Assembly (NCBI GenBank): GCA_013204105.1 | Contig: JABMOM010000020.1 | Location: forward strand, 186,001 to 250,000 | Source of the DNA: Flavobacteriales bacterium | GTDB taxonomy: Bacteria; Bacteroidota; Bacteroidia; Flavobacteriales_G; Salibacteraceae | Direction: 5' to 3' | DNA length: 64,000 nt | In this document: piece by piece, positions 1 to 64,000 of the stretch | Position numbering within the stretch: position 1 is the first letter of the stretch | Layout: every line of letters starts with the position of its first letter | Made by a program: the position numbers and the translations under genes | The notes under the pieces: model-generated | What the model was told of the DNA's origin: nothing | Databases searched by the model: none | What the model saw: the letters and a program-made list of their open reading frames with translations, nothing else

Positions 1-693
1 TACGGTAAGAAAGGGGACACGATGACCTATGAGGTGTTGGATGATAGCACTGCTTGGGGAGATTCCAATTTCGTCAACGTAGCCTTAGATATTCGAAACG
101 AAGCTATTTTGGATACTACCGGAGCTTCTGAAGATCAGCTTGAGCCCCCTTACACTAAGCTAGGGTGGACATACGCACCGACAACTACCATGATCACTAA
201 GCAGCTATATGACTATCGTTATGCGCCGCCTGGTGAAGAGCCTAGCTTGGAAGAATTGATTGATGCCACGCAGGACATCTTCAGTCTAAGCTTCCCATGG
301 AGTACTGAGGACACATTGGCTGTATGGGATATTGATGACTACTTGAACCACCCGGTGGTAAAGGAAGGTCAGATCAAATGGGGTAGGATTGGTAACAACA
401 CGTTTAACGATACCGTTTGGAACAATGATGCTCGAGAAGGTGTCGTGATTTCCTATATTGACACAGCTGGAATGGAATGGCGAAGTGATTTTTGGCCTAC
501 GTTCCAACCCTATGGCTACTTCGTGATTGAGAAGCAACAAGCGAATCTGTCTGATGGCCAGTCCTATGACATCATTGAAGGTGAGTTCGCTGTAAGGCTG
601 TACAATAAATTCCAGCAGTGGAAGGACATTCGTTACGGTAAATTTCGAATGCGTCTATACTCAGATATAGATTGGGGGCCTGAACCTCAATAA
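1..693 (+). CDS. C-terminal part of an unrecognised protein (5' end outside window)
   Basis: The reading frame is already open at base 1 (Y-G-K-K-G-D-T before the first ATG at 22), so I read this as the end of a longer gene and not a complete 223-residue protein. The visible part is rich in Trp, Tyr, Asp and Asn, has no membrane segment, and ends with 'DIDWGPEPQ'. The composition suits a secreted or outer-surface beta-rich protein of Bacteroidota, but I do not recognise a family. The next gene begins 111 bases downstream and may or may not be co-transcribed. No function is proposed. Confidence 0.6.
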   Translation, partial: YGKKGDTMTYEVLDDSTAWGDSNFVNVALDIRNEAILDTTGASEDQLEPPYTKLGWTYAPTTTMITKQLYDYRYAPPGEEPSLEELIDATQDIFSLSFPWSTEDTLAVWDIDDYLNHPVVKEGQIKWGRIGNNTFNDTVWNNDAREGVVISYIDTAGMEWRSDFWPTFQPYGYFVIEKQQANLSDGQSYDIIEGEFAVRLYNKFQQWKDIRYGKFRMRLYSDIDWGPEPQ

Positions 694-804
694 TCAGCTA
701 TATTCCTGCGTTTATTGCCTCCGTCGACGTGTTCAGCTAAATCAATGTTGCACAAGCCTGTAACATCTTGACATTGCTTAATTTCGAGCGTCGCGCAGAC
801 AGCC

Positions 805-3642
805 ATGATACGTCAGTTTTTCATTTTATTTCTTTTGAGCATTGGCTCAATGCAGCTTTTGGCGCAAGACCCAAACAACTTGGCTGTGGATGGAACCATC
901 AAGGATGAGAATGGAGGTAGGATTACGGGAGCTGTCATTATCCTTATTCAAGACGGACAGGAACTCAAACGAGTTCAAACGGGAAAGAATGGCCGGTTTG
1001 ACCTTTACCTGGACTTTGGACACGAATTCCTCATCGAAATAACCAAGGCTACTTATGTAGCTAAGAAGCTCTATATCAATACGAATAATGTGCCCGATGA
1101 TGAACAAGCATGGGGTTATGAATTCGGGGGGTTTGTGGTAGACATGTTCAAGCGTATGGATGGGGTCGATTATTCCGTGCTTGAAAACCCGATCGGTAAG
1201 GTCTATTACGAGCCCAACGTAGAAAATTTTGTGGACGACCGTGTCTATACCCGCCAGATCAAACAAGAAATCGATCGCCTCGAAGACGCTCAGAAGGAAA
1301 GGGTCAAGCAGGAGGAAGAAAGGCTCAGGCGAATAGAAGAAGATTTTGACCTAGCTATCAAAGATGCCCAGCAGGCCATAAGTGATGGAGATTACCTGCT
1401 TGGTAAAGACAATGCGCTTGCTGCACAATCCATGAAGCCAGACTCAGAGATCCCGAAGCAATTGCTGCGGGAGGTTGAGGCAAGACTCGCGGATTCAGGT
1501 GCTAAAGATGACACCTACCAATCCATCCTTGCCTCAGCGGACCAGAGTTTTGGAAATAACTCGTTCAATGAAGCGATAGGATATTACAACCAAGCCTTAG
1601 GAGTAAAGCCAGATGAGACGTATCCAAAGCAGCGCATAGAGGAAAGCAGGAAACGACTTGAAGAGGAGCAGAACGCCAACGCCCAAGAATCCGCACTTGC
1701 TGCGAAGGAAAAGCAATATGCCAATTTGATTACCCAAGCAGATGGTGCGTTCGACCAGGATAAATTTCGTGACGCGAGAACGTACTATCAGCGTGCATTA
1801 GAACTAAAACAAGAGGAACACCCTAAACGACGATTGGCCCAAATCGACCAGAAAATTTCCGATGCCGCGAAAGCGCAGGAAGTTGCATTGAGCCAAGCAG
1901 TGATAGACGCTCAATACGCCGATAAAATTGACAAGGCGGATGCTACATTTAAGGCGGGTAACCTTGAAATGGCAAGAAGTCATTACCAATCAGCGTCAGA
2001 TCTTAAGACACAAGAGCGTTATCCTAAGGATCAAATGGCAGCCATTGATCAAAGGTTGAAGGACCTAGCCTTACAGCGGGAACAGCGAGACGATGCTAAG
2101 GCATTAGATGAGCAGTATGCATCGTTGATCCAATCTGGTGAGCGCTATTACAATGGAGGAGACTTGGAAAGTTCTTTGGGCAGGTTCAAAGAAGCCGCTG
2201 AAGTGAAGCCAACGGAGGTATATGCGAAAGCACAGGTTGAAAAGATCCAAGGAGAGTTGGATAAGATGTCGCAGATTGCGCTTGAGCAGGAGCGCTTGAA
2301 AGAAGCCGAACGCTCCTATTTGACCAAGGTAGAGGAGGCGAACAAGCTTTTTAATTCTGGGAAATTCAAGGAAGCCAGGCCGGTTTACCAGGAGGCACAA
2401 GCCCTTCAACCCGATGAAAAGCATCCGGCCACACAGATCAGCCGTATCGATTCCGAGTTAGAGCGACAGGCGCGTGAAAGAGATAAGGATGCGACCTATA
2501 TGGCTGGCATTGAACAAGCGGATCAACTATTCGAACAAGGCAAGTGGTCCGAGGCCATCAACGTTTACCAAAATGCGTCGGGCGTAAAACCGGGCGAACC
2601 CTATCCTAAGATTAAGATTGGAGAAGCGCAGAAATATATCGACCAAGAAAACCTTGCGGCATCAGAGAAGAGAGCGAAAGAAGAAAAGGAAGCAGGTTTT
2701 AGGGCCATGGTGGACGCTGGTGATAAGGCGTATGGATCTGGCGACCTGAAAGGTGCGGTCAATAAATACGACCAAGCCCTTAGGATTCGAGCCGATGAAT
2801 ACGCTCGAGGACAAGTCGAGAAAATCGCGAAAGAATTAGACCGGATTGAACAAGAAGATAAACAAGCCAGCCTTCAAGCAGAGATTGATAAGCAATACAA
2901 CGATGCCATAGCACGTGGTGATCTCCAATTCGACCTTGCCAATTTCGAGGAGGCAAAGACCTCCTATAATGTCGCCATGGGATACAAGGCCGAAGAGGAA
3001 TATCCCAAGCGTCGACTGGCGGAGGTTGAAGTCAAGTTGGCTGAAGTGGCGGAGCAAAAAAGACTTGAGGCATTACTCAAGGCAAAGCGTTCCAACTATG
3101 AGGATCTCTTAAAACTCGGTAACGAGCAAATCGCAAACCGTGAATACGATCAGGCTAAGAACAATTTCACCGAAGCGCTTTCCTTGTATCCCGAAGAAGA
3201 AATCCCTCAGCGGAAATTGACATTAATAGAAGACCTTATTGTCCGTGAGCGAATTGCTCAAATTCAGCAAGCTTATCAGGAAGCGCTTTCAAAGGCAGAC
3301 AGAGCTTTTGCAAGTAAGGAGTATGAAGCTGCCATTCCGATGTACGAGGCGGCCCAGAAGGTGAAACCCGATGAAAACTATCCGAGAGAACGTATCAAAA
3401 AAATCAATGAGATCATCACTGACCTAGCCAACAGGGCGAGACAAGCTGAAGAAGACAATCGCAAGCGAGTAATTGAAGAGACGTTTGACGAAGGTCGAAC
3501 CAAGGTCACCATTCGTCGGGTGAGTATGGACGGGAAAGAAGATGTTTACAAGCGCGTAGTGCATGCATGGGGAGGGATATATTACTTTTTAAACGAGATG
3601 CCTATCACGGAACTCGTTTGGAGTCGTGAAACTGCAAAATGA
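805..3642 (+). CDS. Exported protein with carboxypeptidase-regulatory-like domain and about ten TPR-like repeats
   Basis: A 945-residue protein. Residues 1-20 are a signal peptide ending in 'MQLLAQ'. Residues 25-75 ('VDGTIKDENGGRITGAVI') look like a carboxypeptidase regulatory-like beta-sandwich, a common N-terminal module in Bacteroidota surface proteins. A charged coiled-coil stretch follows (about 150-180), then about ten units of about 70 residues that share the plan Y..LI..AD..F....F..A...Y..AL.LKP.E.YPK.R...I. The pairs of helices resemble degenerate TPRs joined by long charged helices. The last 50 residues are a distinct cap. It is probably a periplasmic or surface scaffold; the partner is unknown. 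The ATG at 805 is chosen because the signal peptide starts there. Confidence 0.8.
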   Translation: MIRQFFILFLLSIGSMQLLAQDPNNLAVDGTIKDENGGRITGAVIILIQDGQELKRVQTGKNGRFDLYLDFGHEFLIEITKATYVAKKLYINTNNVPDDEQAWGYEFGGFVVDMFKRMDGVDYSVLENPIGKVYYEPNVENFVDDRVYTRQIKQEIDRLEDAQKERVKQEEERLRRIEEDFDLAIKDAQQAISDGDYLLGKDNALAAQSMKPDSEIPKQLLREVEARLADSGAKDDTYQSILASADQSFGNNSFNEAIGYYNQALGVKPDETYPKQRIEESRKRLEEEQNANAQESALAAKEKQYANLITQADGAFDQDKFRDARTYYQRALELKQEEHPKRRLAQIDQKISDAAKAQEVALSQAVIDAQYADKIDKADATFKAGNLEMARSHYQSASDLKTQERYPKDQMAAIDQRLKDLALQREQRDDAKALDEQYASLIQSGERYYNGGDLESSLGRFKEAAEVKPTEVYAKAQVEKIQGELDKMSQIALEQERLKEAERSYLTKVEEANKLFNSGKFKEARPVYQEAQALQPDEKHPATQISRIDSELERQARERDKDATYMAGIEQADQLFEQGKWSEAINVYQNASGVKPGEPYPKIKIGEAQKYIDQENLAASEKRAKEEKEAGFRAMVDAGDKAYGSGDLKGAVNKYDQALRIRADEYARGQVEKIAKELDRIEQEDKQASLQAEIDKQYNDAIARGDLQFDLANFEEAKTSYNVAMGYKAEEEYPKRRLAEVEVKLAEVAEQKRLEALLKAKRSNYEDLLKLGNEQIANREYDQAKNNFTEALSLYPEEEIPQRKLTLIEDLIVRERIAQIQQAYQEALSKADRAFASKEYEAAIPMYEAAQKVKPDENYPRERIKKINEIITDLANRARQAEEDNRKRVIEETFDEGRTKVTIRRVSMDGKEDVYKRVVHAWGGIYYFLNEMPITELVWSRETAK

Positions 3643-3649
3643 TCAAACG

Positions 3650-3874
3650 ATGGTAGAGAGTATAAAAAAAATCACCGCTTCGGTACTGATATTAGCAGTG
3701 CTATTCTTCTCAATCTTGTCAATACTATCCATTTGGGATATCATCGAAGTGGAACGCATCCTACGAAAATCAATCATGACCATGGTTGTTATTTTCTGCG
3801 CGTCCGTGGTGATACTTTTCGTTTTTTCGAACTTTATGAAGGGTGAAGACCGAAACAATACGCCACCGCGTTAG
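3650..3874 (+). CDS. Small two-segment membrane protein
   Basis: About 74 residues from the ATG at 3650; the track start at 3626 would overlap the preceding gene by 17 bases. It has two hydrophobic segments ('SVLILAVLFFSILSIL' and 'MTMVVIFCASVVILFVF') and a charged tail 'MKGEDRNNTPPR'. It lies directly behind the repeat protein on the same strand and is probably translated with it. The family is not recognised. It could be a membrane anchor or accessory subunit for its neighbour, which is inference from position only. Confidence 0.55.
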   Translation: MVESIKKITASVLILAVLFFSILSILSIWDIIEVERILRKSIMTMVVIFCASVVILFVFSNFMKGEDRNNTPPR

Positions 3875-3924
3875 TGCTTTTTTATTCCGAACGATTGTTC
3901 TATTTTTAGTAGCTAAACCTAACC

Positions 3925-6141
3925 GTGAGTATGGAAACCAAAGACGTGTCGCTTGAGTCGGCATTAAAAGCGCATTTCGGCTTTGATGCCTTCAAGGGTA
4001 TGCAACGAGAGGTGATCGTAAGTTTGATGGAGGGGAAGGACACCTTTGCGATCATGCCAACTGGAGGAGGGAAATCACTTTGCTATCAGTTGCCTGCACT
4101 GATGAAGCCAGGAACGGCCATCATTATTTCTCCTTTGATCGCGTTAATGAAAAATCAAGTGGATTCGATCCGGAGCTATGGAGCTGAAGACAACATTGCT
4201 CATTTTTTAAATAGCTCGCTCAACAAAACGGAGATTGCGCAGGTCAAGGAAGACGTAGTCACAGGCAAGACCAAAATGCTCTACTTGGCTCCAGAGTCCC
4301 TAAATAAAGCTGAGAACCTAGAATTCCTCAAATCAGTCACCATCTCCTTCGTCGCTGTAGATGAGGCGCATTGCATCTCCGAATGGGGACACGACTTCAG
4401 GCCTGAATACCGGCGGATCAAGGAAATGATCAAAGGCATCGATCAAACCATTGCTGTGATGGCGTTAACTGCAACCGCAACTCCGAAGGTGCAGTCTGAC
4501 ATTCAAAAGAACCTAGGCATGACGGATGCTGCCGTTTACAAAGCATCCTTTAATCGCCCCAATCTTTTTTACGAGGTCCGATCCAAATCTGACCCAGTGA
4601 AACAACTCATTCGCTTTGTCAAGGAGAATGAGGGGAAATCCGGAATCATCTATTGCCTCAGCCGCAAGAAAGTGGAGGAGATCGCATCTACGTTGCAAGT
4701 CAATGGGATCAAAGCCCTTCCGTACCATGCCGGTTTTGACGCGAATACAAGGTCTCGCCACCAAGACAACTTCTTGATGGAGGACGTAGACGTTATTGTA
4801 GCTACCATAGCCTTTGGTATGGGTATTGACAAACCCGACGTGCGCTTCGTTATCCACTACGATATGCCTAAAAGCCTGGAGGGGTACTACCAAGAGACGG
4901 GACGAGCTGGCCGGGATGGTGGAGAAGGGAAATGCATTGCATTTTACGACTACAAGGACATCGAGAAGCTGGAGAAATTTATGCATAATAAGCCCGTCGC
5001 AGAACAAGAAGTCGGGAGGCAGCTCTTGGAGGAAATCGTATCGTACGCCGAAACTGCCATTTCAAGGAGAAAATTCTTACTTAATTACTTTGGTGAAGAG
5101 TGGGATGAGTACAACGGGGATGGTGCCAACATGGACGACAATTCGGTCCGACCTAAAGAAGAAATTGAATTCAAGGACAATATGATGACCTTGTTTACGA
5201 TGATCGACACCGTTAAGCAGCGGTTTAAGTCGAAGCATATTGTCAATGTGTTGTGTGGCTCGAACACCTCAGAAGTATCAACCTACCGCCACAACAACCT
5301 TCCAACCTTTGGAATAGGAAAGGAAGTCGACCCTAAACTATGGATGGCTGCCGTCCGACAAGCACTTGTCAAAGGGTACTTGTATAAGGATATTGAGAAT
5401 TACGGCCTACTTAAGATCTCAGAGAAAGGACGTTCTTTCATGGAGAACCCGCCTTCAAGTTTCGTGATTTACAAAGACCATGATTACTCCGCCGAGATCG
5501 AGAAGGGTGGGGAGATCTTGGCGAATGCACGTTCTGGAGGAGCTGTTATGGACGAACAGCTGATGGGGCTTTTGAAAGATCTCCGAAAGAAAATATCGAG
5601 AGAAAAGAATGTACCGCCTTTCGTCGTGTTTCAAGACCCATCGCTCCAAGACATGGCCAACCAGTATCCCATTACCATCGATGAGCTGAAGAACATACAA
5701 GGTGTTGGGAATGGTAAAGCACTGAAATTTGGAAAACCATTTATTGAGCTCATCACAAAATATGTAGATGAGAACAGCATAGACCGCCCTCAAGACATGG
5801 TCGTGAAGAGTGTCGTCAATAAGTCAGGAGGTAAGGTTTATATCATCCAAAGCATCGATCGAAAAATCCCGCTGGAAGACATCGCGAAGGCAAAAGGCAT
5901 GCAGTTCGACGAATTGCTTGAAGAGTTAGAGCATATCGTGGATAGTGGAACACGCGTCAATATTGACTATTACATCAATGATGTGGTAGACGAAGATCGC
6001 CTGGAAGAGGTATACGAATACTTCATGGAAGCAGCCTCTCCAGATATTGATGATGCATTGGAAGAACTTGGAAACGACGATTACACATCCGAAGAGCTTC
6101 GACTCATTCGAATCAAGTTCATGTCTGAAGTTGCGAACTGA
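3925..6141 (+). CDS. recQ: ATP-dependent DNA helicase RecQ
   Basis: A 738-residue 3'-5' DNA helicase for recombination and fork repair. Walker A 'MPTGGGKS' is near residue 48, the DEAH box with the RecQ loop 'AVDEAHCISEWGHDF' near 145, and motif VI 'QETGRAGRDG' near 325. A winged-helix region follows, then an HRDC domain around 550-610 and an acidic C-terminal extension. The zinc-site cysteines of E. coli RecQ are missing after 'RRKFLLNYFGEEWDEY'; this stretch is acidic instead. The track start is GTG at 3925; an in-frame ATG sits two codons later at 3931 and is equally likely. The gene converges on clpC with a shared terminator between them. A second RecQ is at 57567. Confidence 0.95.
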   Translation: MSMETKDVSLESALKAHFGFDAFKGMQREVIVSLMEGKDTFAIMPTGGGKSLCYQLPALMKPGTAIIISPLIALMKNQVDSIRSYGAEDNIAHFLNSSLNKTEIAQVKEDVVTGKTKMLYLAPESLNKAENLEFLKSVTISFVAVDEAHCISEWGHDFRPEYRRIKEMIKGIDQTIAVMALTATATPKVQSDIQKNLGMTDAAVYKASFNRPNLFYEVRSKSDPVKQLIRFVKENEGKSGIIYCLSRKKVEEIASTLQVNGIKALPYHAGFDANTRSRHQDNFLMEDVDVIVATIAFGMGIDKPDVRFVIHYDMPKSLEGYYQETGRAGRDGGEGKCIAFYDYKDIEKLEKFMHNKPVAEQEVGRQLLEEIVSYAETAISRRKFLLNYFGEEWDEYNGDGANMDDNSVRPKEEIEFKDNMMTLFTMIDTVKQRFKSKHIVNVLCGSNTSEVSTYRHNNLPTFGIGKEVDPKLWMAAVRQALVKGYLYKDIENYGLLKISEKGRSFMENPPSSFVIYKDHDYSAEIEKGGEILANARSGGAVMDEQLMGLLKDLRKKISREKNVPPFVVFQDPSLQDMANQYPITIDELKNIQGVGNGKALKFGKPFIELITKYVDENSIDRPQDMVVKSVVNKSGGKVYIIQSIDRKIPLEDIAKAKGMQFDELLEELEHIVDSGTRVNIDYYINDVVDEDRLEEVYEYFMEAASPDIDDALEELGNDDYTSEELRLIRIKFMSEVAN

Positions 6142-6162
6142 TTTCTTCGAAAACATTAGCGC

Positions 6163-6195
6163 ATAAAAAAAGCCCCGTTAGGGGCTTCTTTTTTA
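6163..6195. terminator. Bidirectional terminator between recQ and clpC
   Basis: Stem AAGCCCC-gtta-GGGGCTT with an A-run on its left and a T-run on its right, so it can end transcription in both directions. It sits between two convergent genes. Confidence 0.9.
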
Positions 6196-8763
6196 GGCCT
6201 CTTTATCCTTTTTCTTTCTGGGCTTCTTGATCTTGATTACGATGTCGGTACCTTCTTTATTCAAGTCAATCGCAATCACATCACCTTCGTCAATGTTAGA
6301 CTTGATGATCTCTTCAGCCATTGGGTCTTCGAGGTGTTTCTGGATCGCTCTTTTAAGAGGGCGGGCACCGTACTTTTCATCAAAGCCTTTCTCGGCGATG
6401 TAAAGCGTTGCTTTGTCCGTAATGCTCAATTTGTATCCCATCTCCTCAACCCTATGGAAAAGAGACTTCAATTCAATGAGGATAATCTTCTTGATGTGGT
6501 CCTTGGTCAAATTATTGAACAACACGACGTCATCGATTCGATTCAAAAACTCAGGGGCAAATGCATTCTTCAATGCTTTTTCAATCACTCCTTTAGTAAT
6601 GTCCTCGGATTGCTCCATTTTGGCTTGGGTAGAGAAACCTACACCCATTCCGAAATCCTTGAGTTGACGCGAACCGATGTTCGACGTCATGATCACAATA
6701 GAATTTCTAAAGTCAATCTTACGTCCGAGGGAATCCGTGATTTGTCCATCGTCCAAGACTTGGAGCAAGAGATTGAAGACATCCGGATGTGCTTTTTCGA
6801 TTTCGTCCAGCAATACGACAGAGTAGGGGCGTCTGCGTACTTTCTCAGTAAGTTGACCGCCTTCTTCATAACCCACATAACCGGGAGGGGCGCCGATCAA
6901 ACGAGATACTGCGAATTTTTCCATGTACTCACTCATGTCGATGCGAATGAGTGCGTCGTCTTTGTCAAATAGGTATCGTGCCAACACTTTAGCGAGTTGG
7001 GTTTTTCCCACTCCTGTGGGCCCGAGGAAAATGAAGGTTCCAATTGGCTTATTAGGATCCTTCAGTCCTGCTCGATTTCGGCGAATGGCTTTGGTCACCT
7101 TCAGGATGGCATTGTCTTGCCCTACAACAGAGCCTTTGAGCTCTTCGTCCATCTTCACCAATCTACTACCTTCGTTTTGGGCAATACGCTGAGTGGGAAC
7201 CCCTGTCATCATTGCAACTACTTCAGCTACATTGTCTTCGCTGACCTCTTCGCGGTGGTTTTTGGTTTCTTCTTCCCACTTTTTCTTTTCGCGTTCTAAC
7301 TCTTCGATCAATTGACGCTCCGTGTCTCTGAGCTTCGCAGCTTCTTCATATCGTTGGCTGCGAACTACGCGGTTCTTTTCGTCCTTAATGTCTTCGATCT
7401 TCTTTTCGATGTCTATGATGGCTTCAGGAACCTTGATGTTCGTAATGTGAACTCTGGAGCCTGCTTCATCCAATGCGTCGATCGCCTTGTCCGGTAAATG
7501 CCGGTCGCTCATGTAACGATCCGTCAGATGCACGCATGCCTTAATTGCTGCATCCGTGTAGTAAACGTTATGGTGTTCCTCGTACTTCTCTTTGATGTTC
7601 TGCAGTATCTGAATGGTTTCCTCAATACTGGTCGGCTCAATAAGCACCTTTTGGAAGCGTCGCTCTAAAGCACCATCCTTTTCGATGTACTGTCGGTATT
7701 CATCCAAGGTAGTAGCTCCAATGCATTGCAGCTCCCCTCTGGCCAGTGCAGGTTTGAACATATTGGAAGCATCCAAAGAACCCGAAGCGCCACCAGCACC
7801 AACCAAGGTATGGATCTCATCGATGAACAGAATGATGTCCGGACTCTTTTCAAGTTCGTTCATAACCGCCTTCATGCGCTCTTCAAACTGGCCACGGTAT
7901 TTTGTTCCTGCCACAAGTGAGGCCAAGTCAAGCGTTACGACGCGCTTATTGAAAAGCACACGTGACACCTTTCTCTGAGTGATCCTAAGCGCTATACCTT
8001 CAGCGATTGCAGACTTTCCGACACCAGGTTCACCGATAAGGATCGGGTTGTTTTTCTTCCTTCTACTCAAGATTTGGGAAACGCGTTCGATCTCCTTCTC
8101 ACGCCCTACGATCGGGTCAAGCTTGTCGTCTTCGGCTAATTTGGTCAAATCACGGCCGAAGTTATCCAAGACCGGCGTTTTGGACTTACTGTCGCCAACA
8201 CGGCGAGAAGCCCCAGATCCTCCGCCGGCACCAGACCCGGAACCACCTCCGTAAGTTGGTCCATCATCGTCGTCATCATCGGAGGGGGTATTGGGAAATT
8301 CTGAGCGGGGCTCGTCTTGTGCTAACATAGTTTCAAGATCTTCTTTAACGACTTCGTAGGTGACATTGAATGCTGAGAGCGCACGCGAAGCCACGTTGTT
8401 CTCATCCTTTAGTATGCTAAGTAATAAATGCTCTGTGCCAATCACGGTGCTTTTGAAAAGCTTCGCTTCGAGGTAGGTAATCTTGAGGGTCTTCTCGGCC
8501 TGCTTGACCAAAGGGATATTTCCAAGACTGTTTAACGGCTTGCCGCTCTTCTCCACGCTTTTCACGGAGTTTTCAATGAGCTTGCGCAATTCTACCAAGT
8601 CTACCTCTAGGTTCTTTAGGATTTTAATTGCCACACCATCGCCCTCGCGTATCATGCCTAAGAGAAAATGCTCCGTTCCTATATAATCATGCCCTAACCT
8701 CAGCGCTTCTTCTCGACTGAACGAGATCACATCCTTAACTCGGGGCGAAAAATTTGTATCCAT
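6193..8763 (-). CDS. clpC: ClpC-type AAA+ chaperone, regulatory ATPase of the Clp protease
   Basis: An 856-residue Hsp100 unfoldase that feeds proteins to ClpP. The N-domain with two Clp_N repeats covers about 1-145 ('[19 protein letters not shown]'). A Gly/Ser linker with an acidic run (DDDDDDG) follows. The first AAA+ domain has Walker A '[13 protein letters not shown]' and '[14 protein letters not shown]'. A UVR-like coiled-coil segment ('[19 protein letters not shown]') marks ClpC instead of ClpB. The second AAA+ domain has '[15 protein letters not shown]' and the C-terminal small domain is complete. The tail '[14 protein letters not shown]' is very basic. It is divergent from gyrA across 245 bases. 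Confidence 0.95.
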
Positions 8764-8807
8764 AATTGTCTATCGTCTAATCCAGCTTCTCCAAGGCTTA
8801 TGCCAGA

Positions 8808-8838
8808 GCAAAGTAGTGGAAATTTTGTCTTAATCAAA
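8808..8838 (-). promoter_or_regulatory. Possible clpC promoter of Bacteroidota type
   Basis: Reading the minus strand, GATTTGATTAAG is followed about 17 bases later by CTACTTTGCT, which resembles the TTTG / TAnnTTTG elements of Bacteroidota promoters, with one deviation in the first two bases of the -7 box. It lies about 45 bases before the clpC ATG. This is a weak call from consensus alone. Confidence 0.35.
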
Positions 8839-9008
8839 TCTACAGCCAAGCAATTGTTGAAAACCTCAGATGTAGTAAGTCTACTAACAGAATTTTGTTT
8901 AAAAATAGGCCTGTTTTCAGGGCTGTTATCGTGGTTGCGAATGTTACTTTCGAACACTTCTAAATTCCTTTTCAGACCTACTATTTACCACGACTATAGA
9001 AAGACATT

Positions 9009-11591
9009 ATGGCAGACGGAGAAAAGATCATTAGCGTCAATATTGAGGATGAAATGAAAACCGCCTACATCGACTATTCGATGTCGGTAATTGTGTCGAG
9101 GGCATTACCTGATGTGCGTGATGGTCTTAAGCCGGTGCACAGACGAGTTTTGTTCGGCATGCTGGAACTGGGCGTAATGTCCAACCGTCCTTATAAGAAG
9201 TCTGCGAGGATCGTCGGAGAGGTGCTTGGTAAGTACCACCCACATGGTGACTCTTCCGTTTATGATACGATGGTGCGCATGGCTCAGCACTGGTCGCTGC
9301 GTTATCCACTCGTTGATGGACAAGGAAACTTTGGATCGGTCGATGGTGATAGTCCCGCAGCGATGCGATACACTGAGGCGCGCTTGCGAAAGATTGCAGA
9401 AGAGATGTTGGCCGACATTGACAAGGAAACGGTCGATCATCAATTGAACTTTGATGATTCGCTTCAGGAGCCAACGGTTCTTCCAGCCGGGATCCCGAAT
9501 TTATTGGTGAACGGAACCAGTGGAATTGCGGTAGGTATGGCGACAAACATGCCTCCCCACAACCTTTCCGAGGTGATTGATGGCATCGTGGCTTACATTG
9601 AAAACAATGACATCGACATCCCTGAGTTGATGCAATACGTAAAAGCGCCGGACTTTCCAACGGGAGGTATCATTTATGGATATGAAGGTGTGAAATCAGC
9701 ATTTGAAGAGGGGAGAGGTCGAATCGTGATGCGCGCCAAGACCTTGATCGAAGAGGACGATGACGGACGAGCGACCATCATCGTGACGGAGATTCCTTAC
9801 CAAGTCAACAAGGCAGACATGATTCAGCGCACTGCTGAATTGGTCAATGATAAGAAGATTGAAGGTATTCGTGATATACGTGATGAATCTGACAGAACCG
9901 GTATGCGTATCGTGTATGAACTGAAGCACGATGCGATTCCAAACGTGGTCCTCAACCACTTATATAAGTATACAGCGCTTCAGACTAGCTTTAGCGTCAA
10001 CAACATTGCTCTTGTGAAAGGCCGTCCGCTGGCGTTGAACCTGAGGGAGTTGATCAAGTACTACGTCGAGCACAGGCATGATGTCGTCATCCGGCGAGCC
10101 AAGTACGATTTACGCAAAGCTGAAGAACGCGCCCACGTCTTAGAAGGATTACTCATCGCACTTGACAACATCGAAGCGGTGATTGCTTTGATCCGAGGTT
10201 CAAAGACCCCAGATGAGGCAAGAGAGGGCTTGATGACGGAATTCAAGTTGTCTGAAGTTCAAGCGCGTGCGATCCTAGATATGCGACTCCAGCGATTGAC
10301 TGGACTGGAGCGCGACAAGATTAAAGCCGAGTTTGATGAGCTCATGAAAACCATCACCGGACTTAAGGAATTGTTGGATAATGAAGTCCTTAGAATGGCG
10401 ATGATCAAGGATGAACTCATCGCGATTAAAGAAAAATATGGCGATGAGCGACGGACTGAAATTGTCTATGCCGCTGAAGATTTCCGCATTGAGGACATGA
10501 TTCCAAATGAGGAAGTGGTTGTCACCATTTCACATTTGGGGTATATCAAGCGGACACAACTCAATGAATACCGCACGCAAATTAGAGGTGGGGTTGGAAG
10601 TAGAGGGTCAAGTACAAGGAACGAAGATTTCCTTGAGCACTTGTTTGTTGCCAGCACGCACAACTACTTATTGGTCTTTACGGAGAAAGGTAAATGCTTC
10701 TGGATGCGTGTGTTTGAGATCCCTGAAGGAACCAAAGCTTCCAAGGGAAGAGCCATCCAAAATCTGCTCAACATTGAGCCGGACGACAAGGTGTTGGCCT
10801 ACATCAATGTAGCGGACTTGAACGATGAAGAGTTCCTCAATAGCCATTCAATCATGATGTGTACTAAGAATGGTATCATCAAGAAGACCTCTTTGGAAGC
10901 GTATAGCCGTCCACGGAGCAATGGTATCATCGCCATAGGCATCCGCGAGGGAGACCAATTGTTGGAAGCAAGGCTTACAAATGGTGAAAACCACATCATC
11001 ATGGCGCTCCGTTCTGGAAAAGCCATTCATTTCAACGAGAATACCGTGCGCAACATGGGACGAGGTGCAAGTGGCGTGAAAGGGGTCACCTTGGCGAATC
11101 CGAAAGATGAAGTGGTGGGCATGATTTGCGTCAATGACCCGAGCGAAACCGTGCTGGTAGTTTCTGAAAAAGGATATGGTAAACGTACACTAGTAGAGGA
11201 CTATCGTATCACGAATCGGGGAGGTAAAGGCGTGAAGACACTCAACATAACCGACAAAACGGGTGATTTAATCTCTATCAAGAACGTGAGCGACGATGAC
11301 GATTTGATGATCATCAATCGATCGGGTATCATTATTCGACTTTCCGTTGCTGAATTGCGTGTAATGGGACGTGCTACACAGGGGGTGAGACTCATCAATC
11401 TTCGGAATGGAGATGAGATTGCTGCCGTAGCCAAAGTAGACGCATTGGACGAAGAAGACTTGGTAGATATCGAAGGTCTGGAAGTTGTTGATGGGGCAGA
11501 GGGGACAACGGCATTACCGGAAGAGGATAGTGCTCCAGGTACGGATGATGCCAAGGATACTTCGGAAAGCGATGAAGAAACTGAAGATTAA
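9009..11591 (+). CDS. gyrA: DNA gyrase subunit A
   Basis: An 860-residue type II topoisomerase subunit that cuts and rejoins DNA. The N-terminal start '[23 protein letters not shown]' is canonical. The quinolone-determining region reads '[20 protein letters not shown]', and the catalytic Tyr lies in '[10 protein letters not shown]'. The DNA-wrapping C-terminal beta-pinwheel is present, with the GyrA-box-like '[10 protein letters not shown]' near residue 745. The tail is strongly acidic ([13 protein letters not shown]...). The ATG at 9009 fits the family. ParC is less likely because of the GyrA-box and the N-terminal sequence. It is followed by a TPR gene with its own likely promoter. Confidence 0.96.
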
Positions 11592-11597
11592 TTCAGC

Positions 11598-11627
11598 TTT
11601 GGTCTTGTTGTTGATTAGCTACTTTTG
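11598..11627 (+). promoter_or_regulatory. Promoter of Bacteroidota type ahead of the TPR gene
   Basis: TTTG at 11598-11601 and TACTTTTG at 11620-11627 are separated by 18 bases, which matches the TTTG-N19-TAnnTTTG pattern. The ATG of the next gene is 17 bases downstream. It begins only 7 bases after the gyrA stop codon. Confidence 0.55.
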
Positions 11628-11644
11628 AATTTAAATTTTACATT

Positions 11645-12820
11645 ATGAGAAAGGTCGTAGCACTTGCGCTATTGATGGTAACTGGAAGCGTGGTATTCGC
11701 GCAAGGAGCGAAGGTCTTGAATGCGTACAACTACCTGAATGATGGCGAGTTGTTGAAAGCAAAAGAGCAAATCGAACCTGCGACCGAGCACGAGAAGACA
11801 ATGAATGACGGTAAAACTTGGTATTACCGCGGTCAGATCTTCGAACAGCTTTATTTTTCGGACGATCCCAAGTTTACAGATCAGAAGGAGGGAAGCTTGG
11901 TGGAAGCGGTCAAGTCTTTTGAAAAAGCGATCGAGCTGGGTAGTAAGCGCATCAATATGAACGATGTACAAGACAGGTACACTCGATTAGGAGCGTTTTG
12001 TTATCAAGAAGGAGTAAATTCTTTCAATGCCAACAAGTACGAGGAAGCATTGAACTTTTTTCTGACTTGCAATAGCGTAAGAGAAGGGAATGGAGCGGTG
12101 GATTCTGGTGCGATATACAGTGCGGCTGTTGCTGCCTTAAACGGGAAGATCTACGACAAGGCTGAGGAGAATTTCCGAAAATCGATCGCGATGGATTACC
12201 AAGTTGAAGACAGCTACATCAACTTGGCTAATATGTTCAAAGAGATGAACGCATCTGAAAAGTACAAGGCCACACTCGCTGAAGCACGTAAAGTCTTGCC
12301 GAATAGCCAGGAAATCATCACCGCTGAGATTAATATTTATTTGGAATCGAAAGAGTACGACAAGGCCTTGGCCAACCTAGATCTTGCGATTAAAAACGAT
12401 CCTTCCAACTCGCTCCTTTATTTTGTTCGCGGTAATATTTACGACAGTAAGCAGGCCAGTATGATGACGGGAGAGAAGATGGAGGCATCCAACGAGACCT
12501 TCGAAAAGGCGGAGCGAGATTACCTCAAGGCCTTGGAGATAAAACCAGATTATTTCGATGCAGCTTACAGCGTTGGTGCATTGTATTATAACCGTGGTGC
12601 TGAAATGCTGAACAGAGCCAACCTTATTTCAGATGACGCGGCATACAGAAAGGCCAAGGAAATAGCTGAGGGACAGCTGAATGAAGCGCTCCCATTCTTG
12701 GAAAAAGCGCACGAACTCAACCCTGAAGATGTTAGTACAATGACTTCCTTGAAGGCGATGTATGGGCGTACCAATCAAGTTGATAAGTACAATGAAATGG
12801 ACGAAAAGCTGAAAAACTGA
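11645..12820 (+). CDS. Exported TPR-repeat protein
   Basis: A 391-residue protein with a signal peptide ('MRKVVALALLMVTGSVVFAQ'), then tetratricopeptide repeats over most of its length, for example 'YNYLNDGELLKAKEQIEPA', 'SYINLANMFKEMNASEKYK' and 'YLKALEIKPDYFDAAYSVGALYYNRGAEM'. Such proteins are periplasmic adaptors in Bacteroidota. No catalytic motif is visible. It follows gyrA on the same strand but has its own promoter-like sequence in front and a terminator behind, so it is probably a single-gene unit. Confidence 0.85.
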   Translation: MRKVVALALLMVTGSVVFAQGAKVLNAYNYLNDGELLKAKEQIEPATEHEKTMNDGKTWYYRGQIFEQLYFSDDPKFTDQKEGSLVEAVKSFEKAIELGSKRINMNDVQDRYTRLGAFCYQEGVNSFNANKYEEALNFFLTCNSVREGNGAVDSGAIYSAAVAALNGKIYDKAEENFRKSIAMDYQVEDSYINLANMFKEMNASEKYKATLAEARKVLPNSQEIITAEINIYLESKEYDKALANLDLAIKNDPSNSLLYFVRGNIYDSKQASMMTGEKMEASNETFEKAERDYLKALEIKPDYFDAAYSVGALYYNRGAEMLNRANLISDDAAYRKAKEIAEGQLNEALPFLEKAHELNPEDVSTMTSLKAMYGRTNQVDKYNEMDEKLKN

Positions 12821-12840
12821 TCCTTCATCAACGATGAATT

Positions 12841-12867
12841 AAAGCCTCGACTTGGTCGGGGCTTTTT
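12841..12867 (+). terminator. Rho-independent terminator of the TPR gene
   Basis: Stem AGCCTCGA / TCGGGGCT (one T-G wobble) with loop CTTGG and a following TTTTT run, 20 bases after the stop codon. Confidence 0.85.
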
Positions 12868-12894
12868 ATTGTGCTTAACTTTGATAGGAACCTC

Positions 12895-13386
12895 ATGCAT
12901 TTTAAGCTAGTACATATCGTTGCCACCTTGGCGTTGTTCTTTGCAGCCTCATGCAATAATCCCTGCCGCAAGCTAGATTGTCAAAATGAGGGATTTTGCA
13001 ATGATGGCGAGTGCATTTGCCAGAAGTGGTTCGCAGGAGAAGAGTGCGAATTGAAGTTCAATCGAAACTACACCGGTACATATTACGGAATCTATGAAGT
13101 TGAAAACGGGGTGCAACTGAGAACTTCAGATAGTTTACACCTCAAGGCTGGCGACCTTCCCAATGAATTGATTACTGAAAAAGGCCTCTCACTTCATTTT
13201 GAGTCGGACACCACCTTGCTCATTCCAGAACAAACCTCTAGCACTTCGACCAATTCTTTCGAATATCAAGGAAGTGGAGTCTACAGAGCCGATTACATTT
13301 TGATCGAGTATACCGAACGAAACTCAGAAACGGGCGTCGAGCATCAAGTAAGATTTGAAGGCGTCCGGATTCGGAAGGATAACTAA
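12895..13386 (+). CDS. Lipoprotein with an EGF-like module
   Basis: About 163 residues from the ATG at 12895; the track start at 12871 is a GTG within the preceding terminator and would bury the signal peptide. The N-terminus 'MHFKLVHIVATLALFFAASC' is a lipoprotein signal with lipobox AASC. The next about 35 residues hold six cysteines in an EGF-like pattern ('CRKLDCQNEGFCNDGECICQKWFAGEEC'). The rest is a beta-rich domain of unknown family. GGAA lies just ahead of the ATG. It is predicted to be anchored in the envelope, perhaps at the cell surface; the ligand is unknown. Confidence 0.75.
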   Translation: MHFKLVHIVATLALFFAASCNNPCRKLDCQNEGFCNDGECICQKWFAGEECELKFNRNYTGTYYGIYEVENGVQLRTSDSLHLKAGDLPNELITEKGLSLHFESDTTLLIPEQTSSTSTNSFEYQGSGVYRADYILIEYTERNSETGVEHQVRFEGVRIRKDN

Positions 13387-13391
13387 GCTTC

Positions 13392-13407
13392 GCTGCGCAC
13401 ACGCAGC
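13392..13407. other. Short hairpin between convergent genes
   Basis: GCTGCG-CACA-CGCAGC lies between the convergent stops at 13386 and 13423. It lacks a T-run on either side, so it is not a standard terminator, but it may still mark the 3' ends. Confidence 0.3.
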
Positions 13408-13422
13408 AAAAGACGATAGATA

Positions 13423-13800
13423 TTATTCGACAAACTTTCGAATCCATGTCATTGCCCGTTCCTCATTATCAAACGCTTTGAGTGGTATAGGAGCGCTATG
13501 GACGCGGCTTGCTTCTCGGGCAATTATCTGATGTTCTAGCTTGTCGATCAAGATGGCTGCGGCAGAAAATTTAGGCACATCGTCCTGATTTGAAGTCGCC
13601 ATAATTGCATGAATCGTAATGTCCTTCATCTTGCGGATGTCCATGAGAAAAGGCAGTGGAAAGGTAATTGGCAGGGTATTCCTGACTTCGCTATTTTGGA
13701 TTACGTCCTCCATTGTCATGGTCACATCAGCTTTTAGTCGTGATATGAGAATGCCGTCTTCCAGGAAATATTCAGTGGAGTTTGTTTCAGCTAAGCGCAT
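13423..13800 (-). CDS. STAS-like (DUF7793-type) protein
   Basis: About 125 residues from the ATG at 13800; the longer track start at 13833 is a TTG codon. The pattern 'STEYFLEDGILISRLK', then 'LPFLMDIRKMKDIT', then 'AAAILIDKLEHQIIA' and a final 'FDNEERAMTWIRKF' matches what I recall of the DUF7793 family of Bacteroidota, small SpoIIAA/STAS-like folds. Such domains can act as switch proteins in kinase/phosphatase cascades. A SpoIIE-type phosphatase lies on the same strand about 0.7 kb upstream, which makes a functional link possible but unproven. Confidence 0.6.
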   Translation of the reverse strand: MRLAETNSTEYFLEDGILISRLKADVTMTMEDVIQNSEVRNTLPITFPLPFLMDIRKMKDITIHAIMATSNQDDVPKFSAAAILIDKLEHQIIAREASRVHSAPIPLKAFDNEERAMTWIRKFVE

Positions 13801-13888
13801 AATGGTAGGTCTGTGGTTGTCTGTGTCTTGCAATTTAAAGAAATAGGAGTGGACCAGCGTAATTTACCTACTTAACATAATATACATT

Positions 13889-14023
13889 ATGATCGAACGA
13901 ATAGTTAGGTGGTTTGCAGACTTACCTTACTGGGTTAAGGTAGTAACGCTTCTATTATTTGGCTATACCATTGGATTAGTGTCTCGTGCTTTGGAAATAA
14001 CCTACCTATTACAGCACCAATGA
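13889..14023 (+). CDS. Possible 44-residue membrane peptide (opposite to the next entry)
   Basis: This ORF is too short for the track. It begins 'MIERIVRWFADLPYWVKVV' and continues 'TLLLFGYTIGLVSRALEI', giving one convincing membrane helix with a basic N-terminus. It overlaps the 3' part of the 82-residue ORF on the other strand by 89 bases, and both cannot easily be conserved. There is no clear ribosome site, which is normal in this phylum. The pattern resembles small hydrophobic peptides, but no family is recognised. Confidence 0.35.
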   Translation: MIERIVRWFADLPYWVKVVTLLLFGYTIGLVSRALEITYLLQHQ

Positions 14024-14183
14024 TGACTATAAATAGCCCGTTCCAAAATGTTAGCTTGTAGCCTTTAATGCCACGAGTATAGTATTCATCTTGTAGGTTT
14101 TCTCTATCGTACTTTCGCGCATTCTTTTTAGCCCCGTCTGCAATCATGCGATGCAACCCATCCTCAATATCCTCTTTAGTCAT
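13935..14183 (-). CDS. Small membrane-anchored hypothetical protein
   Basis: An 82-residue ORF with a charged N-terminal half ('MTKEDIEDGLHRMIADGAKKNARKYDREN') and one membrane helix ('TFWNGLFIVIIGAVIGRLF'), then a short amphipathic end. The composition looks like a real protein. It lies in an AT-rich stretch between the STAS-like gene and the sensor phosphatase, all on the minus strand. Family and function are unknown. The opposite-strand ORF at 13889 competes with it. Confidence 0.5.
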   Translation of the reverse strand: MTKEDIEDGLHRMIADGAKKNARKYDRENLQDEYYTRGIKGYKLTFWNGLFIVIIGAVIGRLFPKHETLIQWYSQIIEALLP

Positions 14184-14237
14184 AGCTATTCACATCGAGT
14201 CATAATGGAGTGTTATGCAAAATAGTTCACTTGCAGT

Positions 14238-14272
14238 AAAAATCTTTAGTAGACAAGAGTCTACCGATTTTT
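14238..14272. terminator. Symmetric hairpin with T-runs on both strands
   Basis: AAAAATC-ttta-GTAGAC-aaga-GTCTAC-c-GATTTTT. The inner 6-bp stem is perfect, and the outer AAAAATC/GATTTTT arms give a T-run in either direction. It lies downstream of the sensor phosphatase gene and upstream of the 82-residue ORF on the minus strand. Confidence 0.45.
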
Positions 14273-14282
14273 AATACAAGAC

Positions 14283-14364
14283 GATTGAGGGCTTCAAAAG
14301 GTTGCTTAACGGCTAGGCGCATTAAAATGCTTTGCTAGCCTACAACCTTTTGAAGCCCTCAATC
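14283..14364. repeat. Three-tier inverted repeat (82 bases)
   Basis: Perfect 22-bp arms at 14283-14304 and 14343-14364 (starting GATTGAGGGCTTC), a middle stem GGCTAG/CTAGCC (14311-14316/14335-14340) and an inner stem GCATT/AATGC (14319-14323/14326-14330) with an AA loop. The small internal loops between the tiers are asymmetric. It sits in the otherwise gene-free 275 bases 14184-14458. It has no flanking T-run, no transposase and no visible target duplication. It could be an RNA 3'-end structure, a miniature mobile element or a protein-binding cruciform. Confidence 0.8.
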
Positions 14365-14458
14365 TTGAACTAAGTTACATAACATAACATTATGAGTTTA
14401 ATACGTATCCAAGGGTATAGATCGATGTGCACCATTGCAACAAGCAAATAATCGTGCG

Positions 14459-15490
14459 TCAGAGTCTAACCCCAATAACACAAACATCATCCACCTGTTC
14501 AAGATCTCCTCTCCATGCTTCAAAATGCTCTTCCAACCGCACGCACTGCTCGTGCATATCATAAGATTGCAAGGAAAGCAAAAGATGTTTGAAAGGTTTG
14601 TATTTGAATTTCTTACCCCGTTCACCTCCAAATTGATCGGCATAACCATCGGTGAATGCGTAGAACGTTTCTCCCGATTCTAATGTCAAACGATGATTTG
14701 TGAATGCCTTGGACTCGGCATACATGCCAATCGGCTGTTTGTCGGCTTTAATCTCATGTAGGAAAAATCCCTCTTCATGCAATACCGCATTGCTCGAATC
14801 ACCATTGGCCAGAGAGATCGTCTCTCTTTTGCCTATCACCCATAAGGGATTATGAGCGCCTGCAAACTCTATAATAGTGTTTCCATCTTCTTGCTGTGAC
14901 TCAATTGAAAAGAGCGCGATGTCCATTCCGTCCTTAATGGTGTCATGGACCGAATTCCCAGACAGCTTGTTGTGTTCAAAGCGGGACACGACTAATTCAA
15001 GCGTTTTATCCAGCACATCAGCAGGAGTTATGCGATTAAATTCACGCACAGAGCGCTCAAGTGCTGTGCTACAAACCACGCTTACCATTGCACCAGGAAC
15101 ACCATGACCCGTGCAATCAGCTGCAGCGAATAAGATCTTGGATTGTTCTGGCAGTGTTTCAAACCAATAAAAATCACCCGCTACTATATCTTTCGGCTTG
15201 TACAACACAAAAGAATCTTTCAGGTATGAATTGATTATTTCATCGGTTGGAAGAATGGCCGACTGAATTCGTTTCGCATACGTAATGCTCGACAGGATTT
15301 CTTCGCTTTTGTGCTGTATGATATCTTTTTGATTCCTGATTTCCACCGTTCGCCGATCCACTTCGCGTTCTAGTAATCGCTTCTCAAATAATAGGCGTTT
15401 CGTTCTGTACCTGATAAACGCTGTCATACCGCCAGCAAATACTAACACCATAAACGTATAGAACCACCATTGCATCCAAAATGGTTTCAA
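14459..15490 (-). CDS. SpoIIE-type PP2C phosphatase, C-terminal half of a frameshifted sensor
   Basis: 343 residues from a TTG 'start' inside what should be a continuous protein. A membrane segment ('WWFYTFMVLVFAGGMTAFI') and a coiled coil ('LLEREVDRRTVEIRNQKDIIQ') lead into a PP2C/SpoIIE domain with 'VAGDFYWFETL', 'AAADCTGHGVPGAMVS' and 'FYAFTDGYADQFGG'. The Asp residues for metal binding are present (D in GDF, AADCTGHG, TDGYADQ and DDVCVIGV). It dephosphorylates Ser/Thr phosphoproteins, typically STAS antagonists. The sequence just upstream in the same frame (Y-S-F-T-I-L-K-P-F-W) is the expected linker from the propeller gene. It is therefore the 3' part of one gene with the next entry. Confidence 0.85.
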   Translation of the reverse strand: MKPFWMQWWFYTFMVLVFAGGMTAFIRYRTKRLLFEKRLLEREVDRRTVEIRNQKDIIQHKSEEILSSITYAKRIQSAILPTDEIINSYLKDSFVLYKPKDIVAGDFYWFETLPEQSKILFAAADCTGHGVPGAMVSVVCSTALERSVREFNRITPADVLDKTLELVVSRFEHNKLSGNSVHDTIKDGMDIALFSIESQQEDGNTIIEFAGAHNPLWVIGKRETISLANGDSSNAVLHEEGFFLHEIKADKQPIGMYAESKAFTNHRLTLESGETFYAFTDGYADQFGGERGKKFKYKPFKHLLLSLQSYDMHEQCVRLEEHFEAWRGDLEQVDDVCVIGVRL

Positions 15491-17685
15491 AATAGTGAAG
15501 GAGTACGAAGAATTGGAGGGTAAAGACCATCCCCATTTTCATTGGAAGCGCGCACATAAAAGGTGTAATGCCCTGGAGGCAGGCTCGAATAAGTGGCTAC
15601 CCTACCCTCCGTTTCGAAAGACCATTGTTTATCAAATCCCTCTAGCATGTACTGGTAACGGATCATATCCGGGTCCTTCATCCATATAGCGAGGAAATCG
15701 AAAATGAAATGGCTCTCACTAAAGTTGTAGTCGTACTTCGGGATGAGCTCCCTTGGCTCATACTGCACTCGGAGATTCGTGATCGACACGTTAGGCGTTA
15801 AGGATTCATGGCGTTCCTGATCAAGCTTGACCTTGACAGCACCGTTGATAGACCCCACCCACACTTCATCTCCATGCATTGCGTGCAAGGCATTTAGATT
15901 AGGTTCAAACGAGAAACCTTCTTTCTCAATGGTGAATGGCTTAAATGACTTGGAGCCCAACGCCAAATAGTCCAATCCCAGCCCGTGCATTGCGACGATT
16001 CCACCAGAATAAGATGATTCAAGGCCAAGTATTTCTGAACTGCGAAGGCCCATCTCCTCGCCTACTTGACTTAAGATTCCCTCATCCAATCTAAATAATC
16101 CCTTTTTTTCAGTGGCGAACCAAACATCACCATTCCCTGCGTGGGTTATGGAATATACAGTAGCATCCGATAATTCCTCTACCATCGAGGGAATCCAGTA
16201 TCCTTCATGACAATCGTAAATGCCTACCCCACCTCCATCTGACCCTATCCACAATCTTTGCTCATCATCAATGCTGAGGCAATAGATATAATTACTGGCC
16301 AAGCCTTTCGTTTCTTCTATTTGGACGGCTCGTCCTCCTTCTAGCTTGAAAACCCCATCTCCAAGCGTAGCCAACCATATTCTCCCCTTTAAATCCTCCG
16401 CAATGTCCATTACGTTTGGGTTGAATAGGCCTTCCTTTTCACCTATCTTTTCGATTCCTCTTTCTCCCTGATAGGTAAACAATCCACTCCCAAGAGAACC
16501 CATATAGATGGTGCCATCTGAGGCTTCAAAAAGCGAAACAATTTGCAAAGACTTGTCCTTATCATTTTGCAAGATCAATTCAATGATTTCCGCGCCGGTT
16601 TGATTGTGTGAATACTTCACAACGCCAGCTTCACTTGCTAACCAGAGGTTTCGAGCCTGATCCACTAACACGTCATAGATATTGAGCCCTATTACCCCTT
16701 CGTTTGATAATAAATATTCAATTCCAGAGCCTTTGTACAATGTCAAGCCTTTCCGCGTTCCGATCCAAACGTTGTGCTCTGCATCTGCAAAAACCGCATT
16801 CGTGCGGTTGGAAGTAATACCGTTGATCTCCGAATAACTGCGCCAATTCAATCCGTTGACCGACTCTGAAAGCGTAATAACCCCAGCATCTTTGGTAGCT
16901 ACCCACAGTAGACCATCTTTACTACAGCACATGTCCTCGATCACCCCATGTTGCCATGGGTGTTCAGCGTTGAATTCAATCCTAAATTCATAGGACCGCG
17001 TATCCAAGAAACTCACGCCGTAATCATACATGCCAACGGCAATTGTATGATCATCCCACACCGCTAATGACTGCACAATATTGTCAGGAAGGCCATTTCG
17101 CATACTGTGCACTACACAGGCTAAACTGACCAAGTCCAATTCTGCGATTCCTCCATCCGTCCCTACCCACAGGCGGTTGTCATGAAAGATCACATCATAG
17201 GTGTAATCATCGGGTAAACCATCTTCTACTTGAATCTGGATCAATGTATCAGGCCTTACAATGAATATTCCTTGTCCATAGGTAGCGATTGCCATCATAT
17301 CACCGAGCACGGCGATGGAATTGACGCGCGCATCCAGCGCATTGGTGATCCTATCGTTGACGATGGCAGAAGATTGATTCACTTGAAAAACAAGGCCTTC
17401 GCTTGTTCCAACCCATATATGTCCATTCGCGTTCGTGAGGGCAGTAATTTCTACCTCATTGACCGAATCATTGAGTTGTACAAGCTGAAATTCCACCCCG
17501 TTATAATGGTAGAGGCCTTTTTTGGTGCCGAAGTAAAGGTGATTGATGTCGTCTTGGGCGATTGACAATACCTGTGGAATGTCTTTGGAATTACCAAGGT
17601 CGAAGGATTTGAAATCAGGTGACTGAGCGATGGCAGGACCAAGTCCGAGGAATAGTCCACATAGAACGCATAAAAGTCGACGCAT
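15487..17685 (-). CDS. Two-component-regulator-type beta-propeller sensor, N-terminal part (frameshifted)
   Basis: About 732 residues from the ATG at 17685; the track's first codon is a TTG. A signal peptide ('MRRLLCVLCGLFLGLGPAIAQ') is followed by two seven-blade propellers of Reg_prop repeats, e.g. 'LWVGTDGGIAELD' and 'IWLATLGDGVFKL', and a Y_Y_Y domain ('IRYQYMLEGFDKQW', 'YTFYVRASNENG'). In this family the Y_Y_Y domain runs straight into a membrane helix and an output domain. Here the frame ends after 'YPPILR' in a spurious TPSLF. Adding one base near 15505-15507 restores 'LRYSFTILKPFW' and joins it to the SpoIIE half, about 1,075 residues in all. It is probably co-transcribed with the YceI-like gene, whose stop codon is 6 bases ahead. 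Confidence 0.85.
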   Translation of the reverse strand: MRRLLCVLCGLFLGLGPAIAQSPDFKSFDLGNSKDIPQVLSIAQDDINHLYFGTKKGLYHYNGVEFQLVQLNDSVNEVEITALTNANGHIWVGTSEGLVFQVNQSSAIVNDRITNALDARVNSIAVLGDMMAIATYGQGIFIVRPDTLIQIQVEDGLPDDYTYDVIFHDNRLWVGTDGGIAELDLVSLACVVHSMRNGLPDNIVQSLAVWDDHTIAVGMYDYGVSFLDTRSYEFRIEFNAEHPWQHGVIEDMCCSKDGLLWVATKDAGVITLSESVNGLNWRSYSEINGITSNRTNAVFADAEHNVWIGTRKGLTLYKGSGIEYLLSNEGVIGLNIYDVLVDQARNLWLASEAGVVKYSHNQTGAEIIELILQNDKDKSLQIVSLFEASDGTIYMGSLGSGLFTYQGERGIEKIGEKEGLFNPNVMDIAEDLKGRIWLATLGDGVFKLEGGRAVQIEETKGLASNYIYCLSIDDEQRLWIGSDGGGVGIYDCHEGYWIPSMVEELSDATVYSITHAGNGDVWFATEKKGLFRLDEGILSQVGEEMGLRSSEILGLESSYSGGIVAMHGLGLDYLALGSKSFKPFTIEKEGFSFEPNLNALHAMHGDEVWVGSINGAVKVKLDQERHESLTPNVSITNLRVQYEPRELIPKYDYNFSESHFIFDFLAIWMKDPDMIRYQYMLEGFDKQWSFETEGRVATYSSLPPGHYTFYVRASNENGDGLYPPILRTPSLF

Positions 17686-17690
17686 TCGAA

Positions 17691-18248
17691 TCAAGAATTT
17701 GGTTTAAGTTCAGCCTTGAGCTCAACCTGGATTACTTCTGCAATCTTTTGGGCCACTACGCGTGGAATAGTGATGTTAAAATCTTCGAGTGGAACTTCAA
17801 ACGAAGAGCGCACCGTGATCATCGATGATTCTACCTTTATTGTCCCTGAAATAATCCTTTCTTTTTCTTCACCGTGAATACTCAAAATTCCTTTCGCCCT
17901 AACTTTGTAAGTTCCTGGTAAAGAAAGGTCTACATCCTCAATGATTTTTCCTTCGAACGTAGCTTGAGGGTACTGGTTAGATTCCATGTAGTTCTCATCG
18001 AAGTGTTCATGCTGCAAAGGGCTGTTGAACCCTTCAAAAGCGGTAATGGGAACGCGCAAGGCGATCACATTTTCTGCTACATTCAGAACGACTTTCACCC
18101 GATTATTTTCCGCCTCAATAGTTTCCAGTGGGGCTTCCGAGACAAACTTGACCCATGCAGTCTGTGTCATGTAGACATCTGACACGGTTATAAACGACGT
18201 TAGAATACACAACATAAATAGCGTAATCAAACTGACTTTGAATCTCAT
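17691..18248 (-). CDS. YceI-like periplasmic protein
   Basis: A 185-residue exported protein with signal peptide 'MRFKVSLITLFMLCILTSFI'. The lipocalin-like YceI pattern is visible: 'WVKFVSEAPLETIEAEN', 'LRVPITAFEGFNSPLQHEHFDENYMESNQYPQA' and 'ISGTIKVESS'. YceI proteins bind isoprenoid or amphiphilic ligands in the periplasm. It is the first gene ahead of the propeller/SpoIIE sensor, with the stop codon next to the sensor start, so one transcript is likely. No ligand can be named. Confidence 0.8.
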   Translation of the reverse strand: MRFKVSLITLFMLCILTSFITVSDVYMTQTAWVKFVSEAPLETIEAENNRVKVVLNVAENVIALRVPITAFEGFNSPLQHEHFDENYMESNQYPQATFEGKIIEDVDLSLPGTYKVRAKGILSIHGEEKERIISGTIKVESSMITVRSSFEVPLEDFNITIPRVVAQKIAEVIQVELKAELKPNS

Positions 18249-18353
18249 CTGGATGGGAAATTAGAATTCAAAAATAAGCGTATCATCAAATTAACGCCGA
18301 TGGATTAAGAATAGATCTTCTGCGTCACGCAACTCATGTGGCTTGGAATCGAT

Positions 18354-18367
18354 ATGCATTAATGCAT
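18354..18367. promoter_or_regulatory. Perfect 14-base palindrome between divergent genes
   Basis: ATGCATTAATGCAT sits in the 205-base space between the YceI-like gene and the secreted propeller gene. A dimeric regulator could bind it, but no regulator is identified. No strong TAnnTTTG box is visible next to it. Confidence 0.35.
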
Positions 18368-18453
18368 GAAGTAGTATTCGTGTCTATTAATCACAGATCT
18401 ATCACTAGGCTAAACAGGCTGATGGCTTTTCTATCGGTTAAATTCGTAATCCC

Positions 18454-19572
18454 ATGAAACACATTATTCAATCATTCAGCCTCTTGCTTCTTTTTTCTTC
18501 TTCCCTGCGCCTGGGTGCTCAAGAAACATTTATCTATGTTTCCGACGCTGGGAATTGGAACAATCCTCCTTGGCAAATACTGAAATACGACATCGAAGGA
18601 AATTTTGAAGGCGTATTCATCGATCAGGAAATGGCGTGGCCACAGGACATTCTCTTTTTGGATTCGACTGTATTGATCTCAAACCTCAACAGTGGAAAGA
18701 TAAATGCGCATGACATTTATTCCGGGGACTTTATCGAATCATTCGCCACAGACATAGCTGGGCCAACCCGGATGAAGATTGGAAGCGACAGTCTTTTGTA
18801 CGTGCTCCAATGGTCCGGAGACGGCAAGGTAAAACGCTACGACCAAGAAGGAAACTTCGTCGATGACTTCACTAGTATCGGTATCAACCAAGGCATTGGC
18901 CTGGATTGGGATGCGCAAGGAAATCTCTACGTATCGTCGTACGGTCAAGACCACGTGCAGCGTTTTGATACCAATGGTGTGTGGATAGACACCTTCATTG
19001 ATAGTGCGTTGGTTGGGCCGACCAATATTTGGTTTGCCGAAGATGGGACGCTCTTTGTTTCTGACTACGACGGCGGATCTATTCAGCATTTTGACGCGAA
19101 TGGAGCATTCCTTTCCTCTCACATTGGTGGGCTCAATCAAGCTGAGGGAGTGGATTTTATGGAGAATGGTGATCTCCTCATTGGAAACGGAGGCACAGGA
19201 GCTGTTAAGCAATTTTCCGCTGACGGCACTTTCATCGGTGACCTTATCCCCTCGTCGTTAGGAGGTCTTCTTCGTCCAAATGCTGTCGTTTTGCACGACG
19301 AGCACATCGACACCCTCCTTCATACATTACCCTTAGCTAAACCAAGTGCAAGAATTTTCCCAACCAATGGTAACCAGTTCTCTATTGATGGAAGGCATCA
19401 GTACATTGAACGAATCCAGGTGTGGGATGCCAATGGAAAACTCTTTGAGGAACACACCTCCCCCTCTTCCGCAATAGTCTGGAATGCCCAAGAAGCCACG
19501 ACAGGCGTGTACTTCATCGTCATTGAAATGGCAGACGGAGAAGTCATACGTCATCGGGTTCTGCGTGAATGA
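18454..19572 (+). CDS. Secreted NHL/SMP-30-like beta-propeller with T9SS type A sorting tail
   Basis: A 372-residue protein. The signal peptide ends in 'LRLGAQ'. Six or so propeller blades repeat the pattern 'GDGKVKRYDQEGNFVDDF', 'QDHVQRFDTNGVWIDTF', 'GGSIQHFDANGAFL' and 'TGAVKQFSADGTFIGDL'. The last 80 residues ('ARIFPTNGNQFSIDG...', 'IQVWDANGKLFEEH', 'TTGVYFIVIEMADGE') are a Por secretion-system C-terminal domain, which directs export through the type IX secretion system. It is expected outside the cell or on its surface. No enzyme motif is evident. It is a single gene with its own upstream region. Confidence 0.85.
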   Translation: MKHIIQSFSLLLLFSSSLRLGAQETFIYVSDAGNWNNPPWQILKYDIEGNFEGVFIDQEMAWPQDILFLDSTVLISNLNSGKINAHDIYSGDFIESFATDIAGPTRMKIGSDSLLYVLQWSGDGKVKRYDQEGNFVDDFTSIGINQGIGLDWDAQGNLYVSSYGQDHVQRFDTNGVWIDTFIDSALVGPTNIWFAEDGTLFVSDYDGGSIQHFDANGAFLSSHIGGLNQAEGVDFMENGDLLIGNGGTGAVKQFSADGTFIGDLIPSSLGGLLRPNAVVLHDEHIDTLLHTLPLAKPSARIFPTNGNQFSIDGRHQYIERIQVWDANGKLFEEHTSPSSAIVWNAQEATTGVYFIVIEMADGEVIRHRVLRE

Positions 19573-19583
19573 GAGAGATTTAG

Positions 19584-19943
19584 TTACACGAGCGTCAATC
19601 GAAGCTTGCCAAAGAATTTATCTAGAAGCAATAACCCAGACAGAATAAAGAGGCCGATGGCGTAAAGCGGTGAATTAAAAGCCTTTAGAGTCGCGGAGTG
19701 CAACAAATTATTCAAAGCCTCATAAGGCGATGCCTGGTCAGCTGCCATCAATAAAGCTAAACACGCGAGCACTACTACTACTCCTATGCCAATTACCTCT
19801 GGGGTAGTAAATCGAGGCGTTTTCGCGACGACTTTGGATTCTGCCTCTATTTGGGTCATGACATTATCGACAAACCTTGCGCTAGGAGTTTCGGTTGGCA
19901 AAGCAGCCTTGATCATTTCATCGATATTTCTTTCCTTTTTCAT
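19584..19943 (-). CDS. Membrane protein paired with the ECF sigma factor (possible anti-sigma factor)
   Basis: 119 residues: a soluble N-terminal 65 residues, then two membrane helices ('IGIGVVVVLACLALLMA' and 'LYAIGLFILSGLLLL') and a short basic end. It starts 11 bases after the ECF sigma stop codon, the usual place for an anti-sigma factor. It lacks the HxxxCxxC motif of zinc-binding anti-sigma factors, so this role is an inference from position and topology. Its stop codon is 11 bases from the convergent propeller gene. Confidence 0.6.
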   Translation of the reverse strand: MKKERNIDEMIKAALPTETPSARFVDNVMTQIEAESKVVAKTPRFTTPEVIGIGVVVVLACLALLMAADQASPYEALNNLLHSATLKAFNSPLYAIGLFILSGLLLLDKFFGKLRLTLV

Positions 19944-19954
19944 TGCTACAAAGC

Positions 19955-20512
19955 TTATGGTTGTTGCGTAAACGCGCCAACTGATTCTTGAATTTGTTTG
20001 CGGGTGCGAAAGAGCCTCACTTTCACGTTGCTCTCGCTCTCCCCTGTTATTTCACTGATCTCTTTCACCGATAGATCTTGTTGGTAATACATACCTAATA
20101 AAAGTTGAGCCTCTGTCTTCAATCCTTTTACCGCAGTTTCCAGCAATTGCATTTGCTCTTCCTCTATATCTACATCACCTCCAAAAAGGAACGCTCCATC
20201 TTCAACGCTTGCATGTGTTTCTTCCAATTCTTCAAACTGGAAGCGTTTTTTACGCGTGTTTGTCACCGCTTCGTTATAGGCGATGCGATAAAGCCAGGTG
20301 GAGAATTTTGAGGTCCCTTTAAATTTTCGCAAAGAACGGAAGGCCTTTAGGAACACATCCTGCGCAATCTCTTCGGCCAATTCACGCTGCTGCACAATGC
20401 GAATGACCAAATTGAACACATTCATGTGATGCATTTCAACCAGCGTCCTAAAGGCTCGGTGATCGCCTTCAAGCGTTTGTTTGATCAAGTTTGGCTCAGC
20501 TGTGCTTTCCAT
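19955..20512 (-). CDS. ECF-type sigma-70 factor
   Basis: 185 residues. Region 2 is clear ('FNLVIRIVQQRELAEEIAQDVFLKAFRSLRKFKG', 'FSTWLYRIAYNEAVTNTRKKR') and region 4 carries the helix-turn-helix ('YYQQDLSVKEISEITGESESNVKVRLFRTRKQIQ'). There is no region 1 or 3, so it is an extracytoplasmic-function sigma factor. The gene is followed by a possible membrane anti-sigma factor and faces a DUF6249 gene across a symmetric pair of ECF-like promoters. The predicted start point is only a few bases before the ATG at 20512, so the leader would be very short. Confidence 0.92.
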   Translation of the reverse strand: MESTAEPNLIKQTLEGDHRAFRTLVEMHHMNVFNLVIRIVQQRELAEEIAQDVFLKAFRSLRKFKGTSKFSTWLYRIAYNEAVTNTRKKRFQFEELEETHASVEDGAFLFGGDVDIEEEQMQLLETAVKGLKTEAQLLLGMYYQQDLSVKEISEITGESESNVKVRLFRTRKQIQESVGAFTQQP

Positions 20513-20517
20513 GCATT

Positions 20518-20611
20518 CTTTTGACGCGACATCTTAACATCGGTTACATCGAAAGATAGAAAACTATTTATAATGTGGTTTGTAACCGATTGGACAAGGC
20601 TGCGTCAAAAG
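20518..20611. promoter_or_regulatory. Symmetric divergent ECF-type promoters
   Basis: Two perfect 10-bp inverted repeats share one centre (20564.5). The outer pair is CTTTTGACGC/GCGTCAAAAG (20518-20527/20602-20611) and the inner pair is ATCGGTTACA/TGTAACCGAT (20539-20548/20581-20590), with 11 bases between them on both sides. Read outwards, each strand has TGTAACC-N15-CGTC, the layout of an ECF -35 (GTAAC core) and -10 (CGTC) pair. The sigma gene lies to the left and the DUF6249 gene to the right. Confidence 0.75.
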
Positions 20612-20633
20612 GGCAAATCAAAACAACGAAAAC

Positions 20634-20966
20634 ATGGAAGCTATACTCATCCCACTCATCGTATTCTCTTGCATTTTTGGGGTATTTTACCTCTTCATTT
20701 CCACGAGAAACAAAGAACGCATGGCCCTTATCGAAAGTGGTCAGAGCGCTGAAATACTTACAAACCCAGACGGGAACAAGTTCACAGGACTTAAGATCGG
20801 CATTTTGATGGTCGGCGTGGCGCTGGGCATTTTGCTCGGGAATATGCTCGCTCATGCAGGTGTCCTCGGAGAAGAAGTGGCCTTTCCTTCAATGGTGTTC
20901 CTCTTCGGCGGAATCGCATTGATTGTTAGTCACGTAGTAATTGACCGAATGCGAAAAAAGAACTGA
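20634..20966 (+). CDS. DUF6249-type membrane protein, probable target of the ECF sigma factor
   Basis: 110 residues with an N-terminal helix ('LIPLIVFSCIFGVFYLFI'), the family-like 'STRNKERMALIESGQSAEIL', and two more helices ('LKIGILMVGVALGILLG', 'MVFLFGGIALIVSHVVI'). I associate the motif with DUF6249, small membrane proteins found near ECF sigma genes in Bacteroidota. It is divergent from the sigma gene and has the mirrored promoter in front of it. The biochemical role is unknown. A terminator follows, so it is a single-gene unit. Confidence 0.7.
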   Translation: MEAILIPLIVFSCIFGVFYLFISTRNKERMALIESGQSAEILTNPDGNKFTGLKIGILMVGVALGILLGNMLAHAGVLGEEVAFPSMVFLFGGIALIVSHVVIDRMRKKN

Positions 20967-20989
20967 AAATTCTTCGTTTAGTTAGGCTG

Positions 20990-21016
20990 AGGCCCTCCTT
21001 TGTGGGGGCCTTTTTT
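20990..21016 (+). terminator. Rho-independent terminator
   Basis: AGGCCCTC / GGGGGCCT stem followed by TTTTTT, 24 bases after the DUF6249 stop codon. Confidence 0.88.
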
Positions 21017-21058
21017 GTTCCCTTCTGGTCAAAAGCATCAGAAAACGGGATGTGTTCA

Positions 21059-21385
21059 CTACACCCGCTTGCTCATTGTGGTTAAATACTTCAGCACTTG
21101 ATCATGATCCTTTTCGTTCATCTTGGACTCCTTCTTATTGACCCTAGCGACCATTACAGGAACGATCTTTTCCCATTCCATTGCCGTGAACTTCTCGGGG
21201 TTTTTAAGCGGATGACATCGGTCGCAATAACTCTGATATGTTGTCTTACCATATTGTAGTTCCGCTAGCGTCAGGCCATCGTAGCGACTGGAACCTCTTT
21301 CTGAATCCGCTTGCGTGGGCACCAATAGCTTAGCGCTGCAAGCAGTAAAGATCAGGCAGATTGAGAATAATATGCAGTATTTCAT
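21059..21385 (-). CDS. Haem c-type lipoprotein (single CxxCH)
   Basis: About 108 residues from the ATG at 21385; the track start 11 codons upstream would hide the signal peptide. 'MKYCILFSICLIFTACSAK' is a lipoprotein signal with lipobox FTAC. The core 'YGKTTYQSYCDRCHPLKNPEKF' holds one CxxCH haem motif, and 'VMVARVNKKESKMNEKDHDQVLKYL' could provide the distal Met. Short cytochrome-c-like lipoproteins of this kind act as electron carriers or gas sensors in the envelope. It stands alone; no oxidase genes are nearby. Confidence 0.75.
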   Translation of the reverse strand: MKYCILFSICLIFTACSAKLLVPTQADSERGSSRYDGLTLAELQYGKTTYQSYCDRCHPLKNPEKFTAMEWEKIVPVMVARVNKKESKMNEKDHDQVLKYLTTMSKRV

Positions 21386-21475
21386 GGGATGTAATTCGGT
21401 AGAGTAGCGAATAAACACCGAAATCTACGGGGAAACAAGGCGACACATAAAAGCAATGCGCACCCGAGCTTAGAA

Positions 21476-21700
21476 TTAATCGTCCTGATTCTTCTTTGCG
21501 ATCTCCTCTTTCTTCTTCTCTTCTTCTTTGCTCAGTGTTTGGTTCTCAGGGGCACTCTCCCAATCGATCTCAATACCACCAGATCCATCTTCAGACTTAT
21601 TCTGCTTACGCTCTTCCATGCGCTCGCGCTTCTCCTTATTCTTCTTTTGTCGGTCTTTCTCCCGCTGTCTTTTGCTAAAGGAATGTTGTGATCTCGCCAT
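21476..21700 (-). CDS. Small highly charged protein of the 'MARSQ' type found near cold-shock genes
   Basis: About 74 residues from the ATG at 21700, beginning 'MARSQHSFSKRQREKDRQKKNKEKRERMEERK'. Very Lys/Arg/Glu-rich and probably a disordered helix. Similar proteins beginning MARSQQTF/MGRSQQTF occur beside cold-shock protein genes in Flavobacteria, from memory. Here it is divergent from a DEAD-box helicase operon, which fits an RNA-related role. No catalytic feature is present. Confidence 0.65.
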   Translation of the reverse strand: MARSQHSFSKRQREKDRQKKNKEKRERMEERKQNKSEDGSGGIEIDWESAPENQTLSKEEEKKKEEIAKKNQDD

Positions 21701-21789
21701 ATAGCGCAAGAATACGGTTATTTGACTACTTTGCCTAGGCTCTGAAAGGTCAATCTGAAAGAATTATCAACCGGCCGTCTTAATAAGTG

Positions 21790-22080
21790 TATCTTTGCAC
21801 TATCTTCTTAGCAGGCACATCTGTCAAGGCTGCATTCCCAACCGGGGATTCCTCACTTCACTTTTTTGGTTCAGCTAAGCGTCGCATCGCAAAATACATC
21901 GATGCGTATACGGAAGCACAGAGACGTTCATCAGAAATGTCAGAACCTTACCGTAAGGATCGCTCTTCAGAAACATTCGCGTAATGTTCTTGGTGAGTGC
22001 ATACTTACTTCAACACAGAAGTCTTGATCCAGCGCGGAGATTGAGACACCAGGAGCAAAAAAGAATAGCTCCACCTTTTC
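21790..22080 (+). promoter_or_regulatory. Promoter and about 280-base leader of the DEAD-box operon
   Basis: TATCTTTG at 21790-21797 is a perfect TAnnTTTG box, followed by CACTATC. No gene covers the next 280 bases except doubtful ORFs: a GTG ORF that starts inside the promoter, and a 15-codon ORF at 21937-21984. Two hairpins are visible: CGCATCG/CGATGCG (21883-21906) and CCTTA-ccg-TAAGG (21946-21958). A long structured leader is typical of cold-induced RNA helicase genes, so this is a candidate regulatory leader. This covers the only stretch over 300 bases (21701-22080) without a convincing gene. Confidence 0.5.
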
Positions 22081-23301
22081 ATGAACAATAACAATAGAAC
22101 TCGCCGACCCGGTGCACACAAGCCTCAGGGAAACGGCTCTTTTAACGCACGATCACGCAAACCTGCGCGTAGCAATGGCGGTGGATGGAAACCTTCCACC
22201 TTAGATCCCTCTTTACTTGTACGAAAGGCCACCGACGTGACCACTGAGCAATACCGCTCAATACGTACCATTGAAGAGCTGCCTATCGATGATAGGATCA
22301 TTTCATGCCTAACGAAGAAGGGGTTTACACACCCTACCGAAATTCAGGACAAGACAATCGAACACCTACTGAATCACCGTGATGTACTAGGCATTGCCCA
22401 AACGGGCACCGGAAAGACCGGAGCCTTCCTCATTCCGATCATTCAAGACTTACTTAAGGAACAGAAAAAGCCATTTGCGCTTGTATTGGTTCCCACGAGA
22501 GAACTCGCCACGCAAGTTGAAGAGGAATTTAGGAGCATGACCAAAGGGTTAAACCTTTTCAGCTCATGCTTCATCGGCGGTACGAACATCAATCGCGACA
22601 TGCAGAACTTGCGTCGTCCGAGCCATGTAATCATTGCAACCCCAGGACGATTACTCGACTTGGTAAGTCGCAAGATGCTTGACCTTCGTGTGATGAACAC
22701 GCTAGTACTTGACGAATTCGACCGCATGCTCGACATGGGATTTGAAAAGGATGTCATGCGCATCATTTCTGGAATGCACGCTAGACAGCACACTCTACTT
22801 TTCTCGGCAACATTGGACAATTCTCAACGACGCTTGATCGACGAGATCTTACATGAGCCTGTAACCGTTAAGGTTAGCACCGGAGACACTACCGGAGACC
22901 ATATTGATCAGGACATCATTCGCCTCAACCCGGGCGAGGATAAATTGAGCGTTTTGACTGATTTGATCAAGGATTCATCATATGAGAAAGTCTTGGTCTT
23001 TGAAGAAACCAAGCGACGTGTTTCAAAGCTGTGCAAGCAGCTCAACCAACACGGTATCGAATCTGAAGAGATCCATGGCAACAAGAGTCAAAATGCCCGC
23101 CAAACTGCATTGAATAAGTTCAAAGCAGGAAAGGTTAGGGTGCTGGTTGCAACGGATGTGGCTTCACGTGGCATTGATGTTTCGGATGTGACACACGTCA
23201 TTAATTACGAAGTGCCACAAACATTTGATAGTTACATTCACCGTATTGGCAGAACGGGTCGAGCCGGAAGAAAAGGAATGGCACTTACATTCGTATCTTA
23301 A
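22081..23301 (+). CDS. DEAD-box RNA helicase (RhlE/CsdA-like)
   Basis: A 406-residue ATP-dependent RNA helicase that remodels structured RNA. The N-terminal 40 residues are basic and disordered ('RTRRPGAHKPQGNGSFNARSRK'). The Q motif is at 'GFTHPTEIQ', motif I 'AQTGTGKTG', motif II is the variant 'VLDEFDRMLD' (DEFD instead of DEAD), motif III 'FSATL' and motif VI 'HRIGRTGRAGRKG'. The protein ends ten residues after motif VI, so it has no C-terminal RNA-binding tail. It is the first gene of an operon with a sigma factor 25 bases downstream. Confidence 0.9.
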   Translation: MNNNNRTRRPGAHKPQGNGSFNARSRKPARSNGGGWKPSTLDPSLLVRKATDVTTEQYRSIRTIEELPIDDRIISCLTKKGFTHPTEIQDKTIEHLLNHRDVLGIAQTGTGKTGAFLIPIIQDLLKEQKKPFALVLVPTRELATQVEEEFRSMTKGLNLFSSCFIGGTNINRDMQNLRRPSHVIIATPGRLLDLVSRKMLDLRVMNTLVLDEFDRMLDMGFEKDVMRIISGMHARQHTLLFSATLDNSQRRLIDEILHEPVTVKVSTGDTTGDHIDQDIIRLNPGEDKLSVLTDLIKDSSYEKVLVFEETKRRVSKLCKQLNQHGIESEEIHGNKSQNARQTALNKFKAGKVRVLVATDVASRGIDVSDVTHVINYEVPQTFDSYIHRIGRTGRAGRKGMALTFVS

Positions 23302-23326
23302 AACCTTTAAATAACAAACTCCCTAT

Positions 23327-24187
23327 ATGCGTCAGCTAAAAATTTCCACCTCGTTCACGGACCGTGAAAGCATGACCCTGGATAAGTACCTCAACGATGT
23401 CAGTCGTGAGGGTATGATTTCTCAGGAAGAAGAAGTGGAGTTAACGAAGCGTATACGCGAAGGAGACAAACGCGCGCTCGACCGAATGGTAAGAGCGAAT
23501 CTAAGGTTTGTCGTCTCTGTGGCAAAACAGTACCAAGGACAAGGAATGCCCTTGATCGACTTGATTTCTGAGGGGAACCTCGGATTGATCAAGGCCGCTG
23601 AGCGCTTTGATGAAAAGAGAGGATTTAAGTTCATTTCCTATGCTGTCTGGTGGATTCGACAATCCATTATGTCATCTATCTCTGAGCATTCTCGCACAGT
23701 ACGTATCCCATTAAACCAAGCGAACAGTATACGCAAGGTGGGTTATGCAAGTCGCATGCTCGAGCAAGAGTTGGAGCGTCTACCGACGGCAGAAGAATTG
23801 GCTTTTCAATTAGAAGCGTCTGAAGAAAGCGTACGTTTCACCCAGGAGACCAGTCAAAAGGGAATGTCCCTCGACGCTCCTCTCGGTGATGAGACCAACG
23901 ATGTAACATTGATGGACTTGATTTCTGGTAGCGACCAGTACTCAACCGATGTGAGGCTTGAACAAAATTCTTTGAAAGTAGAAGTCAGACGTCTTTTAGA
24001 CTCACTCGAACCCATTGAGCAAACGGTAATCAGTAACTATTTTGGTCTGAATTCCGATGAACGCAGCCTTACCGATCTCGCCGACGAACTAGAGTTGAGC
24101 AGGGAACGTATACGACAGATAAAGAATAAGGCGTTGAAACGTCTTTCAAAAAATATAAACTACGACATGCGTGCATACATTAACTAG
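23327..24187 (+). CDS. RpoD/SigA-type sigma-70 factor (possibly a second, non-housekeeping copy)
   Basis: 286 residues with regions 1.2, 2, 3 and 4. It starts 'MRQLKISTSFTDRESMTLDKYL' and has the core 'NLRFVVSVAKQYQGQGMPLIDLISEGNLGLIKAAERFD', 'FKFISYAVWWIRQSI' and the region 4 HTH 'LELSRERIRQIKNKALKRL'. The layout matches the short primary sigma factor of Bacteroidota. However, 'VRIPLNQANSIRKVGYASRMLEQEL' and region 4 differ from the usual 'VRLPLNKIGSINKI', so it may be a paralogue of group 2 type. It lies between two RNA-binding genes, an unusual place for rpoD. Whether it is the primary factor cannot be settled here. Confidence 0.85.
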   Translation: MRQLKISTSFTDRESMTLDKYLNDVSREGMISQEEEVELTKRIREGDKRALDRMVRANLRFVVSVAKQYQGQGMPLIDLISEGNLGLIKAAERFDEKRGFKFISYAVWWIRQSIMSSISEHSRTVRIPLNQANSIRKVGYASRMLEQELERLPTAEELAFQLEASEESVRFTQETSQKGMSLDAPLGDETNDVTLMDLISGSDQYSTDVRLEQNSLKVEVRRLLDSLEPIEQTVISNYFGLNSDERSLTDLADELELSRERIRQIKNKALKRLSKNINYDMRAYIN

Positions 24188-24219
24188 CGCAGGTCACTAA
24201 CGATCAATTTTTATTTAGC

Positions 24220-24465
24220 ATGAAACTATTTGTAGCAAGATTGGATTACTCCGTAGATAGCGAGGAACTCCGAACCGTTTTTGAAGAGTATGGCACCGTA
24301 ACGTCATGTTCAGTTGTAACCGATAAAGAGACAGGCCGCTCACGTGGCTTTGGCTTCGTAGAAATGTCTGATGACGACGCTAATCAAGCGATCCGTCAGT
24401 TGGACCAAAGCGAATTGCGCGGCCGCGAAATGGTCGTGAAAATCGCCGAAGACAAGCGACGTTAA
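24220..24465 (+). CDS. RRM-type RNA-binding protein
   Basis: An 81-residue single RNA recognition motif. RNP2 is 'KLFVARLDY' and RNP1 is 'RGFGFVEM', with conserved aromatic positions. Proteins of this type in cyanobacteria and Bacteroidota are often cold-induced RNA chaperones. It is the last gene of the DEAD-box/sigma operon, 32 bases after the sigma gene, and is followed by a strong terminator. Confidence 0.92.
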   Translation: MKLFVARLDYSVDSEELRTVFEEYGTVTSCSVVTDKETGRSRGFGFVEMSDDDANQAIRQLDQSELRGREMVVKIAEDKRR

Positions 24466-24482
24466 TCGCTTCGATATATCAC

Positions 24483-24513
24483 AAAAAAAGAGCGGCCTTC
24501 GGGCCGCTTTTTT
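24483..24513. terminator. Bidirectional terminator between RRM gene and lipoprotein gene
   Basis: AGCGGCC-ttcg-GGCCGCT with an A-run before and TTTTTT after. It serves the RNA operon (+) and the convergent lipoprotein gene (-). Confidence 0.92.
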
Positions 24514-24526
24514 CATGTCCAGTATT

Positions 24527-24973
24527 TCAGAGAACCGTAACGGTAATCGACCTTTCGTGATAATCAGAAGTCTTGAAGTTTCCCGATTCGCATGATCCTT
24601 CTGTGATCTTTCGAGATGTACCCTGCGTAAAAGTATAGATGCCGGCATGGATGAATTCCACTTCAACAAAATCATCACAATACCAACCACCTTCTATGAC
24701 GCGGTAGTCAGAGAATGAAGTGCTGTCTAAAAAAATTCCAAATAAGCCTCCAAACAAGCCGTCGCTATAGCTGGCCTGCGCCGAGAGTGGCTCCGAATTA
24801 ATCAACCATGTGTAAGCCCGAGGGTAGTCGGTACACGAGGTGAAACGAACTGTCTCCCCCTCCTCTATCGTCATATCATCCTGATCGATGCAGGTTCGTT
24901 TACATGAAACTGCTGCGGTTATGCACAATCCCATACCTATCGTCAATAGTATTTTCATATTCCTCGACATCAT
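24527..24973 (-). CDS. Hypothetical lipoprotein
   Basis: 148 residues. The lipoprotein signal 'MKILLTIGMGLCITAAVSC' ends in lipobox AVSC. The body has six more Cys ('KRTCIDQDD', 'RFTSCTDYP', 'GWYCDDFVE', 'EGSCESG') and the shape of an immunoglobulin-like or PKD-like fold ('GETVRFTSCTDYPRAYTWLINSEPL'). The two ATG codons at 24973 and 24970 overlap the stop codon of rmuC, so translation is probably coupled. The function is unknown. Confidence 0.7.
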   Translation of the reverse strand: MMSRNMKILLTIGMGLCITAAVSCKRTCIDQDDMTIEEGETVRFTSCTDYPRAYTWLINSEPLSAQASYSDGLFGGLFGIFLDSTSFSDYRVIEGGWYCDDFVEVEFIHAGIYTFTQGTSRKITEGSCESGNFKTSDYHERSITVTVL

Positions 24974-26271
24974 TCAGATCGATCGATCAATTTTTGGTCT
25001 ACTTGTTTACTGGTCTTTACACCCAACTTTCGCAAATCCTCAGCCTTTTTCACAAGGTTACCCGAGCCACTCGACAACTTATTCATGGCGCCTTCGTACG
25101 ATTTCTTCGCCGTTTCCATCTGCCGTCCAAGGCTCAATAAATCCTCACTGAGTCCAACAAACTTGTCGTACAGCGCACCACCCTGCCGTGCTATCTCTAA
25201 TGCATTTTGAGTCTGTTTCTCCTGTTTCCAAATGCTGGCGATGGTGCGAAGTGTAGCTAAAAGCGTAGAAGTAGAAACGATCACAACATTCTTGTCAAAG
25301 GCATCTTGGAAGAGCGTGTTGTCGTACTGCACTGCCGCCGAAAATGCGCCTTCAATTGGAATGAATAGCAGCACGAAATCCAATCCATCGATACCGTACA
25401 ATCCCTGGTAATTCTTATCGCTCAAGCCCTTCACGTGTGCCTTGATGGATGCAATGTGATCTTTTAGGTGAACGGCTTGTTCATCCGCTGTCTCGGCAGA
25501 AGAGAATCGCTCATAGGCAATCAGAGACACTTTGGAGTCAACGATGACGTTCTTATCGTCCGGAAGTTTAATGATGACATCTGGTTGGAATCGCTTCCCC
25601 TCTTCGTTGGTGATGCTTTGTTGGAGGAAGTATTCTTGATTTTTTGTCAATCCACTCTTTTCAAGTATACGTTCGAGCACCACCTCCCCCCAGTTTCCTT
25701 GGGCTTTCACGTCGCTTTTCAGGGCGTTCGTTAGGTTCTCTGCGTCCTTTGCAAGTTTTGCGCTCTGCTCGCTGAGCATTTTCACTTCACTCTTCAAGGA
25801 AATCGTCTCTGCTTTGCTCTTCTCGTAGGTCTCCTCTACCTTTTTTTCGAAGGTGATCAGCTTTTCCTTGAACGGAGCCAGCAAGGTGCCGAGTTGTTCT
25901 TTGTTTTGCTCTTTAAACGTATGCCCCGTCTTTTCCAACACCTCCTGGGCAAGTACCTTGAAGTCATTCTTAAATTTCTCTTGCAGCTCAGACAATTCAC
26001 CTTTCTGTTCCTTTAATCTAAACTCAATTTGCTCGTGTCGTTCCTGCCATTTGCTCAATTCCGAGTTTAAACGCAAGACCTCGGCATCGGAGCGTTCTTT
26101 TTCGCCTTCGGTTTCGTCTAAGCGTTGGCGGAGGTCGTTGAAACGGTCTAAGGATACAGAAGTATCATCGTCATCCGCCGATTGACCCTTATTAATGCCT
26201 AAAACCTTAGACAGCAACCAACCCAATAACGTTCCGATCGCTAGTCCCACGATCAACATAATTATATCCAT
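24970..26271 (-). CDS. rmuC: DNA recombination protein RmuC
   Basis: 433 residues with an N-terminal membrane helix ('IIMLIVGLAIGTLLGWLLSKVLG'), a long coiled coil (about 40-170) and the RmuC nuclease-like domain: 'VKAQGNWGEVVLERILEKSGL', 'RFQPDVIIKLPDDKNVIVDSKVSL' and 'LDFVLLFIPIEGAFSAA'. RmuC limits rearrangements at inverted repeats and resembles PD-(D/E)XK nucleases (the D-S-K in 'VDSKVS'). It is followed with a 4-base overlap by the lipoprotein gene. Confidence 0.93.
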   Translation of the reverse strand: MDIIMLIVGLAIGTLLGWLLSKVLGINKGQSADDDDTSVSLDRFNDLRQRLDETEGEKERSDAEVLRLNSELSKWQERHEQIEFRLKEQKGELSELQEKFKNDFKVLAQEVLEKTGHTFKEQNKEQLGTLLAPFKEKLITFEKKVEETYEKSKAETISLKSEVKMLSEQSAKLAKDAENLTNALKSDVKAQGNWGEVVLERILEKSGLTKNQEYFLQQSITNEEGKRFQPDVIIKLPDDKNVIVDSKVSLIAYERFSSAETADEQAVHLKDHIASIKAHVKGLSDKNYQGLYGIDGLDFVLLFIPIEGAFSAAVQYDNTLFQDAFDKNVVIVSTSTLLATLRTIASIWKQEKQTQNALEIARQGGALYDKFVGLSEDLLSLGRQMETAKKSYEGAMNKLSSGSGNLVKKAEDLRKLGVKTSKQVDQKLIDRSE

Positions 26272-26341
26272 ATGGCAAGCTTTCAGCCATGCACTTTATG
26301 CAGCACAGCTCTACAAATGAAATCAAAAGAATGTATTTAGC

Positions 26342-29296
26342 CTACCGCAGCCCTTGTTGGCTTCCAGCCTTGGAAATGAAGATCTGGTCGCGAATTACGC
26401 GCAGTTCACCCAAGTGATCTCGGTAGCGCAAGACAAAGGGATAGGCGCCAAGCTGAACGTACGAACCTGTGGCATCTTTGCCGTTCCAAGTTTCGATTGG
26501 ATCCTCTGAGGTAAAGATGGCCTTTCCCCATCTATCGTAGATGACCAGTAAGAAATCATCTGCACTGATCGCTTCTCCTTTGATTCCAAATGCGTCGTTC
26601 AGGCCATCTTCATTCGGCGTGAAACTTTTGGGATAATACAGCAAGGTCTGAATCAAGAAAGGAACATGCTTGGTGAGTGTATCCACACAACCATCCACGC
26701 TGGTAACCACAAGGGTCACCAAACTATCACTGCCCGCCTCGTCGAAATAGCGATAAACGATCTCTTCATCAATCACCTTCTGCGATCCGAAAAACCAAAC
26801 CCGCTCATCGTCGTTGATGGATTTATTTACAACGGAAACATAAGGGTTGGTATTGGTTGGCTGTTCAGGGTCGAAATTGAAGGCAGCCACTGGAACTTCA
26901 AGAATATCAAACAGACAGCTAAAGTCACCGCTGGACACACAACCATAAGCTGTTGTCGTGTGTAAAGTCACATCGTAGCAGCCCGGCGTCTTGAACAATT
27001 TTGTGATGCTGTCATTCGGATAATTCATAAACGATGATGCATCGCTGAAATACCAGTTGTACTGTGATGTTTGATCAAATTCCTCGATATACACCGTCAC
27101 ATCAGAAGGACCACAGATCTGCTTTGGATCTGCCTTCAAGTTTGGTGTTTCTGGATTGCCTACGTGAATAGTGATCGACTTTGAACCCGGCTCCGATAAG
27201 CAAAGGTCAGAGATCGTCGCAACATAAGTGGCAGAAGTATTGGGACGAACGAATTGAATTGGATTCTGATCACTGGTGTGTCCCCAAGAGAAGACATATT
27301 CATCCGGCCCCCTGAATCCACCTCTACCCGAGGCAATGATGTAAACAGACTCTCCTGCACAAATAGAATCGTCTTCAGCCCTTAACGACACGTCAATAGG
27401 AGAATACCCGCCTACCTGGATAAAAACGCTGTCCACGTAGCTAGGAGTGCCGCATGCGTCTGCAATAGTAACGGTGTACCATCGCGGTTCGTCAGGACTA
27501 ATGGTAATGGTATTCCCAAATTGACCAGAGGCCCAAGAATAAGTATAGATGGAGTCTCCACCAGTGCCCTCAACCGATACGTCTATGGTATCGTATGGGC
27601 AAATAGTGTCCACTTTAGGAATATCTAGACCTAGCTCAGGTCTCACTTTGATCAATACATCCGAAGTATCGCCGACACATCCTTTATTGTCTACCACTTG
27701 CACCAAATAAGTTGTGGTAGTGTCCGGAGAGACGCTTGTAACTTGGTTGGTAGAAATGACTTGACCGTTGAGGTCTGTAATGTGCCAAATGTAATTGTAT
27801 GGGGCAGTTCCCCCAGTAGCAGCAGCTGCAATATTTGTGATATTGGTGATGCAGATCATAGTGTCACCCGCCGCTACGGTGAAGATGCTGTCGGGCGTAC
27901 CGATGATCACCTCGAAGGTGTCTAAACAACCGTTCGCATCCGTTATCGTAACAAAGTTTGACCCCTCACAAAGCGAGGATGCAGTAGCACCTGTCTCACC
28001 CGAACTCCACGCGTAATAATAAGGTCCTGTTCCACCGGTAGCGAGAACTTCTGCCCCTCCATCACAACTGGTAGTGTTGGGACAAGAGGTCTTGTAGTCC
28101 GAGACCAAGGCGGTTGTAATGTCATCCGGTTGCGTAATCTCAATGGAGTCGATGACTTCGCAGCCAACGTCATCCGTGACCGTAATGGTATAAACTCCAG
28201 CGCATAGGTTTGAAATGGATGTGCTTGTAGATGAGGTACTCCAATCGTAGCTGAAAGGCGCCGTACCTCCAATGATCGCAACCGATGCGGCACCATCACA
28301 TTCTTGCCAGCACTCTATATGATCCGGGGTGATTGCGGTCTCAATGGAACCGTCAAAAAAGAAGGACATGGTATCAAGCGTGTCAAGGTTGCCGCAAATA
28401 TCTTCTACGTACCCTGCACCAGGCTTGATGGTCAACTCGTACTGTCCAATCTGCGTCACGGCCGGTGAAAAATGGACTACTACAGAGTTCGCTACGCTGC
28501 CCGCACAATTGACACCACTTACGCTAGTGATGCTATGATTACCAGCCGGTCCAGATAAATTAAAATCTCCCGTTTGAAGCGAACTGCAGACGACGCCTTC
28601 ATCAAAATCAACCACGATGCTGTCAAAGACATGGCAGTTTACCGTTGAACTGATGCTGTCCATAGCCGGCGGTGTTTGATCATACAGCACAGCCGTGGAG
28701 GATGAGAAATCGATCGTAAAACCATATACCGATCCAGTCCAATTCGTAATATGAAGATAGTACGTGCTACCGGTGGTAACAGACAAATCTGAGCACCACT
28801 TCGGACCATTCCCTGTGCCTGGGCCGTTGCATGTTCCAGTACCTCCATTTGGAGTGCTGACACCCGTAGACCCATTGAATCCAAAGGCTCCCCAAGTGTT
28901 GCTACGCACCATTTTACTCGACGCACCCGAATACGAGCTCAATTGCGAGCAGCTACCGGTTGTCAAGTTAAAAAGCGTCCAATCATGGTCTTGATTGGTA
29001 TTCAAGGGGTTGATCTCAAACCGGAGAAGTCCAGATTGCTGTACTGTAAACTTAAACCACACACTTCGCTGCTCTGGTGCATAACACGAAGACACGTTGT
29101 TGATCTCGTTGGAAAAGTTCCCCATACCATTGTGATTGAAGCCGATGGTGATAGAGTCTTCACAGATCGGGATGGCTCCTACGCAGTCCTGTACTGTAGG
29201 AGTTTGTGCCCGAGACAGGGAAACAAGTGCCAGCAACGCAAAGCCCAATGCAATCCAATTCCGAATGGCCGTGAGTTGATTTTTAGGGTAGTTCAT
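26342..29296 (-). CDS. Large secreted protein with SprB repeats, PKD domain and CHU_C (T9SS type B) tail
   Basis: 984 residues. The signal peptide ends in 'SLSRAQ'. A beta-sandwich N-terminal domain ('CVGAIPICEDSITIG...', 'RSVWFKFTVQQSGLLRFEI') is followed by an Ig-like domain, then SprB-type repeats ('GGTAPFSYDWSTSSTSTSI', 'GGTGPYYYAWSSGETG', 'GGTAPYNYIWHI'), further Ig/PKD-like domains, and the C-terminal gliding-motility-type tail 'FTPNEDGLNDAFGIKG...VIYDRWGKAIFTS...WNGKDATGSY'. It is predicted to pass the outer membrane by the type IX system and to act in adhesion or as a surface filament. It is monocistronic. Confidence 0.93.
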   Translation of the reverse strand: MNYPKNQLTAIRNWIALGFALLALVSLSRAQTPTVQDCVGAIPICEDSITIGFNHNGMGNFSNEINNVSSCYAPEQRSVWFKFTVQQSGLLRFEINPLNTNQDHDWTLFNLTTGSCSQLSSYSGASSKMVRSNTWGAFGFNGSTGVSTPNGGTGTCNGPGTGNGPKWCSDLSVTTGSTYYLHITNWTGSVYGFTIDFSSSTAVLYDQTPPAMDSISSTVNCHVFDSIVVDFDEGVVCSSLQTGDFNLSGPAGNHSITSVSGVNCAGSVANSVVVHFSPAVTQIGQYELTIKPGAGYVEDICGNLDTLDTMSFFFDGSIETAITPDHIECWQECDGAASVAIIGGTAPFSYDWSTSSTSTSISNLCAGVYTITVTDDVGCEVIDSIEITQPDDITTALVSDYKTSCPNTTSCDGGAEVLATGGTGPYYYAWSSGETGATASSLCEGSNFVTITDANGCLDTFEVIIGTPDSIFTVAAGDTMICITNITNIAAAATGGTAPYNYIWHITDLNGQVISTNQVTSVSPDTTTTYLVQVVDNKGCVGDTSDVLIKVRPELGLDIPKVDTICPYDTIDVSVEGTGGDSIYTYSWASGQFGNTITISPDEPRWYTVTIADACGTPSYVDSVFIQVGGYSPIDVSLRAEDDSICAGESVYIIASGRGGFRGPDEYVFSWGHTSDQNPIQFVRPNTSATYVATISDLCLSEPGSKSITIHVGNPETPNLKADPKQICGPSDVTVYIEEFDQTSQYNWYFSDASSFMNYPNDSITKLFKTPGCYDVTLHTTTAYGCVSSGDFSCLFDILEVPVAAFNFDPEQPTNTNPYVSVVNKSINDDERVWFFGSQKVIDEEIVYRYFDEAGSDSLVTLVVTSVDGCVDTLTKHVPFLIQTLLYYPKSFTPNEDGLNDAFGIKGEAISADDFLLVIYDRWGKAIFTSEDPIETWNGKDATGSYVQLGAYPFVLRYRDHLGELRVIRDQIFISKAGSQQGLR

Positions 29297-29338
29297 TGAA
29301 TTAACGCCTGACTAAAGTACAGTTTAAAAGCTAGACGA

Positions 29339-29361
29339 ATCGCATCCCGTCGGGTTGCGAT
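29339..29361. other. Intergenic hairpin
   Basis: ATCGCA-t-CCC-gtc-GGG-t-TGCGAT between the prohibitin-like gene and the CHU_C gene (both minus strand). No T-run follows, so it is a weak terminator candidate or a transcript-stabilising stem. Confidence 0.45.
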
Positions 29362-29368
29362 ATCAACA

Positions 29369-30178
29369 TTAATTTCCGTTCAAAATGATCGGAAGACCGC
29401 CGTCGCCAGACCCTATTACTACAACCTTAGCATTGGGCGACTCAGCTAACTTTAGTGTTGCCATGATGCCTTTTTCCCTGAGAATTTTGTCTGTCAATGA
29501 TTGACTCAAAATGCGGTTGGCCGTGGCCTTACCTTCCGACTCAATTTCCTGTCTTTCAGCCTCTTTTGTAGCCTTTTCAAGTCGGAATTCGTATTCCAAG
29601 GATTCTTGCTCTTGTCTCAGTTTACGCTCGATCGCCTCTTTGATGGTAGTCGGAAGAGTAACGTCCCGTACCAAAACAGAATTTACTTGTAAGTACTGAT
29701 CGTCAACGATTCGCTTTGTCTCCTGAAAGATCTCCTCTTGAATGACGTCTCGCTTACTAGAATAAATCTGCTCTGGCGTGTATCGACCTACCACACTTCT
29801 CGTCGCTGAGCGAACAGCTGGCATGATGATGCGTTCGATATAGTTTCCTCCCTTCTCCTTGTGCAGTAGCGCTAAATAATTGTACTTCGGCTGAAACCAA
29901 AGGGAAGCATCCAATTTGATATCCAGTCCATTCGATGAAAGAACAGACATCTGTTCGAAGATCTCTTGTTGACGAACTTCGTAAATGAACATAGTGTTCC
30001 ATGGAGCGATGATGTGAAAGCCTTCCGAAAAGGTTTCAGTTGTATCCACACCTCCTGCAAACTTGCGGTACAAGACCCCAGCTTGACCGGAATCGATGGT
30101 TTTTGTAGATGTTGCCAGGACATAGATGACGATAAAGGCAATGACAATAAAGGGAACGAGAAATCTTGGATTGTTCAT
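29369..30178 (-). CDS. Prohibitin/SPFH-domain membrane protein
   Basis: About 269 residues from the ATG at 30178 (track start 10 codons earlier). A single N-terminal membrane helix ('FLVPFIVIAFIVIYVLA') is followed by the SPFH/Band 7 domain ('VDTTETFSEGFHIIAPWNTMFIYEVRQQEIFEQMSVLSSNGLDIKLDASLWF') and a coiled-coil end ('LRQEQESLEYEFRLEKATKEAERQEIESEG'). Family members form ring-shaped oligomers at membranes and guard proteases such as FtsH. No partner gene such as NfeD lies next to it. Confidence 0.9.
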   Translation of the reverse strand: MNNPRFLVPFIVIAFIVIYVLATSTKTIDSGQAGVLYRKFAGGVDTTETFSEGFHIIAPWNTMFIYEVRQQEIFEQMSVLSSNGLDIKLDASLWFQPKYNYLALLHKEKGGNYIERIIMPAVRSATRSVVGRYTPEQIYSSKRDVIQEEIFQETKRIVDDQYLQVNSVLVRDVTLPTTIKEAIERKLRQEQESLEYEFRLEKATKEAERQEIESEGKATANRILSQSLTDKILREKGIMATLKLAESPNAKVVVIGSGDGGLPIILNGN

Positions 30179-30312
30179 GTTGTTTTGTTTCTGTTGCAAA
30201 TGAAGCACTTTGACACGGAAACATGCTCAGAATAAGGCAATGAATAGACAGCCGTCAGTTTTTAAGTTTTGGTTTTGGTCGAACTTTGGACAGAATTCCA
30301 AAGCAAAAAGCC

Positions 30313-30528
30313 ATGCATCACTTGAATAAACAACAATTCGAACTAAGACTCAAGGAGTTCTTTGAGCGCCATGATCCAGCAAAGGAGGACCTTGCGCATG
30401 TTATTGCTAGTAAATTTCACCAGCATCAAGAAGAAGTGTTTGAGCACCTGACCGAAATCTACGACAAGCATGTAGAACATCAACCGCACAGTTTGCGTGA
30501 ACGATTAATGGCCATTATTTATCCTTAA
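30313..30528 (+). CDS. Small helical hypothetical protein
   Basis: 71 residues from the ATG at 30313; the track's start at 30286 is a TTG. It is rich in His, Glu and Leu ('MHHLNKQQFELRLKEFFERHDPAKEDLAHVIASKFHQHQEEV'), probably all helical, with no membrane segment. It is divergent from the prohibitin-like gene. I do not recognise it. Confidence 0.6.
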   Translation: MHHLNKQQFELRLKEFFERHDPAKEDLAHVIASKFHQHQEEVFEHLTEIYDKHVEHQPHSLRERLMAIIYP

Positions 30529-30632
30529 CCGAGGAACCGACTTGTTCTGAAGTGAAAGATTTAAGCACATTCCACCTGTCACTTCTAGGCGAAGCTACTA
30601 AGGATGGTCAATGAAGCCCTCTGGGACTTGAT

Positions 30633-31097
30633 TCAGTTTGCGTAAAAAGACAAGGAAGCGCGATCGAACGGTGCTTCTTTCTTTTTTAAGACTAACCTAT
30701 CCCCAATCATAGCGTAAAACTCCATTCCTGACTCGTACATTTCGTCGCCTTGGGTTTCGTAATACCATCCAATTGTATTCCCAACAGCTAAGCTAAGCCA
30801 CATCTCAAAAAGCTTGATGAAAAGCAGCGCCGATGCTGTATTGAATGCCGTGAGATGCACGCTCAACTCTTGACTCGGTAAAGGGCTCAAGGAATAGATT
30901 TCCATCCACAAAAACACGTGCGAGAAGAACTTCTTGGGGTGCTTTGGATAAGAGGATCCTTTGATTATAAATCGCCGTTTCACGGCGTCCATCTCTATGT
31001 ACGGTTCATTGGAATGGTCAATGGTTTCGGACTCAATACCAATCGCATACACAGATCTATATGCGGGAACGATGGCTATGTCTTCTAGCGTACTCAT
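30633..31097 (-). CDS. SiaC-family (DUF1987) regulatory phosphoprotein
   Basis: 154 residues with the family pattern 'RRFIIKGSSYPKHPKKFFSHVFLWMEIY', 'SVHLTAFNTASALLFIKLFEMW' and 'IGWYYETQGDEMYESGMEFYAM'. SiaC of Pseudomonas is a STAS-like protein switched by a kinase (SiaB) and a SpoIIE-type phosphatase (SiaA). No kinase gene lies next to it here; a SpoIIE phosphatase half is about 15 kb away. It may answer to that or to another switch. The surrounding genes are unrelated. Confidence 0.8.
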   Translation of the reverse strand: MSTLEDIAIVPAYRSVYAIGIESETIDHSNEPYIEMDAVKRRFIIKGSSYPKHPKKFFSHVFLWMEIYSLSPLPSQELSVHLTAFNTASALLFIKLFEMWLSLAVGNTIGWYYETQGDEMYESGMEFYAMIGDRLVLKKKEAPFDRASLSFYAN

Positions 31098-31228
31098 GGC
31101 TCAATCTTTCAGCAATAAAGGTCTGCAATTTGGTACAGCTATTCATTGATGCAGGTCAGTCATTCACATTAGTATGGTGAGTTTCATCATAGTCTCAACT
31201 GCACCTTCACAAGCGGCGCCGTTTCGTT

Positions 31229-31720
31229 TCAACCTAAATGTTTACCCATGTACATGTGTCCTCGATTTCCGTCAGGAAATGCCGCAAGACCTTCGAAGTT
31301 TGCCCAAACATTATATCCGAGTTTGCGCAGTAAAGCCTTGCTCGGCACATTGTCATCGAGCAGAATAGCGACGAGGTATCGTTTTTCCATGTCCATTGCT
31401 GCCGCCTCTAAATGACTTAGCATTTCGACTCCCCACCCTTTACCTCTGGAAGCGAGATCAAAGTAGAAGGTGGTTTCAGCCACATGGAGAAGGGCACCCC
31501 TACCCGATCGATAAGGTGTTAAGCTACCCCAACCACAGACCTTTCGATCATTATCTTCTTTCACAACCAAGTAAAATGAGTGCTGCAATAAAGACTTAAA
31601 CCAATTCTCTCCCTCATCATTGAGAAATGGCGTGAGGTAAGCATTGCGGCGTTCTTCAATTCCATGATTCATGATGCGAACGACGTCAGCGGTGTCTTCA
31701 ATGGTGGCGGTTCTGATCAT
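31229..31720 (-). CDS. GNAT-family N-acetyltransferase
   Basis: 163 residues with the GNAT fold: 'IRTATIEDTADVVRIMNHGIEERRNAYLT' at the start, the acetyl-CoA loop 'FDLASRGKGWGVEMLSHLEAAA' and 'NVPSKALLRKLGYNVWANFEGLA'. This resembles the phosphinothricin/MddA-type acetyltransferases that modify amino-acid-like substrates, though the exact substrate is not evident. It is divergent from the peptide transporter across 71 bases. Confidence 0.85.
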   Translation of the reverse strand: MIRTATIEDTADVVRIMNHGIEERRNAYLTPFLNDEGENWFKSLLQHSFYLVVKEDNDRKVCGWGSLTPYRSGRGALLHVAETTFYFDLASRGKGWGVEMLSHLEAAAMDMEKRYLVAILLDDNVPSKALLRKLGYNVWANFEGLAAFPDGNRGHMYMGKHLG

Positions 31721-31791
31721 TCTTGAGATGGATGTGTGGGTATTTCATCTCAAGAATATACTTTCAACGCCTCATCTGCAACAGCAATCGC

Positions 31792-33120
31792 ATGGAAAAA
31801 AAGACCATCCTAGGACACCCAGCCGGGTTATTCGTTTTGTTCTTCACCGAACTATGGGAACGCTTCTCCTTTTATGGAATGCGCGCTATCTTGGTGCTCT
31901 ACCTTACAGCCGAGACCCAAGGCAGTAACCCCGGCCTTGGCTGGGACAACGCTTCCGCCCTGGAACTTTATGGGTGGTACACCATGTTTGTTTACCTGAT
32001 GAGCATTCCAGGTGGGCTTCTAGCCGACCGCTGGATAGGACAGAAAAAAGCTGTCCTGGTAGGAGGAATCCTTATCATAATCGGACAATTCGTATTGGCC
32101 ATTGACTCCATCGCAGCGTTTGCTACCGGATTGATATTGATTGTTTCCGGGGTTGGAGCACTCAAACCAAACATAAGCACTATGGTCGGCGGGTTGTACC
32201 GAAAGGGCGACGCGAAAAGGGATGCAGGTTTTACAATCTTTTACATCGGTATCAATATTGGCGCTTTTTCAGCGCCATTGCTTGTGGGTTACTTCGGAGA
32301 GGTGGTCGATTGGCATTTGGGATTCAGTTTGGCCGGTTTTGGCATGATCCTGGGCCAAATCGTATATGTCTTCGGGCAAAAACACTTGGTGGGCATCGGA
32401 GATTCTCATAGAGCCTCTGACGAATCAAAGGCCTTGATGTCTAAGCCTTTGAGTAAAATTGAAAAAGACAGGATGGTGGTATTGATGCTGTCCTTTTTGA
32501 TTATGATCGTCTTCTGGGGTGCCTACGAACAAGCTGGGGGATTCATGAACTTGTATGCAAAACAAACCGTAGATCGGGTGGTTTTCGGCTTTGAGATACC
32601 CGCAAGCTTTCTGCAGTCCTTGCACGCATTTTATGTCATCCTCCTAGGCGCGCCAATGGCAGCATTCTGGCTGTGGTGGAAGCGAAAAGGCTATGAATCT
32701 TCGGCCATCTTCAAAATGGGACTCGGAACCATCATCATGGGATTGGGCTTCATGGCGCTGGTAGGAGCTGCATATGAGGTCAGTGTGTTGGCGTTGGAGA
32801 AAGCTAGTTTGTACTGGCTACTCCTCTCCTACCTCCTTCACGTAATAGGTGAACTCAGTAGTTCTCCCATTGCCTTATCATTCATCACCAAACTTGCTCC
32901 TGCGAAGTATGCGAGTTTCATGATGGGCGCTTATTTTGCGGTAACTGGACTCGGCAATAAATTGGCGGGGTTAATCGGAGAGGCGGCTGAAAACGCGGGT
33001 GCCTTGCAAGTGTTTACGGGCGTAACCATCTTTTGTATTGGTTTTGGACTGCTGCTGATGCTCTTTGTCAAGCGACTGAAAGCGCTGGCCCATGGTGCTG
33101 AAGAGGATACTGAATCCTAG
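31792..33120 (+). CDS. POT/PTR-family proton-coupled peptide transporter
   Basis: About 442 residues from the ATG at 31792; the track start lies 23 codons earlier in the promoter region. The PTR2 signature 'FFTELWERFSFYGMRAIL' is at residues 14-32, including the ExxER-type motif, and 'GGLLADRWIGQKKAVLVGG' and 'GALKPNISTMVGGLY' follow. About 12 membrane helices are visible, and 'LHVIGELSSSPIALSFITKLAPAKYAS' is the conserved late motif. It imports di- or tripeptides with protons. The LysE-type exporter starts 6 bases after it, so the two may share a transcript. Confidence 0.92.
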   Translation: MEKKTILGHPAGLFVLFFTELWERFSFYGMRAILVLYLTAETQGSNPGLGWDNASALELYGWYTMFVYLMSIPGGLLADRWIGQKKAVLVGGILIIIGQFVLAIDSIAAFATGLILIVSGVGALKPNISTMVGGLYRKGDAKRDAGFTIFYIGINIGAFSAPLLVGYFGEVVDWHLGFSLAGFGMILGQIVYVFGQKHLVGIGDSHRASDESKALMSKPLSKIEKDRMVVLMLSFLIMIVFWGAYEQAGGFMNLYAKQTVDRVVFGFEIPASFLQSLHAFYVILLGAPMAAFWLWWKRKGYESSAIFKMGLGTIIMGLGFMALVGAAYEVSVLALEKASLYWLLLSYLLHVIGELSSSPIALSFITKLAPAKYASFMMGAYFAVTGLGNKLAGLIGEAAENAGALQVFTGVTIFCIGFGLLLMLFVKRLKALAHGAEEDTES

Positions 33121-33126
33121 GCAGCC

Positions 33127-33750
33127 GTGGACCCAACACTTATTCTTGGATTTATTCTCGCTACTGCAGCCTTGGCATTCATGCCAGGGCCAGACAATAT
33201 CTATGTGCTTACTGAAAGTATTTCCAAAGGCGTTAAACAGGGCGTAGCTATTACTACAGGCCTCATCAGTGGTGTGATCGTCCATACTACGCTTGTGGCC
33301 ACCGGCCTCTCTCTGCTCGTCTTCAGCAACGATCTGGCCTACGACATAATGAAATATGCAGGTACAGCCTACCTGCTCTACATGGCATTCGGAGCGGTAA
33401 AAGAAGCTCCCCTGGATGTGAATGTCGACGTAAAAGGACAATTGGAGCCCTTTCCGCGGCTGTTTAAGCGCGGTTTCTTAATGAATGTGCTCAATCCGAA
33501 GGTAACCCTGTTCTTCATTGTGTTGCTTCCTCAATTCGTTTCGTCAGACGGATGGTCACCCATGTACCAAATGTTTGTGCTGGGTGGGATTTTCATGGCG
33601 GTCTCTCTGCTTATATTCTCATCTATCGCGGTGGTGTCAGGGTATTCAGCTAGTCTTATCAAGCATCCCTTGTTTTGGGTAATCACCAAATGGGTCAAGG
33701 TAATGGTGCTTTTGGCACTCGCAACTTTCCTTCTGTTATCGGTACGTTGA
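33127..33750 (+). CDS. LysE/RhtB-family amino acid exporter
   Basis: 207 residues from a GTG start (33127), chosen because the family's first helix ('LILGFILATAALAFMPGPDNIYVL') begins there and no earlier ATG fits. 'MPGPDNIYVLTESISKGVKQGVAITTGLISG' is the family signature, and six membrane helices are visible. It exports amino acids or similar small molecules. Next to a peptide importer it could act as a safety valve when peptides are in excess. The last bases overlap the next gene (TGATG). Confidence 0.88.
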   Translation: MDPTLILGFILATAALAFMPGPDNIYVLTESISKGVKQGVAITTGLISGVIVHTTLVATGLSLLVFSNDLAYDIMKYAGTAYLLYMAFGAVKEAPLDVNVDVKGQLEPFPRLFKRGFLMNVLNPKVTLFFIVLLPQFVSSDGWSPMYQMFVLGGIFMAVSLLIFSSIAVVSGYSASLIKHPLFWVITKWVKVMVLLALATFLLLSVR

Positions 33751-34448
33751 TGCCTGTGATTTTCAACACTGTGGCTCAAATGAGATGGGCTGTTATCGTA
33801 TCATTGCTTATGACTTATTCATGGTTAGAAGCACAGGAGCCAACGATCATCTACATAGGAGATCCCATGTGCAGCTGGTGTTACGGATTTGCTCCAGAGA
33901 TTGCTAAAGTGAAAGAGGCCTTGCCCGATCATGCTTTTGAGGTGGTTTTGGGAGGATTGAGGCCGAATGGAACGGAGACAATGGCTGATCTCGGTGACTT
34001 TCTAAAGCATCACTGGCAAGAGGTACACGAGCGATCAGGACAGCCCTTCAACTACGGCATCATTGGCGACGAGAACTTCATCTTGGACACCGAGCCTGGA
34101 AGTCGAGCCGTGGTAGTAGCACGAACAATGGATTCAAGCATCACCCTTTCCTTCTTCAAGGCAGTTCAACACGCTTTTTTTGTGGAAAACAAAGACATGA
34201 GGGATGAATCAACCTTTATCCAGATCGCTCAAGATTTTGGACTCGATCCGGTGCAATTCAAGCAACTCTTCAATGAAGAAGAAATCAAGTACAAGACCCA
34301 AAATGATTTTCAGTTGGCCTCGGAAATGGGAATAAGGGGATTTCCCTCAGTTGTGATCAGACATAACGGCCAATTCTTTCTGGCTGCAAATGGTTACAGA
34401 ACGGCCGAAGATCTTCTCAAAACAATCGAGCAGATCCGCAAGGAATGA
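33750..34448 (+). CDS. Exported DsbA/FrnE-like thioredoxin-fold protein
   Basis: About 232 residues from the ATG at 33750, which overlaps the exporter stop codon as TGATG; an ATG at 33780 gives a tighter signal peptide ('MRWAVIVSLLMTYSWLEAQ'). The active site 'IGDPMCSWCYGF' is CxxC in a DsbA-like context, and the insertion ('NGTETMADLGDFLKHHWQEVHERSGQPFNY') and 'EMGIRGFPSVVI' with its cis-Pro follow. It is a thiol-disulfide oxidoreductase in the envelope. It ends exactly where the convergent hypothetical gene ends. Confidence 0.88.
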   Translation: MPVIFNTVAQMRWAVIVSLLMTYSWLEAQEPTIIYIGDPMCSWCYGFAPEIAKVKEALPDHAFEVVLGGLRPNGTETMADLGDFLKHHWQEVHERSGQPFNYGIIGDENFILDTEPGSRAVVVARTMDSSITLSFFKAVQHAFFVENKDMRDESTFIQIAQDFGLDPVQFKQLFNEEEIKYKTQNDFQLASEMGIRGFPSVVIRHNGQFFLAANGYRTAEDLLKTIEQIRKE

Positions 34449-35219
34449 CTAGGGTAAATCTACGTAGGCCTTGATCGCATTGCGATAGAATGCTAAAGCT
34501 TCTTCGGCGGTCAACCCGGTCATTGATACCGCTGCCCCCTTCCAACCATCTCCATACCATTCTCCACTAGGTAATGCTCGGAGCGTATCCGTAGACAACC
34601 CACCGCCGGAATCGTAGCCACTCACATATAGGTAATGATCATCGATCATCCCGTCTGGAATGGCCATGCCAATACCGATGCTACTGATCTTCGGTGTTGG
34701 ATGCTGGATTAACGCACCCGAATCAAAATGATGGGGCCAAATGCGGGGAAGTTCTGCTGTGCCATATTCTAGAAGAATGGCTTTCATTGCGCGGTCGGCT
34801 ATGTTCCTCCTCTCTATTTCGGCGTCCAACGCCTCACCTACAATGCTTGGAAAGGTGAAATGATCATCTAACCTGGGTGAATAACCTAGCTCGTAGTGTA
34901 AATCAAAGGTGTACGGCTTGGAAATGCCGCAAAACTCGCGCTCGTTATCCAGCCATTTAAGAACGTCTAAGTGTCTGGCCCCCGTTAACGGAAAGGAACC
35001 CGACAATCCTGATTCGGGGTGCACTATATCAAGGGCGTACACCTGGTGGTTCAACTCCAAGCGCAAACCTTCACTGTTCAACGGTCTTGTAACCAAGACA
35101 GCTTCATCCGAATTCCACCCCAAGTTGGTGTGGCTATCATCATCCTGTTTTGGAACAAAACTTATGGCAGCTGTGCAGAGGTACTGAGCTGCTCGGTGCA
35201 GCGCTTCGGTTGCGGTCAT
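34449..35219 (-). CDS. Hypothetical protein of 256 residues
   Basis: No family is recognised. There is no signal peptide or membrane helix, so it is a cytoplasmic globular protein. Features are 'RAAQYLCTAAISFVPKQDDDSHTNLGWNSDEA', 'EFCGISKPYTFDLHYELGY', 'RIWPHHFDSGALI' and 'SGYDSGGGLSTDTLRALPSGEWYGDGWKGA'. The His/Asp-rich 'WPHHFD' could bind a metal. It starts 4 bases after the DUF427 gene, so the two are coupled at the end of the dmp gene run. Confidence 0.7.
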   Translation of the reverse strand: MTATEALHRAAQYLCTAAISFVPKQDDDSHTNLGWNSDEAVLVTRPLNSEGLRLELNHQVYALDIVHPESGLSGSFPLTGARHLDVLKWLDNEREFCGISKPYTFDLHYELGYSPRLDDHFTFPSIVGEALDAEIERRNIADRAMKAILLEYGTAELPRIWPHHFDSGALIQHPTPKISSIGIGMAIPDGMIDDHYLYVSGYDSGGGLSTDTLRALPSGEWYGDGWKGAAVSMTGLTAEEALAFYRNAIKAYVDLP

Positions 35220-35223
35220 CGTT

Positions 35224-35505
35224 TTATTTGGTCACTTGAACGCCTTTCCAAAAGGCTACGTAGTTTTCAAAACTTTTTGCCATCGAAGACGCCTCGGGGT
35301 AGTACCAAGCCGCATCTGGGTTTTCACTATCGCCAACTTTTATCGTGTAATAGGAAGCTGTTCCCTTCCAGTTACACACCGTATGCGTTTCTGTCGGAGA
35401 GAAGAACTCCTTCTGTATTGCGTCGTGAGGGAAGTAATGATTCTTATCAATGACGATCGTGTCATCCGACTCCGCGATCACCTCTCCGTTCCAAATTGCT
35501 TTCAT
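35224..35505 (-). CDS. DUF427-family protein
   Basis: 93 residues of the DUF427 type: 'AIWNGEVIAESDDTIVIDKNHYFP', 'ETHTVCNWKGTASYYTI' and 'AAWYYPEASSMAKSFENYVAFWKGV'. A small beta-rich domain with conserved Trp, Lys and Tyr residues; its biochemical role is not established. It lies 43 bases behind dmpH on the same strand and 4 bases before the hypothetical gene. Confidence 0.85.
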   Translation of the reverse strand: MKAIWNGEVIAESDDTIVIDKNHYFPHDAIQKEFFSPTETHTVCNWKGTASYYTIKVGDSENPDAAWYYPEASSMAKSFENYVAFWKGVQVTK

Positions 35506-35548
35506 GATACATTATTTAGGTGTTGGAAGATTGAATAGACACTTCCTT

Positions 35549-36322
35549 TCAATCGCTTACGCTAAAGATCACATCCTGCATTCCTTCTACCTTCGCCACG
35601 ACTTCTATTCCAGGCTTTAGGAATACCGCAGCGGTTGCCGCTCCCGCCATGATTACATGCCCAGCTTTGATCGGTTCATTGTAAGCTGCCGCCAATCGAG
35701 TCGCTGCTTGCAAGGACTTCCAAGGGTCGCCCAAAATATCATGAGAAGAACCCACAGCTACTTCTTCGTTATCGAAAAACAGTTGCATCCTCAAATTGCT
35801 AATGTCTCGAGACGGTTCTTGCCAATCCCCAATGATCAAACCCGTGGAAGAACAATTGTCTGCGACGACATCTTCCAAGGTGAATTTGAAGTTTTCGAAG
35901 CGGGAGTCGATGATCTCAATCGCAGGCGCGATTGCGTCAACGTACTCGTCGAGGTCTTCCAAGGCTATCTCGCCCTTTATATCCTTGGCTATCCTAAAAC
36001 AAATTTCAGGCTCAGCTCTGGGATGGATATACTTGGCCATAGAAGTACTTCCTTGGTTCGGAATATCCATGTCGGCTGTCAACCTTCCCCAAATCATATC
36101 GTGTACCCCCATCTGCTCCATTTTGGCCACAGAGGTAAATCCCATCTTCAATCCAATCAGCGCGAAACCCCTTTCCTTTCTCGGCTCGATGGCCAATCGT
36201 TGAATCTCATATGCGTCCTGAAGATCGTAGGTATAATCTGTTGATAATTGCTTGACAGCTATCGCATTAACGGCTGCTGAGTCAAGTTTTAGTGCAAGTC
36301 TAATTAAATCCATTTTATCCAT
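35549..36322 (-). CDS. dmpH: 4-oxalocrotonate decarboxylase
   Basis: 257 residues of the fumarylacetoacetase-like/hydratase-decarboxylase family. '[29 protein letters not shown]' and '[10 protein letters not shown]' mark the decarboxylase type (DmpH/XylI), while the paralogue at 38351 is of hydratase type. It converts 4-oxalocrotonate to 2-oxopent-4-enoate and CO2 with Mg/Mn. It overlaps the aldolase gene by 8 bases. Assignment between decarboxylase and hydratase rests on sequence flavour and on having one of each, so it could be reversed, but I think it is right. Confidence 0.82.
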
Positions 36323-37337
36323 TATTCTCTTTCTCTTTCAGCATATCTAAGGCAACATCCACGATCATGTCTTCTTGCCCTCCCACCATACGGCGGCGAC
36401 CGAGTTCCTCGAGGATGTCTCGGGTATCGATGCCGTATCTTTCAGCGGCTCGTTCTGAATGCAACAAAAAGCTTGAATAGACTCCGGCATAGCCAAGCGA
36501 AAGGGTCTCTCGATCCACTCGTACGGGTCGCGTTTGAATTGGTCTGATCATGTCATCGGCCGCATCCATGAGCTTATACAAGTCGCTGTTGTGGTCCATC
36601 TGCATTCTATTGAGCACGGCAATCAGCACTTCAAGTGGGCAGTTGCCCGCTCCAGCCCCCATTCCAGCGAGGGAAGTATCGAGTCTTGTCGCCCCATGCT
36701 GCATAGCAACAATCGTATTGGCGACACCCAAACCCAAGTTATGGTGGCAGTGCACGCCTAATTCTGTTTTGTCGTCCAGTACATCCTTGAAGGCCTTCAT
36801 ACGGTCTGCGACATCATCCATCAAAAGCGCTCCTGCCGAGTCTGTAACGTACACACAATCTGCCCCGTAACTCTCCATCAATTTGGCTTGCTCTGCTAAT
36901 TTCTTTGGGGTATTCATGTGCGCCATCATGAGGAATCCAGCCACGTCCATGCCGAGTTCTTTAGCAGCCGCAATGTGTTGGGCTGAAATATCCGCCTCGG
37001 TGCAGTGGGTGGCAATCCGCACAGATTCCACCCCTAGCTCTCTTGCTCGCTTAAGATCTTCAATGGTACCAATGCCGGGCAATAGCAACGTGGTCAATTT
37101 AGCATGCTTCAGTTCAGCCGCTATGCCTTCTAGCCAATCCCAGTCCGTACGTGCGCCAAAACCATAGTTAAAACTCGACCCCGCCAATCCATCTCCATGG
37201 GCAATTTCAATCGCATCCACCTTTGCTTCATCCAAAGCAATGGCGATCGCTTTTACTTGCTCCTTGGAATACTGATGACGAATTGCGTGCATGCCATCAC
37301 GCAGTGTTACGTCCTGTATGTACAATTTTCTATTCAT
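36315..37337 (-). CDS. dmpG: 4-hydroxy-2-oxovalerate aldolase
   Basis: 340 residues, TIM-barrel DRE-metallolyase. '[18 protein letters not shown]' (the RDG motif), '[16 protein letters not shown]', '[11 protein letters not shown]' and '[21 protein letters not shown]' provide the metal and catalytic residues. It splits 4-hydroxy-2-oxopentanoate into pyruvate and acetaldehyde and channels the aldehyde to DmpF. dmpF lies upstream on the same strand (68-base gap with a hairpin), and dmpH overlaps downstream. Confidence 0.95.
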
Positions 37338-37364
37338 TTTGCTCTTTCTTGTAACTGGAGAAGA

Positions 37365-37386
37365 GGTCTTTATCTATGCAAAGACC
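37365..37386. other. Hairpin between dmpF and dmpG
   Basis: GGTCTTT-atctatgc-AAAGACC, a perfect 7-bp stem in the 68-base space inside the dmp gene run. It could tune relative expression (processing or partial termination); no T-run follows. Confidence 0.45.
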
Positions 37387-37405
37387 CGTTATCAACCCTT
37401 ATAGA

Positions 37406-38332
37406 TTAAACCTTTTGCAGCTTGGCGAGTCGCTCGCCTGTAGCTTTGGCGGCACTTGTCATGATGTCCAGATTTCCTGCATATGCTGGTAAATAGTGTC
37501 CCGCACCAAGCACCTTAAGAAATACGGATGTTTTCAAGCCACTGACGTGTCCTACACCTTCAATATAGACAGGCTGATCAGCGGGTATCTCTTCAAATTG
37601 AACTTCTTGGTGCAGCTCATACCCCGGGACGTATTTCTGAACTTCTGCTACCATTTCATGGATGCTCTTGCGGATGGCTTCCTTATCGGCAATTTCACTC
37701 AATGTGAACACCGTATCCCTCATCACCAATGGTGGTTCAGCAGGGTTCAAGACAATGATGGCCTTCCCTCGGGTAGCACCGCCAACCTTTTCAATGGCTT
37801 CTGCCGTAGTTTCAGTGAATTCGTCGATGTTGGCGCGCGTTCCTGGACCGGCTGACTTGCTTGAAATCGAGGCTACGATTTCGCCATAATGCACTTTGGC
37901 AACACGCGAAACAGCCGCCACCATTGGAATGGTTGCTTGACCACCACAGGTCACCATGTTCACATTGTCGACGTCAATATTCGCATCGAAATTCACAGGT
38001 GGAACCAAATAGGGACCAACTGCAGCTGGTGTAAGATCGATCATGCGCTTTCCAAAGGGTCTGATCTTCCCATAGTTGTATAAATGCGCCTTTGCCGAAG
38101 TTGCGTCAAACACCATTTCGATTTCCTCGAATTGCGGCATAGCTATGAGGCCATCCACGCCTTCATGTGTAGTGGCAATTCCCATTCTCTGTGCCCGAGC
38201 CAATCCATCCGAATCAGGATCGATCCCGACCATTACCGACATCTCTAGGATATCTGAGGTGCGAATGATCTTAATCATGAGATCGGTGCCAATGTTTCCT
38301 GATCCGATGATCGCGACTTTAGTCTTATTCAT
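37406..38332 (-). CDS. dmpF: Acetaldehyde dehydrogenase (acylating)
   Basis: 308 residues. The Rossmann motif '[18 protein letters not shown]' is at the start, the catalytic Cys is in '[20 protein letters not shown]', and '[21 protein letters not shown]' follows. It oxidises acetaldehyde with NAD+ and CoA to acetyl-CoA and forms a complex with DmpG. It lies 18 bases behind the hydratase gene, so one operon is likely. Confidence 0.95.
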
Positions 38333-38350
38333 ATAAGCTTGCTTGAGTAG

Positions 38351-39145
38351 TTATTCAGCCGTTCCGAAAGATACACTTACAGAACCTAAGCCTTCAATGT
38401 TTCCAATGAAGGAGTCTCCTGGGTTTACAGGCACCATCGGCCCAAGAGCTCCGGCCAAAATGATGTAGCCTTCTTTCAAAGGTGTTCCGAGCTCTGCCAT
38501 GGTTTGGGCCAGCCATAAGGCAGCATTCAGCGGATCACCCATACAGGCAGAGCCTCGACCTTGCGACACAACTTCGCCTGCGCGTGTCATTTCCATTTTA
38601 CAATTCACAAGATCCACCGATGCCCAATTCGCTACTTCATCCCCAATCACAAAATGACTGGCAGAAGCGTTGTCCGCAATCGTGTCGGTAATCCTTATGT
38701 CCCAGTTTTCCACTCGACTTCCAACGATTTCAATCGATGCTACCGCCGCAGATATCGCATCTTTCAGCACGTCCAAAGTGATTTCGCCTTGTGGAAGGTC
38801 TTTCCCTAAGATGAAGCCAACTTCCATTTCAGCTTTCGGTTGAGATAGCTCGCTCCATTTTACTGGATGGTCTTGAGACACCCTCATGGCATTGGTGAGC
38901 ACACCATAATCGGGTTGACCAACCCCGAGTTGCCGCTGTACAGCCTCTGAAGTCAATCCAATCTTCACACCGACGATGGACTCACCTCTCGCGCGTTTTC
39001 GCTGCGTGTTGATGTTCTGTACCGCATAAGCAGCACTCAAATCATCACTTCCAATCAATTCTCTTACTGGAGGGCACGTCTTACCTTGAGTAAGGCAGTC
39101 CCATAAAAGGTCTGCGGCCTGTTGAATGTTCACTGTTTCATCCAT
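38351..39145 (-). CDS. dmpE: 2-oxopent-4-enoate hydratase
   Basis: About 264 residues from the ATG at 39145 (the track used an upstream TTG). 'GVKIGLTSEAVQRQLGVGQPDYGVL', 'QPKAEMEVGFILGKDL' and 'GSRVENWDIRITDTIADNASASHFVIGD' are typical of the MhpD/DmpE hydratase. It adds water to 2-oxopent-4-enoate to give 4-hydroxy-2-oxopentanoate, the substrate of DmpG. It starts 49 bases behind egtD on the same strand. Confidence 0.85.
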   Translation of the reverse strand: MDETVNIQQAADLLWDCLTQGKTCPPVRELIGSDDLSAAYAVQNINTQRKRARGESIVGVKIGLTSEAVQRQLGVGQPDYGVLTNAMRVSQDHPVKWSELSQPKAEMEVGFILGKDLPQGEITLDVLKDAISAAVASIEIVGSRVENWDIRITDTIADNASASHFVIGDEVANWASVDLVNCKMEMTRAGEVVSQGRGSACMGDPLNAALWLAQTMAELGTPLKEGYIILAGALGPMVPVNPGDSFIGNIEGLGSVSVSFGTAE

Positions 39146-39194
39146 GGCTGCAAAGGAACTCAAAGCAGTGGATACGACCTAAAAAACCGTGCAA

Positions 39195-40139
39195 TTATCG
39201 CTTGCGATACACGGCATCGCAAAACAAATGTTCGCCGTCAAAGAAGCGATCTGTCAATTCCAATGAAGTGTCTCGGGTAATCACTTCCAGCGCAGTGTCA
39301 TCGTACTTTCTAGAAATTTCCGTAAAAAGCTTCTCCCCTTTAGAAAACTTGTAGTAACCATTAATCGCTGAGATCGTAACCTGCTGATCTTTTGTGGAGC
39401 GCAAATAACTATATGCTATCCCTTCTTCCTCATTGTACACTGGGGCGTGCTCGAAGTTCCGTAAATCAAAGTCACCGCCGAGTTCCCTATTGATACGCTG
39501 CAGCACATTCAAATTGAATGCCGCGGTAACCCCTGCACTGTCGTTGTACGCAGGCAGCACTATCTCTTTGGCTTTTTTCAGATCCACACCTAGTAGCAAG
39601 GTGTCTCCGCTTTGCATGGTGGCAGATAAACGCTTTAAAAATTCATTGGCGCGCTCATCGAGCAGGTTGCCAATATTAGATCCCATAAACAGAATTGCCT
39701 TGGGTCGATCAGACTTGAGGTGCTCGAGTGCATGAAAGTACTCGCCTTCAATAGGATCGACTTGCACGTTGGGAAACTCAAACGACACAGCGCCTTGTAA
39801 CTTATTAACAGCATTTGAGGAAATATCAATCGGTCGATAAGTATACTTTTTAGGGTCCAATTCTCGCAAGAAATGAAATGTTTTTTGGCCGTCACCAGCA
39901 CCTAATTCGAAGAGGTCGAATGTTTCAAAATCTCCGGTCAACGATTGAGCCAATTGAGCGGTCTGCGTTTTGAATATTTCCTCTTCTGCCCTTGTCAAAT
40001 AGTATTCTGGCAATTGCATGATCTGGACGAAAAGCTCATCGCCTTGTTGATCATAGAACCACTTGGATGAAATCCGTTTAGGCTCCTCGCCCAATCCTTC
40101 CTTTAACTCCTGCTTAAACAAGCTCTGGTAGTCACTCAT
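39195..40139 (-). CDS. egtD: L-histidine N-alpha-methyltransferase EgtD
   Basis: About 314 residues from the ATG at 40139. 'SSKWFYDQQGDELFVQIMQLPEYYLTRAE' and the SAM-binding 'FDLFELGAGDGQKTFHFLREL' match EgtD (DUF2260/Methyltransf_33). 'ILFMGSNIGNLLDERANEFLKRL' and 'LLGVDLKKA' follow. It trimethylates histidine to hercynine, the first step of ergothioneine synthesis. The ATG lies inside the end of egtB (8-base overlap), which implies coupling. The longer track start would run into egtB. Confidence 0.93.
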   Translation of the reverse strand: MSDYQSLFKQELKEGLGEEPKRISSKWFYDQQGDELFVQIMQLPEYYLTRAEEEIFKTQTAQLAQSLTGDFETFDLFELGAGDGQKTFHFLRELDPKKYTYRPIDISSNAVNKLQGAVSFEFPNVQVDPIEGEYFHALEHLKSDRPKAILFMGSNIGNLLDERANEFLKRLSATMQSGDTLLLGVDLKKAKEIVLPAYNDSAGVTAAFNLNVLQRINRELGGDFDLRNFEHAPVYNEEEGIAYSYLRSTKDQQVTISAINGYYKFSKGEKLFTEISRKYDDTALEVITRDTSLELTDRFFDGEHLFCDAVYRKR

Positions 40140-41292
40140 GTTTCGCCAATCTAATGCCCGAAAACTGCCACTGCATATTCGGGTGAAAAAAGTTTCTGTA
40201 TGTTTTTCTGGAATGCCCTTTGGCTGTGGCCATACTAGCACCTCTCAGCACCATTTGGTTCATCATGAATTTACCATTGTATTCACCTACAGCGCCTTCG
40301 GGTCGTTGAAACCCGGGGTAAGCCAAATAAGCACTATTAGTGTGCTCCCAGCGCTCTCCCCATTCAAAATGATCACTTGCCGACTCCCATTCAGTTTCCG
40401 TCGGTAGACGGAGTCCCTTCCACTCCGCAAACGCAGCTGCCTCATAATGGCTCACGTGACAAACGGCTTGGGCTGGATCCATGGGATGTAGACCATCCAA
40501 TCTGTACTCCATCCATTGGCCGTCAATAAGGTGCCAATGCAAAGGCGCCTTGACACCGCTACTCGCCAACCAAGCCCAGCCTTCATCGAGCCACAATTCG
40601 TGACGCACGTAGCCGTCGTCCATTAAAAACTCAAGAAAAGCTTCGTTACTTACCAAGCCGTCTTGGATGGCGTACGACTGTAGGTACACCTTGTGGCGTT
40701 TGAATTCATTGTCGTAGCCAAACCCCACCCCATCGTGGCCTATATCATAAAGACCTGCGGGAAAGGACATCCAGTCATTTGAGTGCTTCTTGGTTGCTTC
40801 CAATCTCACACGTTCTGCATATGCCGGAAACAAGGGGTTATTCCCTAGGATGTACTTAAGGTCTGTCCAAAGCAATTCCTGATGCTGTTGTTCATGATTC
40901 AAGCCAATGGCAAGTAAGCTTGCTAGGTCCTTATTGTTCAACGCATCCAAGGAGGATATCAATTCGACCATTGCCTCGTCGACGTAGTGGCGGTAGTCAA
41001 ATACTTCAGCTAAAACAGGTCTAGACATGGCCCCGCGTTGATCTCGCTGCGTTCGATCGCCAAGGGTGTTGTAGTAGCTGTTAAACAGGTATCCAAAGCG
41101 AGCATCAAAAGGCTTGTAATCCTGATTAAATGCGCTAAGCAAAAATGTCTCGAAGAACCAGGTCGTATGGCCAAGATGCCACTTCGGTGGGCTCACGAAT
41201 GCGGCGGGTTGAGGGATGTAATCTTCCACCTTCAGCGGAGCACAAATCTCTTCCGTTTTGGACCGAATAGCTATGTAGTCAGCTTGATTCAT
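40132..41292 (-). CDS. egtB: Ergothioneine biosynthesis protein EgtB
   Basis: 386 residues. An N-terminal DinB-like helical domain holds the iron ligands ('PPKWHLGHTTWFFETF' near 40 and 'NHEQQHQELLWTD' near 133). A C-terminal formylglycine-generating-enzyme-like domain has 'LRLPTETEWESASD' and 'VLRGASMATAKGHSRKTYRNFF'. It joins hercynine to a sulfur donor (gamma-Glu-Cys or Cys) with oxygen and iron. Length and fold fit EgtB rather than the three-domain OvoA. EgtE, the C-S lyase, is not in the window. It is the first gene of the run egtB-egtD-dmpE-F-G-H. Confidence 0.93.
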   Translation of the reverse strand: MNQADYIAIRSKTEEICAPLKVEDYIPQPAAFVSPPKWHLGHTTWFFETFLLSAFNQDYKPFDARFGYLFNSYYNTLGDRTQRDQRGAMSRPVLAEVFDYRHYVDEAMVELISSLDALNNKDLASLLAIGLNHEQQHQELLWTDLKYILGNNPLFPAYAERVRLEATKKHSNDWMSFPAGLYDIGHDGVGFGYDNEFKRHKVYLQSYAIQDGLVSNEAFLEFLMDDGYVRHELWLDEGWAWLASSGVKAPLHWHLIDGQWMEYRLDGLHPMDPAQAVCHVSHYEAAAFAEWKGLRLPTETEWESASDHFEWGERWEHTNSAYLAYPGFQRPEGAVGEYNGKFMMNQMVLRGASMATAKGHSRKTYRNFFHPNMQWQFSGIRLAKHE

Positions 41293-41341
41293 GTTGTACG
41301 TAGAAGAACGTCCTTCCTCTTCCTTTCAAGCATTTTCATTT

Positions 41342-42505
41342 TTAATCATGCTCGATTCCTAAGCTACTAAGATCCACACCAGCTAGGGCCGCATGTTCAT
41401 CTATCAAAGCCTTCTTATAGGCCAGGAGGCTGCCCAGATCGCCCAGCGCTAGTTCCCGCATGAGACGGTTCCCCATGATATATACCGCAGCATGCTCTCC
41501 TATCACATTTTTAAGCGATTGCTGAATGGGTTTGAGGCAGGAATCAATCGTTTCCTCCTCCAGCTTCTTCTTTGTTCTCGCCGCCCTAAGTTCTTCTTTC
41601 GATTGTCTAGGAAATGCGGGGTCGCTGAGGCTCAATCCATCGTCTAAGGCCTCTTGGCGCAGTTGTTTCACCTGACTCAATAATTGAGTTTTAAATGCTT
41701 CCGTATTCAATGATCGAAGCGGCCTAGCCTTCTGATGAAAAGATCGAATCGTGGATTCATCCTGGGCTAATTCCAACAAATAATCCTTGTCGAGCACCTG
41801 GTAAGCAGGCCGTTTATTACGCTTGGCTAGGTCTTCTCTCATCTCCATCAAACCCTTCAGGACCTGCCATTCAACTTGTGTGAATCCATTGCTATCCTTG
41901 GCCTTCAAATGGGAGAGCGCATCCTGTTCCGTTGATTCCACATTTTCCAATTGGCGCCTTTCCTCTTCAACCCAATCCAGCATGTTTCGCTCCATCAATG
42001 TCTTCTCAAGTGCATCCTTCAACTCAAAGAGGTATGCCACGTCTTCTGCAGCATAATTCAACTGTGTTTCGCTGAGCGGACGCTTCACCCAGTTGCTCTT
42101 CTGAGAGCCTTTACTTGTCGTAATTCCTAGGATCCGTTCGATTGCGTTGACCAAGGATATTTGAGAATGATCCAAGAGTTTGGAAGCAATGCTGACATCG
42201 TAAATGTTACGGACTGAGCAGCCCATGGAATGGAACAGACGAAGGTCTTCTCCCAATTCAAAACCTACCTTCTGAATCTTCGCATCCTCGATCAGGGGAA
42301 AGAATGAACGGATTTCGACCCCTTTCGCAAGCGGATCAATGATGTAGCAAACCGCACCATCGTAAACCTGCATGAGGCACATCGTAAATCCATATTGAAA
42401 ACGATTCTTGTCGAATTCTAGGTCTATGGCGAAACGTTCCTTGAGCGTGAGATAATCAATGAGCTTTTGCAGCTCTTCTTGCTTATCGATGTATCGGATT
42501 TTCAT
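41342..42505 (-). CDS. rnd: Ribonuclease D
   Basis: 387 residues. The DEDD exonuclease domain covers about 1-180: 'FAIDLEFDKNRFQYGFTMCLMQVYDG' (DxE), 'KVGFELGEDLRLFHSMG' and the DEDDy-type Tyr in 'ETQLNYAAEDVAYLFEL'. One HRDC domain follows near 215-290 ('WQVLKGLMEMREDLAKRNKRPAYQVLDKDYLLELA'). It trims RNA 3' ends, such as tRNA precursors. It is divergent from the neighbouring exported-protein gene. Confidence 0.93.
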   Translation of the reverse strand: MKIRYIDKQEELQKLIDYLTLKERFAIDLEFDKNRFQYGFTMCLMQVYDGAVCYIIDPLAKGVEIRSFFPLIEDAKIQKVGFELGEDLRLFHSMGCSVRNIYDVSIASKLLDHSQISLVNAIERILGITTSKGSQKSNWVKRPLSETQLNYAAEDVAYLFELKDALEKTLMERNMLDWVEEERRQLENVESTEQDALSHLKAKDSNGFTQVEWQVLKGLMEMREDLAKRNKRPAYQVLDKDYLLELAQDESTIRSFHQKARPLRSLNTEAFKTQLLSQVKQLRQEALDDGLSLSDPAFPRQSKEELRAARTKKKLEEETIDSCLKPIQQSLKNVIGEHAAVYIMGNRLMRELALGDLGSLLAYKKALIDEHAALAGVDLSSLGIEHD

Positions 42506-42653
42506 CGGTCGGCAATATAGGCGTTTCTACTTGCTTTCTCGATCATAAATGAATGCGCTATTGCTTCTTGAAGGGTGCAACGGGACTCGGAAAATGAGAC
42601 TTTCTTATCAACTTTTCCACCAGTCTGATTACTTTCGAGCTGAATTCAGCATC

Positions 42654-43352
42654 GTGAGGAGAAAACTTGTGTACGCATCGGCAGTTTTGCTTGTGATGAC
42701 TTCTGTCGTCACCACCTCTTATGCCCAGTCCGACGTAGCGCTTCTAACGCTGCACGAACAGGCTTCGGAACAAGTTGCTCCCCCAACGAAAATTGATTTC
42801 GAAGCCCACAGAGTAGGCGCAGACGTAGAACTGAAATGGGTGGTTTCAGGTTTTATAAAGTACTTCTCCCTTGAAAGAAGTCTGGATCGAACGGAATGGG
42901 AACCCGTCCTGCATATGACCGGTTCCAACCAAACCTACCACAAAACGGAGTATTTCGACATCGATTACAATGTCCCTTCCTCGAAGCTATTCTACCGGGT
43001 TAACCACGTATTGTACAGTGGTGAGAGCACCACTTCCAATGTCTTCTACGTCCCCCCTTACGACGACCTAACAAGCTTTGAGGAACGAATGATCAAAACG
43101 ATCTCTGACCCCATTCAGGAAGGGATGCGCATCAGCCTCTCTTTCGTGAATTTTGAAGCGGAAGATCTCTTATTGGTCATGAGGGATCAATGTGGCATTG
43201 AGTTTTACGCTAAGGTGAAGTACATCAAGGAGGAACAAACCTATATGGTTACCGATGTCAGTGGAGACATCCCCTCAGGTCAATACCTGATTACGGCCTC
43301 AAGCAAGAAGCACGTCTACAGTTCAAAGCTGCGCATCGAACTAACGGATTGA
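42654..43352 (+). CDS. Exported Ig-like/T9SS-tail-like protein
   Basis: About 232 residues from a GTG at 42654, chosen because 'VRRKLVYASAVLLVMTSVVTTSYA' then forms a normal signal peptide and TACTTTCG at 42630-42637 looks like a promoter box; the track's ATG at 42549 or an ATG at 42594 are alternatives. 'IDFEAHRVGADVELKWVVSGFIKYFSLERSLDRTEWEPV' is the fibronectin-like fold seen in many T9SS cargo proteins. The last 85 residues ('LLLVMRDQCGIEFYAKVKY', 'DIPSGQYLITASSKKHV') resemble a sorting tail. Secretion is likely; function is unknown. Confidence 0.65.
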   Translation: MRRKLVYASAVLLVMTSVVTTSYAQSDVALLTLHEQASEQVAPPTKIDFEAHRVGADVELKWVVSGFIKYFSLERSLDRTEWEPVLHMTGSNQTYHKTEYFDIDYNVPSSKLFYRVNHVLYSGESTTSNVFYVPPYDDLTSFEERMIKTISDPIQEGMRISLSFVNFEAEDLLLVMRDQCGIEFYAKVKYIKEEQTYMVTDVSGDIPSGQYLITASSKKHVYSSKLRIELTD

Positions 43353-43386
43353 ACACCCGAAGAAGATCCCTAAAATACAAGGTGGG

Positions 43387-44526
43387 CTATGAATGGCGTA
43401 CTGCCGACAAACGCCTGAACATCACGAGTACGGACAAGAATAGGACAGCAAGTGCCGCAATAGCAAATCGCAAGTAGAGCTGTGTTTTAGAGAGGTCTGC
43501 TCTCGCTGCTTTGAGTTCTGCAGCGAGTGAGTTGTTCACCCGGGACTTCTCTTCGAGATTATACTTTGCTTCTACAAAGGCTATCAGTTCTTGGTTCTTC
43601 TTGAACTCCTTCTCCTTGATGAAAGTCATCAGTTGTTTGGTATATTTTTCGGCGCCATCAATGTCCCCTAGGGCAGCATTCGCTTTCACCAATCGAAGTA
43701 AGGTAGAGTCTCGTTGATTCTCGTACTCAATGGAATCCGAAAGCACGAGTGAATATTCTAATGCCTCTACCGCTTCCTTCATTCTGCCTAGGTGCATGAG
43801 GGTATGTCCTCTTCTTTGGTTCACTACCACTTCTCCTGTAGCGTCGTCGGTGAATTGATACAATACATCCATGCGCTTGTAAATGTCTAGCGCATCCTTG
43901 TACTTGTGCTGTGATTCGAGGGCATAGCCCAATTCGCTCATACAAGACAGCACGTAATGTTCTTCTTCTAACTCATCAAAAATCTCCACCGCCAATTTGA
44001 AATTGGTGATGGCACTGTCGAACTGATTCAGCTCCACCTCGGCCATTCCGATGGCCATGATGATTTGCGCCTCACCCACACCTCGTTGATCTTGATTCAA
44101 TTCCAAGGCCAGTTCAAGCCGTTCCTTGGCGTCTCGATATCGACCACTCATTTGACATACGCCACTCATGTTCTGAAGAGCGCCTATTTGAGTCGCCGTA
44201 TCTTTCAATCGCTTACTACGTTTCCAAATGTCATAGAAGTACTTCAGCGCTGGACCATAATCATTGTGCATGCTGGCGCGGATTCCCTGAAGGCTTCGAA
44301 TGGTTGCAAAATATGTCGAATCGCCAATTGCCAGCGTCTTTTTTTCGACCACCGAAATGATCGAATCTAGCTTTTTGGGATTGGAGTAAACATATTCCTG
44401 TGCTTTCGCAACGAGAGCCTCCAATTCATCCTGTGCCCCTTCAGAAGCGAGCGCGGTAGAATTGATTGTCAACATGCCACAAACGAGCATGAACAGGGCG
44501 ATAGGTTTAGTAAGATGTTGTTTCAT
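43387..44526 (-). CDS. TPR protein with C-terminal membrane helix, sensor-like without output domain
   Basis: 379 residues: signal peptide ('PIALFMLVCGMLTINSTALAS'), about six TPRs ('LQNMSGVCQMSGRYRDAKERLELALEL', 'HYVLSCMSELGYALESQHKYKDALDIYKRM'), a coiled coil ('YNLEEKSRVNNSLAAELKAARADLSKTQ') and a membrane helix ('YLRFAIAALAVLFLSVLVMF') that ends 10 residues before the stop. In this phylum the same layout normally continues into a histidine kinase or LuxR DNA-binding domain. Here it stops, and I see no frame continuation in the 34 bases downstream. Confidence 0.8.
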   Translation of the reverse strand: MKQHLTKPIALFMLVCGMLTINSTALASEGAQDELEALVAKAQEYVYSNPKKLDSIISVVEKKTLAIGDSTYFATIRSLQGIRASMHNDYGPALKYFYDIWKRSKRLKDTATQIGALQNMSGVCQMSGRYRDAKERLELALELNQDQRGVGEAQIIMAIGMAEVELNQFDSAITNFKLAVEIFDELEEEHYVLSCMSELGYALESQHKYKDALDIYKRMDVLYQFTDDATGEVVVNQRRGHTLMHLGRMKEAVEALEYSLVLSDSIEYENQRDSTLLRLVKANAALGDIDGAEKYTKQLMTFIKEKEFKKNQELIAFVEAKYNLEEKSRVNNSLAAELKAARADLSKTQLYLRFAIAALAVLFLSVLVMFRRLSAVRHS

Positions 44527-44600
44527 AATGCAGACTGAAGATAAATATAAAGCTTCTTGTTGATAACTCGCAAGTCCAAGACTGAAAAGAGGCTTATTAA

Positions 44601-44626
44601 CTTCCCAACGTGCTCACGGTGGGAAG
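44601..44626. promoter_or_regulatory. Operator-like inverted repeat ahead of the lipoprotein gene
   Basis: CTTCCCA-a-CGTG-ct-CACG-g-TGGGAAG, a 26-base near-perfect dyad between divergent genes. A promoter-like TTG at 44635 and TACTTTCG at 44656-44663 (one mismatch to TAnnTTTG) lie downstream of it, so the dyad would sit around position -60, where activators bind. Confidence 0.5.
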
Positions 44627-44705
44627 CTAAAGCATTGATGAGAATACCGTTGCCCTACTTTCGACCCCAACAAATCAAAACCTTAAACCTTAAACTCTAT
44701 TTGTT

Positions 44706-45245
44706 ATGAAAAAGCTAGTTATGGCCGTTGTTATTGTTGCCGCTATGGTAGGATGTTCTAAAGAATCAGAAGTTGCGTTAAACGAGGCGGGCTACGATCG
44801 CGCTGAGCAAAGCAGCAGTGGAAGTTTCGATGTAGGAACCGTTGGTGCGAATGGCGTTGCCGTCATCACCTATGACATGTTAGAATTAACCGAGCTAGTT
44901 GCGTGCGCCGTTTCCGAAGCTTCAGCTACCTCTCTCGTGATAGAATACGTTTCAAGCGTTGGGTACTACCTATCGGGTGTTGGAGTGAGCGCTGGATCAA
45001 ACACGACGTTCTCGATCGAATTGACGAACGACAATGGAACCTTGAGCTGGGAAGACAATGCAGTGATCTTCACTTGCGAGACCACTTCAACCACCCCATG
45101 CGACCTTGACGTAGTCAGCGCGCAGACCTACGATTGCAGCAATAGCGCCGGAAGTTGTGGACAAACCGTAATCGGAGGAGATAACGGATCCGCTTACGCA
45201 TCTTGCAACTGGCCTTGGAAGGTGATTGGTAAGACAAAGAATTAA
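44706..45245 (+). CDS. Hypothetical lipoprotein
   Basis: 179 residues. 'MKKLVMAVVIVAAMVGC' is a lipoprotein signal with lipobox MVGC. The body is rich in Ser, Thr, Gly and Val with six further Cys late in the sequence ('TTPCDLDVVSAQTYDCSNSAGSCGQT', 'SYASCNWPWK'-like end). It probably folds as a small surface beta protein. It is preceded by an operator-like dyad and tandem CCTTAAA repeats and followed by a terminator, so it is a single-gene unit. The family is unknown. Confidence 0.7.
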   Translation: MKKLVMAVVIVAAMVGCSKESEVALNEAGYDRAEQSSSGSFDVGTVGANGVAVITYDMLELTELVACAVSEASATSLVIEYVSSVGYYLSGVGVSAGSNTTFSIELTNDNGTLSWEDNAVIFTCETTSTTPCDLDVVSAQTYDCSNSAGSCGQTVIGGDNGSAYASCNWPWKVIGKTKN

Positions 45246-45262
45246 AAGAGAAGGTTTAAGGA

Positions 45263-45289
45263 GCCCTGCCTTCGGGCGGGGCATTTTTT
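45263..45289 (+). terminator. Rho-independent terminator
   Basis: GCCCTGCC-ttcg-GGCGGGGC followed by ATTTTTT, after the lipoprotein gene. In the other direction there is no T-run, so it mainly serves the plus strand. Confidence 0.9.
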
Positions 45290-45291
45290 CC

Positions 45292-47055
45292 TTAACTGAT
45301 CTTCCGCATTCGAATACTCAGTGGTGTGATCTCCAAGTATTCATCGTCGCGGATATACTCCATCGCTTCTTCTAAGGAGAAACGAATCTTAGGAGCAACC
45401 TTTGCAGCGTCATCGGTACCCGAAGCCCTTACGTTTGAGAGTTTCTTGCCTTTGATCACATTCACCTCCAGGTCATTGTCACGAGAGTGCTCACCAATTA
45501 CCTGCCCTTTGTAGACCTGTTCATTAGGATCAATGAAAAACCTACCTCGATCTTGCAGACGATCGATGGCATAGGTTAAGGCTTGTCCGACCTCACTTGA
45601 GACCAACGCGCCTTTTTCATTCACATCGATCTCTCCTTTTACAGGCTTAAATTCTCTGAAACGGTGCGTCATTACTGCCTCCCCGGCTGTAGCCGTAAGG
45701 ATTCTATTTCGCAGACCAATCAGTCCACGGGAAGGAATGTCAAACTCCAGATGCTGCACATCTCCTTTACCTTCCATGATGAGAAGGTCTCCCTTCCTTT
45801 GGGTGACGAGCTCGATTGCTTTTCCACTGTACTCTTCCGGCACGTCGATGACTAAGGTCTCGTAAGGCTCACATTTGTGTCCGTCGATCTCCTTTACAAT
45901 TACTCTTGGCTTCCCTACTTGAAGTTCATATCCTTCGCGACGCATGGTTTCAATAAGAATACTAAGGTGAAGGACTCCTCGCCCGAAGACGTTGAATTTA
46001 TCCTCGCTATCCGTATCCTCCACTCTCAGCGCAAGGTTCTTTTCAGTCTCCTTATAAAGACGATCACGCAAGTGACGTGACGTAACGAACTTGCCCTCTT
46101 TTCCGAAGAAAGGAGAGTTGTTGATGGTGAACAACATGCTCATGGTCGGCTCGTCCACTTGGATGCGCTTCAAAGCTTCCGGGTTGTCGAACGATGCAAC
46201 GGTATCCCCGATCTCGAAATCTACCATTCCAACGATGGCACACAAATCGCCACTTCTCACTTTTTTCACTTGTTGTCGACCAAGACCCTCAAATACAAAG
46301 AGCTCCTTGACACGATTGCGCTTCTTGGTGCCGTCTCTTTTCATCAGGAAGTAATCCTTTCCCTCTTCGAGATCACCACGGTATACCTTTCCAATGGCGA
46401 TCCGCCCCTTGAAACTGCTGAAGTCCAAGGACGAAATTTGCATTTGCGTATCACCTTCCATATAAGGAGCATTCGGAATCTCCTCTATGATAGTGTCGAG
46501 TAACTCAACGATATCGGTGGTTTGACGCTTCCAATCCTTGCTCATCCATCCATGCTTGGATGAACCGTAAAGGGTTTCGAAGCTGAGCTGATCTTCTGTA
46601 GCATCTAGGTTAAACATGAGATCAAATACCTGCTCATGTACCTCGTCTGGACGACAGTTTTCCTTGTCGACCTTATTGACTACCACGATTGGCTTCAAAT
46701 TCAATTCGACGGCCTTGCCCAACACAAAACGTGTTTGCGGCATCGGTCCTTCGAAGGCATCAACCAACAAAAGAACTCCATCGGCCATTTTGAGCACGCG
46801 CTCCACTTCTCCACCAAAGTCGGCGTGACCAGGAGTATCAATGATGTTGATCTTCACTCCCTTGTATTGAATCGAAACGTTCTTAGAAAGAATGGTAATC
46901 CCTCTTTCCCGTTCAAGGTCATTGCTGTCGAGAATGAGGTCGCCGGTCTCTTTTCGTTCGTCAGAAATCTGAGCGAATTGAATGATCTTATCTACGAGCG
47001 TTGTCTTGCCATGGTCGACGTGAGCGATGATGGCGATGTTTCTTATGGATTGCAC
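45292..47055 (-). CDS. typA: Ribosome-associated GTPase TypA/BipA
   Basis: 587 residues from a GTG start at 47055. '[20 protein letters not shown]' (G1), '[13 protein letters not shown]' (G2), '[18 protein letters not shown]' (G3) and '[15 protein letters not shown]' (G4) are the GTPase motifs; domains II, III and V and the TypA C-terminal domain follow ('[31 protein letters not shown]'). TypA helps 50S assembly and stress or cold growth. A TACCTTTG promoter box lies about 30 bases upstream. Confidence 0.96.
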
Positions 47056-47083
47056 TGCTTTATTGCCTTTGAATTTGCGGGTG

Positions 47084-47091
47084 CAAAGGTA
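47084..47091 (-). promoter_or_regulatory. typA promoter -7 box
   Basis: TACCTTTG followed by CACCC on the minus strand matches TAnnTTTG exactly. The GTG start of typA is about 29 bases downstream. A -33 TTTA-like element lies about 16 bases upstream. Confidence 0.55.
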
Positions 47092-47205
47092 CTTCTAATT
47101 AATCCAGTAAATAGCAGAGAAACAATTTATTAATGTCCAGAATTGCCGCCGCCGATTCTTCCTAGAATGGACAGATCCCTTTCTGACGACTTCAATAGGT
47201 GGAAA

Positions 47206-48150
47206 TTAAATTACAACGACCGTCTTGTTCTCTTCATTCTCCATCAAGCCTTTTGGCAAGGCGATCATTATTTCAGAGCGCAAGGCGTTGATCAGGGAAG
47301 CCTTCAGGCCAGAGCGTCGGGTGACCGTGCTGATTTCCCGAACGGGGTTCTTATCACTGATGAACTTGACACAATCCAAACGGTCTTCACTCAGGGCGTC
47401 CAAGGCTAATTCCGGAATAATGGTGCTCCCTCCTTCCTTTTCCACCAAGCGCATCAACGTTTCGATGGAACCGCTCTCGTAATTGACATCTAAGCTTCTG
47501 AATTCAGTTTGGTCAAGCGAACAAAGGTTGAAGGTTTGATTGCGGAAGCAATTCCCTTCGCTCAATATCCACAGCTTATCCTCTAATATTTGATCGATTG
47601 AGACACGATTGCCCAGCTTTTTCGCAATCGACGCATTCGCATAGAGCAACATCTTTTCATAGAACAAAGGGGTTTCCTTTATTCCACTCGAATTCAAAGG
47701 GGTCGAGAGTATCCCTACATCCAAGTTTTCATGTTGAAGTTTGTCTAAAATGACTTCCGTTTTATACTCCGTGATCGACAATTCTACCTTTGGATACCTT
47801 CGCAAGAAGTCCCCGAGAAATAGCGGAATCAAATAAGGGGCAAGGGTTGGGATGATGCCTACTGACAAGCTTCCGGCCACCTCTCCTTTGCTCTCTGAAA
47901 TGATATCGTCAATCACCTTCAGTTCATCCATGGAGCTGCGGGCCTGCTCCACGATGCGTATGCCCAATTCGGTAAAGACCAACGGCTGCCTGGATCGATC
48001 TATGATAACCACTCCCAAGTCATTCTCCAATTTTTTGATCTGCATGCTGAGCGTCGGCTGAGAAACGAAGCAATGCTCTGCGGCCTTGCTGAAGTTCTTA
48101 TGCACATCCAATGCAATCAGATAATTCAACTGTTGTATCGTATAGTTCAT
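47206..48150 (-). CDS. oxyR: OxyR-type LysR-family regulator
   Basis: 314 residues. The winged HTH is at 1-60 ('NFSKAAEHCFVSQPTLSMQIKKLENDLG'), then the LysR effector domain. Cys201 and Cys210 in 'SEGNCFRNQTFNLCSL' match the spacing of the redox pair Cys199/Cys208 of E. coli OxyR, so peroxide sensing by a disulfide is likely. It is divergent from dps, with an OxyR-like operator over its own start codon, which fits autorepression together with dps activation. Confidence 0.92.
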   Translation of the reverse strand: MNYTIQQLNYLIALDVHKNFSKAAEHCFVSQPTLSMQIKKLENDLGVVIIDRSRQPLVFTELGIRIVEQARSSMDELKVIDDIISESKGEVAGSLSVGIIPTLAPYLIPLFLGDFLRRYPKVELSITEYKTEVILDKLQHENLDVGILSTPLNSSGIKETPLFYEKMLLYANASIAKKLGNRVSIDQILEDKLWILSEGNCFRNQTFNLCSLDQTEFRSLDVNYESGSIETLMRLVEKEGGSTIIPELALDALSEDRLDCVKFISDKNPVREISTVTRRSGLKASLINALRSEIMIALPKGLMENEENKTVVVI

Positions 48151-48177
48151 ATCTATTCAAAGATAAAATATATCGAT
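48142..48177. promoter_or_regulatory. OxyR-type operator between oxyR and dps
   Basis: ATAGttcatatCTAT at 48142-48156 is an exact ATAG-N7-CTAT dyad, the known OxyR half-unit. Six bases later ATAAaatatatCGAT (48163-48177) is a weaker second dyad; the E. coli spacing would be seven. The first dyad covers the oxyR start codon (48148-48150). Confidence 0.65.
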
Positions 48178-48212
48178 TTGATTTAACACTTACACTGCTG
48201 GATCTTTACTCC

Positions 48213-48692
48213 ATGAAAAACACAAATACACAAAGCATTGGTTTAAAGCCCGAAAGAGCGACCGAACTCGCCTTGAAATTGAATGAACTCCTGGCTAATT
48301 ATTCCGTTCACTATCAAAATTTAAGAGGCTTTCATTGGAACATCAAAGGCACTGGTTTCTTCGAACTGCACGCTAAATTCGAAGATATGTACCTCATCGC
48401 GAACGAGGCCATCGACGAAATCGCAGAGCGTATCCTGACCTTAGAGCACACCCCGCTCCACTCGTATGCCGACTACTTAGAACGATCAGAAGTGACGGTC
48501 GCGAAGGAACTTGTCACTTCACGTGACACGGTTGGCGCAACTATACAAGGCCTTCAGACACTGTTGAGCCATGAAAGAGTCATCTTGGAATTGTCAGGGA
48601 AGGTAGGCGATGAAGGAACCAACGCTTTGATGAGCGATTATATCAGGGCGCAGGAGAAATTATGCTGGATGCTAAAAGCATATTTGAGCTAA
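48213..48692 (+). CDS. dps: Dps-type ferritin-like DNA-protection protein
   Basis: About 159 residues from the ATG at 48213; the track start 34 codons upstream would run through the operator and into oxyR. 'YQNLRGFHWNIKGTGFFELHAKFEDMYLIANEAIDEIAERI' carries the inter-subunit ferroxidase residues (His, His, Asp, Glu). 'LEHTPLHSYADYLERSEV' follows. It oxidises and stores iron with peroxide and shields DNA. It is divergent from oxyR. Confidence 0.95.
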   Translation: MKNTNTQSIGLKPERATELALKLNELLANYSVHYQNLRGFHWNIKGTGFFELHAKFEDMYLIANEAIDEIAERILTLEHTPLHSYADYLERSEVTVAKELVTSRDTVGATIQGLQTLLSHERVILELSGKVGDEGTNALMSDYIRAQEKLCWMLKAYLS

Positions 48693-48720
48693 AACATTCA
48701 TAGGTAGTAGGTTGATAGAT

Positions 48721-48760
48721 AAGAAAGCTTCGTCACTCACCGATGGTGCTTTCTCTTTTT
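48721..48760 (+). terminator. Terminator after dps
   Basis: AGAAAGC ... GCTTTCT stem with an inner CACC-gat-GGTG stem, followed by CTCTTTTTG. Confidence 0.7.
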
Positions 48761-48797
48761 GTTATGCCGAACGAAAAACATTTAAGTTCTTTGCCGA

Positions 48798-49625
48798 ATG
48801 AAGATTGGCGAGATGAATACCTTGAAGGTGCAGCGTACAGTGAGCATTGGAGTGTTCTTGGCCGACGACCTGGGCATGGAAGTATTGCTTCCCAAGCGAT
48901 ATGTGCCTGCTGGCCTTAAAGACGAGGATAGTCTTGATGTATTCATCTATCGAGACTCTGAAGACCGAACCATTGCAACAACAGAGGTGCCGAAGGCGAA
49001 AGTGAATCAGCTGGCCTTCTTAGAAGTTGTTGCTGAATCAGGCCCTGGTGCTTTTCTTGACTGGGGTTTGCCAAAAGATTTGATGGTTCCAAAAAAGGAG
49101 CAAACCCATCCCCTGCTCATCGGAAACACGTATTTGTTCTATGTATACCTAGACAGTCTTACGCAGCGCATGGCCGCGTCTACGCGATTGTCAAAGTTTT
49201 TGTCAGAACTCCCTGAAAACTTAAAACCAAAGCAGGAAGTTGAGATCATCGTCTGGCAGACCCACGAATTAGGGTACCAGGTGGTGGTGAATGAGGAATG
49301 CCTGGGCATGCTGTACAGCGATCAAGTGCATATACCAGTGAATGTAGGGCAGCGCATGAAGGCGTATGTAAATCAGATTCGTCCGGATGGAAGGGTCGAC
49401 GTACTGCTTCAAAAACCCGGCTACGATCATGTAGCAGATGCTAGCAAAACGATACTGGACCGACTCAAAGCCAACGATGGAAGACTCAAGCTCACGGATA
49501 AGTCATCTCCAGCTGAGATTGAAGGCCAGCTTGGCATGAGTAAGAAATCCTTTAAGAAGGCCATCGGCGCACTCTACAAGCATCGAAAGATCGTGATCGA
49601 AGACAAGGGAATTCGGCTTATTTGA
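48798..49625 (+). CDS. cvfB: S1-like RNA-binding protein CvfB
   Basis: 275 residues of the CvfB/YitL type: four beta-barrel units and a C-terminal winged helix. Visible features are 'VSIGVFLADDLGMEVLLPKRYVP', 'GPGAFLDWGLPKDLMVPKKEQ' (the characteristic GAFLDWG), 'GYQVVVNEECLGMLYSDQ' and the winged-helix end 'EIEGQLGMSKKSFKKAIGALYKHRKIVIEDKGIRL'. It binds RNA and influences translation or virulence factors in Firmicutes. The stop codon overlaps the end of the convergent flavoprotein gene by 8 bases. Confidence 0.93.
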   Translation: MKIGEMNTLKVQRTVSIGVFLADDLGMEVLLPKRYVPAGLKDEDSLDVFIYRDSEDRTIATTEVPKAKVNQLAFLEVVAESGPGAFLDWGLPKDLMVPKKEQTHPLLIGNTYLFYVYLDSLTQRMAASTRLSKFLSELPENLKPKQEVEIIVWQTHELGYQVVVNEECLGMLYSDQVHIPVNVGQRMKAYVNQIRPDGRVDVLLQKPGYDHVADASKTILDRLKANDGRLKLTDKSSPAEIEGQLGMSKKSFKKAIGALYKHRKIVIEDKGIRLI

Positions 49626-50838
49626 GTTGACCCGCGATCCAAGCAGTTGTCCAAGCTGCCTGGAAATTGAATCCTCCTGTAACTCCATCGATATCCATCA
49701 CCTCGCCCGCGAAGTATAGTTCGGGCGCTTGCTTACTCTTTGAAGTCATGGGATCTACCTCGGTCAGGTCGATCCCTCCAGCGGTTACAAACTCTTCTTT
49801 GAAGGTCGTTTTTCCCTGCACTTCATAGACATCGTTTGTCAAGACATTTAAGAGCCGATTGCGCTCTTTTTTCCCGAGGTCGATCCATCGCTTTTCGGAC
49901 GTAATTCCGCTGCGTTCAACGAGCCATTCCCACAAGCGTGTAGGTAAGGGAGTGGGATTCTCATTGATAATCTTTTTTCTTGACGGCACCACTGCTCCCC
50001 AATCGACGGACGCGCGCCATGTCTCTTCATCCACATCACCTAACCAATTGATCTGTAAATGGAAAGCGTATCCAACCTCCTGTAAGTGTCGAGCGGCAAA
50101 CGCGCTGGTTCTCAAGACTGCTGGCCCGCTTAATCCCCAATGGGTTATCAGTACTGGTCCGATTGACTCATGCTGAGTCCCTTGCACCCTCACCTTGACT
50201 TGTTGGGTGCTCACTCCCGCTAATACACATATCGACGAATCTGCAAAATTGAATGTGAAGAGCGACGGCACGGGTGGTACAACAGTATGACCGACTTGAC
50301 GCAGCCAATCAAACCCTTCCGATTTGGGGCTTCCGCCTGCAGCTACAATTATCTTATCTGCTCTTATGCTGTTATCCTCACCTCTCACTTCCCACAAGCG
50401 TAGGTCTTCGATCCATTTGAGTTCCTTCACTTTCCATGACTTGAGCAATTCAATGTCTTTCTGCTTTGCCTCTCCCATAAAGAGATCAATCACCGATTGT
50501 GAATCATCGGTGACCGGAAACATTCGCCCATCCGCCTCTGTCTTCAACACTAAACCTCTCTCCATAAACCACCCCACGGTATCATTGACGGCAAATGTTC
50601 GAAAAGCCTTTTTGAGGTAAGCCCCGCCTCTCGGGTAATGGTGCAATAAGTCTTTGATATTGAATGCGGAATGTGTGACGTTGCATCGACCACCGCCGCT
50701 CACTTTTACCTTAGATAAAATTTTATTACTGCCTTCCAGAATAGTGACATGCGCATCTGCGTGATGCTGCTTTACAGAAAGGGCTGCGAAGAAACCCGCA
50801 GCTCCTCCTCCAATGACAACGACTTTGATGTTGATCAA
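49618..50838 (-). CDS. BaiN/HI0933-family flavoprotein
   Basis: 406 residues from a TTG start at 50838, forced because the FAD-binding 'VVVIGGGAAGFFAALSV' begins at residue 6 and the TTG overlaps the stop codon of the permease gene (TTGA). 'KVKVSGGGRCNVTH' and 'TAGGIDLTEVDPMTSKSKQAPELYFAGEVMDIDGVTGGFNFQAAW' are typical of the HI0933/YhiN family of NAD(P)/FAD-dependent oxidoreductases. The substrate is unknown; BaiN members act on bile acids in gut bacteria, which is unlikely here. Confidence 0.92.
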   Translation of the reverse strand: MINIKVVVIGGGAAGFFAALSVKQHHADAHVTILEGSNKILSKVKVSGGGRCNVTHSAFNIKDLLHHYPRGGAYLKKAFRTFAVNDTVGWFMERGLVLKTEADGRMFPVTDDSQSVIDLFMGEAKQKDIELLKSWKVKELKWIEDLRLWEVRGEDNSIRADKIIVAAGGSPKSEGFDWLRQVGHTVVPPVPSLFTFNFADSSICVLAGVSTQQVKVRVQGTQHESIGPVLITHWGLSGPAVLRTSAFAARHLQEVGYAFHLQINWLGDVDEETWRASVDWGAVVPSRKKIINENPTPLPTRLWEWLVERSGITSEKRWIDLGKKERNRLLNVLTNDVYEVQGKTTFKEEFVTAGGIDLTEVDPMTSKSKQAPELYFAGEVMDIDGVTGGFNFQAAWTTAWIAGQLK

Positions 50839-51902
50839 TGCTTAAGGATGTATCGCTTATAGTAGGCCAGTACGATGGACGTAAGCGGAATAGCGATGAT
50901 AATTCCAACAACGCCAAGAAGGCTTCCCCATATACTCAGAGAGAGCAGGATGATCGCTGGGTTGAATCCACTAAACGCACCCATAAAGTAAGGTGTGAGT
51001 AGGATGTCTTGCACTAATTGTACAAGCGTAAAGACAAGTAAGACGAATACAAGCATCATCCAAAAACTCTCTTGCGTTTGTAATGCGTGCAACGCAGCCA
51101 AGCCAATTGCAGGAATGATTCCGAGCAATTGAGCATAGGGTATGTAGTTCATCAGGCCAAGAACAATCCCAAGGGAAATCGCAAAAGGAAGTCCGATGAT
51201 TTTGAATCCGACGGCGAATAGGATGGCTACGCAAACCACTATTTTGGTTTGTGCCCTAAAGTACCCGTTCATCCCCTCCTCCATATCATTCGCCAATTGC
51301 ACCACAAAACCCTTGAATTTTTCCGGCAGTAGAGTTTGCCAATCCTTTGACAGCTTGTCGTAATCAAGCATCAGGAAGACAAGGTAAAGTACATAGGTTA
51401 CGATTCCAAAGAGCGCTCCAACAACTCCAACAACACTCGACATCAAGTCCCATACGCTTGTTAGCGCCGTAACTGCCTTGTCCGTAAAAGCTTCTTGAGC
51501 AATCACATCTTGCCACTGCAGGTTGTTTAAAAACCCATTGAGCTGAATGGCCATGTCTTGAGGTATCCATCCTGGCCATTCTAAGTTGCTTAATTGGGAG
51601 GTGAGCAGCTCTTTGAGGGATTCAATTTCTTCAGCTATTGCTGGTATGAAGAGGATCATCAATAAAACAAACGATAGAAACAGCGCGGTGAGCGTAAGCA
51701 AGACCGACAGCACTCTTCTCTTAAGTAAGCGTTGCACCTTTCCAACGATTGGTTCTAGCAGATATGCCGTCAACCAAGCAGCAAAGAAGGGTATCAAGAC
51801 AGCCGATAACTTATCGAGTAAAAAGTAGACACCTACTACCACGAATACGCCGAGAAGCAATCGGACGAAGCGATCGAAGTCAAAAGGTTTATCGAAAATC
51901 AT
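50835..51902 (-). CDS. AI-2E-family transporter (PerM/YdiK-like permease)
   Basis: About 355 residues from the ATG at 51902; the track start at 51992 has no helix before it. Several membrane helices ('FVRLLLGVFVVVGVYFLLDKLSAVLIPFF', 'VLSVLLTLTALFLSFVLLMILFI'), and the conserved 'LGLMNYIPYAQLLGIIPAIGLA' and 'DILLTPYFMGAFSGFNPAIILLSLSIWGSLLGVVGIIIAIPLTS'. Members export small molecules or act as Na+/H+ antiporters; the substrate is not known here. It is coupled to the flavoprotein gene by a 4-base overlap. Confidence 0.92.
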   Translation of the reverse strand: MIFDKPFDFDRFVRLLLGVFVVVGVYFLLDKLSAVLIPFFAAWLTAYLLEPIVGKVQRLLKRRVLSVLLTLTALFLSFVLLMILFIPAIAEEIESLKELLTSQLSNLEWPGWIPQDMAIQLNGFLNNLQWQDVIAQEAFTDKAVTALTSVWDLMSSVVGVVGALFGIVTYVLYLVFLMLDYDKLSKDWQTLLPEKFKGFVVQLANDMEEGMNGYFRAQTKIVVCVAILFAVGFKIIGLPFAISLGIVLGLMNYIPYAQLLGIIPAIGLAALHALQTQESFWMMLVFVLLVFTLVQLVQDILLTPYFMGAFSGFNPAIILLSLSIWGSLLGVVGIIIAIPLTSIVLAYYKRYILKH

Positions 51903-51998
51903 GCGAACAAAGATGAAGAATTGAAAAGTATTGAAGAATGAAGTACTACCGAATCCTATACTCGAGGAATGGACCGTTACTGAATTTCGCAAACTAAC

Positions 51999-52158
51999 TC
52001 ACGACCTCAGAAGATCAACGCATAGAATACTTAAGAAATAGTGCCGTCCTGGAGTCTTTTTACCTGGATGCTCCTTCATCTTCCCTTCAAAATAGATGTC
52101 CTTGAACTTCTTGCCAATTTCTCGTATCTCTTTCCAGAACGGATCAAGAAATCGGCGG
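51999..52158 (-). pseudogene. Possible gene remnant (start-less ORF)
   Basis: On the minus strand one frame reads '...IEHRRFLDPFWKEIREIGKKF' and continues 'GKMKEHPGKKTPGRHYFLSI' to a TGA. It looks coding (basic and aromatic, with a clear HPGKKTPGRHYF) but has no start codon until an internal ATG that leaves 26 residues. It lies between the PhzF-like gene and the permease gene. It may be a remnant, or chance. Confidence 0.3.
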
Positions 52159-52161
52159 TGT

Positions 52162-52950
52162 TCAATTGATCAGGCGCCCTTCACCAAAATAGGAGCATGC
52201 AGCGATTAGTTGAACCTGTTGTGTGGAAACCACGCATTTCATCCGACCTCCCCTTGCACTCACCTGATGAGCATCGAGCGTCGTTTTACCTAGGCGCTTA
52301 GACCAAAAGGGCGCCAGCACCATGTGTGCACTTCCGGTGGCTTGATCCTCTTTATGGTTTAAGCTTGGGAGAAACACACGTGAGATAAAATCAACCTCTC
52401 TTCCTTCGGCGGTTACCGCAAAGCTGAAGACACCTGATGCGAGCAGCGGTTCCCAATTTGGCTGGAGTGCTGCGATTCGTTCAGGATCCTTCATGAGGAC
52501 GATATGTTTGTTCGCAGAAGGAAAGTAACCCGACACATCCTCTCCAAACCCGTCTTTTAACCACTGAGGCACTGTGCTCTCCGAACAACTGATGAGGTCA
52601 CCTAGTATGCTTACGCGTTCCCCTACCCGCAACCCAGTCAACTCCCCCCCTTTGTAATGAAACGTCACCTCGTCCCGCTGTGCTTGAATATCCAACAATA
52701 CTTGCGTAGCTGCTAAGGCTCCATGCCCACACAAGTCGATCTCTGATTCAGGTGCAAACCATCTGATGTCATACACACCTTCGCTTCGCATTTTTACGAA
52801 TGAGGTTGCGGGTTGATTGAAGTTCTGAGCTATTTCTAGCAACTTCTTGCTATCGCCTAAATCATTGGTGAAGAAGACACAACATGAATTTCCCCGGGCT
52901 TTTTCACCGGTGAAAACATTCAAAAGCTGAAAGGAGTTTATCTCGTGCAT
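52162..52950 (-). CDS. PhzF-family isomerase/epimerase-like protein
   Basis: 262 residues of the diaminopimelate-epimerase-like PhzF fold: 'QLLNVFTGEKARGNSCCVF', 'YDIRWFAPESEIDLCGHGALAATQVLL' and 'ATGSAHMVLAPFWSKRLG'. In well-studied members the catalytic Glu sits in 'NLSETAF'; here that site reads 'NFNQPATSFV' without Glu, so the chemistry may differ or be lost. The natural substrate is unknown and the name does not imply phenazine production. Confidence 0.85.
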   Translation of the reverse strand: MHEINSFQLLNVFTGEKARGNSCCVFFTNDLGDSKKLLEIAQNFNQPATSFVKMRSEGVYDIRWFAPESEIDLCGHGALAATQVLLDIQAQRDEVTFHYKGGELTGLRVGERVSILGDLISCSESTVPQWLKDGFGEDVSGYFPSANKHIVLMKDPERIAALQPNWEPLLASGVFSFAVTAEGREVDFISRVFLPSLNHKEDQATGSAHMVLAPFWSKRLGKTTLDAHQVSARGGRMKCVVSTQQVQLIAACSYFGEGRLIN

Positions 52951-52960
52951 CGAACGAACA

Positions 52961-52991
52961 TAAAAAAAGGAGTCCCAACTGGAACTCCTTT
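52961..52991 (-). terminator. Terminator of the desaturase gene
   Basis: AAAGGAGT-cc-caact-gg-ACTCCTTT stem with a T-run (complement of TAAAAAAA) on the minus strand, 25 bases after the desaturase stop codon. Confidence 0.85.
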
Positions 52992-53015
52992 AATTGTAAT
53001 AATACTCTTGTGCTG

Positions 53016-54104
53016 TTAGGTCCAAGCTGGATCTCCCAATTTACGCAATGTGCGTTGATGGATCCTCAACGCCTCCCTGAAGGAAGCAACTGAACGATAC
53101 GGCAGAGAAAATTCTCGCGCTGTTTCCTTGACAATGTTTGATATGGCAGGATAGTGCACGTGACTGACATTTGGAAAAATGTGGTGTTCTACCTGGTAAT
53201 TCAATCCCCCACAAAACCAAGTCAACACCTTATTCGTCGGAGCGAAATTGGAAGTGGTTGTCAGTTGATGGCTCTCATAGCTCTCGTCGATCACCTCGCG
53301 CTCATTTTCAATGAATGCATGATCTTCCATGACGTGCGCGGGTTGGAAAATCATGGCGAGCATTAACCCGCCGATCATATGCATCACCACGAATGAACCT
53401 AAGACGACCCACCAAGCATAGCCCATGACCATGGGTAAGGCAATCATGTAACCGATATAGACGACCTTGGAAACAGCTAGAAAAATCATCGTGCCCCAAT
53501 AGGTAGACCCTTGCGCTTCCACCAATCCCATACTGTGGTACTTGTTGATGCGCTTGAAATCCTTTATAAATACCCAACTGAAGGTCATTAACGAATACAA
53601 GAACCACGCATAGAGGTGCTGGCCACGATGACGCGCCTTCCATGGCTCTTTGGGTGTAAACCGCATGATGTGGCCTCCTTCAAGGTCTTCATCAACACCG
53701 TGAACATTCGTAAAGCTGTGGTGCAATACATTGTGTTGAATTTTCCAACACAAATAGTGACCACCAATGAGGTTCAACGAATAGCCAAACAATTGATTTA
53801 CCCAGCTCTTGTCCGACAAGGATCCGTGATTTGCATCGTGCATAATCGCCAAGCCTATCCCAGAAACCCCGACTCCCATGACGGCTGACAGGAGTAAATA
53901 TTGCCATCCCGAAACTGCCGCGAATAAAATCACAAAATATGGAATGAAATACATGGAGAACATGAAGAGGGCTTTGAAAGCCACGCGGAGATCTCCGGTT
54001 CTTTTAACGCCTTTGTCTTCAAAATATTGGTTCACTCTCTTCCTGAGAGTTTGCGAAAAGTCACGTTTGCTTTTTCGATCAAAGCGTGGAGCTGTTGCTA
54101 TCAA
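53016..54104 (-). CDS. Membrane fatty acid desaturase
   Basis: 362 residues from a TTG start (54104), as no ATG lies in frame nearby. Three histidine boxes are clear: 'HDANHGS' near 88, 'HNVLHHSFTNVHG' near 123 and 'QVEHHIFPNVSH' near 306. The Q in the third box is typical of front-end (linoleoyl-CoA/delta-6-like) desaturases. Four or more membrane helices are present. It introduces double bonds in membrane acyl chains with iron and oxygen and would help keep membranes fluid in the cold. A single-gene unit with its own terminator. Confidence 0.93.
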   Translation of the reverse strand: MIATAPRFDRKSKRDFSQTLRKRVNQYFEDKGVKRTGDLRVAFKALFMFSMYFIPYFVILFAAVSGWQYLLLSAVMGVGVSGIGLAIMHDANHGSLSDKSWVNQLFGYSLNLIGGHYLCWKIQHNVLHHSFTNVHGVDEDLEGGHIMRFTPKEPWKARHRGQHLYAWFLYSLMTFSWVFIKDFKRINKYHSMGLVEAQGSTYWGTMIFLAVSKVVYIGYMIALPMVMGYAWWVVLGSFVVMHMIGGLMLAMIFQPAHVMEDHAFIENEREVIDESYESHQLTTTSNFAPTNKVLTWFCGGLNYQVEHHIFPNVSHVHYPAISNIVKETAREFSLPYRSVASFREALRIHQRTLRKLGDPAWT

Positions 54105-54134
54105 ATCAAAGTGTTTAAATGAAACGAGGGTTCT

Positions 54135-54563
54135 TTAGTCAATGGACACGATTTTAATGTCGAAGGTCAAGTCTTTGCCTGCGAGCGGGTGATTCGCGTC
54201 GAGTGTTATGCTTTCTTCCGTCACTTTGGTTATTGTGACTGGGATCTGACGACCATCTTCAAGATTAGAGACCAATCGTTGGCCCTCTTGTGGCTTAAGG
54301 TCTTCTGGGATAGACGACTTAGGAACTTCGTAAACAAGTTCTTCGTTTGGCTCTCCATAAGCCTCGGTAGATGGAATCGTAAATTTCTTGGCTTCATCCA
54401 CCTTCATTCCTATGACAGCCTTGTCAAAACCTGGGATTACTTGTCCTCCTCCAACTTCGAAGCTCAGTGGCTCCCGTCCTTCTGACGAGTCAAACTTGTC
54501 TCCGTTGGTAAGTGTTCCTGTGTAGTGTAGTGCTACAGTGTCGTTTTCTTCGACGATCTTCAT
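54135..54563 (-). CDS. FKBP-type peptidyl-prolyl isomerase, SlyD-like
   Basis: 142 residues. The FKBP part 'VALHYTGTLTNGDKFDSSEGREPLSFEVGGGQVIPGFDKAVIGMKVDEAKKF' is followed by the insert-in-flap domain ('YGEPNEELVYEVPKSSIPEDLKPQEGQRL') and the return strand 'DANHPLAGKDLTFDIKIVSI', the SlyD hallmark. The long His-rich metal tail of E. coli SlyD is absent. It aids folding at proline bonds. A TACCTTTG promoter box lies about 65 bases upstream. Confidence 0.93.
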   Translation of the reverse strand: MKIVEENDTVALHYTGTLTNGDKFDSSEGREPLSFEVGGGQVIPGFDKAVIGMKVDEAKKFTIPSTEAYGEPNEELVYEVPKSSIPEDLKPQEGQRLVSNLEDGRQIPVTITKVTEESITLDANHPLAGKDLTFDIKIVSID

Positions 54564-54625
54564 ATGTCTAATTTGAAATTAATATTATTTCAAGCGCACT
54601 AAAACGTGCCCCTCGAGAATTTGCG

Positions 54626-54633
54626 CAAAGGTA
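54626..54633 (-). promoter_or_regulatory. slyD-like gene promoter -7 box
   Basis: TACCTTTG followed by CGC on the minus strand, with TTGG 19 bases upstream. The 5' untranslated part is about 55 bases and holds an AT-rich dyad TTGAAAT / ATTTCAA (54573-54593) close to the start codon. Confidence 0.55.
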
Positions 54634-54714
54634 CGGCCTATTCATCAGTCATCCAATCTTATAGGAAGGACTATACGCAATGGACTGTTTAAAACTGTTG
54701 CTGAATTGATGGGG

Positions 54715-55728
54715 CTAACCGCCAATCGGGTAATACACTTTTGTGAGCCATTTGCTTGAGTCGGTTTCTTCTTCCGGATTGGTAACGTATTCTTCTATGG
54801 CCACTTCACCCATCTCGGTACCATGCCAATGCATATACTCGTCAATGGCCAAATGAGCCTCCCCTGTGCCTTCATAAGGCCCGTAATGATCGACAACCAA
54901 AGCCTTGCCAGCAACTTCTACGCTCTGCAATCCATCTATGGAACCCGCCAGCACTGGAACCCCAGCCATGACGATCGTAGACCGCTCATCTTCGTTCCAC
55001 TCGAAGTACACGGCAGAGGGCATACCTACAATTTGAAGTCCTGATGCACTGACTTTCTTGAACAGTGGATCAAAAGTGCCAGCGAAAAACGCTTCCATTT
55101 CATCCCACGAAATGGTATCAAGAACACCAACATACACACGGGGAGACATTTCTTCAATTCTCACTTCCACGTTTCTAAAGGTGTGTTTTGCGGCGGCCTC
55201 TTCCTCTGTAATAGATTTTAGTAAATCCACCCCTTTTTTAAAATCCGGACCGAGCATTTCGTCCATGTTGAACATCAAGTTCATCGCATTCAGTGGATAA
55301 GGCGTATGGTCTTTATAGGCCCATGTAACCTCAACTCCTTCTTCCGTTTCTTTTATAGTAGTAATGGCTTCTGCATCGGACTCCCAAGGGCGAACAAAAT
55401 GCAGATGTGTTACAACCACCTCTTCGCCCAGGGAGGTAATCGTTTGACTCCCCTCTCCGACCAAAGAGTCCTCTCCACTCCAGTAATAAACGGCTCCTTC
55501 CTGTCCATCGTTCTCTATTGAGTACTCTAAATTCGGATCCCGATCGTGCCAAGGCGACCATTTGAGCATGCCCTCAAAAGACTTGACGTTAGCCCGTACC
55601 GCTTCTACTGGGGCGTCTATGACTACGGTGCGATAGACGTGATTGTCAGAAGGTGCGATCAACGCAATGACTAGGAAGAGTATGACCAAAGAGATGATGG
55701 TCACACCCACAATCTTAAGGATTTTCAT
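54715..55728 (-). CDS. SRPBCC-domain protein with GyrI-like effector-binding domain
   Basis: About 337 residues from the ATG at 55728; the track start is 59 codons earlier, inside the opposite peptidase gene. An N-terminal membrane helix ('ILKIVGVTIISLVILFLVIALI') precedes a START-like polyketide-cyclase domain ('VIDAPVEAVRANVKSFEGMLKWSPWHDRDPN') and a C-terminal AraC-effector/GyrI-like domain ('VVDHYGPYEGTGEAHLAIDEYMHW'). Such proteins bind hydrophobic small molecules. The role here is unknown. Confidence 0.82.
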   Translation of the reverse strand: MKILKIVGVTIISLVILFLVIALIAPSDNHVYRTVVIDAPVEAVRANVKSFEGMLKWSPWHDRDPNLEYSIENDGQEGAVYYWSGEDSLVGEGSQTITSLGEEVVVTHLHFVRPWESDAEAITTIKETEEGVEVTWAYKDHTPYPLNAMNLMFNMDEMLGPDFKKGVDLLKSITEEEAAAKHTFRNVEVRIEEMSPRVYVGVLDTISWDEMEAFFAGTFDPLFKKVSASGLQIVGMPSAVYFEWNEDERSTIVMAGVPVLAGSIDGLQSVEVAGKALVVDHYGPYEGTGEAHLAIDEYMHWHGTEMGEVAIEEYVTNPEEETDSSKWLTKVYYPIGG

Positions 55729-55819
55729 AGCGGTAGGATGTTGTTTTGTAGTTGGTTGTATCAATAATAAGCAAATTTCTCTGCTTGGATGCGAGCACAG
55801 TTTTGCGTTGATTTGAACA

Positions 55820-57574
55820 ATGAAAGCTCGCCTCTCCGATCTACTCTTATTGCTCCTAATTCTGCAAGTAGGTTGCTCTGACGCTATAGACCCTTCCAAG
55901 TTCACTACGCCATTCGAACGTTCTGATTCTCTGGAAACGACCTCGTACTCAGAAGGAATCGCTTGGTGGCGATCATTGGAGGAGGCGTCGCCCTACGTAT
56001 GCGTTCAAGAATTTGGGAAGACGGACGTGGGATTGCCGCTTCACGTTGTCATTGTCAACGCCTCTCGCAATTTCAATAAAACTAAGATCCATGAGAATGG
56101 AAAGACCATCATTCTGATCAACAATGCGATTCACCCTGGAGAACCCGATGGCGTAGACGCATCGATGATCTATGTGCGTAACCTTGTTTCCAGCGCGGAA
56201 TTCACAAAGGATTACAAGGACGTGGTGTTTTTGATCATCCCGTTTTACAATGTAGGAGGTGCCCTCAATCGAAATTGTTGCAGTCGTGCGAATCAAAATG
56301 GACCCGTTTCGTATGGATTCAGGGGGAATGCAAGAAACCTAGATCTCAATAGAGATTTTACCAAAGCAGATAGTAAGAATGCCCAGTCATTCCTCCTCTT
56401 TTATAACCAATGGAACCCGGATGTGTATCTTGAAACACATGTGAGCAATGGCGCGGACTACCCCTATACGCTGACCTACCTGCTCTCTCATCCCAAAAAA
56501 CTCACCCCTCCGCTGGACGATGCCATAGAAACGCTTTTTTCGAAACCTTTAGAAGAGCGCATGGAAGCGCAAGGGGATCAGATCATCCCTTATGTCAATG
56601 TCTTTGGAACAAGTCCAGACAGTGGCTTTCAGCGTTTCTACGATTCTCCTCGCTATTCTACGGGATTCACCGCGTTGCATCATGCGTTTGGCTTGTTGAC
56701 CGAGACCCACATGCTGAAACCCTTCAAACAACGCGTGGCATCCACGTTGCGCTTCATGCAAAACTTGGGAAGTCTGGTGGCACAAAACAGTCAGAAAATC
56801 CAACAACTGCGTTTACAAGCCGTCGAAAATAGCTATAATCAATCCGACTATGTGCTTGACTGGAAGGTAGATGAGGGTAATCCATCAAAGCTTAAATTTA
56901 AGGGTTATAGAGCGTTTACCGACACCAGTGAAGTCACCCAACAGCCCCAACTTTACTATGACCGAAACGATGTTTGGGAAAAGGACATCGACTACTTTGA
57001 CAAGCTCACTCCTACCATCCGTACAAAAGCACCCACCTCCTATTTAGTTCCCCGTGCATGGTCGGAAGTAATCGACCGGTTGAATTGGAATGGTGTCGAG
57101 ATGAAGTTGATCGATCAGGATACAACGCTCGATTGTGGCGTCTACTCCATCGAGGACATGGAGACAAGTGATACGCCCTATGAGGGACACTACAACCATC
57201 ATCACACCCGCGCTTCGAAGGAACTCAGAACGGTAAAAATTCGAGGGGATGAGTACTATCTCGTTTCTCTGAATCAAAGATCGAAGCGTTTCCTCATTGA
57301 GGTTTTAGAGCCAGAGGGTCCTGATTCGTACTTTAATTGGAATTTCTTCGATGAGATTCTTCAGCAAAAGGAATGGTTCAGTTCTTATGTTTTTGAACCA
57401 GAAGCTGCGGCTATGCTAGATGACCCTGAAGAGAAGGCGGCCTTGGATGCGTTCATAGCATCCAATCCATCGTTCAAAGACAACGCGTTTGCGAAGCTCT
57501 ATTTCCTCTATCGGCGCAGCGATCATTACGAAAAAGACCGCTACATGACCTATCCCGTTTTCAGGATTGAGTGA
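55820..57574 (+). CDS. M14-family zinc carboxypeptidase-like lipoprotein
   Basis: 584 residues. 'LSDLLLLLLILQVGC' is a lipoprotein signal. 'NNAIHPGEPDGVDAS' provides the zinc ligands His and Glu, 'RNLDLNRDF' the substrate Arg region, 'YLETHVSNGADYPY' the third ligand His, and 'GLLTETHMLKPF' the catalytic Glu. It is predicted to cleave peptides or amino-sugar peptides in the envelope. Its last bases overlap the TTG start of the second RecQ gene. Confidence 0.88.
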   Translation: MKARLSDLLLLLLILQVGCSDAIDPSKFTTPFERSDSLETTSYSEGIAWWRSLEEASPYVCVQEFGKTDVGLPLHVVIVNASRNFNKTKIHENGKTIILINNAIHPGEPDGVDASMIYVRNLVSSAEFTKDYKDVVFLIIPFYNVGGALNRNCCSRANQNGPVSYGFRGNARNLDLNRDFTKADSKNAQSFLLFYNQWNPDVYLETHVSNGADYPYTLTYLLSHPKKLTPPLDDAIETLFSKPLEERMEAQGDQIIPYVNVFGTSPDSGFQRFYDSPRYSTGFTALHHAFGLLTETHMLKPFKQRVASTLRFMQNLGSLVAQNSQKIQQLRLQAVENSYNQSDYVLDWKVDEGNPSKLKFKGYRAFTDTSEVTQQPQLYYDRNDVWEKDIDYFDKLTPTIRTKAPTSYLVPRAWSEVIDRLNWNGVEMKLIDQDTTLDCGVYSIEDMETSDTPYEGHYNHHHTRASKELRTVKIRGDEYYLVSLNQRSKRFLIEVLEPEGPDSYFNWNFFDEILQQKEWFSSYVFEPEAAAMLDDPEEKAALDAFIASNPSFKDNAFAKLYFLYRRSDHYEKDRYMTYPVFRIE

Positions 57575-59282
57575 GGCACGGAACATACTAAAACAGTTTT
57601 GGGGTCATGAAGATTTCAGACCGATGCAGCTCGAAATCATCGAAAGCGTGTTGGAAGGAAAGGATGCTCTGGCGCTGCTGCCAACTGGCGGCGGGAAATC
57701 GATTTGTTTTCAAGTCCCCGCTCTTATGAAGCCAGGGATTTGCATTGTGATCTCCCCGCTCATCGCTTTGATGAAAGACCAAGTTTCCAATTTGCAAAAA
57801 CGCGGAATTAAGGCGCTGAGCGTAACGTCTGAGCTTGACGCTTCGGGGCTAGATGCCGTATTTGATCGCTGTATTTATGAAAAGGATGTGAAGTTTCTGT
57901 ACCTCTCCCCCGAACGCCTTAAGACGGATTTAGCCAAACAGCGCATCCCACAAATGAACGTCAATCTAATTGCCGTCGACGAGGCGCACTGCATTAGCGA
58001 ATGGGGATACGACTTCCGCCCACCTTATCTCGAAATAGCGGAGGTACGTCCCTTAATTCCCAACGCCCCAGTCCTTGCACTGACCGCGAGCGCCACCCCC
58101 ATGGTCGTAAAGGATATTCAGGAGCGATTACACTTCAAGCGACCCAACTTATTCCAAAAAAGCTTCAAACGAGAAAACCTTTCCTACTTCATCGATTGGG
58201 ACGAGGATAAGATGGGTAAGATTGAGCGCATTGCGAAGAAGCAAAACGGCTCAGGCATCATCTATGTACGCAGCAGAAAAGGTACTGAACGTATCGCGAA
58301 AACATTGGAACAGCGCGGATTGAGTGCGGATTATTATCACGCAGGCCTTGAGAGCAAAGTTCGCACGAACAAGCAAGAACGCTGGATGCGAGGGGACATT
58401 CAAATCATCGTTGCTACAAATGCCTTTGGCATGGGCATCGACAAGCCTGATGTTCGGTTTGTAATCCATTGTGATATTCCAGACACCCTTGAAAATTATT
58501 ACCAGGAATGCGGACGTGGCGGAAGGGATGAGCACAAAGCATTTGCTATATCGGTATTGACGAAGAAAGATGTTGACGCTTTTGATGAAAAAACAATGCA
58601 GGGCTTTCCAGAGAAGTCGACGATTAAAATGGTATACGACAGCTTAGGAAGTTTTTTAAACCTTGCTATTGGAAGCGGCAAAGATGAAACCTACGCAGTG
58701 GACCTTGAAACACTCGGAGAGCGTATTAAGCTGGATTCACGAACGCTCTACCACTGCTTGCGTTTCTTGGAACGGGAAGGCTATATCGCCCTTCACGAGC
58801 GCTCGTTTGCGTCGTCTATGGTTCAAATTACCGCCCACCCTGACGCTGTATTTGACTTGCGTGAGAAAGGGGAGCGTGGTGGAGAAATGATTGACGCATT
58901 GATGCGTTCTTATCCCCGTTTGTTTGAAGAATCATCACGGATCAGTGAATGGACCCTGGCGAAGCGACTGCGACTCCCAAAAGACACAGTAGTAGAAATG
59001 ATGCATTGGTTGACGGAAGCCGGATACATTACTTATTCAGAAGGAAGCGAGCTGCCTAGGATCACCTATACATGCGAGCGCTTGGCGTCAAACAACGTCC
59101 GACTTTCTGATGAGCACTATCGGCTTAGAAAGCATGTTGTCAAAGAAAAGTCAGAAGCCATGCGCCATTACATCACCGCTCAACACAAATGCAGGTCTAG
59201 GCTGATCTTAGCATACTTCGGTGAAACCGACGCGTCAGATTGTGGCGTCTGCGATGTTTGCCTCAAGCACGACCGCGGATGA
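57567..59282 (+). CDS. RecQ-family ATP-dependent DNA helicase (second copy, short form)
   Basis: 571 residues from a TTG start (57567) that overlaps the peptidase stop codon. 'LLPTGGGKSICFQVP' (Walker A), 'VDEAHCISEWGYDFRP' and 'YYQECGRGGRDEHKA' (motif VI, with GRGGRD in place of GRAGRD) are the helicase motifs. The C-terminus has a RecQ-type zinc site 'HKCRSRLILAYFGETDASDCGVCDVC' with four Cys, but no HRDC domain. It is the reverse of the first RecQ in this window, which has HRDC but no zinc cysteines. Confidence 0.93.
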   Translation: MSEARNILKQFWGHEDFRPMQLEIIESVLEGKDALALLPTGGGKSICFQVPALMKPGICIVISPLIALMKDQVSNLQKRGIKALSVTSELDASGLDAVFDRCIYEKDVKFLYLSPERLKTDLAKQRIPQMNVNLIAVDEAHCISEWGYDFRPPYLEIAEVRPLIPNAPVLALTASATPMVVKDIQERLHFKRPNLFQKSFKRENLSYFIDWDEDKMGKIERIAKKQNGSGIIYVRSRKGTERIAKTLEQRGLSADYYHAGLESKVRTNKQERWMRGDIQIIVATNAFGMGIDKPDVRFVIHCDIPDTLENYYQECGRGGRDEHKAFAISVLTKKDVDAFDEKTMQGFPEKSTIKMVYDSLGSFLNLAIGSGKDETYAVDLETLGERIKLDSRTLYHCLRFLEREGYIALHERSFASSMVQITAHPDAVFDLREKGERGGEMIDALMRSYPRLFEESSRISEWTLAKRLRLPKDTVVEMMHWLTEAGYITYSEGSELPRITYTCERLASNNVRLSDEHYRLRKHVVKEKSEAMRHYITAQHKCRSRLILAYFGETDASDCGVCDVCLKHDRG

Positions 59283-60568
59283 GTCGAGTACGCTTAGGCC
59301 TCGTTCTAGTTTCAATGCTCAGCCCTTTCGCTGCGGCTTTAGGACAGAAGGTTACACTCATAGACGCTCAATTTCAAGTTCCAGTTCCCTATGCCACTGC
59401 AGAATGGGTTGGGTCTGATCGAGGAGTCGTGGCAGATGCATATGGCCGGATTGATGTGTCGGACATGCCTTCCGGTGTTAGACTACGCATCCGCTCGATA
59501 GGTTATAAGGCGTGTGTTCGCGCATTGGATTCCATCTCTGGAGACACGATTCAACTCCGTTCTAGCATCAAGCAACTGGACGAAGTGGTCGTTCGCCCCC
59601 TCTCTCCCCAAGCGTATATCCTAAGGGCGATGAATAAGCTTAAAGACAACTACAGCCTGGATTCTTTCGCGACCGAGAATTACTATCAGGAAATGCTTGT
59701 TGAGAACGAGGCTGTAATCAACCACGTGGAAGCTTTCATCGAGGTTCATCACCCGGGCTATGAATCGGAAAGGAACTCCTTTGATGTGCGGATTAAAGCG
59801 GCAAAAAAATCGGATGTTGCCGCTTTGAGTTTTATGACCAAGGAGCAGGAAAAGGAACGAAAGAAGGAATTGAAGGACGCTCGAAAAGAGGGACGCGGAA
59901 TGGACGAAGACACCTTCGAGTGGCCGCTCGAATTGGCCAGCCCGCCCCTTTTACTTTTGATAGACCCCTTGCGGCACAGCGGTGAAAAAATGACGGTAAA
60001 CGAAGACAATGTTCAGTTTTTAGACAGCTCGAACACTGCGTTTTACAATTACTGGTTTGGAAAGCCGGTCTCTTATGGAGAACGCACGCTGATGGTGATC
60101 CACTTTGATCAACGCGAGGACGTGAAACGATCCATGCTAAAGGGCACCTTGTGGATTGATCAAGAGACCGATGCATTCGTGAAAATCTCCTTTGGACTCA
60201 GCGAACGGGGCCTTCATCACCTGGTGCCCGGCTATCTCAAGGCTGCGCTTTGGATATACGGCCTGGACTACGCATTAAAGGAGACACTTTTCGAGTTTGA
60301 ATACGCGCCATTCGGCGATAAATGGAGGCTACAGACCACGCGACTCAAAGCGAAAGTTTGGTTAGAGAAAAGAAGGCTTTTCAACCCTAATGAATCCAGC
60401 GATTTTGATTACAAATGTGAGATGATCACCACACGTACATCATCCATTCAAATGCCTTTTGCCAGCGATCGCGTTTACGACACAAATGAATTGCTGTCAG
60501 ATCAACTGAAAGAAGTGTCCGATGCGGAATGGAAAGCACTCAAAAAGGAAAGTCGAAACTACTACTGA
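59279..60568 (+). CDS. Exported protein with carboxypeptidase-regulatory-like domain
   Basis: About 429 residues from the ATG at 59279, which overlaps the recQ stop codon as ATGA; the track start is 13 codons earlier. Signal peptide 'MSRVRLGLVLVSMLSPFAAALGQ', then 'TLIDAQFQVPVPYATAEWVGSDRGVVADAYGRIDVSD' (carboxypeptidase D regulatory-like), then a large beta-rich domain with 'ENYYQEMLVENEAVINHVEAF' and 'LKGTLWIDQETDAFVKISF', as in DUF5686/DUF4974-adjacent outer-surface proteins. Function is unknown. It ends 7 bases into the opposite oxidoreductase gene. Confidence 0.75.
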   Translation: MSRVRLGLVLVSMLSPFAAALGQKVTLIDAQFQVPVPYATAEWVGSDRGVVADAYGRIDVSDMPSGVRLRIRSIGYKACVRALDSISGDTIQLRSSIKQLDEVVVRPLSPQAYILRAMNKLKDNYSLDSFATENYYQEMLVENEAVINHVEAFIEVHHPGYESERNSFDVRIKAAKKSDVAALSFMTKEQEKERKKELKDARKEGRGMDEDTFEWPLELASPPLLLLIDPLRHSGEKMTVNEDNVQFLDSSNTAFYNYWFGKPVSYGERTLMVIHFDQREDVKRSMLKGTLWIDQETDAFVKISFGLSERGLHHLVPGYLKAALWIYGLDYALKETLFEFEYAPFGDKWRLQTTRLKAKVWLEKRRLFNPNESSDFDYKCEMITTRTSSIQMPFASDRVYDTNELLSDQLKEVSDAEWKALKKESRNYY

Positions 60569-61566
60569 TCGAACTCAACCACGACCCTTCCCTGGGTTTT
60601 GCCCTTTAGAATAAGGTCCATTTGCCCTGTGATTTCCTCCAGAGGGATAAAGCTTCCAAACGAAAGAAGATCATCTACCTTCCATTGGTTACTCAACCTT
60701 GTCCAAATCTCTTTGCGCAGCGGCATTTCAGTCTCAGCTGAATCGATGCCAAGGATATTTATTCCATTCAGCAGAAAGGGATACACTGTCATGTGTAATT
60801 CGTGAGACGCCACCAAGCCACAACTCGCAACGCTGCCATGACGCTGGCAGGCTTTTACGCAGGTAGCAAGCGTATTTCCCCCTACCGTGTCGATGGCACC
60901 TGCCCACTCACCTCTAAGAAGAGGCTTCCCGCTTTCATCGTTGGCAAAAGACCTGGGCTCAATGCGTGACGCGCCAAGTCGTTTTAGGTAATTATGCGCT
61001 GTTTCGCTTCCTGTGGATGCAATGACATCGTATCCAGCCTTGGCCAAGATTCCCACTGCCATGCTCCCAACACCACCTGTAGCGCCTGTTACGAGTATCT
61101 CACCTTTAGAAGGGGTTTGCCCCATGCGCTCCATTTTATACAGACTCAATCCCGCAGTAAATCCTGCGGTACCGTATACCATGGCCTCTTTGAGAGAAAT
61201 ACCTGCCGGCTTCGGAACGACCCACCCTGAGGGCACCCGAATGTATTCTTGAAAACCACCTGAGGTATTCATTCCGAGGTCGTATCCCGTAACCAGAACT
61301 TCGTCTCCCGGCTTGAAATCGACACTGTTGCTCGACGCCACTACTCCACCAGCATCTACTCCAGGGGTGTGGGGATAGAATTTTGAAATGCCTTTGTGCC
61401 CGGACGCTGATAACGCATCCTTATAATTTAGACCGGCAAAATGATTCTTGATAAGCACTTCACCTTTTGGAAGGGTGCCTATTTGTTTTTCTTCAATCGC
61501 CCGTGCAAAGGAGCCGTCGACTGATTCACGCACGACCAGCGCCTTGAATGTAAATTGATCATCCAT
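60562..61566 (-). CDS. YhdH/AcuI-type quinone oxidoreductase (acrylyl-CoA reductase-like)
   Basis: 334 residues, medium-chain dehydrogenase/reductase. 'GLNYKDALSASGHKGISKFYPHTPGVDAGG' is characteristic of the YhdH/AcuI group, the NADPH motif is 'VTGATGGVGSMAVGILAKAGY', and 'RVVVEFDQ' is the canonical end. AcuI reduces acrylyl-CoA to propionyl-CoA and protects cells from acrylate, for instance during DMSP breakdown. The assignment is by sequence type; no DMSP genes are nearby. Confidence 0.88.
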   Translation of the reverse strand: MDDQFTFKALVVRESVDGSFARAIEEKQIGTLPKGEVLIKNHFAGLNYKDALSASGHKGISKFYPHTPGVDAGGVVASSNSVDFKPGDEVLVTGYDLGMNTSGGFQEYIRVPSGWVVPKPAGISLKEAMVYGTAGFTAGLSLYKMERMGQTPSKGEILVTGATGGVGSMAVGILAKAGYDVIASTGSETAHNYLKRLGASRIEPRSFANDESGKPLLRGEWAGAIDTVGGNTLATCVKACQRHGSVASCGLVASHELHMTVYPFLLNGINILGIDSAETEMPLRKEIWTRLSNQWKVDDLLSFGSFIPLEEITGQMDLILKGKTQGRVVVEFDQ

Positions 61567-61609
61567 GGCATCGAAGGTAGAAACTTACGCGGATTGATTC
61601 AGCAGCTGA

Positions 61610-62125
61610 TCACGCTGAAATCACGCGAAACTTTTCCAATTCCCAATCAGAGGCAAAACGCTCCAAGCTCAGAAATGCATCCCAGGCAAGCACATTGCCG
61701 CTGCCGGCAAATTCCACCTCTTTAGTAATCAAGAATTCACCAAAGGAAGCAGCTTTAATTACCTCACTATTCTTTGAGGTAATCGTAAGTCTCGGTTTCA
61801 TTTCATTGACCTGATCGGTGATCGACCGATCTCCTGAGAGGTGAATTACATTGATGCCAATTTGCTCAGCAGCTAAGTAAAGCAACAAGGAGTCCGAATA
61901 AGACAATCCATAGATCGCAATGCGATCTCCGCAAATTACTCCAAGTGAAATCAATGAGCGAGCTACACCGTTCATGCCCAGCTCTATGTCGCGGAGCGAG
62001 ATCTCTGCGCCAAAATCATCTTGGAGCTTTACATCGCTTTGTTCCTTTTCAGTTTTGTGAAGAATATCCGCTGCGGATATTGCCGGCGCGTCCACCTTAC
62101 CAAATACTTCTTGTAGCACTTTCAT
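61610..62125 (-). CDS. Isolated N-terminal fragment of an AMP-binding (acyl-CoA synthetase-like) enzyme
   Basis: About 171 residues from the ATG at 62125. 'EISLRDIELGMNGVARSLISLGVICGDRIAIYGLSYSDSLLLYLAAEQIGINVIHLSGDRSITDQVNEMKPRLTITS' matches the start of ANL-superfamily enzymes (the part before the ATP-binding P-loop). The ATP-binding motif and all later parts are absent, and no continuation is seen in the 43 bases to the next gene. It is either a degraded gene or a stand-alone domain. It lies next to a FabH-like synthase region. Confidence 0.6.
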   Translation of the reverse strand: MKVLQEVFGKVDAPAISAADILHKTEKEQSDVKLQDDFGAEISLRDIELGMNGVARSLISLGVICGDRIAIYGLSYSDSLLLYLAAEQIGINVIHLSGDRSITDQVNEMKPRLTITSKNSEVIKAASFGEFLITKEVEFAGSGNVLAWDAFLSLERFASDWELEKFRVISA

Positions 62126-62149
62126 GGCGACAAATATTGCCAACCTAGC

Positions 62150-62368
62150 CTAGCGGCCGAGGTGGGCTTTGAGTTTTATATCAACACCTTTATAACCAAT
62201 AACTCTATCTAAGTATTCAGCCACCTGATAGCGGTATGTTTTGTACCGATTATCGGTCAAACCTTTGATTTCAACCACTTGCTTGGCTTGCTTATCAAGG
62301 TAAATCTCTACTACGCTTTCTGGGTTATTAACCGTGATTACGTGTTCCAATTGATTCACTTCATCCAT
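62150..62368 (-). CDS. Small hypothetical protein
   Basis: 72 residues, 'MDEVNQLEHVITVNNPESVVEIYLDKQAKQVVEIKGLTDNRYKTYRY' and onward, a soluble mixed alpha/beta protein. The local base composition is AT-rich. It starts the minus-strand run that continues with the AMP-binding fragment 24 bases later. I do not recognise it. Confidence 0.55.
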   Translation of the reverse strand: MDEVNQLEHVITVNNPESVVEIYLDKQAKQVVEIKGLTDNRYKTYRYQVAEYLDRVIGYKGVDIKLKAHLGR

Positions 62369-62505
62369 TCGTTTATCGTTTGAGTTGCATCAAGATTACG
62401 TATAGTTATGGTGAATTTTACCGTAAGTAAAAGAATACTACATATCATTGCATAATCCTCAATTAGAAGTGTTGAATATTGAAGATTTGTTAGCCGCTAA
62501 ATTGC

Positions 62506-62985
62506 ATGAGAATAGATATTGACAAAACCGATCGCCAAATCCTCACCTACTTGATAGAGGATGCGCGAATGCCCTTTACAGAGATCGCCAAGCACTTGGG
62601 TGTTGCCCCCGGAACAGTGCATGGAAGGGTTAAAAAAATGGAACGACGAGGGATTATTACCGGTGCCACGCTCACCGTCAATTATGAAACGGTGGGTTAT
62701 GCTTTTACCGCATACGTCGGATTAATCCTGACCAAGACCATTGATGCGGAGAGAATCATCAAGGGCTTGCATGAAATACCAGAAGTGACTGTGGCTCACA
62801 TCGCGACGGGGCAATTCTCCATATTCACCAAAATCCGCTGCAGGGATACGCAGCATGCCAAGCAGGTAATCTTTAGGATGAATAGCCTTCAAGGAGTGCT
62901 ACGATCAGAGACGATGATCAGTCTAGAAGAATCGATCAACGACAAGGAGCGACTTTTCAAAGACATTTTCGAACTTCCGATCTAA
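62506..62985 (+). CDS. Lrp/AsnC-family transcriptional regulator
   Basis: 159 residues. The HTH 'DKTDRQILTYLIEDARMPFTEIAKHLGVAPGTVHGRVKKMERRGIITG' is followed by the RAM/AsnC effector domain ('VGYAFTAYVGLILTKTIDAERIIKGL', 'VTVAHIATGQFSIFTKIRCRD'). It senses amino acids or related molecules. It is divergent from the small-gene run and ends back-to-back with the FabH-like gene (stop codons adjacent, no gap). Confidence 0.92.
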   Translation: MRIDIDKTDRQILTYLIEDARMPFTEIAKHLGVAPGTVHGRVKKMERRGIITGATLTVNYETVGYAFTAYVGLILTKTIDAERIIKGLHEIPEVTVAHIATGQFSIFTKIRCRDTQHAKQVIFRMNSLQGVLRSETMISLEESINDKERLFKDIFELPI

Positions 62986-64000
62986 TCAGACGCGATAGCA
63001 GAATGCGTTGATGTTCATTCCTGCTCCTACAGAAGCAAAGAGTACAACATCTCCAGGTGAAACGCCGTGTCCTGGCAGCTCGCCATGCACCACTCTATCG
63101 TACAACGTTGGCACCGTAGCTACAGAGCTGTTTCCTAATTCATGCACACTCATAGGCATGATGTTCTCCGGAACTTCCCTGATGTCGTAAAGTCGGTACA
63201 AACGTTTGATCACTCCTTCATCCAGTTTCTCATTGGCTTGATGGATGAAGATTTTATTCACTTCTCGAATGTCTATTTTGGCGTCGTCTAGGCACTTCTT
63301 CATCGCAACGGGCACGTTGGTCAAGGCATATTCGTACACCTTCCTACCTTTCATCTTGATGTATCGGACACGCGGATCTGATTCCGGGTAATTTGATTTT
63401 CCCAAGTATAAGTAGAAGGCTTCGTCGAGCGTGTGACTCATGGCTGCCGTGGAAAGAATACCGCTGTCTCGATCGGTTTCATCGAACCGAAGGATGGACG
63501 CTCCTGCTCCATCCGAGAAGATCATACTATCCCTATCGTATTCATCTAAGACCCTCGAAAGCGTCTCTGCCCCAATGACTAAAGCCGTCTTTGCTGAGCC
63601 GGCACGGAAGTATGCATCACATTGAATCACGCCTTGCACCCAACCCGGACAGCCAAAAAGGATGTCATAGGCTACGCAATAAGGGTTCTCGATTTTGAGG
63701 GCGTGTTTCACCCTTGATGCAAGGGCTGGCAAGACGTCCGTCTGAATCGTATGCTTTTTAACATCGCCAAAATTGTGTGCGAAGACGATTTGATCAATCG
63801 TTTCCGGATCAATTCCAGCGTCTTCAATGGCAAGTCTGGCAGCTATGGTCGCAATTACGGAAGATGCCTGATCCTCGTCTATGTAGCGACGCTGCTCGAT
63901 CCCCGTGATATTCTTGAATTTCTCTGTAATTACTTCAGGAGGTGTATCGATCGCTTCTTGGTCTTCTGTGTAGAAGTGATGACGCTGAAAATGATCATTG
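62986..64000 (-). CDS. FabH-like 3-oxoacyl-ACP synthase III (5' end beyond window)
   Basis: The track entry (248 residues from a TTG) is only the C-terminal part; the frame stays open upstream to base 64000 with coding-like sequence ('FQRHHFYTEDQEAIDTPPEVITE', 'NITGIEQRRYIDEDQASSVIA'), giving at least 338 residues. The catalytic Cys is in 'FGCPGWVQGV', His in 'IFIHQANEKLDEG' and Asn in 'ELGNSSVATVPTLYDR'. The triad Cys-His-Asn marks KAS III. It starts fatty acid synthesis or a secondary polyketide/aryl chain. A FabH paralogue in a specialised pathway is possible. Confidence 0.88.
   Translation of the reverse strand, partial: NDHFQRHHFYTEDQEAIDTPPEVITEKFKNITGIEQRRYIDEDQASSVIATIAARLAIEDAGIDPETIDQIVFAHNFGDVKKHTIQTDVLPALASRVKHALKIENPYCVAYDILFGCPGWVQGVIQCDAYFRAGSAKTALVIGAETLSRVLDEYDRDSMIFSDGAGASILRFDETDRDSGILSTAAMSHTLDEAFYLYLGKSNYPESDPRVRYIKMKGRKVYEYALTNVPVAMKKCLDDAKIDIREVNKIFIHQANEKLDEGVIKRLYRLYDIREVPENIMPMSVHELGNSSVATVPTLYDRVVHGELPGHGVSPGDVVLFASVGAGMNINAFCYRV

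Follow-up and report, generated by a model that had tools for sequence, protein, structure and literature searches.

Back-to-back ECF-type promoters very probably let one sigma factor activate its own gene and a divergent DUF6249 membrane-protein gene in Bacteroidia

Introduction

ECF sigma factors are recognized by a few hallmarks, namely a two-domain sigma factor, promoters with AAC and CGT cores, a co-transcribed anti-sigma factor and positive autoregulation, the last being predicted for about 55% of ECFs (PMC8103513). The locus described here, found in a window of 64,000 nucleotides from a Flavobacteriales genome (the window being the whole stretch of DNA analysed), fits these hallmarks, with an anti-sigma factor that is putative and an autoregulation that is predicted. 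Like systems of the E. coli RpoE-RseA type, it has a sigma factor composed of the sigma-2 and sigma-4 domains only, AAC and CGT promoter cores, and an operon that includes a membrane protein and whose own promoter carries the motif. Unlike those systems, it has the consensus TGTAACC-N15/16-CGTC instead of GGAACTT/GTCTAA, a second matching promoter that serves DUF6249 on the divergent side, no surplus of strict promoter matches in the remaining genome, and a sigma factor mRNA predicted to be nearly leaderless.

In the same class of bacteria, envelope- and oxidative-stress ECF systems have been described in Bacteroides (EcfO, SigW-1 and SigH-1) and in Phocaeicola, where a sigma/anti-sigma pair is known (PMC12596196, PMC9308784). 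These systems are likened to our module by description only, and the excerpts of the two papers mention neither a DUF6249 partner nor a TGTAACC promoter (PMC12596196, PMC9308784). As the excerpts present it, the Phocaeicola anti-sigma factor is much larger than the two-transmembrane (two-TM) protein of the module and includes an outer-membrane barrel. Autoregulation is a textbook ECF property. Literature searches on the motif, on DUF6249 together with sigma factors and on leaderless ECF sigma factors returned nothing on the module, and neither the near-constant linkage of DUF6249 to an ECF sigma gene nor a class-wide sigma/DUF6249 module was found in the papers searched; the main ECF reclassification may list the group or its motif.

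Results

Architecture of the locus

The features of the locus are collected in Table 1. Between the two divergent genes, the repeat arms follow one another in the order CTTTTGACGC (20518-20527), 11 nt, ATCGGTTACA (20539-20548), 32 nt, TGTAACCGAT (20581-20590), 11 nt and GCGTCAAAAG (20602-20611). Both pairs of 10-bp arms are perfect and share a single centre, an arrangement for which we estimate a chance occurrence of about 1e-8 in roughly 100 nt; the repeat search merges the arms into one pair of 31 nt with 74% complementarity. Read outwards on either strand towards its gene, the sequence is TGTAACC-N15-CGTCAAA, and the -10 CGTC is separated from the ATG by 10 nt in the case of the sigma gene and by 27 nt in that of DUF6249. 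The original prediction, which described two nested perfect 10-bp inverted repeats on one centre with 11-base gaps and a TGTAACC-N15-CGTC layout on either strand between the ECF sigma and DUF6249 genes, thus agrees exactly with the sequence. The intergenic region holds no match to the housekeeping sigma-70 consensus, a result of little weight given that Bacteroidetes promoters differ.

Table 1. Features of the sigma/DUF6249 locus, in window coordinates.
Feature	Position	Strand	Basis
119-aa two-TM protein, putative anti-sigma factor	19584..19943	-	position conserved in relatives
ECF sigma factor gene, 185 aa	19955..20512	-	Pfam PF04542 and PF08281 above cut-off
Nested inverted repeat, read as two back-to-back promoters	20518..20611	.	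repeat search
Predicted sigma gene promoter: -35 TGTAACC 20548-20542, N15, -10 CGTC 20526-20523	20523..20548	-	sequence and conservation in relatives
Predicted DUF6249 gene promoter: -35 TGTAACC 20581-20587, N15, -10 CGTC 20603-20606	20581..20606	+	sequence and conservation in relatives
DUF6249 gene, 110 aa, three predicted membrane helices	20634..20966	+	PF19762, E 8e-15
Terminator-like hairpin and T run, 3' of DUF6249	20989..21018	+	sequence

The sigma protein carries its sigma-2 domain (PF04542) at residues 24-90 and its sigma-4 domain (PF08281) at residues 122-174, separated by a linker of about 31 residues. The ECF promoter feature, AAC in the -35 and CGT in the -10 element, is present in TGTAACC-N15-CGTC, and the same core recurs in most of the 138 loci compared below. 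Reading frames continue 11 nt past the sigma stop codon with the start of the 119-aa protein, in which two membrane helices are predicted and for which a profile search returned no family match, anti-sigma families included. Where the ORF downstream of the sigma gene is full-length, most divergent loci encode a protein of the same two-TM type in this position. Relatives of the 119-aa protein have mostly two TM segments according to a simple hydropathy scan, preceded by a PSxxFTxxVMxxI stretch; some carry an N-terminal domain ahead of this stretch, and a few of them a CxxC pair. The AlphaFold model of the 119-aa protein is helical but weak (pLDDT 78, pTM 0.32). We read the protein as a putative anti-sigma factor in reduced form. 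Proteins with an N-terminal CxxC pair (L076, L139, L141, L148) stand at one end of the range seen across relatives, and the reduced protein of 119 aa in the window at the other.

On the other side of the repeat, the DUF6249 protein scores 55.1 bits against PF19762, for which the cut-off is 33, and belongs to that family. Its AlphaFold model (pLDDT 89.2) consists of three long helices (2-34, 47-75 and 80-109), the alignment shows a conserved TRNKERMALIEKG after helix 1, and comparison of the model with the PDB gave no structural match at E <= 0.001. The hairpin 3' of the gene suggests a single-gene transcript.

Conservation of the motif across Bacteroidia

A PF19762 profile search covered 396 genomes of the class Bacteroidia; 92 loci were compared alongside the window, 93 in all. 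An ECF sigma gene is present within the compared stretch at 88 of these 93, divergent from DUF6249 at 71 and directly downstream in the same direction at 14. A second set comprised 80 further named loci from GTDB genomes (Flavobacteriaceae, Bacteroidales, Prolixibacteraceae, Algoriphagus, Aquimarina and others). We compared matches to a strict outward pattern, GTAAC-N15..18-[CT]GTC, with those in shuffled sequences. In the first set, 50 of the 71 divergent loci carry the pattern on the DUF6249 side and 49 on the sigma side; after shuffling, the averages were 0.15 and 0.17, respectively, and the maximum was 2.

Loci that seem at first to lack the strict motif are in many cases paired variants, in which both sides depart from it together. 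With a relaxed pattern (G[TA]AAC, N14-19, NGTC or NATC), both sides matched at 127 of the 138 non-identical divergent loci, while shuffles averaged 0.14 and did not exceed 2; the motif is missing on one or both sides at the other 11. The proposed check, that the motif ends should be conserved beside homologous sigma genes while the spacers vary, accordingly came out in favor of the promoter reading. In remote DUF6249 loci (L114-L117, L119, L121-L125) the strict motif is not seen, and these may use a different promoter sequence.

Co-variation of the two sides

Spacer length is equal on both sides at 121 of the 127 loci (permuted mean 92, maximum 103), and the -10 elements share their first base at 94 of 127 (permuted mean 66, maximum 82); since the permutations retain lineage effects, the independent concerted changes are fewer than these locus counts imply. 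Individual cases include AGTC/AGTC pairs in a flavobacterial group (L205, L213, L222, L224, L232, L237), CATC/CATC in Algoriphagus (L187, L190) and GAAACC/GAAACC in L193. Co-variation of this kind is what would be expected of two separate promoters that one sigma factor recognizes.

The same evidence bears on whether both elements might be ECF promoters read mainly by one or more other ECF sigma factors of the cell and not by the adjacent one, which we consider very unlikely. Genomes of the genus do hold many other ECF sigma candidates, and at one odd locus of the genus (L153, G001:C24:72100-77400) only a remnant of about 14 codons is left of the sigma gene, with DUF6249 intact and both promoters intact and exact; promoters kept without a full sigma gene mean that the loss is recent or that another sigma factor reads them. 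Against this, the motif travels with the clade of the adjacent sigma factor and its two sides co-vary at the locus. In a tree with 11 ECF paralogues of the window's genus, the DUF6249-linked sigma factors split off with a support of 0.914, and the TGTAACC/CGTC motif is absent from all 24 paralogous ECF genes of the genus. ECF sigma factors are, moreover, typically autoregulated (PMC8103513).

Symmetry and geometry of the repeat

The perfect symmetry stressed by the original prediction is present in the window, but beyond TGTAACC and CGTC it is local to the genus and without special meaning. One arm is already mismatched in a close relative (G009, locus L002), so the 10-bp symmetry shrinks there, and in distant relatives it is gone outside the two boxes. 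The perfection of the 10-bp arms and the equal 11-nt gaps are a lineage-specific local accident on top of two promoters.

The alternative layout, in which DUF6249 comes first and the sigma gene immediately after it on the same strand, occurs at 14 loci (L070, L078, L080, L102, L104, L112, L123, L124, L125, L134, L136, L143, L144, L146). These have at most one copy of the motif, located upstream of DUF6249; none was found between DUF6249 and the sigma gene or within 100 nt of the latter.

That the nested palindrome is instead the operator of a dimeric or tetrameric DNA-binding regulator, with the ECF resemblance secondary, draws on the perfect dyad symmetry and equal gaps of the window but is scarcely credible, because the fixed half-site spacing of a palindromic operator is not found (the gap between the two -35 elements ranges from 13 to 762 nt across loci), the single copies of the same-direction loci are unpaired, the half-sites preserve both the spacing of ECF -35 and -10 elements (N15-17) and their order with respect to the gene, and the symmetry decays in relatives as described above.

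Leader lengths

On the sigma side, the -10 element lies 9-12 nt from the start codon in 51 of the 54 strict matches of the second set, and mostly 8-16 nt from it in the first set for genes that start with ATG; several larger distances in the first set reflect a non-ATG start or one misplaced in automatic calling. On the DUF6249 side the distance is 23-70 nt, with one match excepted. ECF-dependent transcription usually starts about 9-10 nt beyond the GTC of the -10 element, as for E. coli sigma E. With the sigma ATG about 10-11 nt past the -10 in most loci, the sigma mRNA is predicted to be leaderless or nearly so. Assuming the usual ECF start site, a fair reading for the window is a sigma leader of about 0-4 nt, in line with the "about 4 bases" first proposed, and the short distance is a property of the whole class. 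The predicted DUF6249 leader would be roughly 15-60 nt.

Size of the regulon

Searching the 3.1 Mb genome for TGTAACC-N15-CGTCAAA with up to one mismatch gave three matches, all exact, two of them at the locus; in G009 and G001 the same search found only the two locus sites. More generally, TGTAACC-N15-16-CGTCHHA matched 52 times in 32 genomes that hold the locus, 35 times at DUF6249 loci and 17 times elsewhere, and the latter are not in excess of the 15 matches obtained with a reversed control. A large regulon was rejected for lack of such an excess, and no conserved strict-consensus target of the sigma factor was detected away from its own locus. The core regulon looks private, comprising the sigma factor, the putative anti-sigma factor and DUF6249, and weaker sites may exist in addition.

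The third exact site (L161, G000:C29:83079-83107, minus strand) lies shortly upstream of a gene of the beta-lactamase family (PF00144) whose product is probably exported. The other 12 genomes of the genus contain no match to this gene, which makes it no more than a weak candidate for an additional target.

Discussion

Our best explanation, which we regard as very probable, is that the inverted repeat consists of two back-to-back ECF promoters (TGTAACC / CGTC) of one shared sigma factor, the adjacent one, which would activate itself and DUF6249. More specifically, the sigma factor would be freed, presumably from the two-TM protein encoded just downstream, and would bind the motif as part of RNA polymerase. 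The loaded polymerase would transcribe the sigma/anti-sigma operon, giving positive feedback, and the monocistronic gene of the DUF6249 membrane protein would be transcribed together with it. Transcription of the sigma mRNA would begin at its start codon or a few bases from it. The earlier claim that both genes are driven by the same sigma factor is supported by the two-sided motif at most divergent loci, by the co-variation of the sides and by the single-copy same-direction loci. What had been called an autoregulated two-way switch holds insofar as both sides are predicted to be activated together; it is not a toggle between them.

A wider proposal, which we put forward tentatively and with somewhat less than even confidence, is that of an ECF module that is class-wide and self-contained: its core regulon would comprise only itself and the three-TM DUF6249 protein, with a conserved near-leaderless sigma mRNA. 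In that case DUF6249 may be either the effector of the module or its sensor/feedback partner, and the task of the module would be to protect a single local process, not to direct a genome-wide stress response.

These results link, throughout Bacteroidia, a specific sigma factor with an uncharacterized membrane family and supply its promoter code, TGTAACC-N15/16-CGTC. Through natural paired variants (TGTC, AGTC, CATC, TGTAACA), sequence co-variation can be used to study how sigma factors recognize their promoters, and two predictions for the locus lend themselves to testing: that an autoregulated sigma mRNA is near-leaderless and that the regulon of the sigma factor is private. Elsewhere in the window, at 22081-24465 on the plus strand, ORF translations point to a DEAD-box helicase, a primary-type sigma factor and a small RRM-type RNA-binding protein encoded in a row.
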